Below, piece by piece: positions 1 to 32,248 of a stretch of DNA of 32,248 bases. Numbering within the stretch: the stretch's first letter is position 1; the number at the start of each line of letters is the position of its first letter. Position numbers and translations under genes: made by a program. The notes below the pieces were generated by a model that did not search any database, had not been told where the DNA came from, and saw only the letters and a list, made by a program, of their open reading frames with translations. Source of the stretch: Oscillospiraceae bacterium. Its GTDB lineage: Bacteria > Bacillota > Clostridia > Oscillospirales > Acutalibacteraceae. The stretch is from positions 1 through 32,248 of the forward strand of contig SVPE01000021.1 in NCBI GenBank assembly GCA_015066015.1, given 5' to 3'.

Positions 1-500
1 ACAGTATAGCTGTATTTTCCGTCATCATATCTTACCCACACGGTATAGTCCGAAACGAAGAGATAATCCAGAAATGTGGGAATCATTCTGTGAATACTCT
101 TAAGAACAACGCCTTTAATTTGCTCCTTGTCCTCAATTTCAAAACCGGCAAGTTCCGAGAAAAACGCATTGAATACGAATAAGCCACACTGACCAACTAC
201 CCTCGGTGCAACTTTGTCCCCGGTTTTGTTGGTTCTTATAGATAAGGTTGCTCCGTTTTCCAAAAGGAAATTATGGGGAGATAAAGTTTCCTTGCCCTTA
301 GCAGAGGGGGCAAATGTTAAACACTGTGTTGGTGTTGTGCCGATATCCTTGAAAATAGCGTTCGTCAACTCGTCGAGACCAGGTTCGTAATCTTTGTTAT
401 AGCTGGATGTAAATTGAGCCACTGCATTGGGGTGCATAGGCACATCATATTTCTGGCAGATATATTTTTGAAGTGTCATCCCTAAAAACGCATTATTCAT
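1..500 (-). CDS. Probable type II restriction endonuclease, N-terminal part (runs off the left edge)
   Basis: The frame stays open from an ATG at 500 to the window edge (166 codons). It starts MNNAFLGMTLQKYICQKYDV and matches no family I can name. Its stop-start junction with the upstream C5 methylase is TAATG: the ATG shares one base with the methylase stop, so the two are translationally coupled. In controller-methylase-X operons, X is almost always the cognate restriction enzyme, and that context is the main basis for the call. The visible part includes GPRVVGQCG-like and VWVRYDDGKYSY-like segments (V-A-P-R-V-V-G-Q-C-G and Y-T-V-W-V-R-Y-D-D-G), but no PD-ExK catalytic pair can be assigned before the protein is cut off. 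Recognition sequence unknown. Confidence 0.7.
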   Translation of the reverse strand, partial: MNNAFLGMTLQKYICQKYDVPMHPNAVAQFTSSYNKDYEPGLDELTNAIFKDIGTTPTQCLTFAPSAKGKETLSPHNFLLENGATLSIRTNKTGDKVAPRVVGQCGLFVFNAFFSELAGFEIEDKEQIKGVVLKSIHRMIPTFLDYLFVSDYTVWVRYDDGKYSYT

Positions 501-1450
501 TACAGCACCTTCCTTTCAAGCACTTTTGCAATTTCTATAGCAATTCTATTGACTATTGGCACACAGACCGAATTTCCTATCTGTTTATATGCATCTTCTA
601 TAGAGTTGTCACGGGAGATATTAAAGTTCTCTGGAAAACCTTGAAAACGCAAACACTCTCTAATTGTGAGACGCCTTATTCCGTAATTATCTTTAACAAC
701 GGGAATTCTATCGGGAAATTTACCCATACCCGCTATTAACGTTGGGCACAGAGTTCCTGAACAGTATACGGAGCCATCATTTTTAAGAGAGTAAATCTGT
801 CCGATTTTAGCTTTCTGTTCAAGCTCGGGATACGAGGGATGATTATTTTCGTAATAATAAGATGTGTGTTGCTTTTGCGAAAAATCAATAATCCTATCTA
901 TTGCTTGTTTTTCTTCCATTTCTTTAGGGAATGAGAACGCATCGAAATCATCGATATCCCGAAAAGCAACGATAAAGACCCTTTTTCTCCTCTGCGGAAT
1001 ACCGGCGTAATCAAATGGCTGCAATGTTCTGTACTTCACATCATAGCCACACTCAGATAAGGAATTGAAAATGGTCAAAAAAGTCTTTTGGTTATCGTGT
1101 TCGATGATGTTCTCAACATTTTCAAGCAAAATAATCCGAGGTTGTTTCACTTTAACGATACGGATAATTTCAAAGAATAGATTGCCTCGTGGATCACGAA
1201 ACCCTTTCTTGAATCCTGCAGTAGAAAAAGATTGACATGGAAAACCGGCAGCAATAACATCAAAATCTGGAAGAACATTTGCAGAAATATTACGAATATC
1301 ATTCTCAACAAGATGGTTATTACTAAAATTCAAGCGATAAGTTCGACAGGCTGCTGTGTCTCGCTCATTTGCCCAAACAATATCAAAACCTGCTTGCTTA
1401 AATCCAAGATCTATGCCACCGATGCCACTAAACAAACTTGCAACTTTCAT
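500..1450 (-). CDS. DNA (cytosine-5) methyltransferase, type II R-M
   Basis: The 316-residue protein has the C5-methylase motifs in order: motif I FSGIGG (about residues 7-12, AdoMet binding), motif IV GFPCQSFSTAGF with catalytic Cys72, motif VI ENVENI (about 110-115), motif VIII QRRKRVF (about 153-159), a target-recognition region (about 175-245), motif IX-like RRLTIRECLRFQGFP, and motif X IGNSVCVPIVNRI near the C-terminus. Length is usual for a stand-alone Dcm/HaeIII-type enzyme. It would methylate cytosine in the site cut by the downstream endonuclease. It starts 4 bp after the stop of the controller-like gene, so controller, methylase and endonuclease form one minus-strand operon. Target specificity cannot be read from the sequence. 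Confidence 0.95.
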   Translation of the reverse strand: MKVASLFSGIGGIDLGFKQAGFDIVWANERDTAACRTYRLNFSNNHLVENDIRNISANVLPDFDVIAAGFPCQSFSTAGFKKGFRDPRGNLFFEIIRIVKVKQPRIILLENVENIIEHDNQKTFLTIFNSLSECGYDVKYRTLQPFDYAGIPQRRKRVFIVAFRDIDDFDAFSFPKEMEEKQAIDRIIDFSQKQHTSYYYENNHPSYPELEQKAKIGQIYSLKNDGSVYCSGTLCPTLIAGMGKFPDRIPVVKDNYGIRRLTIRECLRFQGFPENFNISRDNSIEDAYKQIGNSVCVPIVNRIAIEIAKVLERKVL

Positions 1451-1454
1451 TGGA

Positions 1455-1661
1455 CTATTCTATAAAAAGTTTATATGTTTCTATCTCAAGTGCATCAGCA
1501 ATTTTTTGGATGTTATCCAAAGAAATACTTCTTCTGAAACACTCAATATCACTGATGTATGTTCTGTGTAAACCACAAAGCTCGGCAAACTTCTCTTGCG
1601 ATACGCCTTTTTCTGTACGATATTTGCGAACATTACTGCCAAAAACTTTTATGATATCCAC
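1455..1661 (-). CDS. XRE-family controller (C) protein of the R-M operon
   Basis: This is a 68-residue, single-domain helix-turn-helix protein: the segment SQEKFAELCGLHRTYISDIE (about residues 20-39) is a typical XRE recognition unit. Size and position, first in the operon and 4 bp before the methylase, match C proteins that time methylase and endonuclease expression. The start is GTG at 1661, because AAGGTGA sits 4-5 bases upstream and no better ATG lies in frame. Two matched palindromes 45 and 60 bases upstream of the start are the likely binding sites. A general phage-type repressor is the alternative, but the operon position favours a controller. Confidence 0.85.
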   Translation of the reverse strand: MDIIKVFGSNVRKYRTEKGVSQEKFAELCGLHRTYISDIECFRRSISLDNIQKIADALEIETYKLFIE

Positions 1662-1682
1662 TTTATCACCTTCAATATTTTG

Positions 1683-1711
1683 ATATAATAATCTTACCTT
1701 TAGTCAGACAA
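1683..1711 (-). promoter_or_regulatory. Promoter of the R-M operon
   Basis: On the minus strand TTGTCT (1711-1706) is followed after 17 bases by TTATAT (1688-1683). The -35 box is the right half of the proximal controller palindrome, so a bound controller would touch RNA polymerase directly. The -10 assignment can shift by one or two bases in this AT-rich stretch. Confidence 0.5.
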
Positions 1712-1733
1712 TAAGTCTACACACAATAAGTGT
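1706..1733. promoter_or_regulatory. Twin controller-protein operators (C-box-like)
   Basis: Two 13-bp palindromes with the same spacer occur in tandem, separated by 2 bp: AGACAATAAGTCT (1706-1718) and ACACAATAAGTGT (1721-1733). Both have 4-bp arms (AGAC/GTCT and ACAC/GTGT) around AATAA. Tandem palindromes upstream of the controller gene are the classical layout of C-boxes, where a high-affinity distal site activates and a weaker promoter-proximal site represses. Centre spacing is 15 bp. Confidence 0.7.
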
Positions 1734-1768
1734 AGTAGGTATTAAGTATACTTAAAAAATGTTGTCCT

Positions 1769-1805
1769 AAAAATAAAAACTGACTCCGAATAAACGAAAT
1801 CAGTT
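1769..1805 (-). terminator. Terminator downstream of the YgjP-like gene
   Basis: On the minus strand AACTGATTTCG and CGGAGTCAGTT (1805-1795 and 1788-1778) form an 11-bp stem with two G-T pairs and a 6-base loop, followed by TTTATTTTT. It ends the 2562-1844 operon and insulates the R-M operon from it. Confidence 0.7.
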
Positions 1806-1843
1806 CTAATATATTTGTATTATAAAAATAGACTTTACTACGA

Positions 1844-2374
1844 TTATTTGGGTATACGATTAAGGAAAATACCACCGTTATCCTTCAGCCACTTATGCCA
1901 CTTCTTATATTCCGGAAACACTTTCTCAACCTCTGCATAGAACTGTGGTGAATGATTCATGTACTTTCTGTGGCATAGTTCATGAACAACAACACTGTCA
2001 ATAACCTCAACCGGAAACAATGCTAACAGGCAGTTGAAATTTAGATTACCCTTTGATGAGCAACTGCCCCAACGGGTACGCTGACAACGGATAGTGATTC
2101 TATTATAAGTTACACCGATTTTCGGTGCATAATATTTAACTCGTTCAGAGATGATTGCCTTTGCTTTTTCAGCAAGAGCGTTTATTTCTTCTTCAGTGAA
2201 AGGCTGAACCTCGTCTATCTTAGCAAGATTCTTTTCAATCCAGGATTTTTTCGATTCAATGAAGCTGTAAATCTCTTTGTCCTTCATACGAAGAGGTGCA
2301 CGGGCGATGATTTCACCCGGCTTGAGCTGAATTGATAAGGTTTTTCTATTGCTTCGAATAATAGTAACCTTCAT
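1844..2374 (-). CDS. YgjP/SprT-like zinc metallopeptidase (DUF45)
   Basis: The 176-residue protein contains VVHELCHRKYMNHSPQFY (about residues 128-145), an HExxH zinc motif with the downstream NHSPxFY of the YgjP-like (M48-related) family, and the family signature RWGSCSSKGNLNFN (about 101-114). Function in this family is not settled; members often travel next to restriction systems on mobile islands, as here. The start at 2374 is supported by GGAGGACAAAAT directly before the ATG. It follows the small membrane protein gene by 14 bp and is co-transcribed with it. Soluble; no signal peptide seen. Confidence 0.9.
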   Translation of the reverse strand: MKVTIIRSNRKTLSIQLKPGEIIARAPLRMKDKEIYSFIESKKSWIEKNLAKIDEVQPFTEEEINALAEKAKAIISERVKYYAPKIGVTYNRITIRCQRTRWGSCSSKGNLNFNCLLALFPVEVIDSVVVHELCHRKYMNHSPQFYAEVEKVFPEYKKWHKWLKDNGGIFLNRIPK

Positions 2375-2388
2375 ATTTTGTCCTCCGT

Positions 2389-2562
2389 TTATGATTTACC
2401 GATAAGCCACAGCACCCAACCAATAACCGCCAGCACAATCAAAGCAGTGGCACAACCCGAATCGCCACTACCACCACCAGTTGAATTGTTATTCTTTCCT
2501 CCACCGCTTCCACTTCCTCCGCTGGTCATCTTAAAAGCATAAAAATCATTAAGGTCAGGCAT
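2389..2562 (-). CDS. Gly/Ser-rich single-span membrane microprotein (57 aa)
   Basis: Not a family I recognise. The frame encodes MPDLNDFYAF..., a Gly/Ser/Asn-rich flexible stretch (about residues 14-36), then a hydrophobic segment (about residues 37-54, ALIVLAVIGWVLWLI) and a GKS tail. GGAGG lies 8 bases before the ATG, and a promoter (TTGCAA, 18 bp, TATAAT) sits upstream, so expression is well supported despite the length. The layout suggests a membrane-anchored peptide with an extended linker. Fourteen bases separate it from the YgjP-like peptidase gene, which might process or accompany it; that link is inference. Confidence 0.75.
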   Translation of the reverse strand: MPDLNDFYAFKMTSGGSGSGGGKNNNSTGGGSGDSGCATALIVLAVIGWVLWLIGKS

Positions 2563-2590
2563 AAAACATCCTCCATACTTTTATATGGAT

Positions 2591-2620
2591 ATTATACGCT
2601 TGCTACCAACACAATTGCAA
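2591..2620 (-). promoter_or_regulatory. Promoter of the microprotein-YgjP operon
   Basis: Minus strand TTGCAA (2620-2615), 18-bp spacer, TATAAT (2596-2591), about 28 bases before the microprotein start. It is divergent from the promoter at 2681. Confidence 0.65.
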
Positions 2621-2680
2621 GAGCCAGACAACTCAACTCGTCTCTCAGTCCACATAAACGGACAACAGGTCCAACCCCTA

Positions 2681-2709
2681 TTGCAATTCGCTTTTTGCCG
2701 TTATATAAT
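2681..2709 (+). promoter_or_regulatory. Promoter of the SWIM-protein gene
   Basis: TTGCAA (2681-2686), 17-bp spacer, TATAAT (2704-2709). The -35 hexamer is identical to that of the divergent promoter at 2591-2620, so the two transcription units may share control. Confidence 0.7.
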
Positions 2710-2741
2710 CAAATCACAAAAACAACAAGGAGGAACACACT

Positions 2742-3557
2742 ATGTCATTTAAAATCGGTTTTGCGGCAGAATCAGCAGAAACAAAAACTACAGAAGCTAC
2801 ATATATCGCACCCGCACAAACAACCACACCTCGCAAATCTGTGGTTCAGATTTACTTTGCAGACAGACATATGACCCTGGCATACTACAACGATCAGTTC
2901 GATTTGCATCATGGCGAAATGGTCTATGTTAACGGCAAGCTTGAAGGTCTTCTCGGACGTGTTACCGACGTAAATTACAATTTCAAAATCAAGATTTCCG
3001 ACTACAAGCGTGTTATCGCTGTGGTTGATACAACAGTTCACGGTGAGTTCTTTATGGCAGGCAGCCACTTTGTGACCTTCGACCGTAATGCATTGCCAAA
3101 CAGCAAGGCAATAACCTGGTTCAAGGCTCCCTCCGGTGAAGAGGATGAGTTCATAAGCGGCAACGACGACACCTCATTCAATCTCAACAATCTTGCTGAT
3201 ATGAAGGTCAGTGCAAATGTTGCAGAGCGTGGTCACGAATACTACATTGAAAACAAAGTCAGATATATCAGCATCGACGGAAATAAGGGCTATGCTATTG
3301 TAGAAGGCAATGAAAACTACGAGGTTGAGTTTGAATATCAGTACGGTGAAATCAGTCATCTGGTCTGCTCCTGCTTCTGCAGTTATAACTGCAAGCACGA
3401 ATTTGCCGCAATGCTTCAGCTTCGTGAAACGCTTCAGATTATTGAGAAAAACTATGCAGATAAGTTTGAACAGACAGGATACTTTGCCGCTGTGAACAAT
3501 GGTACTTTATTTGCATTTGCAATTGACGGTAAGTATAACGGCTCATTCAGATTATAA
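2742..3557 (+). CDS. SWIM zinc-finger domain protein
   Basis: The 271-residue protein has a SWIM-type finger late in the chain: HLVCSCFCSYNCKHEFAAML (about residues 206-225), i.e. CxCx(n)CxH, preceded by an extended strand as in other SWIM domains. SWIM domains bind DNA or partner proteins and occur in SNF2 helicases, MULE transposases and stand-alone proteins. The N-terminal 180 residues match nothing I can name. The start is set by AAGGAGG nine bases upstream. A short gap and a new ribosome site lead to the repeat-protein gene, so the two probably form one transcription unit. Confidence 0.8.
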   Translation: MSFKIGFAAESAETKTTEATYIAPAQTTTPRKSVVQIYFADRHMTLAYYNDQFDLHHGEMVYVNGKLEGLLGRVTDVNYNFKIKISDYKRVIAVVDTTVHGEFFMAGSHFVTFDRNALPNSKAITWFKAPSGEEDEFISGNDDTSFNLNNLADMKVSANVAERGHEYYIENKVRYISIDGNKGYAIVEGNENYEVEFEYQYGEISHLVCSCFCSYNCKHEFAAMLQLRETLQIIEKNYADKFEQTGYFAAVNNGTLFAFAIDGKYNGSFRL

Positions 3558-3588
3558 GGGTAACATCAGATATAAGGAGGAAAAACTT

Positions 3589-3903
3589 ATGGGTAAAGCC
3601 GGTTACAGCAGAAAAGGTTGGTTCGGTGATATCATTCACTATGACAGCAAGGGCAACAAAATCGGCGAAAGCAGACCCGGATTTTTCGGAGGCTACAACA
3701 ACTACGATGCTAACGGCAATAAGGTTGGACATTCTGACCCCGGCTTCTTTGGCGGTCAGAATCATTACGATAACAACGGACATAAGATTGGTCATTCCGA
3801 GCCCGGACTCTTTGGTGGATACAATCACTACAACAGCGATGGAGACAAGGTAGGTCACTGTGACCCAGGTTGGTTCGGGGATTTTAATCATTATGAAGAT
3901 TAA
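3589..3903 (+). CDS. Tandem 22-residue-repeat protein (104 aa)
   Basis: Start chosen at 3589 because AAGGAGG lies 8 bases before it; an upstream in-frame ATG at 3499 lies inside the SWIM gene. The protein is almost wholly four to five degenerate copies of a unit of about 22 residues with consensus YNHYDxxGxKIGHSxPGFFG, rich in Gly, Asp, Asn and aromatics. The regular aromatic/Gly spacing suggests a solenoid or beta-meander, loosely like MORN or WG repeats, but I cannot assign a family. No signal peptide. Beyond the TAA stop the same frame reads SYDGNVMLLIV, a stop, and ILILLIMILF (see findings). Confidence 0.8.
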   Translation: MGKAGYSRKGWFGDIIHYDSKGNKIGESRPGFFGGYNNYDANGNKVGHSDPGFFGGQNHYDNNGHKIGHSEPGLFGGYNHYNSDGDKVGHCDPGWFGDFNHYED

Positions 3904-3997
3904 AGCTACGACGGTAATGTTATGTTACTGATCGTATGAATTCTTATTTTGCTGATTATGATCTTATTTTAATTGATTTAAAAAGCATAAAAAATTG

Positions 3998-4025
3998 AGC
4001 CGTCACTTGTTGTGACGGCTTTTTC
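3998..4025. terminator. Bidirectional terminator between convergent genes
   Basis: AGCCGTCAC (3998-4006) pairs with GTGACGGCT (4012-4020), a 9-bp stem with a 5-base loop. T-runs follow on the plus side (4020-4024) and, after a few bases, on the minus side. It ends the repeat-protein unit and the 4568-4032 gene. Confidence 0.85.
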
Positions 4026-4031
4026 TGTATT

Positions 4032-4568
4032 TTATTCAGATATGTTTCTTTCTTCGTCCTGCTCAAGAATTGCTTCATAGTCGGCAAGAATAATGTTAAT
4101 AAGGTCTGTAAGCTCCTCATACATGTCTATTCCCTCAACACCTTCACCGTATTCAAAAGTGCTTCTTGCATATTCAATATCAAGTGTATCAATCCCTCTG
4201 TAATGGAAGTAATACTGACACCACATAGCAAGCTTTTCAATATCAATGTTTTCGATGTTGTGTTCTTCACTATCGAGTACTTCATATTCCGCATAATTGA
4301 TTACTACATCTGCACCATCAAGGAAGCTTATAAACTTTAGAGTGGCAGCTTTCCAGTCAACAGACTCTTCACCGCAAATTACACAGCGGTCAATCGTTTC
4401 CACCTTGTTGTCCCTAAGGACAGTCTTTCCTAAAGTATAGTACCATTGGTCATTAATGTAGCTTGCGGCATATACACCTACAACCTTTCCGTCCTTATAA
4501 AGCTCCTTAAGCTCCTGACAGGATTTGTAAAATTCTCTTTCTTCGGGTTTTGCAATCGGAATTAACAT
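4032..4568 (-). CDS. Acidic protein of unknown function (178 aa)
   Basis: I do not recognise a family. The protein is acidic, especially in its C-terminal third (DYEAILEQDEERNISE), with one CxxC pair (CVICGEE, about residues 62-68), too little for a confident zinc site. Many aromatic and acidic residues around YFHYRGIDTLDIEYARSTFE suggest a folded alpha/beta protein. No membrane segment or signal peptide. The ATG at 4568 has GAAGGAAAG upstream. It is a single-gene unit with its own copy of the element's repeated promoter module about 80 bases upstream and a terminator behind. Confidence 0.65.
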   Translation of the reverse strand: MLIPIAKPEEREFYKSCQELKELYKDGKVVGVYAASYINDQWYYTLGKTVLRDNKVETIDRCVICGEESVDWKAATLKFISFLDGADVVINYAEYEVLDSEEHNIENIDIEKLAMWCQYYFHYRGIDTLDIEYARSTFEYGEGVEGIDMYEELTDLINIILADYEAILEQDEERNISE

Positions 4569-4640
4569 AATTGCTTTCCTTCTTTCTTTTAATATTATTA
4601 AAGTCCGAATAAATACAATCTCCTTGCATCTTTTTTCGTC

Positions 4641-4690
4641 TTCATTTTAAGTATGTAAGATTTATTTAAAAAAATGAAAAAAATTAAAAA
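4641..4690 (-). promoter_or_regulatory. Repeated promoter module, copy A (short form)
   Basis: Minus strand reads TTTTTCATTTTTTT, 6 bases, then ATCTTACATACTTAAAAT. It shares the T-tract and the ATCTTACATAC core with copies B-E but lacks about 11 bp (one helical turn) of the spacer and has TTAAAAT in place of TATTAT. It lies upstream of the 4568-4032 gene. Confidence 0.5.
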
Positions 4691-4705
4691 CGCCTGTTTT
4701 ATAGT

Positions 4706-4751
4706 AAAAATAAACAATCCCTCTGAACAGCTTGGCGCCATTCAGAGGGAT
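4706..4751 (-). terminator. Terminator of the 5310-4763 gene pair
   Basis: ATCCCTCTGAA (4717-4727) pairs with TTCAGAGGGAT (4741-4751), an 11-bp stem with a 13-base loop containing GGCGCC. On the minus strand it is followed by TGTTTATTTTT. Confidence 0.8.
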
Positions 4752-4762
4752 GTTCGTTTCTG

Positions 4763-5029
4763 TCAGTTAATCACCTTATTGTGTTCCCAGACAGAGTTAC
4801 AATAGTCCTCATCCATTATGAGATCAATGCATTCCTGGTGCACCTTAGGAATGTCTACAGTTTTACTGTACACGGAACCGAGTACGAGCTTAACCTTTTC
4901 CTCATGATCCATAAGGATTACATAAGCCTGCATACCTCCGTTTTCGACTGTCTGAGTTTCAATTGCTGCGAGATATTCTCTGTCGTCAAAGGCTATAATT
5001 TCAGCCTGGTGAATGTGGATTACGTTCAT
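4763..5029 (-). CDS. Small protein, paralogue of its upstream partner (88 aa)
   Basis: Unrecognised 88-residue protein. Its C-terminus, ECIDLIMDEDYCNSVWEHNK, lines up residue for residue with that of the upstream gene product (DIYEILADEDKCYKLWNEGK): both share DEDxCxxxWxxxK. The start overlaps the end of the upstream frame by 4 bases, with AAGGAGG inside that frame, so translation is coupled. No membrane segment. The two are probably diverged duplicates acting together, perhaps as a heterodimer; function unknown. Confidence 0.65.
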   Translation of the reverse strand: MNVIHIHQAEIIAFDDREYLAAIETQTVENGGMQAYVILMDHEEKVKLVLGSVYSKTVDIPKVHQECIDLIMDEDYCNSVWEHNKVIN

Positions 5030-5310
5030 TGGTTTTGTTCCTCCTTAAAATTCTTTCCTTCATTCCATAATTTGTAGCATTTGTCTTCGTCTGCAAGGAT
5101 TTCGTAAATATCTGCAAAATCCTCCATTGTAATCAATCCCTTGGTGCGTCTTGAGTAAACTCTGACTTCGGGATTTTCCGCTTCGCTTTTATACTTGTAC
5201 AAGCTCAGATCGATTCTGTTGATTCCTGTTCCCGACCTTGTTCTGATAAAAGCTGTTATTCCGTTGCTTAAAAGCAACTCCTCAGTGGTTAATCTTCCCT
5301 GAAATTTCAT
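5026..5310 (-). CDS. Small protein, first of a paralogous pair (94 aa)
   Basis: Unrecognised 94-residue protein with an N-terminal beta-rich, basic half (FIRTRSGTGINRIDLSLYKY) and a C-terminal helix ending in DEDKCYKLWNEGK, matched in the next gene. AAAGGAG lies about 11 bases before the ATG. It is the first gene after copy B of the repeated promoter module; its leader contains a CAGAAAC/GTTTCTG stem. It is co-transcribed with and overlaps the downstream paralogue. Confidence 0.65.
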   Translation of the reverse strand: MKFQGRLTTEELLLSNGITAFIRTRSGTGINRIDLSLYKYKSEAENPEVRVYSRRTKGLITMEDFADIYEILADEDKCYKLWNEGKNFKEEQNQ

Positions 5311-5381
5311 GTTGTTTTAAATCTCCTTTATTTGTATTTTTTCTGACAGAAACATCATACTCCATTCGTATTTTTGTTTCT

Positions 5382-5430
5382 GATAATAGTATGTAAGATG
5401 AGGTGACACAATAACTTGAAAAATGAAAAA
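5382..5430 (-). promoter_or_regulatory. Repeated promoter module, copy B
   Basis: Minus strand: TTTTTCATTTTTC, 18 bases, then ATCTTACATACTATTAT. In this copy TTGTGT stands 17 bp before TATTAT, a fair sigma-A promoter, which supports reading the whole module as a promoter. It drives the 5310/5029 pair. Its T-tract begins about 7 bases after the nested hairpin at 5438-5493. Confidence 0.6.
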
Positions 5431-5437
5431 CCTCGAA

Positions 5438-5493
5438 TTAGTCGGTTATTCCTTTAGTTATTCACGAATAACTGCTACAGGAATAACCGCTAA
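5438..5493. repeat. Nested inverted repeat upstream of the primase gene (candidate origin or operator)
   Basis: Outer arms CGGTTATTCC (5443-5452) and GGAATAACCG (5480-5489) are extended by TTAG/CTAA with one bulged base. Inside are inner arms AGTTATTC (5456-5463) and GAATAACT (5466-5473) with only 2 bases between. GTTATTC thus occurs four times, two in each orientation. It lies 74 bp before the primase start. It could be an iteron-like origin bound by the replication protein, an autoregulatory operator, or a leader hairpin. Confidence 0.6.
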
Positions 5494-5566
5494 TTTTAAA
5501 AATTCCGTTTTTCCCAAACAAATCTTTCATACTTATTTCAAACAAAAATAAAAGGAGATGTTAAAC

Positions 5567-7279
5567 ATGGGAAAAACGAAAAATACAGTTCCCCAATACG
5601 TATTCAATTTTGGTCAGTCACTTGACAAACACTCTCTTCGGGAAGAGGTAAAGGAACTGATTGAAAAAGGTACCTTTGACAGTAAATCCCTACTGTATGA
5701 GTATCTTCAGGAAATTGTACCCTATGCCGGAGAAAAGCATTACATTTATGTTGTCAATGATAACGGAACATTTGTAAATATACCTTTCAGTCGTGAGGGA
5801 TATATAAATGCTCTTTGTTGCCTTTCTCAATATGAGCTTACCTTATTTATGCATCCTGCATCATTTTCAAACTGGGTTACAGAAAATGATTGCAGAGCCG
5901 CAAGATGCATAATAATTGATATTGACGATATAAATATGTATGCCGATATAACCGACAAGGACACCGCTGTGAGCTTTATAAAAGAAACATATAGCCTTGA
6001 GGATTGGCAGCTTCCAAAATGGATCTCGCTATCCGGAAGAGGGATTCACTTAATATATCCCATAGATGAAATGTATTTCTGGGATCCGACCAAAACCGTG
6101 AAGATAAAATCTGATAAGAACAGTAAGCCCTTAAAGGCATCCTGTCCGCATCGCAGTAAATGCTCTGATGCCAAAGCTTGTACTGACGAAAATGTTTGCA
6201 TTAACCGTCTTATCTACAAAAAATACAACGCCTGTTTAATCCTAAAATTCGATGCCGATTTCAGCGGCAACAACATAAATCATATGTTCCGCAATCCAAC
6301 CAGCTATAACCTTAAGGAGCGTCCCATCAAGGGTAAGCTGTTCAAGGTAAATGAAAATGACAGCACCGATATTCACAGACTCGACTGGGCACTGAGAACA
6401 GATGAAGAGATTCTCGAATACAGACGATCATATTACAAGCGATGTTATGAGAAGAGCCTTATCACCAAAGCGAAAAATGCTCAGCGTAAGCAGGAGTTTC
6501 TTTATTCGTTGGGCGATATGACTCTTGAGGATTTTCTGAAGCAGGATAATATATCCCACGAAGACAGAGTCCTTGCAGAAAAGCTCCTTGAAAAGCAACG
6601 GGAGAAGGAAAAGAAAAGCAAAAAGCCAAAGAAGGATAAAAAGAAAAAGACATCTGCTAAGGCTATAACCGAGGCAGATATTGATGATATATTTGAAAAC
6701 ACGGCTCTGCCCTACAAAAAGCTGAAATACCGCACCAACTTCAAGCCTGAAAACAGATACTGGAATCTTCTGCTTGACCTTCATAACTATCTGATTAGGC
6801 ATAAGGGTATGGTACCCTCAAGAAATTTCTTCTTTTTTGTAATAGCCAACTATCTTAAGAAGCTTGGACATCCCGACTATTATGCTGTCAAATACTGCAG
6901 ACAATACTGTGACAAGTCATATTACAAGGAAATGAAGCAGACCGTTCTTGCTACCTACAAGAATGAAGTTACATATAATTTCACCTATGAATATCTCGCC
7001 TTTGCCCTCGCCTTCAGCGAAGAGGATATCAGAGTCAGCTATTGCAATTTCTCAAAGGAGAGAAAGATGGAAGCCAAGCGTAAGAACAATCAGAAGCAGT
7101 ATGCAAAGACTCTCGAAAAGAAGGGTAAGCTTTCCTTCAAGGAAAAGAGGGCTTTTCAGCTACAGTTCTTAAAAGATAATCCCGACATAACCGATAAGGA
7201 AGCGATGCTTAACCTCGGCATTGGCAGAACAACCTTTTACACATTAAAAAATGAACTGAAAGCAGCTACCACAATTTAA
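5567..7279 (+). CDS. Primase-like (AEP-type) replication protein
   Basis: The 570-residue protein carries features of archaeo-eukaryotic-primase-type plasmid replication proteins: IIIDIDDI (about residues 115-122, catalytic Asp-x-Asp), SGRGIHLIYPI (about 156-166, the sxH-type motif) and MFRNPTSYN (about 240-248). A Cys/His cluster between them, CPHRSKC...C...C (about 193-211), could bind zinc. A Lys-rich linker (about 345-365) leads to a C-terminal region ending in a helix-turn-helix-like segment (DKEAMLNLGIGRTTFYTLKNEL). GGAG overlaps the ATG at 5558, so the ATG at 5567 is the likely start. It probably primes or initiates replication of the excised element. Confidence 0.7.
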   Translation: MGKTKNTVPQYVFNFGQSLDKHSLREEVKELIEKGTFDSKSLLYEYLQEIVPYAGEKHYIYVVNDNGTFVNIPFSREGYINALCCLSQYELTLFMHPASFSNWVTENDCRAARCIIIDIDDINMYADITDKDTAVSFIKETYSLEDWQLPKWISLSGRGIHLIYPIDEMYFWDPTKTVKIKSDKNSKPLKASCPHRSKCSDAKACTDENVCINRLIYKKYNACLILKFDADFSGNNINHMFRNPTSYNLKERPIKGKLFKVNENDSTDIHRLDWALRTDEEILEYRRSYYKRCYEKSLITKAKNAQRKQEFLYSLGDMTLEDFLKQDNISHEDRVLAEKLLEKQREKEKKSKKPKKDKKKKTSAKAITEADIDDIFENTALPYKKLKYRTNFKPENRYWNLLLDLHNYLIRHKGMVPSRNFFFFVIANYLKKLGHPDYYAVKYCRQYCDKSYYKEMKQTVLATYKNEVTYNFTYEYLAFALAFSEEDIRVSYCNFSKERKMEAKRKNNQKQYAKTLEKKGKLSFKEKRAFQLQFLKDNPDITDKEAMLNLGIGRTTFYTLKNELKAATTI

Positions 7280-7298
7280 CGGTAGCTATTTTCAGTTC
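7253..7298 (+). terminator. Long hairpin across the primase stop codon
   Basis: GAACTGAAA (7253-7261) and AGCTACC (7264-7270) pair with GGTAGCT (7281-7287) and TTTCAGTTC (7290-7298): 16 bp with a 2x2 internal loop and a 10-base loop that contains the stop codon. TATTTT lies within the 3' arm rather than after it, so termination is uncertain; it could also stabilise the mRNA 3' end. Confidence 0.5.
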
Positions 7299-7511
7299 AA
7301 AAAATTCAGCTTACTATAGCGTGCTATACGCTACAAATTTAGAAGAAGATATCTCTGCGGAGGTTTGAAATTATGTTTTTGTGTTGATTTTATATACTGA
7401 AATGTATTTACAATGAATCCCTTATTGATACAATAGTGTCGGAAAAGGTATTGTTAATTTTATAGCTATATGTTAAACTAGCTATAATTCACATAGAAGA
7501 GGTGATTAATT

Positions 7512-8528
7512 ATGAAATTATTTGACGATTTTGAGGTTGTAAAATTCCCCGAAGAGAATATGCTCTTTGTAACTCATAACGGCTATCTTTATTATTTTTA
7601 CAAATCCGGTCACAAATATTGGGAAAGATATAGCAATGCCGGAAATGACCATATTACAACTGAAAATTATCAGGATGTTTCCGCAGAAGAACTGACCGTT
7701 GCTACGCAAGGTGTATTCCCTCAGAAGGAAACTGATTTTTTAAGATTATGCGATCCCTCACAGTTAAGAGGCTATCATCTGTTATGTCTTCTAAAAGAAG
7801 ATTATGTTGATTATATGTCTGATTATACTACCTATCATACAGCCAGAATTTTTATAGCCGAATCAGACATACCTTATAAATCATATGAGCGATTAAAAAT
7901 TCTTTTGGATAATGCAGTCGCAAATCACACGGACAATCAGCAACTTATAAATGAAATTAAAGCGCTTTCATTCGATATAATAGGAAGAGATATTTACAAG
8001 GAAGAGATAGGCATAGTAGACGGTCACGATTCCACATCATACTTCTGGATTATGCCTGTAAGAGTAATCGATTATTCAAACACAAACGAAATTGATAACG
8101 TTGCAGAAATGCGAAGCGCAGAGATTTCGATTGAGGAAAATGATGTTGACCAGTACCTTATACCATTTCTTCACAAATATTATGACGATGAGCTTGAAGC
8201 AAACAAAAGCCGATTAGAATATCATTGGGTTGACGACAATGGTGAAGAACATTCAAAATATATAAGTGGCTTTGAATGGTGGCTTACATATAATTTTTTC
8301 ACCTTCGATTCAATTACAGCAATGTTAAGAGATATCACTGATACGATTGATGCCTTAACTAACGGAAGAGAAACAGAATACACCCAAAAGTTGAAAGCCA
8401 AAGGTGTCAACGATAGCGAAACAGAACTCATTATTGATTTTTACCAACGTTTCATCTACCGTATGGAATATATGATGAAGGTTGGTAAAGAAAGAGGCTA
8501 TAACTTAATATCCTTTATGGGTCCATGA
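7512..8528 (+). CDS. Protein of unknown function (338 aa)
   Basis: I do not recognise a family. The protein is soluble-looking and rich in Asp, Glu and Tyr, with an N-terminal beta-rich segment (YLYYFYKSGHKYWERY), a middle helical region, and an aromatic C-terminal part (FEWWLTYNFFTFDS, then ITAMLRDITDTIDALTNG) ending NLISFMGP. GAGGTGA lies 7 bases before the ATG. Upstream are a possible promoter (TTGTTA, 17 bp, TAAACT) and an ATAGCT/AGCTAT inverted repeat. It is followed 66 bp later by the DUF3791-like gene, with a terminator after that, so the two likely form one unit. Confidence 0.7.
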   Translation: MKLFDDFEVVKFPEENMLFVTHNGYLYYFYKSGHKYWERYSNAGNDHITTENYQDVSAEELTVATQGVFPQKETDFLRLCDPSQLRGYHLLCLLKEDYVDYMSDYTTYHTARIFIAESDIPYKSYERLKILLDNAVANHTDNQQLINEIKALSFDIIGRDIYKEEIGIVDGHDSTSYFWIMPVRVIDYSNTNEIDNVAEMRSAEISIEENDVDQYLIPFLHKYYDDELEANKSRLEYHWVDDNGEEHSKYISGFEWWLTYNFFTFDSITAMLRDITDTIDALTNGRETEYTQKLKAKGVNDSETELIIDFYQRFIYRMEYMMKVGKERGYNLISFMGP

Positions 8529-8594
8529 AAAATGATGCAAACGGATAAATATAACATATGTCATACTTAATTTAACGAAAGACAGGTGACTTAT

Positions 8595-8798
8595 ATGAGC
8601 AGAGAAATGCAATTCTTTATGTTTCTGATAGAACGTTACGCAGAATACAAAAACACCACCGCAGGAGATATTCTTACCCTTTGGGATGATCTTGATATTA
8701 CCAACAGAATTTATAATCTTTATAATCTGTACAGCACCGAAGCGATAGAAAATGCTTTTGCTGATATTGACAGAATGACAGAAGAAGCACAGAAGTAA
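8595..8798 (+). CDS. DUF3791-like small protein (67 aa)
   Basis: The sequence MSREMQFFMFLIERYAEYKN...DILTLWDDLDITNRIYNLY...ENAFADIDRM resembles the DUF3791 family: a short helical protein with an N-terminal FFxFLxExYA block and a C-terminal ENAFxDID block. DUF3791 proteins often accompany DUF3990-type partners on mobile elements; none is visible here. AGGTGA six bases upstream supports the ATG at 8595 rather than the in-frame GTG at 8586, which overlaps that site. A strong terminator follows at once. Confidence 0.65.
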   Translation: MSREMQFFMFLIERYAEYKNTTAGDILTLWDDLDITNRIYNLYNLYSTEAIENAFADIDRMTEEAQK

Positions 8799-8803
8799 AC
8801 TCT

Positions 8804-8835
8804 ACTACCGGGAATATCCCCGGTAGTATTTTTTT
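8804..8835 (+). terminator. Terminator after the DUF3791-like gene
   Basis: ACTACCGGG (8804-8812) pairs with CCCGGTAGT (8819-8827), 9 bp with a 6-base loop, followed by ATTTTTTT. It lies 3 bp from the end of the convergent recombinase gene. Confidence 0.9.
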
Positions 8836-8837
8836 AC

Positions 8838-9791
8838 TTAAACAATGATGTAATTTTCGTATGCCACGTTTAAGCGATAGTGTGAGAGTCGAAAAACACT
8901 GGTGCTTAATAACGCTAGTCTGTTCACTTTAATCGGTCTTCCATTCTGAAGTGCCCTTCGTCTTGTGCTTCCCCTTGCAATATACCAGCCTTCAAGATTT
9001 TTAGGGTTAAGATATTTAGGCTTACCCGTTCTTTTATCTATGTTATATTTATTCCAACGCCTGATTATTTCCTCTCTTAACTGCTCCTCATAACCGGGCT
9101 CATTGAGAATTCTCTCAAGCTGTGCCTCATAATATTTCTGTGCTGACCTTGCTCTAAGCAGATGAAGATTAAGGTCGTTATCAAGTTCCTTTTCCGTGAA
9201 TATAGGTTCATCGGGTGCTTTGTTCTCAAAGTAAGGCTTAACGATTTTAAAGTCCTCATCACTCAATCGCTGATATTGAAGCTTTCTCCCCTTACCTACC
9301 ACCCTTAAGCAAGGATACCCGGATTCGTCATAAGTAAGTGAGCTACCTCGAAGAGATTTAAGTTCTGCTCTTCTGAGACCTGCTGCCATCTGAAAATCAA
9401 CAAGCCTTTTATATGTAACATCATTAAGATCCTGATTCACACGATTAAGCACATTCAGCCTGCCTCTTGTAAATTCTCCTGTGCGACGTATCGGCTTGTC
9501 AATTTCTGACATCGGCAAATTATAGGTGGAACATATAGAAGCGATATAGGTATGAATGGTGCTGGCCGTGTAGCCTTGCTCCTGAAGATAATTGCAATAA
9601 TCCTGTATATGCTCCTTACAGGAGTCAAAATCTCTGCAGTCATATTTTTCTCTGCAGAACTTAATAAACCGCTTGGTGTTCCTTATATAATTCTTTCTTG
9701 AAAGGTCATGAGGTGTTTTTTCATTCTGAATCGATATTACCTCAGCCATAATCTTATTTGTGACGCTCTGACGGCGTTTTTTCTTTGCCAT
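8838..9791 (-). CDS. Divergent tyrosine recombinase/integrase
   Basis: The 317-residue protein has an N-terminal SAM-like core-binding domain (about residues 28-95) and a divergent catalytic domain. The expected residues can be placed: AGLRRAEL (Arg140/141), GKGRK (Lys about 168-170), HLLR (His210, Arg213), and SHYRLNVAYENYI with His304 and Tyr314 ten residues apart, as in ordinary tyrosine recombinases. An extra segment of about 80 residues between HxxR and the final His-Tyr is unusual. GAGGAGGGG supports the start. It lies convergent to the DUF3791 unit and has a long leader (9792-10034). It may be the element's second recombinase or a relic of another insertion. Confidence 0.8.
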   Translation of the reverse strand: MAKKKRRQSVTNKIMAEVISIQNEKTPHDLSRKNYIRNTKRFIKFCREKYDCRDFDSCKEHIQDYCNYLQEQGYTASTIHTYIASICSTYNLPMSEIDKPIRRTGEFTRGRLNVLNRVNQDLNDVTYKRLVDFQMAAGLRRAELKSLRGSSLTYDESGYPCLRVVGKGRKLQYQRLSDEDFKIVKPYFENKAPDEPIFTEKELDNDLNLHLLRARSAQKYYEAQLERILNEPGYEEQLREEIIRRWNKYNIDKRTGKPKYLNPKNLEGWYIARGSTRRRALQNGRPIKVNRLALLSTSVFRLSHYRLNVAYENYIIV

Positions 9792-10034
9792 ATTGTTCCC
9801 CTCCTCTTTAAAATAATATAGCTAAACTGTCAAAGGCTGCTATTTCCTGATGCGTTTGCATCGCCCAGCTGGCAGACATCACAGGGTGACAATCCTGCGA
9901 TCGTCGGGGTTTCCTTTTCTTTCAACGCCGAATGCGTTTATGCTGTTACTGTTATCTTCCTCATTAGTTTTATCCTTTCCTCTTAGTTTCTTTTCTTAAT
10001 ATTAATATGTAATTTCACAAAGGCTGATAAACGG
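9792..10034 (-). other. Leader region upstream of the divergent recombinase (no intact gene)
   Basis: No convincing intact gene. On the minus strand a reading frame starts at 9964 behind GAGGAAAGG, reads MRKITVTA, stops at 9938, then stays open as THSALKEKETPTIAG...CQLGDANASGNSSL to 9830, ending 38 bases before the recombinase start. Small hairpins (GATGC/GCATC, CAGG/CCTG) occur in the same stretch. It may be a broken small gene, a leader peptide with attenuation, or a recombinase recognition region. ATTACATATTAATATT near 10000 weakly resembles the repeated promoter core. Confidence 0.4.
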
Positions 10035-10064
10035 AAAAAGAGCCCTCCCGAAGGAGAGCTCTTT
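10035..10064 (-). terminator. Terminator of small RNA 1
   Basis: Eleven paired bases with one mismatch around a CGAA (UUCG on the minus strand) tetraloop; five T's follow on the minus strand, only three on the plus strand. Confidence 0.75.
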
Positions 10065-10150
10065 CTTCAAATTGACGTAGGAGTTAATTATTTAGTTCAA
10101 CAAAAGATAAAAGGTAGTTCAAATCAATTATGAGCACCAATCGTGTTGTC
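10035..10150 (-). ncRNA. Putative small RNA 1 (about 116 nt)
   Basis: Promoter module copy C ends in TATTAT (10162-10157), giving a start near 10150. A minus-strand terminator closes the unit: AAAGAGC/GCTCTTT and CTCC/GGAG around a UUCG loop, followed by TTTTT (10039-10035). The unit matches the one at 13847-13963 in length, order and several blocks: CATAATYGA, GAACTMCTTTTATC, AACTCC and the terminator arms. The CU-rich centre could pair with Shine-Dalgarno sequences. No open frame of note lies on the minus strand. Alternatively it is only an attenuated leader for the recombinase 240 bases further on. Confidence 0.5.
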
Positions 10151-10155
10151 ATCTT

Positions 10156-10203
10156 AATAATAGTATGAAAGATGGGAACTATAGATAATCGAAAAAATGA
10201 AAA
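10156..10203 (-). promoter_or_regulatory. Repeated promoter module, copy C
   Basis: Minus strand: TTTTCATTTTTTC, 17 bases, then ATCTTTCATACTATTAT. The core differs from the consensus at one base. It drives the 116-nt small RNA and possibly, by read-through, the recombinase. Confidence 0.55.
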
Positions 10204-10294
10204 TTACGAGGTTGTAACTTTACATTATAAATATATATAAAACAAAAGTCTACACATATATTGTAAATAATTTGTAAACAATAGCGAGAAACAC
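10204..10294. other. AT-rich spacer without visible feature
   Basis: Very AT-rich stretch (TAAATATATATAAAAC-like) between the small-RNA promoter and the structured-RNA promoter. I see no gene here. TTGTAAAT/TTGTAAAC near 10260-10280 is a weak direct repeat. Confidence 0.4.
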
Positions 10295-10322
10295 TTGATT
10301 TTTAGAAAATTATGGGTATAAT
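10295..10322 (+). promoter_or_regulatory. Promoter of the structured RNA
   Basis: TTGATT (10295-10300), 16-bp spacer, TATAAT (10317-10322); start predicted near 10329. Confidence 0.7.
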
Positions 10323-10328
10323 GCTAGT

Positions 10329-10565
10329 ATAGGACAAGTCCACAGTTGGGATCCGGAGCCCAACCTTCCTTAAGGAATCAAAATTGAATAGAGTGTCAGG
10401 AAGAGAAAATCTTACCTTCTCCCCTCCCGACACCACAATGAGGACCAAGGGATGACGATCCCTTGAACACATGCTGAACTACTCGTTCACCAGCAGACCT
10501 GAGCTTACGAAGCTTACCTCCCCTGAAGAGAATAACTCTTCAGGGGGGAGTAAGCTTCTTTTTTT
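10329..10565 (+). ncRNA. Structured non-coding RNA upstream of xis/int, class unassigned
   Basis: A good promoter at one end and a strong terminator at the other bound about 237 nt with no open frame but dense secondary structure: GTTGGG/CCCAAC (10345-10364); GTGTC/GACAC closing an arm with GGA/TCC and GAGAA/TTCTC (10393-10433); CAAGGGAT/ATCCCTTG with a GACG loop (10446-10465); a weaker CTGAAC/GTTC-CAG arm; and the terminator. Part of the terminator's 5' arm (GCTTAC) is present twice in a row, so an alternative pairing is possible, as in an attenuator. It is no 6S RNA, tmRNA, RNase P or T-box that I can recognise. It may regulate xis/int or act in trans. Confidence 0.6.
10509..10565 (+). terminator. 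Very long terminator hairpin of the structured RNA
   Basis: Left arm 10509-10530 and right arm 10536-10558 pair over about 22 bp with one bulge and an AATAA loop, followed by seven T's. Stem begins GAAGCTTAC and ends CCTGAAGAG. Confidence 0.9.
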
Positions 10566-10760
10566 GTCCCCAAAAATCAAGCTCAACAAAAAATACAAAG
10601 CTCAGATTCGTTGTGATATGCTTTAATCACAACAGAGGGATCCCCACAAAAAAACAAATTATCACACTAACTGAACTTACATATTATTAATACAGGAATC
10701 ACGACAGGAGAAAACTCTGCAGCCTGAACAAAACAATAATAAAGAAAGGAGAAAAGAATA
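10566..10760 (+). other. Leader upstream of xis
   Basis: No gene seen. It contains one hairpin, GTTGTGAT/ATCACAAC (about 10610-10633), and ends in AAAGGAGAAAAGAATA before the xis start. No sigma-A promoter stands out, so xis may depend on read-through of the strong terminator just upstream or on a weak promoter here. Confidence 0.4.
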
Positions 10761-10961
10761 ATGGAGAAAACAGTACCCACCTGGAAGAAGTACACACTTT
10801 CGGTTGAAGAGGCTTCCGATTACTTCAACATCGGAGTAAACAAAATCCGAGCACTCATCAGCGAAAACGAAGACGCTGATTACATCCTCTGGAAGAACAG
10901 CCGTCCAAGCATCAAGCGAATCAAGTTTGAGCATTACATCGACAGCATCAATGTAATTTAA
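10761..10961 (+). CDS. xis: Excisionase, Tn916 Xis-like
   Basis: This 66-residue protein has the form of Tn916-type Xis: W-K-K-Y-T-L-S-V-E-E-A-S-D-Y-F-N-I-G near the N-terminus (winged-helix DNA-binding segment), then NKIRALISENEDADYI and a basic end SIKRIKFEHYIDSINVI. It binds near the element ends and directs the integrase towards excision. AAGGAG lies 8-9 bases before the ATG. It is directly upstream of int with an 8-bp hairpin between them, the usual xis-int order. Confidence 0.9.
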   Translation: MEKTVPTWKKYTLSVEEASDYFNIGVNKIRALISENEDADYILWKNSRPSIKRIKFEHYIDSINVI

Positions 10962-10974
10962 GTAATAACAAACG

Positions 10975-11002
10975 CTGCAGTGTCTCACCGAAGGCACTGC
11001 AG
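10975..11002 (+). promoter_or_regulatory. Hairpin between xis and int
   Basis: CTGCAGTG (10975-10982) pairs with CACTGCAG (10995-11002), with a 12-base loop. No T-run follows, so it is more likely a processing or stability element adjusting Int relative to Xis than a terminator. Confidence 0.5.
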
Positions 11003-11044
11003 ACGATAAAGATAAAACAAAAAATCAGAAAGGAACCATTAATA

Positions 11045-12328
11045 ATGAAAGATAACACAAATACAACAAATGTAACAAGAAGAAGCGACAAGGACATAAA
11101 GGGCAGAAAGCTCACAAAGGGTGAATCTCAGAGAGCCGACGGTAGATATGAATACAGATACACCGATTCAAACGGTGTAAGACACAGTGTTTACAGCTGG
11201 AAGCTCTATCCCACTGATCCCGCACCAAAGGGAAAGAAGAAGGGTCTTTCATTGAAGGAGCTTGAAAATCAGATTAAGAAGGACAAAATTGACGGTATAA
11301 CAGCAACAAACATTACCGTTGACGACCTCTGGTATAAATTCCTCATCTCAAAAAGCAAGCTGAGGGACTCAACCCGAAACGGTTATATCTACACATATAA
11401 CAAGTACATCAAGCCGAAGTTCGGAAATGTAAAGATAACCGATGTGAAATACAGTAACATCCTTTCCTTCTACAATTACCTGCTTGTTGAGGTAGGAATG
11501 GAGGTAACCACCATTCAGATAGTTCAGAACATACTTCATCCGATGTTCAACATCGCTGTGAAGGATCAGATTATAAGACTGAACCCGACAACAGATGCGA
11601 TGAAGGAGCTCAAAAAGACCTGCAATTACGAAAAGAAAAAGATCCACGCTCTTTCACAGGAGGAGCAGGATGCATTCTTTGACTATGTCAGCAAATCAGA
11701 TACATACAGACACTGGCTTGACCTTTTCATCGTGATGATAGGCACAGGCTGCAGAATAGGCGAAATCCTCGGACTCAGATTCAAGGATATCAATTTCAGC
11801 AAAAACATGATCAGCATCAACCACTCCCTCGGCTACAGGCCCCAGGAGGACGGAACGTGTCAGCACAGAATTTCAACGCCGAAAACAAAAAGCGGAACAA
11901 GAGAAATTCCGATGCTCCCCGAAGTACGAGAGGCTCTCATCCGAGCAAAGGAAGAACAGAAGAAAAACGGCAGATGCAAGAGCGTCGTGGACGGATATTC
12001 GGGCTTTGTATTTATGAACAGAGACCGAAACGTATTGATGGTCGCAAGTGTAAACAAGGCCATCGGGAGAATAGTAAACGAATATAACAGTAAAGCATTA
12101 TCCGACAAATCAATAAAGGATCCCACTATCCTACCCCACTTCTCGGCGCACTGTATGCGTCACACATTCTGCACAAGACTCTTCGAAAAGACACAGGACT
12201 TCAAAGCAATACAGGAATTGATGGGTCACGCTGACGTACAGACAACAATGAACATCTACGATGAGGTGTTCCCGAACAGAAAAAATACGGCAATCACAAA
12301 TCTTGCCGGAATGATAAAAATTAATTAA
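11045..12328 (+). CDS. int: Tyrosine integrase, Tn916 family
   Basis: The 427-residue protein has an N-terminal arm-binding region of Tn916 Int type (about residues 20-60, RADGRYEYRYTDSNGVRHSV), a core-binding domain (about 90-185) and a complete catalytic domain: Arg237 in GTGCRIGE, the Lys-containing hairpin STPKTKSGTREIP (about 277-289), His369 and Arg372 in HCMRH, His395 in MGHADVQ and nucleophile Tyr405 in NIYDEVF. It should carry out integration and, with Xis, excision. It reads towards the predicted right end at lysS. The start at 11045 has AAAGGAA upstream. The only integrase here with all canonical motifs. Confidence 0.95.
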   Translation: MKDNTNTTNVTRRSDKDIKGRKLTKGESQRADGRYEYRYTDSNGVRHSVYSWKLYPTDPAPKGKKKGLSLKELENQIKKDKIDGITATNITVDDLWYKFLISKSKLRDSTRNGYIYTYNKYIKPKFGNVKITDVKYSNILSFYNYLLVEVGMEVTTIQIVQNILHPMFNIAVKDQIIRLNPTTDAMKELKKTCNYEKKKIHALSQEEQDAFFDYVSKSDTYRHWLDLFIVMIGTGCRIGEILGLRFKDINFSKNMISINHSLGYRPQEDGTCQHRISTPKTKSGTREIPMLPEVREALIRAKEEQKKNGRCKSVVDGYSGFVFMNRDRNVLMVASVNKAIGRIVNEYNSKALSDKSIKDPTILPHFSAHCMRHTFCTRLFEKTQDFKAIQELMGHADVQTTMNIYDEVFPNRKNTAITNLAGMIKIN

Positions 12329-12348
12329 TAGAAACGAGGTACAAAACA

Positions 12349-12708
12349 ATGATCAAAAACAGTAAAAATCAAAACGAAACGGATGTAATCTTCGAGGGAC
12401 TCAGGACCCTCGAAGCCATCCTCAGCACAGTAAAGGATGCGGTAAAGATAATCAAGCAATATGAGAACAAAGCTCTCAGACTGAGTCTCAAAAATTACAA
12501 CGCAATTAAAAACAACCTTTACTTTATGACCATGTCTTACAACAAGATATGTGATGACACCGAGAAGCTTGCTAGGGTTCTTATGGTCATCGGGGAAATC
12601 CCTGAAAAGAAATTCAAGGCAGCAATAGAAATGGTTGATACCAAAAGACAAGCTTATCTGGCCTTCAAAAGAAGTCAGCCTGATTACATAAAAAAATTAA
12701 TGGCTTAA
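12349..12708 (+). CDS. Helical protein of unknown function (119 aa)
   Basis: Unrecognised. It is predicted mostly helical: EGLRTLEAILSTVKDAVKIIKQYENKALRLSLKNY, then a run ending in AYLAFKRSQPDYIKKLMA. It is mildly basic, unlike the two acidic proteins downstream. It starts 20 bases after int with GAGGT upstream, so it is probably co-transcribed with int. No membrane segment. A small DNA- or protein-binding accessory factor is possible but unsupported. Confidence 0.65.
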   Translation: MIKNSKNQNETDVIFEGLRTLEAILSTVKDAVKIIKQYENKALRLSLKNYNAIKNNLYFMTMSYNKICDDTEKLARVLMVIGEIPEKKFKAAIEMVDTKRQAYLAFKRSQPDYIKKLMA

Positions 12709-12769
12709 AGCAGAAAGGAAAATCAATATAAAAAATACAAATAATAACAAAAAAATCGAGGTAAAAATT

Positions 12770-13186
12770 ATGTGCAACCCAAATGATGTCTTCAACGAAG
12801 AAAACAATACGAAAGAAGAAGTAGCTGAGATCAATGGAAACGAAACACTTAATTTAGATGAAATGCTTGAGGAAATTGAAGAATTTGCTGAGGAAACGGC
12901 TTTTTACTCACATTTTGCTATAGCGAAAAAAATATATGCAGATGAAGAAGCGAGGAACGAATTCAGTCAGGTCGTGGCAAACTCATATTATGCAGTTGAA
13001 GAATATTTAGATGAGTACAAGGGACTCAGCTCTTGTATATATGCTTGTCTGCAAATTGCCGAAGCACCTGAAGATGTGTTCAGCGATTATCTTGACAGAT
13101 TGAAAGCAATTAAAAATAACCTTATAAAATCAAAAGAAATGCTTGCCTTTATGGCTGACGAAATGGAGGTAGAATTAAATGTATAA
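12770..13186 (+). CDS. Strongly acidic protein (138 aa)
   Basis: No family recognised. I count 33 Asp/Glu against 10 Lys/Arg, net about -23. The N-terminus (DVFNEENNTKEEVAE...LDEMLEEIEEFAEETAF) is an acidic helix; the rest looks helical with several Tyr and Ala. It shares an FNEEN start motif with the next protein, which it overlaps by 8 bases. Charge, size and location beside the integrase would fit a DNA-mimic such as an anti-restriction protein, but this is inference without a homologue. Confidence 0.65.
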   Translation: MCNPNDVFNEENNTKEEVAEINGNETLNLDEMLEEIEEFAEETAFYSHFAIAKKIYADEEARNEFSQVVANSYYAVEEYLDEYKGLSSCIYACLQIAEAPEDVFSDYLDRLKAIKNNLIKSKEMLAFMADEMEVELNV

Positions 13187-13808
13187 TTTAAAAGAAATAT
13201 TCAACGAAGAAAATTTTGATGCAGGTGATCTTACAGTTCTTATTCACTCCGCTATGCATATATATGAAGGCGAAACCCGTTTCAACAGATACATCTGGGT
13301 TTCACTTGATACACTTGAGGCAGAAAAAGGTGCACGGGAAATAAAAGAATTTGAAGGACTTGAAAACGGATTTATTGTTGAAATTACAGAGAAACCCGAA
13401 GAAGACATCTGGGATTGTGTTCTTCGAAGCTTCGTGGAATATTTCAACGAAAACTTTGATCTGGATTTCAAATATGACGAATGGTATGAACCGTTTGTTG
13501 AAGAAAACGACGAAGAAGCTTTTACAGATTGGCAATTATATACTGTGTTTAAAACCTGTCATGATATATGCTTGGAAAACAGATACAAAGAAGAACCTTA
13601 CTACATAATGATTGATATGGAAAACTACAAAGCCGTAAAAGCAGTAAAAGAACCAGAACCCACAGATGACAGATATGTATTCGTTCCTGTTGAACCTTTA
13701 GAAGAACACGGCCTGACAGATATTTACGACAACTGTGCTGATGCACTTATGAATTATTTTAACACCGAATTTGAAATGTATATGGTTTATGATTTCGAAA
13801 TTTATTAA
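13179..13808 (+). CDS. Very acidic protein (209 aa), possible DNA mimic
   Basis: No family recognised. I count 53 Asp/Glu against 16 Lys/Arg (net about -37), with many aromatics spaced through the chain (EYFNENFDLDFKYDEWYEPF). ArdA-type anti-restriction proteins, which imitate bent DNA, have similar charge but are nearer 165-170 residues and I see no clear ArdA signature. The start overlaps the preceding gene by 8 bases (ATGTATAA), with GGAGGT inside it, so the pair is coupled. It is the last gene of the xis-int unit, which ends at the terminator at 13847-13877. Confidence 0.65.
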   Translation: MYNLKEIFNEENFDAGDLTVLIHSAMHIYEGETRFNRYIWVSLDTLEAEKGAREIKEFEGLENGFIVEITEKPEEDIWDCVLRSFVEYFNENFDLDFKYDEWYEPFVEENDEEAFTDWQLYTVFKTCHDICLENRYKEEPYYIMIDMENYKAVKAVKEPEPTDDRYVFVPVEPLEEHGLTDIYDNCADALMNYFNTEFEMYMVYDFEIY

Positions 13809-13846
13809 TAAGCAAACATTCTCAAATTCATCTGATACACAAACAG

Positions 13847-13877
13847 AAAAAGAGCTCTCATAACGAGGGCTCTTTTT
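13847..13877. terminator. Bidirectional terminator of the int unit and small RNA 2
   Basis: AAAAAGAGCTCTC (13847-13859) pairs with GAGGGCTCTTTTT (13865-13877), 13 bp with one G-T pair and a 5-base loop. T-runs lie on both strands. Arms nearly match those of the small RNA 1 terminator. Confidence 0.85.
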
Positions 13878-13963
13878 CACTGATTGGAGTTCTTTGATTA
13901 AAACACTAAAGAAAAAAGGATAAAAGGAGTTCGATTATGACCATTTCTCCGGACGTGGTATAC
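13847..13963 (-). ncRNA. Putative small RNA 2 (about 117 nt), paralogue of small RNA 1
   Basis: Promoter module copy D ends in TATTAT (13975-13970), giving a start near 13963. The unit ends at the shared terminator. The minus strand carries CATAATCGAACTCCTTTTAT and then a long CU-rich run, complementary to AAAAGGAG-type ribosome sites. No protein gene lies on this strand. The plus strand of the same stretch has a possible 32-codon frame behind AAAAGGAG (13937-14035), so orientation is not proven; the promoter and terminator favour the minus strand. Confidence 0.5.
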
Positions 13964-13967
13964 GTCT

Positions 13968-14018
13968 CAATAATAGTATGTAAGACGGCAACACATAATA
14001 ATCGGAAAAATGAAAAAC
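13968..14018 (-). promoter_or_regulatory. Repeated promoter module, copy D
   Basis: Minus strand: TTTTTCATTTTTC, 18 bases, then GTCTTACATACTATTAT. The T-tract doubles as the U-tract of the terminator of the upstream SSB-like gene. Confidence 0.55.
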
Positions 14019-14045
14019 AGAACACGGAGTGGTGAACTCCGTGTT
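14012..14045 (-). terminator. Terminator of the SSB-like gene
   Basis: AACACGGAGT (14021-14030) pairs with ACTCCGTGTT (14036-14045), a perfect 10-bp stem with a 5-base loop; CTGTTTTTC follows on the minus strand. Confidence 0.85.
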
Positions 14046-14084
14046 CGAAAGAAAAAAGAAAGGATGTTAATATGTCTTATAACC

Positions 14085-14636
14085 TTAATCATTCCGTGGA
14101 AAATCCGCCACATAATTCTGATGGTAAACACGCTTTCCGTTACCATAATCCTTGCATACAGTCTGGATTTTTCCCGAAATTGCTATTGTGGGGTTATCGG
14201 TTACTATTGCAAAAAGTCGGTGATCGGGGTTATAAAAAACCACAGGAATGGTAGAGATTCTGCCGTTCACACGTGTCCGTATTATCATAGTACTTACATT
14301 GCGCTCTGTGTCGGTACGTGTGGATACAACATCTCCTGCAAGGTAAAAGCGGTTAACATTTTCTGTTCTTGAATAATTCTTTCTGATACTGTCGCAAAAA
14401 ACGGTCACCGTTCTTCCGATTTTCGACTTAACCGATGACTGAAGGTTTGCATTGACTGTAACGGTATCACCGATTCTAAGGTTCTGAATTATGTATTCCG
14501 CCTGCATCCCCGCTGCGAAAATCTTTGGGTTGTCTCCGTTTGCCGAAACTGTTACAATCACTCTGGCAGGATTCCGTGAGATCTCATATATGTGTATGAT
14601 TTTCCCGGTAATTATTGCTTTGTTTGTGTCATTCAT
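14085..14636 (-). CDS. OB-fold, single-stranded-DNA-binding-like protein
   Basis: The 183-residue protein looks like two OB-fold-type halves. The second half, FYLAGDVVSTRTDTERNVST...IPVVFYNP...IAISGKIQTVCKDYGNGKRVYHQNYVADF, follows the SSB order: strand, variable loop, strand, hydrophobic strand, then G-x-I and YxQNYVA near the end. There is no acidic SSB tail. A single-strand-binding protein would fit with the primase-like protein in replication of the element, but similarity is judged by pattern only. AAAGGAG lies 6 bases before the ATG. Single-gene unit between promoter copy E and its own terminator. Confidence 0.55.
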   Translation of the reverse strand: MNDTNKAIITGKIIHIYEISRNPARVIVTVSANGDNPKIFAAGMQAEYIIQNLRIGDTVTVNANLQSSVKSKIGRTVTVFCDSIRKNYSRTENVNRFYLAGDVVSTRTDTERNVSTMIIRTRVNGRISTIPVVFYNPDHRLFAIVTDNPTIAISGKIQTVCKDYGNGKRVYHQNYVADFPRND

Positions 14637-14710
14637 TATAGTCTCCTTTTTCGTTTTATTATCTATGTTATAAGGTCTTGCTGATGCTCCGGAGCGTCTT
14701 AAGCCTTTCG

Positions 14711-14757
14711 ATAATAATATGTAAGATGGGTATAGGAGATAATTGAAAAAGTAAAAA
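14711..14757 (-). promoter_or_regulatory. Repeated promoter module, copy E
   Basis: Minus strand: TTTTTACTTTTTC, 17 bases, then ATCTTACATATTATTAT. It lies about 75 bases before the SSB-like gene; the T-tract directly follows the terminator of the DUF4926 gene. Confidence 0.55.
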
Positions 14758-14781
14758 TCACCCTCATTTCTGAAGGTGATT
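14746..14781 (-). terminator. Terminator of the AbiEi-DUF4926 unit
   Basis: AATCACC and TCA (14756-14762, 14764-14766) pair with TGA and GGTGATT (14771-14773, 14775-14781), one mismatch, TTTC loop; TTTTTACTTTTTC follows on the minus strand. Confidence 0.75.
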
Positions 14782-14817
14782 CTGTGGTTTTTTTAGAATT
14801 TAGAGAACGAAAAATTT

Positions 14818-15003
14818 TTAAACGCTCTCAACTAAAGCAAGCATTTCTGAGGGCGTGGTAATCACATCAATTGTATCCCCCATTGTATCAACAAACTCCA
14901 CCTCAAAATGTGTACCATCATACTCAAGAACGATAGTACCCTTTGTTCCTGCAGAAATACCAGCAAAATCTCCAACGAGTCTTACTACATCTAATTCTTT
15001 CAT
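14818..15003 (-). CDS. DUF4926-like protein (61 aa)
   Basis: The sequence MKELDVVRLVGDF...GISAGTKGTIVLEYDGTHFEVEFVDTMGDTIDVITTP matches the DUF4926 pattern: MxxLDVVxL at the start, then GTxGTIV and an ExEFVDxxG block, a small beta-barrel of unknown role often found in toxin-antitoxin or defence neighbourhoods. AAGAAGGAGAGG inside the end of the upstream AbiEi-like frame serves as its ribosome site, so the two genes are coupled. No toxin of the AbiEii type is present. Confidence 0.75.
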   Translation of the reverse strand: MKELDVVRLVGDFAGISAGTKGTIVLEYDGTHFEVEFVDTMGDTIDVITTPSEMLALVESV

Positions 15004-15005
15004 CT

Positions 15006-15371
15006 TTACCTCTCCTTCTTGTCCGGATATACGGTAATCTGTTCGTTTTCCTTTTTTAAAAAGCTTACATTTACACCCTGAGGAACTGTAATATCATAAA
15101 CATAAGGTGTGCGGTCAGAAAGGCCCAACATAAACAATGCTGTGGCATAAGAAAAAACAGCATACTTATTTCGCATCTGCACCAATGCATATTCATCTGC
15201 TATTTCATTTGCAAGTATATACAATCCTTTTCTTACTCGCTCCAGAAGGCCTCTGTCAACAAACTTTTTTATCATAGGTCTGCTCAATCCGAGTTCTTCA
15301 ATCTGCGAAGTTCTGATAAAACCGTTGTTTTCGTTTGCGACTTCTTTTATGCGTGACATAATCTTTTCCAT
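15006..15371 (-). CDS. AbiEi-type regulator, shortened
   Basis: This 121-residue protein begins with the AbiEi N-terminal winged-helix: IKEVANENNGFIRTSQIEEL...MIKKFVDRGLLERVRKGLYIL (about residues 8-53), followed by the start of the antitoxin body (NKYAVFSYATALFMLGL, then YDITVPQGVNVSFLKK) and an abrupt end ITVYPDKKER. Usual AbiEi proteins are about 200 residues, so roughly the last third is missing. With no AbiEii nucleotidyltransferase downstream it is probably a remnant reused as a repressor, or the 3' part was replaced together with the DUF4926 gene. GGAGGTG supports the start; a TTGTAC-N9-GTACAA palindrome overlaps its promoter. Confidence 0.75.
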   Translation of the reverse strand: MEKIMSRIKEVANENNGFIRTSQIEELGLSRPMIKKFVDRGLLERVRKGLYILANEIADEYALVQMRNKYAVFSYATALFMLGLSDRTPYVYDITVPQGVNVSFLKKENEQITVYPDKKER

Positions 15372-15417
15372 AGTGCAACACCTCCTTCAAAAAGTTCTGT
15401 TTATATTTATGCTTTAG

Positions 15418-15446
15418 ATTGTACAACATTAAAGTACAAATGTAAA
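15418..15446 (-). promoter_or_regulatory. Promoter and operator of the AbiEi-like gene
   Basis: Minus strand TTTACA (15446-15441), 17-bp spacer, TACAAT (15423-15418). The palindrome TTGTAC (15419-15424), 9 bases, GTACAA (15434-15439) covers the spacer and -10. AbiEi proteins repress their own operons through inverted repeats, so this is the likely operator. Confidence 0.65.
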
Positions 15447-15526
15447 TTGTTTTCCCAACATTATTTTAAAGTAAATGCTGTTTTATATACAAGAATTATT
15501 TACACAGAAAGCTTCGATAACCACAC

Positions 15527-15555
15527 AAAAAAACCACCTTCATCGAAGGTGGTTT
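15527..15555 (-). terminator. Minus-strand terminator between lysS and the element
   Basis: AAACCACCTTC (15531-15541) pairs with GAAGGTGGTTT (15545-15555), 11 bp with a 3-base loop; seven T's follow on the minus strand. It would stop lysS read-through from entering the element. Confidence 0.85.
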
Positions 15556-15570
15556 CTATAAATTTCTATG

Positions 15571-15592
15571 AAAATTGGGGTAAAATTGGGGT
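15571..15592. repeat. Tandem AAAATTGGGGT repeats, probable integrase arm sites
   Basis: Two perfect 11-bp copies in direct tandem (15571-15581, 15582-15592), about 45 bp from the lysS stop. Short direct repeats next to the element end are typical arm-type binding sites for integrases with an N-terminal arm-binding domain such as the one encoded at 11045. The attachment core itself is likely between 15593 and about 15640. Confidence 0.5.
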
Positions 15593-15615
15593 ATTTTTGA
15601 GTACCCTTGCCCCGA

Positions 15616-15638
15616 AAACCCTTTATTTATAAGGGTTT
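15616..15638 (-). terminator. lysS terminator overlapping the stop codon (candidate att core)
   Basis: AAACCCTT (15616-15623) pairs with AAGGGTTT (15631-15638) around TATTTAT; the 3' edge touches the lysS stop. Short T-run only (TTTTC on the minus strand). A palindrome at the gene end is a plausible integration target that leaves lysS intact. Confidence 0.55.
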
Positions 15639-17145
15639 ATTTATCAAGTGACTTCATTGTGGGGAAAAGAAGTACATCTCTGATAGCGGCAGAATCAGTC
15701 ATAAGCATTACCATTCTGTCGATACCGAATCCAATACCTCCGGTGGGAGCCATACCGTATTCAAGAGCAGTGAGGAAATCCTCATCAGTTGTGTTGGCCT
15801 CTTCGTCGCCCTGCTTGAGGAGCTCCTCCTGTGCCTTGAAACGCTCTCTCTGATCGATGGGATCGTTAAGCTCGGAGTAAGCGTTTGCCATTTCCCAGCC
15901 GTTCATAAAGAACTCAAAACGTTCAACATAGTCAGGATTCTCGGGCTTACGCTTTGTAAGAGGTGAAATCTCGACGGGATGATCCATAAGGAAGGTGGGC
16001 TGAATAAGGTGATGCTCAACGAATTCCTCAAAGAAGAGATTGAGAATGTCACCCTTCTTGTGTCTCTTTTCAAATTCAATTCCTTTTTCCTTTGCAAGAG
16101 CCTTTGCTTCCTCGTCAGTCTTGATTTCACTGAAGTCAATGCCTGCATACTTCTTTACTGCATCAAGCATTGTTATTCTTTCAAACGGCTTGCCGAGATC
16201 CATTTCAACTCCGTTGTAAACGATCTTTGTTGTACCGAGCACTTCCTGTGCAACGTGACGGTAGAGATTCTCAGTAAGGTCCATCATACCGTGATAATCT
16301 GTATATGCCTGATAAAGCTCCATAAGAGTAAATTCCGGATTGTGACGTGTATCAAGACCCTCGTTACGGAATACTCTGCCGATTTCATAAACTCTTTCAA
16401 GACCGCCTACAATAAGTCTCTTAAGATAAAGCTCAAGAGAAATTCTGAGCTTGAAATCCTCATCAAGAGCATTGAAATGTGTTTCAAACGGACGTGCAGC
16501 AGCACCGCCTGCATTTGAAACAAGCATCGGGGTTTCGACCTCAAGGAAGCCCTGTGAGTCAAGATAATTCCTGACTGCTCTGATGATTCTTGAGCGGTTG
16601 ATGAGTGTCTGCTTTGATTCCTGATTCATGATAAGGTCAACATAACGCTGACGATAACGTGTATCCGTATTGGTAAGGCCGTGGAATTTTTCAGGAAGCG
16701 GAAGAAGTGACTTTGTAAGAAGTGTAATCTTCTCAGCGTGAATGGAAATTTCACCTGTCTTTGTTCTGAATACAGAGCCTTCAATACCGATAATATCACC
16801 GATATCAAGCTTTTTGAAGCTCTTGTACTCTTCTTCACCGAGACTGTCACGTGCAACATAGGACTGAATATTGCCCTTAAGATCCTGAATATTGCAGAAG
16901 GATGCCTTACCCATAATGCGCTTTGACATCATACGTCCTGCAACACATACGGTCTTGCCCTCAAGCTGCTCAAAATTTTCCTTGATTACACTGCTGTGGT
17001 GCGTCTGGTTGTACTTTGTAATTACAAAGGGGTCATTGCCTGCCTGCTGCAAAGCAGTAAGCTTATCAACCCTTACCTGTCTTAATTCGTTAACATCCTG
17101 CTGAACTTCCTGCTGAGGGATGTTTGTGTTATTTTCCTGTGCCAT
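15637..17145 (-). CDS. lysS: Lysyl-tRNA synthetase, class II
   Basis: The 502-residue enzyme has an N-terminal OB-fold anticodon domain (about residues 60-150, beginning [28 protein letters not shown]-like with [14 protein letters not shown]) and a class II core: motif 1 around [23 protein letters not shown], motif 2 [14 protein letters not shown] and motif 3 [12 protein letters not shown] near the C-terminus. It charges tRNA-Lys in the cytoplasm. Length and motifs are complete. AAGGATGAAAT-type spacing precedes the ATG at 17145. It lies 54 bp downstream of greA, a pairing common in Clostridia, and forms the right border of the mobile element. Confidence 0.98.
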
Positions 17146-17199
17146 TTATTTCATCCTTTCGGGTAGAAGATAACGCAATGTCATCTCAATGGATTGTAT

Positions 17200-17682
17200 T
17201 TATTTTGTGATTTCAACAATTTCGTACTTGATGATGCCTATAGGAGCTTCAACGTCAACAATATCGCCGACCTTGTGACCGATAATTGCCTTTGCAACAG
17301 GCGATTCGTCACTTGTAAGGTAGTCTACGCCCTTATCCTTTGAGGTTGAGGATGAAGAGATAATCTGATACTTATAGATATCACCGTACTCGATATCCTT
17401 GATTGTCACCTTTGAGCCCATCTGGATAACGTCTGTGCTGAGCGCTTCTTCATCGATGATTTTTGCAGTTGAAAGAGTCTCTTCGATTTCCTTGATACGT
17501 GCTTCGAGCTTTGCCTGGTCGTTTCTTGCTTCGTCGTACTCACTGTTTTCAGATAAGTCACCGAAGGAAAGTGCAACCTGGATTTTTTCCTTGATTTCCT
17601 GACGGCCTTTAACTCGCAGTTCCTCGAGTTCTTCCTCAAGTTCTTTGTAGCCGGCGCTGGTAAGAAGTTTTTCCTGTGCCAT
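17200..17682 (-). CDS. greA: Transcription elongation factor GreA
   Basis: This 160-residue protein has the GreA layout: N-terminal coiled-coil hairpin with LTSAGYKELEEELEEL, then GDLSENSEYDEARNDQAKLEARIKEIE (the tip acidic residues and the characteristic LSENSEYD), and a C-terminal FKBP-like domain ending SPVAKAIIGHKVGDIV...GIIKYEIVEI. It binds the secondary channel of RNA polymerase and stimulates cleavage of backtracked transcripts. AAAGGATGATATATA lies before the ATG. It is upstream of and probably co-transcribed with lysS. Confidence 0.97.
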   Translation of the reverse strand: MAQEKLLTSAGYKELEEELEELRVKGRQEIKEKIQVALSFGDLSENSEYDEARNDQAKLEARIKEIEETLSTAKIIDEEALSTDVIQMGSKVTIKDIEYGDIYKYQIISSSSTSKDKGVDYLTSDESPVAKAIIGHKVGDIVDVEAPIGIIKYEIVEITK

Positions 17683-17854
17683 TATATATCATCCTTTCGA
17701 ATATAGTATTTGAACATAAACTATCAGTTTATTATTATATAAAATAACAACCTAAATGTCAAGGGGAATAGTCAGGTTTTCGGGTAATAAGTATTCATAT
17801 TGATGCACTCAGGTCAAAGGCATATTTACTTTTTCGAAGTAAAGTATGCGCACA

Positions 17855-17885
17855 AAAAGGAGATGCATAACCGGCATCTCCTTTT
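17855..17885 (-). terminator. Terminator of the transglutaminase-like gene
   Basis: AAAAGGAGATGC (17855-17866) pairs with GCATCTCCTTTT (17874-17885), 12 bp with a 7-base loop; TTTTTG follows on the minus strand. Confidence 0.9.
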
Positions 17886-17890
17886 AAAAC

Positions 17891-19690
17891 TTAATAGGTG
17901 TAATATATTTTAATTGTAAAGAGTCTTTCGTCGGTGACATTCCATACAAGATCCGGCTTAGTTGCACCTGTATCGGCTACAGATGAATTAATATAATCCC
18001 ACACTGTACCGTCATCAAACAGGTCTGCTATAATTTCCTCATAAGTGCTTTCATCGGCACACTTCAGATCAAATTCTGCTCCGCCTGCCGCAAAGGATTC
18101 ATCAAACAGCTCCTGAAGCTTATCCGTGTCGTAATAATCAAACATAAGGTCATTCTGAACAAAGTAATCATACTCAGTGGCAGTACATTCGGGCACCGGT
18201 ACATCGTCAGGAATCTCGTGAGAGTCAAGCGTTTCAAGCTCCTCTGTCGTCATACACATAAAACCGTACTTTATACCTATATCCTCATTACGATCGGGAT
18301 CTGTATTTGAAGCATCACCCCAGGTAGCATCGACGTAATAATAATCTCCGTCTATCTTCACAAGATTCCATGAGTGATCTTCGTTGTTTATGCAAGCACT
18401 TTCTATTCCGTATTTCTGAAGAATGTACTGCAATGCCTTTGCATATCCGACACAGACAACCTTTTTGTTTACAAAGGTTCCTACAAGGTTTCTCAGTTCA
18501 TCAGGTTCACCGTCTGCATTTTCTTCTCCCTCAGTAGCCTCAAGAGTCAATGTGTCATAATCAACAAGCTCGATAATGCCTTCGAAGGCGGCGAGAAGAA
18601 CTTCGTAATCGCTTGATTCGGCGGTAAGTCCGGCACATATTTTTCCGACTTCACTATCGATTCTCTGCTTCAAAGAAGGAATCTCACTTTGAGCATAGCA
18701 ATATATCATATCAATTGATGTGATCAGTTGAGTTGATCCGTTATATCTCCATGAAAACTTGTCAAGCCAGAAATATTCAGGATGATCGTCCATAAGATAA
18801 TTATAGATCTTATGCATTGTATCTCTTGTAACATCCGCAGCAGGTGCCGTTATTGAAGTAACATAACTTTCAGCCGCAAGACATATCTGATTGTAAACCG
18901 TCTTCTCGTTATCGTCCAGGAAATTGTAAAAATAGCACTTGCTGTTTCTGGCAGCCATTTCTTCAAGATTATCCTGTGTTACCCCATCTGTTACCGACGT
19001 AACACCTGTCACCGCAGAGGTTGTGGTTATTATCGGATTTGTGGTCTTATTATATTCAGTGGTTGAATAAGGATCTGTTACCGTAGTTACAGGTGAAGTT
19101 GTATGCTGACTCGTGGTGAAAGCCTTTGTAGTATGAGGTCTTGTTCCTGTGGGACGATACGAATAATCGTATCCCATATACTGAAGTGAAAATTCTGCCA
19201 GCTGCATGACATCGCCCGACTCAACTCTGTCAATAACAAGCAGATAATATCTGTACTCTTTATCGCAGTTTATGTAGAAATATCTTTCGGAAAGGTCTCC
19301 TGAATTCAGAACAGTATCGTTTTCAACCCGGACAAGCTCAGTCCAGTTTCCGGCTTTTATTTCCGGCACCTCTGCTGCATCAGAGGCATAAAGTGTCCAA
19401 CATTCAGGAAGGCAGCCTTTGTTTTTTGAAGTGTTATCTGAGGTAACAATTATATAGCCTGCAGGTATTACCGGCTCGGAAAGCTCCCAGAGAGCATAGG
19501 CTTTCTTGAAGGGCTTTACACTCCATCTGGTATTTGTATCGTTATCAAAAAGCTTTTCAAAGCCTTCGTTTGCACTTACACCCGAAGTTCCTTCGATAGG
19601 AATGATGAAAACATCTTCATTTGCTCCGTAATATGAAAGATAAATAAAAAGAATTATCACAGGAACAATCAGCAAAAGAATCTTTTTCAT
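17891..19690 (-). CDS. Secreted/anchored transglutaminase-like protein with discoidin-like domain
   Basis: The 599-residue protein begins with a membrane anchor or uncleaved signal (KKILLLIVPVIILFIYLSYYG). Residues about 30-190 resemble an F5/8 type C (discoidin) carbohydrate-binding fold: NEGFEKLFDNDTNTRWSV, then WTLYASD and YFYINCDKEYRYYLLVIDRV. A Thr/Ser/Pro linker (about 197-250) follows. The C-terminal half has a transglutaminase/peptidase-like core with KKVVCVGYAKALQYIL (catalytic Cys), NEDHSWNLVKIDGDYYYVDATWGD (His and Asp). Such proteins act outside the cell on proteins or wall peptides. A terminator follows; single-gene unit. Confidence 0.8.
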   Translation of the reverse strand: MKKILLLIVPVIILFIYLSYYGANEDVFIIPIEGTSGVSANEGFEKLFDNDTNTRWSVKPFKKAYALWELSEPVIPAGYIIVTSDNTSKNKGCLPECWTLYASDAAEVPEIKAGNWTELVRVENDTVLNSGDLSERYFYINCDKEYRYYLLVIDRVESGDVMQLAEFSLQYMGYDYSYRPTGTRPHTTKAFTTSQHTTSPVTTVTDPYSTTEYNKTTNPIITTTSAVTGVTSVTDGVTQDNLEEMAARNSKCYFYNFLDDNEKTVYNQICLAAESYVTSITAPAADVTRDTMHKIYNYLMDDHPEYFWLDKFSWRYNGSTQLITSIDMIYCYAQSEIPSLKQRIDSEVGKICAGLTAESSDYEVLLAAFEGIIELVDYDTLTLEATEGEENADGEPDELRNLVGTFVNKKVVCVGYAKALQYILQKYGIESACINNEDHSWNLVKIDGDYYYVDATWGDASNTDPDRNEDIGIKYGFMCMTTEELETLDSHEIPDDVPVPECTATEYDYFVQNDLMFDYYDTDKLQELFDESFAAGGAEFDLKCADESTYEEIIADLFDDGTVWDYINSSVADTGATKPDLVWNVTDERLFTIKIYYTY

Positions 19691-19779
19691 ATATTCATCC
19701 AGCCTCCGATAAAACTAAAATAACATCTGAATAATTATACCATATTATGCCTTTTTTTCAATATATTTCAGCAAATTCA

Positions 19780-19818
19780 GACAATAAATCACCGGCTTGC
19801 CGTAAAGCTTGCCGGTGA
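19780..19818 (-). terminator. Terminator of the copZ-symporter operon
   Basis: TCACCGGC (19789-19796) pairs with GCCGGTGA (19811-19818), 14-base loop; TTTATTG follows on the minus strand. Confidence 0.7.
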
Positions 19819-19844
19819 ATACTTTATTTACTTTTTATAATGCC

Positions 19845-21377
19845 TTATGCAGTCTTTTCCGCAGACTCTCTCTTTTCGCGGATGAATGCATAGATAGGCT
19901 CAAGTCTTTCCTTTGTAAGAGGATATCCGAATCTCATAAGCAGCCATACACCTGTGTAAACAACAGCAGGGATGATTGTACATATGAACATAATCTTCTT
20001 ACTTGTATCATTCTCAGTAATGAAACCGTTACCTGCAGTTTCACTGTCATACTTTGCCCACTGGAGAAGGAAGAGTCCTGCACCGTCAGCGATTGTCTGA
20101 CCGAGCTTACGTGAGAAGGTGTAAACAGCGTAAACTGCGCTTTCATTACGAATACCCGTTGTATATTCCTGATAATCTATAACGTCCATAACAACTGCCC
20201 AGCAGGTAAGGCTTACGAAGGTATAGCCGAAGCCGATAAGAAGAAGGCAGGCCATAAACATCCATGCGGGGAATATACCTGTTTCAGGGTTGAGCTTATC
20301 AATAATGCTCTGATTGTTCGCACAAATTGCAAGAGCAACAGATGCAATTGCAGAAATGATTGAGAACTTACCGCAAAGCTCCTTTTTGCCGTACTTTGCA
20401 GAAAGCTTGGGAGTAAAGAGCACAAGGCAGACCATAGGAAGATAGTTGCAGATTGTGCCGAGAATGCTGAGGCTTGTGTTTGTAAAGTAGTTCTTATAAA
20501 GATATGCATTAAAAGAGTTGAACTGAAGCTGACCGCTTATAAGCACACCTGCAAGAGCAACGGTTACAAAGGGACGTGACTTGGCAAGACCGAGGTAAGT
20601 TGCCTTGAAATCCATCTTGGGGTCTGCTTCCGAGGGAACTCTTTCCTTGGTAGTTTTGTAGCCCCAAAGGTAGAAGATAATTGAAAGCACGCCCATAAGC
20701 ACGCCGAAGATGCACATTTTTGTTCCGTCGGCAATTTCGACAGCCTTACCCGTTGTCTGATCGATAACCTCAACCATTTCATTGGTTGCCGCATTAAGCT
20801 CAAGCTTCTTTGAATAAATCACCATAGGTGCAATAAGTGAAACTACAGCACCGCCGATACCTGAACCGATTGAACGGAAGGTTGAAAGAAGGTTTCTGCC
20901 GTTAGGGTCATCAGTGATAACCGAAGCCAGAGAACCGAAGGGAATATTCATACCGGTATACATCATTCCGTAGAAGATGTAGGTTATGTAAGAGATAATA
21001 AGAAGTAACGTTTCATTGGTTGTAAGCAGGTTATACGGCATAAAGCACAGAAGCGTTGAAATACCCAGAGGAATTGAAACCCACTTGAGATAAGGTCTGA
21101 ATTTACCCGCAGCAACAGGAGGCTTCTTAGCAACCATCGCACCCCAGATAGGGTCGTTGATGCAGTCCCAAAGACGGGTGATAATAAACATGAAGCCTGC
21201 CTTGACCGGTGCAATTCTAAGCACGTCGGTCATAAAGATTTTAAGATAGCTTGAAATATAGGTAAGATTGAACATATTACCCGCTTCGGCAATAGTATAG
21301 CCTGCAGCTTCCTTTATACCGATTTTATTCGGGTGGTCATTGACCGGCTTTTCCTTTTTTACTTTTTCTTTAGCCAT
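19845..21377 (-). CDS. GPH-family (MelB-like) sugar:cation symporter
   Basis: The 510-residue membrane protein has about 12 hydrophobic spans and GPH/MelB signatures: NMFNLTYISSYLKIFMTDVL in the first span region, then the loop TRLWDCINDPIWGAMVAKKP and GKFRPYLKW (the conserved D-x-x-x-D-P and K-F-R-P-[YW] of the family). It imports a glycoside or hexuronide with H+ or Na+; substrate unknown. AAAGGAG precedes the ATG. The gene begins 23 bp after a CopZ-like gene, an odd partner for a sugar carrier, and ends at its own terminator. Confidence 0.8.
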   Translation of the reverse strand: MAKEKVKKEKPVNDHPNKIGIKEAAGYTIAEAGNMFNLTYISSYLKIFMTDVLRIAPVKAGFMFIITRLWDCINDPIWGAMVAKKPPVAAGKFRPYLKWVSIPLGISTLLCFMPYNLLTTNETLLLIISYITYIFYGMMYTGMNIPFGSLASVITDDPNGRNLLSTFRSIGSGIGGAVVSLIAPMVIYSKKLELNAATNEMVEVIDQTTGKAVEIADGTKMCIFGVLMGVLSIIFYLWGYKTTKERVPSEADPKMDFKATYLGLAKSRPFVTVALAGVLISGQLQFNSFNAYLYKNYFTNTSLSILGTICNYLPMVCLVLFTPKLSAKYGKKELCGKFSIISAIASVALAICANNQSIIDKLNPETGIFPAWMFMACLLLIGFGYTFVSLTCWAVVMDVIDYQEYTTGIRNESAVYAVYTFSRKLGQTIADGAGLFLLQWAKYDSETAGNGFITENDTSKKIMFICTIIPAVVYTGVWLLMRFGYPLTKERLEPIYAFIREKRESAEKTA

Positions 21378-21400
21378 TTTTATTCTCCTTTATTGGTTTA

Positions 21401-21631
21401 TCAACCGAAAAGTCCTGTTTTCACAGTAACTTCACCGGGTGTGAAGCCCTCATTTTCAATAGCTTCGATAAAAAGCTTTTCATCAATATCAGTTTTCATT
21501 GTAACAGTTACTGAATTTTTCTCACGGTCAGCCTTAACCTTTGTAACACCGTCGATAGCTTTAATGGCATCCTCAACAGCCTTTTCGCAATGACCGCAAT
21601 GCATACCTGTTACAGCGATAATTTTTTTCAT
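21401..21631 (-). CDS. CopZ-like heavy-metal-associated (HMA) protein
   Basis: The 76-residue protein starts MKKIIAVTGMHCGHCEKAVE: the GMxCxxC metal site is GMHCGHC, followed by AIKAIDGVTKVKADREKNSVTVTM and IEAIENEGFTPGEV, the usual beta-alpha-beta-beta-alpha-beta chaperone fold. It carries Cu(I) or a similar soft metal in the cytoplasm. The start at 21631 has GGAGGAAGAAAAAC upstream; the open frame extends further but without a ribosome site. No copper ATPase is nearby. First gene of the operon with the GPH symporter. Confidence 0.85.
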   Translation of the reverse strand: MKKIIAVTGMHCGHCEKAVEDAIKAIDGVTKVKADREKNSVTVTMKTDIDEKLFIEAIENEGFTPGEVTVKTGLFG

Positions 21632-21808
21632 TGTTTTTCTTCCTCCTTTGTTTGTAAAGTATAAATATACAATATATAGCATACACCGAAAAAAAGAAAA
21701 AATCAACCTGAAAAAAATTTTTTTATTATTTTCCTCACACAAATCAAGATATCTTCCTTATAACCGACATCCGACAAGGCTACAGAATTGTATTCTCTGT
21801 ATTATTAC

Positions 21809-21847
21809 AAAAATCACCGAAAATGCTGATGCATATCGGTGATTTTT
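21809..21847. terminator. Bidirectional terminator after the double-phosphoesterase gene
   Basis: AAAAATCACCGA (21809-21820) pairs with TCGGTGATTTTT (21836-21847), 12 bp with a 15-base loop; the A/T ends serve as T-runs on both strands. Confidence 0.85.
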
Positions 21848-21925
21848 AACACATTATTGTGTGACCGTTTTATAAAGTGCCGTAATCAGGTCGCAGCCGC
21901 TTTATTGTTATCGAATTATAATTTA

Positions 21926-24900
21926 TCAGACAATATAAAGATCAACGATATTGAGAAGCACTTTGAGAATCTTAAAGATTATTTCAAGAATCTTTGATAA
22001 GGTCTTTGCGGATTCATTTTCTTCCTCTGAGGGAATCTCGGGCTCAACATAATCCTCATTGACATCACCCTGAGTTGTATCCTTCTGTATTGCAATTGAG
22101 TCAACCTTTACGCTTTCACCGTCAACAACCTCATAAGCATCGAAATAGAGAATTCCGTCAACAATTCTTACTGCTGAATACATCGGATAATCAACAGAAA
22201 GAATCTTATCTCCTCTGGGGAAGTACTTGTCTGTAAGAGTAACGTCGTTCTGAATATAAGTCTTTACACCTGCAGTACCGGAAATAACATAGGTTGTACC
22301 CTCAGGCTGAATCTGTGCTCTGTAAACACTCTCATCAAAGTTAAGATAAACCTTTTCATATGCTGTAAGAGCATTGCTGTCAAGAGAACCTGTTCTCATA
22401 TAAACATGGTCATGTCCCTGGAATACCATGTCAATTCCAAGGTCCGGCATAAGCACACCGAGCTGTTCACGCATTGCGCATACATCGTCATCAGCATAGT
22501 GTGAGCCCTGTGAGTAAAGTGCCTTATGAAGCATTACAAACTTCCACTGAGCATCACTTGCATTCATATCAGCCTTGAGCCATTCAATCTGAGCATCGGA
22601 AAGAGCTTCATTTTCGTTAAGATCTTCCGTATTGAGAACTGCAATATGAACATTATTATAGTCAAAGGAGTAGTAAACGCCGCTTTCTGTATTTTGCTCA
22701 GGAACATTGGGAAGAGCAAAGAAGTTAACGGTTGCATTTGTACCCATACCCTCATGATTACCTGTTGCGGGCATCATATAGGTATTCATAAGGTAATCTG
22801 AGCCGGTGTTGAACATCCATGCCCACTGCTTCTGATTGTCACCGTGATCAACCAGGTCGCCGCTGTTGATGATAAAATCTGCATCGGGATGTTTGCCGAA
22901 TGCACTTTCAAGCACCTTTGCCCAAGCACGACTGTACTGTCTTTCATTTTGTGACTGCGGGTCGGTCATATGAAGGAAAGTGACGTTGTCGCTTCCGTCT
23001 GCAACTCTGAAGGAGCCTGTTTCACTCCACCAGCCTCTTTCTGCATCACCTACACGGTAGAAGTAGGTTGCACCCTCAGTGAGGCCCTCTAGCTTTACTG
23101 TGTGACGGTTCATCGGGAATTCGTAAGTGAAAAGTCCGAAAATGCCGATATCAATACCGGGATATGAGCGTGTCACAGCTTCAGTTTCAACGGTGATGTA
23201 ATCTGTTGCAAGTCCTGTGAATGCAGGCTCATTGTCAGCCTCATAAATCTCAATATCCCCGCCTACAGTTGACTTTGAGAACCAGCTGATATAGGCGCTT
23301 TCATTTTTCTTATCACCAAGAGTTACACTCACCATTGTCGGAAGTCTGTAGTTTTCTCTTGAAACAGGGACTTCGACCGGCAGTGAGTTGTATGTAACAC
23401 CGTAGTCACCTTTTTCTACGGGATTCTTGTCTGTTGAGAAGTCGGTAAGAACATATGCAACAAAGATGCCGAGGGATTCAAACTGACTGTCTGTAAGATA
23501 CTTCTTCATAAGAAGCTGATCAAGAACATCGTACAGATCCTTATAAGGAAGAATTTCGAGAGCAAATACGGTGTTCACAAGATTCATATATGCGAAATCA
23601 CCGCGAAGAACATAATCAAGAAGATAGTTGATTCCTTCACCCATACGCTTTGAAATTTCATCATCAGCAAAAAGCTTATCAAGACGGATTTCAAGCTTTG
23701 CAAGAATATTGTCTTCTATAATATCGTGAAGAAGGGTATCAACAAGAAGATCAAAGAAGCCCTTGAAGAGGTCGCCGTTTTTATCAAAGTTATTGATTAC
23801 GGACTGCATAAATTCATCGTCACTGATGTCTTCGTTACCGCCTGCCCAGTAAACAAGTGCAGAAAGCACAGCATCATTGAGTGTGCCCGGCTTATCGGTA
23901 TCACCAAAGCCGTAGGTATCAATAAACTTTGTGCAGGGAAGGTCCGAAACCTGATAGTTCACAAGCTTGTAGATTGCATCGTAAAGCACATCATAAAGTG
24001 CAGCGGGATCAGCAATATAAAGATCATAAACCTGACCGAGAAGATCGTTGATAAACCACATAAGATTATCAACGCTGAAAATGTTGAAGCCTCCGAGTGC
24101 AATTCCGTCACCAATATAGGGTGAAAGGAAATCGCGGAGAATCTTTTCGAGGTCAATGTCAAGTGTCTTAAGGTACTCTGTTACGCTGCCGGTTGCCTTG
24201 ATATCGTCAAGAATACCGCCGAGGTAGGTTTCAACAATAGCCATAAGAAATTCCGTACAGTCGGGATTTCCGTCTTCGCTTGTTGCACCGCCATATCCGA
24301 GAGCAAATGATTTGTACTTATAGTTGTTGTTATCATATGTAACGCCGTCAAAGGTAAACTGCTTCTTATCGTCAAAGTCAACAGAGCTTACTTCAATTTC
24401 ACTTTCGCCGTTTTTATAAGCGCTGAGTGTTATTTCACGATATGTGTTGGGATAGCCTGTTACTGATGTTGTTTCGATATCGTAAAGCACTTCACCGTCG
24501 TCGTTGATTACGCATGCGACGTCATCAGTGTGAAGATGACCCGTAAAGGCGTAGTGAATACCCCAAGATGCAAACTGCTCAGATCTGTCCATATAATCTG
24601 CAAGAGGGAATGCGTGGGTAATTGAAGGCTCAACCTCCATATGCGCAGCAAGTCCGTGGTGAACCATAATCATCGGAACTCTGCCGTCAGCAATTGCACC
24701 GTCTGCCATTTCTTTGATCCATACCATAAGCTCGTCGGAAATCATGCCGTCGGTCTTATAAACCATAGGCTCCTCAAAAGCATAGATGTTACTGTCAACA
24801 ACGATAAGTCTGTAATCGTCATCAAGGTCTGCGGCATATGAAAGCTGACCGGGGAGATTATCTCCGGGCTCAGCGTATTCATCAATTGCAAGGTCATAAC

Positions 24901-25408
24901 CGAGTTCGGCATAAACCTCACGGAATTCAGCAGCCGTAATTGCTCTGCCGGGCTCTTTCACGCCGTTTTCAAAGGTCTCCGCTCTGGGAGAAAATACATC
25001 GTGGTTACCGTTTATTACAAGAAATTCCAGGCCGTACTTTTCCTCATACTCAAGGAAGATAGCTGCAAGACCGGTATGTGCCTCATATTCACTGTCCTTT
25101 GTAAGGTCACCCGGAACAAAAACATATTTGAGCTCCGGATTTCTTGAAACGATTGTATCAAGCGCAGTCCTCACAATAGCATCAGACTGACGGTAAAGCT
25201 TGCTTGTGGTATTACAGTAATCAAGCCATGCCTGGCAGCCATCTCCGGTGAGACTTGCAGGATAGTAATGCGGGTCAGAAACAACCGCAAACTCAAGCTC
25301 TGATTTCTTTTCTCCGAGGTTGTCCTGTGCACTTATTGCAATGGAAGTTACAGAGAAAACCATCAGCACACTCAGAAGTAATGCAAGTGCTTTTTTTATT
25401 GTTTTCAT
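21926..25408 (-). CDS. Large secreted protein with two metallophosphoesterase domains
   Basis: The 1160-residue protein starts at MKTIKKALALLLSVLMV (GGAGG 7-8 bases upstream), a cleavable signal ending near ISAQD. First calcineurin-like domain: VVSDPHYYPA, VPGDLTKDS, INGNHDVF, VHHGL, TGHLHTDD (about residues 40-300). A long middle region (about 370-680) has no motif I know. Then a purple-acid-phosphatase-type beta domain (about 690-830: ISWFSKS, YFYRVGDAERGW) and a second phosphoesterase domain: MTDPQSQN, NSGDLVDHGD, TGNHEGMG, MLHKALYSQG, FQGHDHVYMRTG (about 835-1060). It ends in an acidic linker and a hydrophobic tail (ILEIIFKILKVLLNIVDLYIV). It probably cleaves phosphoesters at the cell surface. 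Confidence 0.88.
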   Translation of the reverse strand: MKTIKKALALLLSVLMVFSVTSIAISAQDNLGEKKSELEFAVVSDPHYYPASLTGDGCQAWLDYCNTTSKLYRQSDAIVRTALDTIVSRNPELKYVFVPGDLTKDSEYEAHTGLAAIFLEYEEKYGLEFLVINGNHDVFSPRAETFENGVKEPGRAITAAEFREVYAELGYDLAIDEYAEPGDNLPGQLSYAADLDDDYRLIVVDSNIYAFEEPMVYKTDGMISDELMVWIKEMADGAIADGRVPMIMVHHGLAAHMEVEPSITHAFPLADYMDRSEQFASWGIHYAFTGHLHTDDVACVINDDGEVLYDIETTSVTGYPNTYREITLSAYKNGESEIEVSSVDFDDKKQFTFDGVTYDNNNYKYKSFALGYGGATSEDGNPDCTEFLMAIVETYLGGILDDIKATGSVTEYLKTLDIDLEKILRDFLSPYIGDGIALGGFNIFSVDNLMWFINDLLGQVYDLYIADPAALYDVLYDAIYKLVNYQVSDLPCTKFIDTYGFGDTDKPGTLNDAVLSALVYWAGGNEDISDDEFMQSVINNFDKNGDLFKGFFDLLVDTLLHDIIEDNILAKLEIRLDKLFADDEISKRMGEGINYLLDYVLRGDFAYMNLVNTVFALEILPYKDLYDVLDQLLMKKYLTDSQFESLGIFVAYVLTDFSTDKNPVEKGDYGVTYNSLPVEVPVSRENYRLPTMVSVTLGDKKNESAYISWFSKSTVGGDIEIYEADNEPAFTGLATDYITVETEAVTRSYPGIDIGIFGLFTYEFPMNRHTVKLEGLTEGATYFYRVGDAERGWWSETGSFRVADGSDNVTFLHMTDPQSQNERQYSRAWAKVLESAFGKHPDADFIINSGDLVDHGDNQKQWAWMFNTGSDYLMNTYMMPATGNHEGMGTNATVNFFALPNVPEQNTESGVYYSFDYNNVHIAVLNTEDLNENEALSDAQIEWLKADMNASDAQWKFVMLHKALYSQGSHYADDDVCAMREQLGVLMPDLGIDMVFQGHDHVYMRTGSLDSNALTAYEKVYLNFDESVYRAQIQPEGTTYVISGTAGVKTYIQNDVTLTDKYFPRGDKILSVDYPMYSAVRIVDGILYFDAYEVVDGESVKVDSIAIQKDTTQGDVNEDYVEPEIPSEEENESAKTLSKILEIIFKILKVLLNIVDLYIV

Positions 25409-25563
25409 ATATATTCCTCCTGACAGAAATATTTTCATTTAATTATAACACATTTTAAAAACTTTTTAAAACAAATTATAAAAGTTAACCATTTTTGTCA
25501 GTTTGCATAAAAAGAAAACACGTCTTTTTTTCAATAAAACGAATCGATTTTACAAACTGCACA

Positions 25564-25605
25564 AAAAAGCTCTTTCCTTATTAAGCAAATTTAATAAAGC
25601 TTTTT
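25564..25605 (-). other. Terminator-like hairpin in the divergent intergenic region
   Basis: AAAAAGCT (25564-25571) pairs with AGCTTTTT (25598-25605), and inside it TTATTAA (25578-25584) pairs with TTAATAA (25591-25597). Six T's follow on the minus strand. It lies about 155 bases before the phosphoesterase start, so it may act as an attenuator there. Nothing else is seen in 25409-25674 apart from a TATAAT near 25637 for the MATE gene. Confidence 0.45.
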
Positions 25606-25674
25606 GCAAAAAATGTAGAATAAATATTTTTCCTATGATATAATATACCGGTAAAAATCAAGGAGGTCAGAAAA

Positions 25675-27033
25675 GTGACTAAAGAAAACAAAATGGGCGT
25701 TATGCCGATTAAAAAGCTTGTAATATCCATGAGTCTTCCCATGATGATTTCAATGCTTGTACAAGCTCTTTATAATGTTGTTGACAGCATATTTGTATCT
25801 CAGGTATGTGAAGATGCTCTCACTGCTGTTTCCCTCGCCTTTCCTGCACAGAATCTTATGATAGGTGTTGCCACAGGTACCGGCGTGGGCATCAATGCTC
25901 TGCTATCACGTTCTCTCGGTGCAAAAGAATACGACAAAGTAAACAAAATAGCAGTAAACGGTATTTTCCTTTCCTTTATGAGCGGTCTTGCTTTTATGCT
26001 CTTCGGTATTTCCGGAGTTAGGCTTTTCTTCAGCACACAAGTCGAACCCGGAAGTGCAATATATAATTACGGCGTCGACTACCTCAGTATTGTATGCATA
26101 TATTCCTTCGGTGTTTTCGGTCAGGTGACAACTGAAAGACTTATGCAGGCAACCGGCAAAAGCACTCTTTCCATGATTACTCAGCTTACCGGTGCAATCA
26201 TCAACATTATTCTTGATCCACTCTTCATTCTTGGCATCGGACCCTTCCCACGGCTTGAAGCAAAGGGCGCTGCAATTGCAACTGTTATAGGTCAGATATG
26301 TGCCTTTACAATAGGTCTCATTCTCAACATAAAATTAAACAAAGAAATCAGCCTCTCTGTAAAAAAATTCCGTCCCGACCTGAAAATAATCACCGAAATT
26401 TACAAAATCGGTGTACCCTCAATCATTATGGTCGCAATCGGCTCATTCATGACCTTCTTCCTTAACAAGATTCTGCTTTCCTTCAGCTCAACGGCAGCAG
26501 CAGTTTTCGGTGTTTACTTCAAGCTTCAGTCTTTCATATTTATGCCTGTATTCGGACTCAACAACGGTATAATTCCAATCATTGCCTTCAACTACGGTGC
26601 AAAAAATCGCGACAGAATCATAAAAACTATACGCTTCTCCTGCATTATAGCCGTCTGCATTATGACCTTCGGCACACTTATGATGTGGCTGATCCCTGAA
26701 AAAATGCTCACTCTTTTCGATGCAAGTGCAGATATGATGTCAATCGGTGTACCCGCCTTACGCTACATAAGTCTCAGCTTTGTTCTCGCAGCAATAAACA
26801 TCAACTTCGGTGCTTCCTTTCAAGCTCTCGGCAGAAGCTATTACTCAATGATCGTATCCTTTGCAAGACAGATTATCGTGCTGCTGCCCGTAGCATATCT
26901 GCTTTCAAAAACCGGTGTGCTCAACTACGTTTGGCTTGCCTTCCCTATTGCAGAGATCGCATCCCTTGCAGTTACGCTTATATGTTTTGTTACAGTCTGT
27001 AAGAAACTGATCAATAAGATTGAAGTTGTCTGA
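25675..27033 (+). CDS. MATE family efflux protein
   Basis: The 452-residue membrane protein has about 12 spans and MATE features: the N-terminal PMMISMLVQALYNVVDSIFV with the conserved N-x-x-D-x-x-F, SLAFPAQNLMIGVATGTGVGINALLSR, and the mid-protein EAKGAAIATVIGQ repeat motif, then GLNNGIIPIIAFNYGAKNRDR in the second half. It exports drugs, dyes or metabolites with Na+ or H+; substrate unknown. The start is GTG at 25675, nine bases after AAGGAGG. It is divergent from the phosphoesterase gene and ends in its own terminator at 27184. Confidence 0.93.
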   Translation: MTKENKMGVMPIKKLVISMSLPMMISMLVQALYNVVDSIFVSQVCEDALTAVSLAFPAQNLMIGVATGTGVGINALLSRSLGAKEYDKVNKIAVNGIFLSFMSGLAFMLFGISGVRLFFSTQVEPGSAIYNYGVDYLSIVCIYSFGVFGQVTTERLMQATGKSTLSMITQLTGAIINIILDPLFILGIGPFPRLEAKGAAIATVIGQICAFTIGLILNIKLNKEISLSVKKFRPDLKIITEIYKIGVPSIIMVAIGSFMTFFLNKILLSFSSTAAAVFGVYFKLQSFIFMPVFGLNNGIIPIIAFNYGAKNRDRIIKTIRFSCIIAVCIMTFGTLMMWLIPEKMLTLFDASADMMSIGVPALRYISLSFVLAAININFGASFQALGRSYYSMIVSFARQIIVLLPVAYLLSKTGVLNYVWLAFPIAEIASLAVTLICFVTVCKKLINKIEVV

Positions 27034-27183
27034 TTTTTCTGATTTGCAACATTGAATTAAAAAATATTAAAAATGCAACAAATGTGTTTATTTTTGTAGC
27101 ACTAAAGTGTATCATTACACTACGGAATACAAAATATAATTCCATTCCGTTGAAAAGACAACTTCTGATTCTCTAATATCTGT
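27034..27183 (+). other. 3' untranslated stretch of the MATE gene with two hairpins
   Basis: No gene seen. AGTGTA/TACACT (about 27105-27121) and ACGGAAT/ATTCCGT (about 27121-27151) form consecutive small hairpins between the MATE stop and its terminator, leaving an unusually long 3' region of about 150 bases. Confidence 0.35.
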
Positions 27184-27219
27184 AAAATTCCGATCTGCAT
27201 TTCCGTAGGTCGGAATTTT
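27184..27219 (+). terminator. Terminator of the MATE gene
   Basis: AAAATTCCGATCT (27184-27196) pairs with AGGTCGGAATTTT (27207-27219), 13 bp with one G-T pair and a 10-base loop, followed by ATTTAT. Confidence 0.75.
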
Positions 27220-27249
27220 ATTTATAAGCAATTATTTACCCTAAGGGAC

Positions 27250-27278
27250 TTGAAAGACCGGTGATTAATTTGTATAAT
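27250..27278 (+). promoter_or_regulatory. malQ promoter
   Basis: TTGAAA (27250-27255), 17-bp spacer, TATAAT (27273-27278). The -10 overlaps an upstream in-frame ATG at 27277, which therefore cannot be the start of this transcript. The leader holds a CGGCAG/CTGCCG hairpin just before the ribosome site. Confidence 0.65.
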
Positions 27279-27324
27279 GTATGATAAAAACGGCAGACCT
27301 CTGCCGGAAACGGAAGTGAACCCA

Positions 27325-28824
27325 ATGAACAACAAACGATGCGGCGGCGTACTTATGCATATAACAAGCCTTCCGGGCAAATATGGCACCGGCACTATGG
27401 GAAAGGAAGCAAAAGCCTTTGCTGAAAGTCTCAGAGAAATGGGCTTTTCTCTTTGGCAGACTCTCCCTCTTAACCCCGTAGATATGAGCGGCTCACCTTA
27501 CTGCTCAGACAGTGCATTTGCAGGCAACATATCTCTCATCGACCCTCTTGCTCTTTTTGAGTGCGGTCTTATCACAGAAGCTGAGCTCAAAGAAAATGAA
27601 TATAACGGGTCAAAGTATGCATCAAACCACAGCTTTGCCTTTGAAAAAAGACTTCTTACTCTTCGCCTCGCCTTTAAAAGACTCGACGAAGACACAAAAA
27701 AGCTTATAGAAATTTTTGCTTCACAGAACGAGTGGGTTTTCCCTTACGCCTATTTTATGGCTCTCAAGGAACACTTTTCGCGCAAGGCCTGGTGGGAATG
27801 GGAAAGCGACTACATACGCTACGAAGACGCTATCATCCACAAAGACGAATTCAAAGAGGAAACAGAGTTCTATATTTTTACACAGTATATTTTCTTCACC
27901 CAATTCAGAACGCTTAAGGAATATGCCAACAGTCTCGGCATTGAGCTTATGGGTGATATGCCCATTTATGTAAGCCGTGACAGTGCTGACCTCTGGGCAA
28001 ACAGACACCAGTTCAGAATCAATGAAAAAAGTCTTGCTCCCTCCTTTGTTGCAGGCGTACCCCCCGACTACTTCTCTGAGGATGGTCAGCTTTGGGGCAA
28101 TCCCCTTTACAACTGGGAAAAAATGGAGAAAGACGGCTTCAGTTGGTGGAAAAAGAGGCTCGCTCACTCACTAAAGCTCTTTGACAAGGTAAGAATTGAC
28201 CATTTCAGAGCCTTTGCCTCCTACTGGGCAGTTCCTGCAGAAAGCGAAACCGCAAAAAACGGTGAATGGCGCAAAGGCCCCGGAATGAAGCTCTTTAATG
28301 CCTTTAAAAAGGATTTCCCCGAGCTTCCTATTATAGCAGAAGACCTTGGAACATTCGGTGAGGATGTAGTAAAGCTTCTGGAAGACACTGCTTTCCCCGG
28401 AATGAGAGTAATTCAGTTCGGTTTCGATCCCGACGGCGACAGCACCCACCTTCCTCACAACTATCCGCTGAACAGTGTAGCTTATGTAGGCACTCACGAT
28501 AACAACACTATTTTAGGCTGGCTCTGGGACGCCTCAGAAAGAGAAAGAGCCTACGCCCTCCGTTACTGCTGCTTTGGCGGAAACAACTGGGGTGAAGGCG
28601 GACACTACAGTCCTTCCTGCCGCGCTGTTATTGAAGCGGTATGGCGCTCAAGCGCAAAAATTGCTATTGTAGCAATTCAGGATATGTGTGGCTACGGCAA
28701 GGATGCCCGAATGAACATTCCCGGCACCTGTGAGGAAAACTGGTCATTCCGTATCGGTCAGGAAGGCCTTGACGGAATCGACAAAAAATACTATGCAGAG
28801 ATAAACAGGATTTACAGAAGATAA
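27325..28824 (+). CDS. malQ: 4-alpha-glucanotransferase (amylomaltase, GH77)
   Basis: The 499-residue enzyme has the GH77 signatures: GVLMHITSLPGKYGTGTMG at the N-terminus, WQTLPLNPVDMSGSPYCSDSAFAGN, GDMPIYVSRDSADLWANRHQF, a catalytic Asp in VRIDHFRAF, Glu in PIIAEDLG, and Asp in YVGTHDNNT. It transfers alpha-1,4-glucan segments during maltodextrin use in the cytoplasm. I chose the ATG at 27325 because the promoter covers the earlier ATG, GGAAGTGA lies upstream and the length then equals the family norm. It is followed by the four-way-junction sequence. Confidence 0.93.
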   Translation: MNNKRCGGVLMHITSLPGKYGTGTMGKEAKAFAESLREMGFSLWQTLPLNPVDMSGSPYCSDSAFAGNISLIDPLALFECGLITEAELKENEYNGSKYASNHSFAFEKRLLTLRLAFKRLDEDTKKLIEIFASQNEWVFPYAYFMALKEHFSRKAWWEWESDYIRYEDAIIHKDEFKEETEFYIFTQYIFFTQFRTLKEYANSLGIELMGDMPIYVSRDSADLWANRHQFRINEKSLAPSFVAGVPPDYFSEDGQLWGNPLYNWEKMEKDGFSWWKKRLAHSLKLFDKVRIDHFRAFASYWAVPAESETAKNGEWRKGPGMKLFNAFKKDFPELPIIAEDLGTFGEDVVKLLEDTAFPGMRVIQFGFDPDGDSTHLPHNYPLNSVAYVGTHDNNTILGWLWDASERERAYALRYCCFGGNNWGEGGHYSPSCRAVIEAVWRSSAKIAIVAIQDMCGYGKDARMNIPGTCEENWSFRIGQEGLDGIDKKYYAEINRIYRR

Positions 28825-28843
28825 ACGGTTGAACCGGACACAC

Positions 28844-28957
28844 GGGGAGGCGCTTTGACTTTCCTTCGGAAAGTCAAAGGTCACACAGAAAACCGCTTCG
28901 TGTCTGTGGTGAAGCGGTTTTCTGTGTGAAAACGCGCTGTCGCGCGTTCGCCTCCCC
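28844..28957. repeat. 114-bp sequence able to fold into a four-way junction
   Basis: Closing stem GGGGAGGCG (28844-28852) / CGCCTCCCC (28949-28957). Arm 1: CTTTGACTTTCC / GGAAAGTCAAAG (28853-28879, TTC loop). Arm 2: 18 bp, 28882-28899 / 28911-28928, starting CACACAGAAAACC. Arm 3: AACGCG / CGCGTT (28931-28948). Only four bases at the junction are unpaired, and GC content exceeds the surroundings. It could be an intergenic repeat of MITE/REP type, a small RNA, or a terminator complex for malQ. Confidence 0.7.
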
Positions 28958-29008
28958 GCACCTCTGCCCGTCACTAAAAAAACATTTTAAAGTAATGAAA
29001 TATTAAAC

Positions 29009-29051
29009 AAAAGCAGATATTTTCAGTTCAGCACTAAAAATATCTGCTTTT
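29009..29051. terminator. Bidirectional terminator between malQ and the GH38/57-like gene
   Basis: AAAAGCAGATATTTT (29009-29023) pairs with AAAATATCTGCTTTT (29037-29051), 15 bp; T-rich on both sides. Confidence 0.85.
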
Positions 29052-29094
29052 TGTTTTGCTTTTGGTATGAGGTTAATGCTCCGGTCTCTTAATC

Positions 29095-31581
29095 TTACTT
29101 TGTTTTTAACTGCGTTCTTACAATATGGAAAATGCCTCTTGCGCCCTTAGTGATATACTTACCGAGGTTTCCTGCAAAGCCGGTCATAACGGGATTCTTA
29201 AGCTTGTTTTCGCTGATACCATCCTCTCTGACCTTTTCAAATTTAACATTATCACCTGCAAAAATCTCCACATTTTCATCTTCGCTGCAGGAAAGCACCG
29301 CGCCGTCTGCAAAGGCGAGAATCTCATCGAGTCTGTCACCTTCTGCAAGCTCACCGTCAAAAATGTGCAAAGAGAGAAGCGCTGTTTCGCAGCAGCCGTT
29401 GTAGGACGGTGCAATCGGCTTACCCTGTGCTGCAACAAGGGTATATGCATCAAGAATCTGTCCGTTGGCTCTGCTGAAATGATGGCGCTGATTGCCATAG
29501 TAGGAGCCAAAGGGATTCATATGCACCGTCTTGTCTGCATCAAGGCGCATAGGGCAGTGCGCCATTGACGACAGTACCTGTCGGCTGTTTGCCACAATAA
29601 GAGTATAACTTCCGTCAGTAAGACCTACAAATCCTGCGGTAAGCTGATGGTTAAAGGAATCAACCTTCTGATTCATACTGTCACACTCAGGGAAGCTCTG
29701 TGTCCTGTACGAAGAAATATCTCCCATAAAATTACGCTTGAGTACGCTGATGTCACCTTTCATTTCGGGTGTAAGCTGGAAAGGTACAGCTTCTTTCCAA
29801 TTCATATCAGAATATCTTCCAAGAGCTGAATTTTCAGTTGAAATTGAAGTGTTTTCTGCGGTATAGGGATAGTTTACCTCTGTACGGACAATGATACCCT
29901 TTGTAAAAGGTGTTGTAATAAAGTCATAGGTAAAGCTTCCCGGACGGATTTCGTCGGGGAGGTGAATTTCACCCTTTGTTCGTACAATACATACCTGACC
30001 GGATGAAGTTATCTCTTCCTTTGAAGTGTTTTCAAAGGAATATTTTTTTCCGTCATAAGTGATAAAGCTTTCGAGAAATCTGTCATCACAGATTTTTTTA
30101 CCCTTGAGATACACTGAGCAAAGCTTGCCCTTGCCGTTGAAGTATATCTCTGTGTCTTCTGCTCTGACTCTGCCTTGCGCGGCAAACACCTTCCTTGATT
30201 TACCCTTTTTAACCGTAATTTCATAAACATCACTCAGACTTTTGAAATTCAGAAGGAGAAATACTCCCCCTATTTCATCAGTAGGTATTTCGGCATAATT
30301 CAAAAGACCCTTTCCCTGAATAAGAATATTATCGTAAGTCAGATCGTTTTTCAGCTGAATCTGGAGGCACTGAAGCTTCTTACCTGAGGTGTTGTGTATA
30401 CGTATACCTTTTTCCTTTGACAGAGCTCCGTACTCCTCGGAAAGAATACTTTCCTTAAGCGCATCGGCCTTCCTTTCACGCTGAATGTTGAGCACGGGCG
30501 TTGCAAGACCGAAATGAGTTGTAGAAAGAAGAAGCACCCTGTCTCTGAACGAAGGAGCCTTACTGTCACTTTCTGCAGTAACCTTAGCCATCATTCTTGA
30601 TCTTTCTACAGCGGTCCAGATTTTTCTGTTATAAGGCTTTTCCGCCCATGAAGCGTAGCCGGTAAAGTTGCCGTCAGCAGTATCATGAGTGAAATCAATA
30701 TTACCAAGTGCTTCGTGAGTCTTTATGTAGTTACCCGGGGTATCGAAAACGATATATGGTAAATCGGCGACCTCTTTGACAAGGCCGTGAATTCCGTCTG
30801 TGTTAGCAAGTCTGTTGCCTATAACCGGAAGATTCATGCTTTCCCAGAAAATCGCATCGGCATCCATATTGATGAAAAGAAGGAGATCGTGATTTATCTC
30901 ACCTTTTTCCTGTTTGAGATGAAGATCCTTTACCCAGGCACGAAGGCAGCCGGCATCACAGACATCAGAATTACTGTAGGTAGGTATAACCTTTATGCTC
31001 TCTCCCTTGTAAGTATAAGTAAGAGGATTGAAGGCAAGCTCATCAGGAAGTCTGGGCACAATTGTACGGAATGCATCAAAAGGCACACAGGAATAATAAA
31101 GACACAACGCCTCTACGCCAAGCTTGTTATAAACAGAAACCTGAGAAGGTGTAAACATAACCTCCTGAGGTCTTACAAGCATTGCGCACTCTCCGAAAAT
31201 ATCCTTAAGACCGCTTTTTTGCTCATTTGTTACAGCAAGGTTTACCGATGCAGAAAGCTCTTCCTCATTCATCGCACCGAGCGCACCGTTTGAATAGCCC
31301 ATTATGATGTTTTCATCACCGTATTTTACTACTCTCTCCTTCATTTTTTCAATGATATCGGGGGCGTATTCCGGCAGAATTTTTTCAAGAGAGAAGAAAT
31401 TTTCCGTGTCCCACGTACCCTTTACGGGAATACCGTTTTCATTGAATTCTGTCAGGACGTCGAGAATTTTACGGATGATTCTGATATCCGAGCCGAATCC
31501 CAGATTATCGTTTGTGTCACCTCTGTAGGAGTGGTAGCAGTTTACGTGAAATCCGTAAGCAACGTGGATTTTATGATTCAT
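29095..31581 (-). CDS. Putative glycoside hydrolase, GH38/GH57-like
   Basis: The 828-residue protein opens with KIHVAYGFHVNCYHSYRGDT and then GIPVKGTWDTENFFSLEKILP, reminiscent of the N-terminal (beta/alpha) barrel of GH38 and GH57 enzymes with His and Asp near the metal or catalytic site. FINMDADAIFWESMNLP lies in the middle, and the last 450 residues look beta-rich (PFTKGIIVRTEVNYPY, HMNPFGSYYGNQRHHFSR) like the C-terminal sheet domains of GH38. No signal peptide. Exact family and substrate cannot be fixed by eye. AAAAGGAGATTACT supports the start. It follows the gtrA gene by about 60 bp with a weak hairpin between. Confidence 0.5.
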   Translation of the reverse strand: MNHKIHVAYGFHVNCYHSYRGDTNDNLGFGSDIRIIRKILDVLTEFNENGIPVKGTWDTENFFSLEKILPEYAPDIIEKMKERVVKYGDENIIMGYSNGALGAMNEEELSASVNLAVTNEQKSGLKDIFGECAMLVRPQEVMFTPSQVSVYNKLGVEALCLYYSCVPFDAFRTIVPRLPDELAFNPLTYTYKGESIKVIPTYSNSDVCDAGCLRAWVKDLHLKQEKGEINHDLLLFINMDADAIFWESMNLPVIGNRLANTDGIHGLVKEVADLPYIVFDTPGNYIKTHEALGNIDFTHDTADGNFTGYASWAEKPYNRKIWTAVERSRMMAKVTAESDSKAPSFRDRVLLLSTTHFGLATPVLNIQRERKADALKESILSEEYGALSKEKGIRIHNTSGKKLQCLQIQLKNDLTYDNILIQGKGLLNYAEIPTDEIGGVFLLLNFKSLSDVYEITVKKGKSRKVFAAQGRVRAEDTEIYFNGKGKLCSVYLKGKKICDDRFLESFITYDGKKYSFENTSKEEITSSGQVCIVRTKGEIHLPDEIRPGSFTYDFITTPFTKGIIVRTEVNYPYTAENTSISTENSALGRYSDMNWKEAVPFQLTPEMKGDISVLKRNFMGDISSYRTQSFPECDSMNQKVDSFNHQLTAGFVGLTDGSYTLIVANSRQVLSSMAHCPMRLDADKTVHMNPFGSYYGNQRHHFSRANGQILDAYTLVAAQGKPIAPSYNGCCETALLSLHIFDGELAEGDRLDEILAFADGAVLSCSEDENVEIFAGDNVKFEKVREDGISENKLKNPVMTGFAGNLGKYITKGARGIFHIVRTQLKTK

Positions 31582-31599
31582 AGTAATCTCCTTTTATTT

Positions 31600-31631
31600 T
31601 AATTAAACCGCCGACAAGATATTATCGGCGG
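31600..31631 (-). terminator. Weak terminator-like hairpin between gtrA and the glycosidase gene
   Basis: CCGCCGA (31608-31614) pairs with TCGGCGG (31625-31631), 10-base loop. The following minus-strand run TTTAATT is poor, so partial read-through into the glycosidase gene is likely. Confidence 0.45.
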
Positions 31632-31639
31632 CATATAAA

Positions 31640-32119
31640 TTATTCCTCTTTCTTTTTAGGCTTTTCTGCTGTGTTAATTGATTTGCCGAAAACAACAAAA
31701 CGGTTAAAAAGAAATTCTGTTGAAAGGTTGATAAGCATTGTAAAAGCAAGTACAAGATATTCATTCCATCCTGCGGCAGTAAGAGCAACACCCCACCATA
31801 TTGAAAGAGGTGTGAATACGCAGTAATATCCGAACACCTTAAGCATTGCAACAGGTACATTTGCAGCTGATTTAAAGGTGAACTTTCTGTTTACCGTGAA
31901 GTTAAAAAGCACGGAGAGAAAAAGTGCTACGAAATAGAAGGGTCCGTATTCATTTTCAATAAGCTTTTCCGGCATAAAAGAGAATATATCCGTCCTTTTC
32001 GAAAGCTCATTCAGAAGAGTGAAGGAAACAGTCTGAATGATGCCTGCACCTGTTGAACATAACACAAATTTTACCGCCATAAGGGCATTATCTTTTTTTG
32101 AAATATTTTCATTACTCAT
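31640..32119 (-). CDS. GtrA-family membrane protein
   Basis: The 159-residue protein has four hydrophobic spans and GtrA features: VKFVLCSTGAGIIQTVSFTLLNEL in span 1, FVALFLSVLFNFTVNRKFTF with the conserved N-F-x-x-N-R-x-[WF]-x-F, and a last span INLSTEFLFNRFVVFG. GtrA proteins flip or help transfer lipid-linked sugars for wall or glycoprotein decoration. The C-terminus is Lys/Glu-rich (AEKPKKKEE). The start lies 3 bp inside an IS150-like end, so its native promoter and ribosome site have been displaced; GGGGCAG from the insertion end is the only candidate ribosome site. Confidence 0.8.
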   Translation of the reverse strand: MSNENISKKDNALMAVKFVLCSTGAGIIQTVSFTLLNELSKRTDIFSFMPEKLIENEYGPFYFVALFLSVLFNFTVNRKFTFKSAANVPVAMLKVFGYYCVFTPLSIWWGVALTAAGWNEYLVLAFTMLINLSTEFLFNRFVVFGKSINTAEKPKKKEE

Positions 32120-32122
32120 ATT

Positions 32123-32248
32123 TGAACTGCCCCAATTTGTGCGGACAGCACAAAAACAGACCTTAATGATAGAATATTAAAAATTAAGCGACATACTGAC
32201 TTCGTTTTTCAAGCGGAGTCAGTTTTGTTTTCAGTTGGATTCTTTCGT
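32123..32248. mobile_element. End of an IS150-like (IS3 family) insertion sequence
   Basis: The sequence from 32123 starts TGAACTGCCCCAATTTGTGC, close to the IS150 terminal repeat (TGTACTGCACCCATTTTGTT as I recall it). About 60 bases further on it enters the end of an OrfB-type transposase frame reading towards this terminus. The rest of the element lies right of the window. Confidence 0.8.
32184..32248 (-). CDS. IS3-family transposase OrfB, C-terminal fragment (runs off the right edge)
   Basis: The last 20-21 codons read ERIQLKTKLTPLEKRSQYVA and stop at 32184. Endings of the form N-x-x-R-I-Q-x-K-x-x-x-x-P-x-E-x-R are typical of the OrfB (DDE integrase) product of IS3/IS150 elements. The catalytic part is outside the window. 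The fragment is open to the edge, so it is cut by the window, not broken. Confidence 0.8.
   Translation of the reverse strand, partial: ERIQLKTKLTPLEKRSQYVA

Follow-up and report, generated by a model that had tools for sequence, protein, structure and literature searches.

The window, a stretch of 32,248 nucleotides from an Oscillospiraceae bacterium, carries Tn916-type xis and int genes (10761-12328, plus strand; PF09035, PF02920 and PF00589). The Tn916 Xis family (PF09035) is matched at E 3.8e-22 and the Int DNA-binding domain (PF02920) at E 1.2e-24, while no Tn916 conjugation module was recognised among 20 window proteins compared with Pfam. A 573-amino-acid protein, which we take to be primase-like from its motifs, is encoded at 5558-7279 on the plus strand. 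It matches one PHROG of unknown function (E 0.022), with no Pfam match at E 0.001 and no NCBIfam match at E 0.1. On the minus strand, a 183-amino-acid protein (14085-14636) is OB/SSB-like, by weak similarity only.

Promoter-like sites in front of genes and RNA-like units

These genes and several shorter units are preceded by copies of one promoter-like module, which occurs in two layouts (class 1 and class 2, defined below). Class-1 site B (5386-5430, minus strand; TTTTTCATTTTTC, TTATTG, 17 bp, TACTAT) precedes genes for 94- and 88-amino-acid proteins (5310-4763). Class-1 sites C (10160-10203) and D (13973-14017), also on the minus strand, stand before RNA-like units, and class-1 site E (14714-14757, minus strand) before the gene for the 183-amino-acid protein. 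A preliminary description of this DNA had listed five copies, of which these four are borne out. The fifth, class-2 site A (4648-4690, minus strand; T-runs, ATCTTACA, TACTTA), precedes a gene for a 178-amino-acid protein (4032-4568) and shares only ATCTTACATACT with the rest. It had been called shorter, and its T-tract does lie about 10 bp nearer the core, but where the others have TACTAT or TATTAT its hexamer is TACTTA.

All copies were also thought to be on the minus strand, and two that had been missed are on the plus strand. Class-2 site G (5508-5535 (5522); TTTTTCCCAAACAA ATCTTTCA TACTTA) has its hexamer 22 nucleotides from the start codon of the 573-amino-acid protein at 5558. Class-1 site F (10645-10687 (10674); TTATCA, 17 bp, TATTAT, core AACTTACA) lies upstream of xis, which begins at 10761. 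F carries an A-tract instead of a T-tract, and it is the only one of the seven window sites listed by a consensus promoter scan. The window holds six sequences within three mismatches of ATCTTACATACTATTAT, where 0.20 would be expected, and none of 100 shuffles reached that count.

Two further observations of the preliminary description hold. T-tracts overlap terminators at D, where the tract is the U-tract of a terminator (stem 14046-14020), and at E, where it continues another (stem 14783-14754). Copies also front RNA-like units as well as protein genes. Unit C (10036-10154) and unit D (13846-13967), both on the minus strand, are putative transcripts of about 120 nucleotides that end in a hairpin and U-run, their starts being placed from the -10. 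A global alignment (130 and 135 bases) puts their identity at 64%, and both have CTCC-containing stretches. Streptococcal cia-dependent csRNAs are likewise several short RNAs with a promoter motif in common, and the CTCC stretches of these putative RNAs add to the likeness, although the motif here differs from the CiaR repeat.

An exploratory target test of the two RNAs against 15 gene starts gave four of 30 pairs below z -3, uncorrected: unit D with the 178-amino-acid gene (-4.6), and unit C with the 138- (-3.9), 178- (-3.5) and 573-amino-acid genes (-3.3). Pairing of CTCCTTTTAT of unit D with the ribosome-binding site of the 573-amino-acid gene fits by eye and was unsupported in this test (z +0.4). 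At gathering score Rfam had no match in the window, and elsewhere only T-boxes in four other stretches; five sub-threshold matches near unit C and the xis leader were disregarded. The RNA I/K seed was found in this genome only, among 329 genomes.

A fixed core in two layouts

Seventeen sites were aligned: the seven of the window, seven from three further places in the same genome (G000, which holds 14 of the 17), and three at a single locus of a same-genus genome (G004). The core C-18 T-17 T-16 C-14 A-13 T-12 T-9 is kept in 17 of 17, in a set found partly by means of this core. The box WCTTWCA directly abuts a poor -10, TAnTWW in 16 of the 17 sites. TATTAT had previously been taken as the -10-like element, whereas the hexamer on which all the sites line up sits three bases further upstream. 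This register places TTRT exactly 17 bp away in all eight class-1 sites, most of which read RATTR, 18 bases, CATAYTA. The same TTRT is found in none of the nine class-2 sites, which instead have T-runs near -42 and -34, and the two layouts are mutually exclusive across the 17 sites. The class-2 sites keep the core without a normal -35, for which a single simple reader offers no obvious explanation.

The conserved stretch exceeds what sigma-A needs, as had been proposed earlier. In having conserved bases immediately before the -10 and a weak or missing -35, the sites recall the sigma-A extended -10 (TGNTATAAT as given in excerpts of PMC7438776). However, they have CTTWCA rather than TG (position -15 is A or T, and position -14 is C, throughout the 17), their T-9 is invariant, and they occur at few loci only.

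One tentative explanation is that sigma-A acts with an activator bound to the CTTWCA box, the T-runs or both. T-runs fall at about -51/-44 in four long sites and at about -42/-34 in most short ones, and this 10-bp shift corresponds to one helical turn; class 1 also has the canonical 17-bp spacer. Against an activator, the invariant block extends into the -10, where activators rarely bind, and a comparison of the loci found no conserved regulator gene beside the sites.

An equally tentative explanation, of much the same likelihood, is that a dedicated sigma factor, which a mobile element may carry, uses CTTWCATAnT as its -10 and the T-rich stretch as a weak -35. All 17 sites have T-9 and only 12 have T-7, the reverse of the sigma-A pattern. 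In addition, T occupies -32 in all 17 sites, so that a single -35 could serve both layouts. For the mobile elements of Clostridioides difficile 630, excerpts of PMC7438776 describe eight potential sigma factors whose promoter consensus, by the same excerpts, remains to be identified. Promoters of such Tn916-, Tn1549- or Tn5397-type sigma factors (consensus not known, according to those excerpts) would share the Tn916-type recombinase context, but the sites here also lie outside the Tn916-type element and no sigma gene is tied to them. A Pfam comparison of 20 window proteins gave no sigma family, and two layouts one helical turn apart are easier to reconcile with an activator.

A box that overlaps the spacer and the -10 could instead be the operator of a repressor keeping the island silent until induction. 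Half-palindromes of the form GTAA-ATC-TTAC are visible by eye at some sites (I, K and L). Yet dyad symmetry is not conserved, with partial dyads, again by eye, in a minority of the 17 aligned sites. Most sites have an asymmetric box, and its register relative to the -10 does not vary, whereas operators are usually palindromic and positionally freer, and we consider this reading improbable. A sporulation sigma factor of the sigma-G or sigma-E type is very unlikely. Class-1 sites do resemble the sigma-G consensus, and the consensus strings were absent from the papers listed for them; but the CTT upstream of CATA, invariant here, falls outside that consensus, and a host sporulation factor should mark host spore genes, whereas genome-wide searches gave mostly island sites.

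Distribution of the module

With a relaxed pattern, the genome of origin had 14 matches and the reversed control none; ten of the 14 are listed and fall at seven sites, and the four not listed fit the two C28 sites known from a looser pattern. Elsewhere the same pattern gave nine matches in six of 394 genomes, against eight in eight for the reversed control. Since matches outside this genome do not exceed the control, only the homologous G004 locus is counted, and those in G029, G155, G240, G246 and G488 were set aside. An initial pattern run on 147 genomes found this genome and one short-spaced site in G061, which we take as chance because the reversed control also matched one genome (G041). 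A strict motif had no match in viral contigs and one among the genome contigs, in a Chryseobacterium stretch, likewise taken as chance.

Within the genome of origin, ATCTTACATAYTAT with at most one mismatch gave 13 matches (reversed control 2), namely ten sites of the set and three others (C1, C11 and C16). A looser pattern gave 28 (control 6), 15 at ten sites of the set and 13 elsewhere. On inspection, neither the three nor the 13 had a fitting -10 with T-runs before a gene. In a position weight matrix scan of 11 long stretches, all scores of at least 17.1 belong to the 17 sites and the best other is 15.1; I', at 13.1, is no better than background.

Relatives of the 573-amino-acid protein were found in this genome only among 250 family genomes, and none in plasmids, phages or viral contigs; relatives of the E-driven protein were also absent from plasmids, phages and viral contigs. 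A family of 63-amino-acid proteins, which stand behind two other copies of the set, has no member in viral contigs and, among the matches listed for 150 family genomes (G004 not being among them), occurs in this genome only. At 16 loci of Int relatives (40-50% identity, flanks up to 1.5 kb) no core match had fewer than two mismatches, and the two-mismatch matches (L052-L054) break the CTT. DUF6809, whose coding sequence adjoins sites I and K, is widespread (133 of 295 genomes). Thirty DUF6809 loci gave six weak core matches, none with T-runs or TTRT plus a -10, and the family is therefore not the owner of the motif.

Where sites can be compared in pairs, the module is conserved better than its surroundings. 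H and J are identical at 34 of 36 module positions, 129 of 204 coding positions and 59 of 113 upstream flank positions, and I and K at 33 of 36 module positions and 180 of 301 positions of the DUF6809 coding sequence. The modules of these pairs are 92-94% identical and adjoin genes that are 60-63% identical. The ribosome-binding sites at H and J come so soon after the core that a transcription start must fall just past the hexamer. At the G004 locus, three sites within about 160 bp precede homologues of the predicted E-driven protein (30% identical, with the same promoter type) and of the 63-amino-acid proteins.

All 17 copies aim at a nearby gene start or terminator-ended unit and contain a -10-like hexamer. 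This orientation makes it highly implausible that they are recombination or replication sites, such as iterons or attachment-like repeats, even though the element that holds seven of them also has recombinase and primase-like genes.

A candidate regulon of mobile or accessory islands

The copies had been proposed to form a regulon spanning the element. They do form a set, but one that extends beyond the element to three other places in the genome and to the G004 locus. The same unusual promoter at several places in one genome and in a related one points to a dedicated controller. We think it probable that the module is a promoter and that its copies make up a small regulon, belonging to mobile or accessory islands, under a single dedicated factor; transcription starts, positive control and roles for the RNAs are likewise what we infer from the arrangement of the sites.

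RNA polymerase would start a few bases after the poor -10 TAnTWW. The family is marked by WCTTWCA set against this -10 with T-runs (or an A-tract) upstream. In one layout a TTRT -35 stands at a spacing of exactly 17 bp and the tract immediately precedes it; the other lacks this hexamer and has T-runs near -42 and -34. One trans-acting factor would read CTTWCA-TAnT and recruit or redirect polymerase, and we give an activator about the same likelihood as an alternative sigma factor in this role. Its predicted targets are the 573-amino-acid primase-like gene, xis-int, the weakly single-strand-binding-like protein, small proteins and short putative RNAs that end in terminators. In the searches made, no gene for a regulator or sigma factor could be linked to the motif. 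Protein comparison of six stretches, and of the window with the retrieved loci, revealed no shared regulator beyond a small helix-turn-helix protein of the window (1455-1661), which resembles the corresponding part of a HipA-like protein on C28 (45% over 47 amino acids).

Control regions of Tn916-like and ICEBs1-like elements switch replication and excision genes together under one control. The joint control of replication-like and excision genes that we propose is similar, but no element repressor was recognised here and the sites reach other places in the genome. A bolder possibility, which we offer as speculation, is that CTTWCATAnT is recognised by a new island specificity factor, either sigma-like or an activator that operates against the -10, and that this factor serves several islands of one cell in trans. 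In this way the small RNAs and small proteins of other islands would be coupled to one element's primase-like, excision and single-strand-binding-like genes.

If so, an island factor of this kind would for the first time have a promoter consensus. The exact core, its two layouts and the defined targets provide a handle for finding a mobile-element sigma-like factor. The motif also directs attention to short RNA-like units with promoters more conserved than the flanking sequence, and it would reveal islands within one cell as wired together.

Occurrence and specificity of the motif

The 17-base string ATCTTACATACTATTAT matches six places in the window with three or fewer mismatches, against 0.20 expected. 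Four of these correspond to B, C, D and E among the five promoter-like modules (copies A to E) of the preliminary description, which are thereby borne out, and copy A has in common with the string its first twelve bases and nothing beyond those. A fifth match, site F (10674, plus strand), is an additional copy located before Tn916-type xis-int genes, and a further copy, site G (5508-5535, plus strand), precedes a 573-aa gene. These two plus-strand sites contradict the assignment of all copies to the minus strand, and a count of five was too low, as the window has seven sites and the whole set 17. The remaining match, at 2568, scores only 9.8 under the matrix of the set and was dismissed as chance.

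Searches of the genome containing the window uncovered sites H, I and L on C2 (193203, 193837 and 168691) and J and K on C28 (22042 and 22667). Sites I and K have divergent partners, I′ and K′, which read on the opposite strand and precede DUF6809 genes. Three more sites (g1, g2 and g3) are present inside about 160 bp of G004, a genome of the same genus.

With a relaxed two-part pattern, the window's own genome had 14 matches and the reversed control had none. The ten matches that were listed are at seven sites (A, B, C, E, H, I and L), and the four beyond the listing are compatible with sites J and K. Across the other 394 genomes the same pattern gave 9 matches in 6 genomes and the reversed control 8 in 8; because matches there roughly equal the control, only the G004 sites, which are anchored by homologous genes, were counted outside the own genome. 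A looser pattern yielded 28 matches in the own genome (control 6); 15 of these fell on ten members of the set, and the other 13 were inspected and set aside. When a matrix of the 17 cores was run on 11 long stretches, every score of 17.1 or more was a site of the set; the best place outside the set scored 15.1, and I′ scored 13.1. The strict form has no match in viral contigs and one place in genome_contigs, in Chryseobacterium.

A constant core with two upstream layouts

With the hexamer numbered -12 to -7, positions C-18, T-17, T-16, C-14, A-13, T-12 and T-9, as well as T-32, are invariant in 17 of 17 sites, an invariance that for the core is to some extent built in, as the set was gathered partly via the core. 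The search does not in the same way predetermine the layouts, the gene contexts or the homologous positions. A-11 is present in 16 of 17 sites and T-7 in only 12, and the hexamer conforms to TAnTWW at every site except I′ (TTATAT).

The sequence TTRT is found exactly 17 bp 5′ of the hexamer in all eight class 1 sites (B, C, D, E, F, I′, K′ and g3) and in none of the nine class 2 sites (A, G, H, I, J, K, L, g1 and g2). Class 2 sites instead carry T-runs starting at -41 to -43 and -32 to -34, with the exceptions of A, which has an extra run at -49, and G, whose runs start at -48 and -34. Four class 1 sites have T-tracts, with runs at -51/-50 and -44/-43, approximately one helical turn farther upstream than those of class 2, and the remaining four have an A-tract. 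A single tract lies between the paired divergent sites I/I′, K/K′ and g1/g3.

Conservation was gauged as nucleotide identity between two copies of a single cassette, on C2 and on C28. The modules of H and J are 94% identical (34/36), compared to 63% for their genes and 52% for the 100 bases upstream. Likewise, the modules of I and K share 92% identity (33/36); in the RNA-like units behind them identity is 82% over the first 45 nt and 45% beyond, and the adjacent DUF6809 genes are 60% identical.

Genes and RNA-like units behind the sites

In the window, A precedes a 178-aa gene, B a 94-aa/88-aa pair and E a 183-aa protein, and C and D precede RNA-like units. Elsewhere, H and J precede 63-aa proteins, and I, K and L RNA-like units. 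In G004, g1 precedes a short RNA-like unit that ends in a terminator. The protein behind g2 has 62 aa and is related to the 63-aa proteins of J (42.9% identity) and H (37.7%), and the one behind the divergent g3 shares 30% identity (E 6e-18) with the 183-aa protein. When folded, units C, D, I, K, L and g1 each form a hairpin of terminator type close to their 3′ end. Weak hits to NCBIfam RecG (E 0.011) and a PHROG single-strand DNA-binding protein (E 0.031) hint that the 183-aa protein may be SSB- or OB-like, and motifs in the 573-aa protein hint that it may be primase-like.

Units C (10036-10154) and D (13846-13967), both on the minus strand, might pair with ribosome-binding sites through their ACTCC/CTCC stretches; in an RNA-target test, the combination of unit D and the start of the 178-aa gene had the lowest z-score. 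J-K and L are near toxin-antitoxin-looking genes (HipA-like and DUF6036/AbiEii-like), the latter paired with an HTH gene near L. HipA-like kinase genes on the C28 stretch (L041 15603-16976) and the G004 stretch (L152 14497-15540) are 30% identical over 275 aligned positions, and both are close to the 63-aa modules of C28 and G004. What appears to be an IS256-type transposase gene (L152 9012-10166) adjoins the 62-aa gene and its promoter sites. G004 has at least 17 DUF6809 matches, the most of any genome tabulated; none of the papers searched names this domain.

Several other features were observed in the window. Upstream of xis-int, a stretch of 243 nt at 10328-10570 (plus strand) is highly structured (MFE -95.7 kcal/mol, z -7.7, 200 shuffles) and flanked by a promoter-like site (TTGATT-16-TATAAT) and a strong hairpin of terminator type; it has no Rfam family at gathering, no counterpart in plasmids and none by blastn in the fetched Int relatives. 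A large nested palindrome seen by eye at 5440-5488, with four GTTATTC-type repeats, lies between divergent B and G just 5′ of the 573-aa gene, and could be an origin or operator. A second tyrosine-recombinase-like gene (8838-9791, minus strand; 317 aa) has an unusual C-terminus and a Phage_integrase score of 22.1, under the Pfam cut-off of 27.1. Left of the sites are a C-5 cytosine methylase gene and an adjoining small Cro-type HTH gene (500-1661, minus strand).

Candidate readers of the core

These sites are by far best read as promoters, given that they point towards genes, include a -10-like hexamer and, in class 1, keep a spacing of exactly 17 bp. At H and J, the short distance from the core to the ribosome-binding site leaves room for a transcription start only just behind the hexamer, which argues against ATCTTACA serving as a -35 element. 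The CTTWCATAnT block is unbroken and hardly varies, whereas the -35 side exists in two versions, a combination that fits a dedicated factor that would read the -10 side. Such a reader could be an alternative sigma factor or an activator assisting sigma-A, as either fits. A repressor is less likely given that the box is asymmetric, and a sporulation sigma factor is unlikely because the box is carried mostly by island sites.

Protein comparisons of six stretches, and of the window with fetched loci, revealed no shared regulator other than one HTH; the small HTH of the window (1455-1661) is similar to the HTH portion of the HipA-like protein on C28. PMC7438776 describes eight potential sigma factors carried by mobile elements of C. 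difficile 630, mostly elements from the Tn916, Tn1549 or Tn5397 family, and notes that the promoter consensus of these factors is still to be identified. The literature excerpts obtained by searching for the setting of the motif rather than its letters hold nothing describing it. The sites appear to form a small but genuine family of promoters that belongs to mobile and accessory islands, with mobility at the three other places of the own genome being putative, and the pattern fits one dedicated controller presumed to serve the family.
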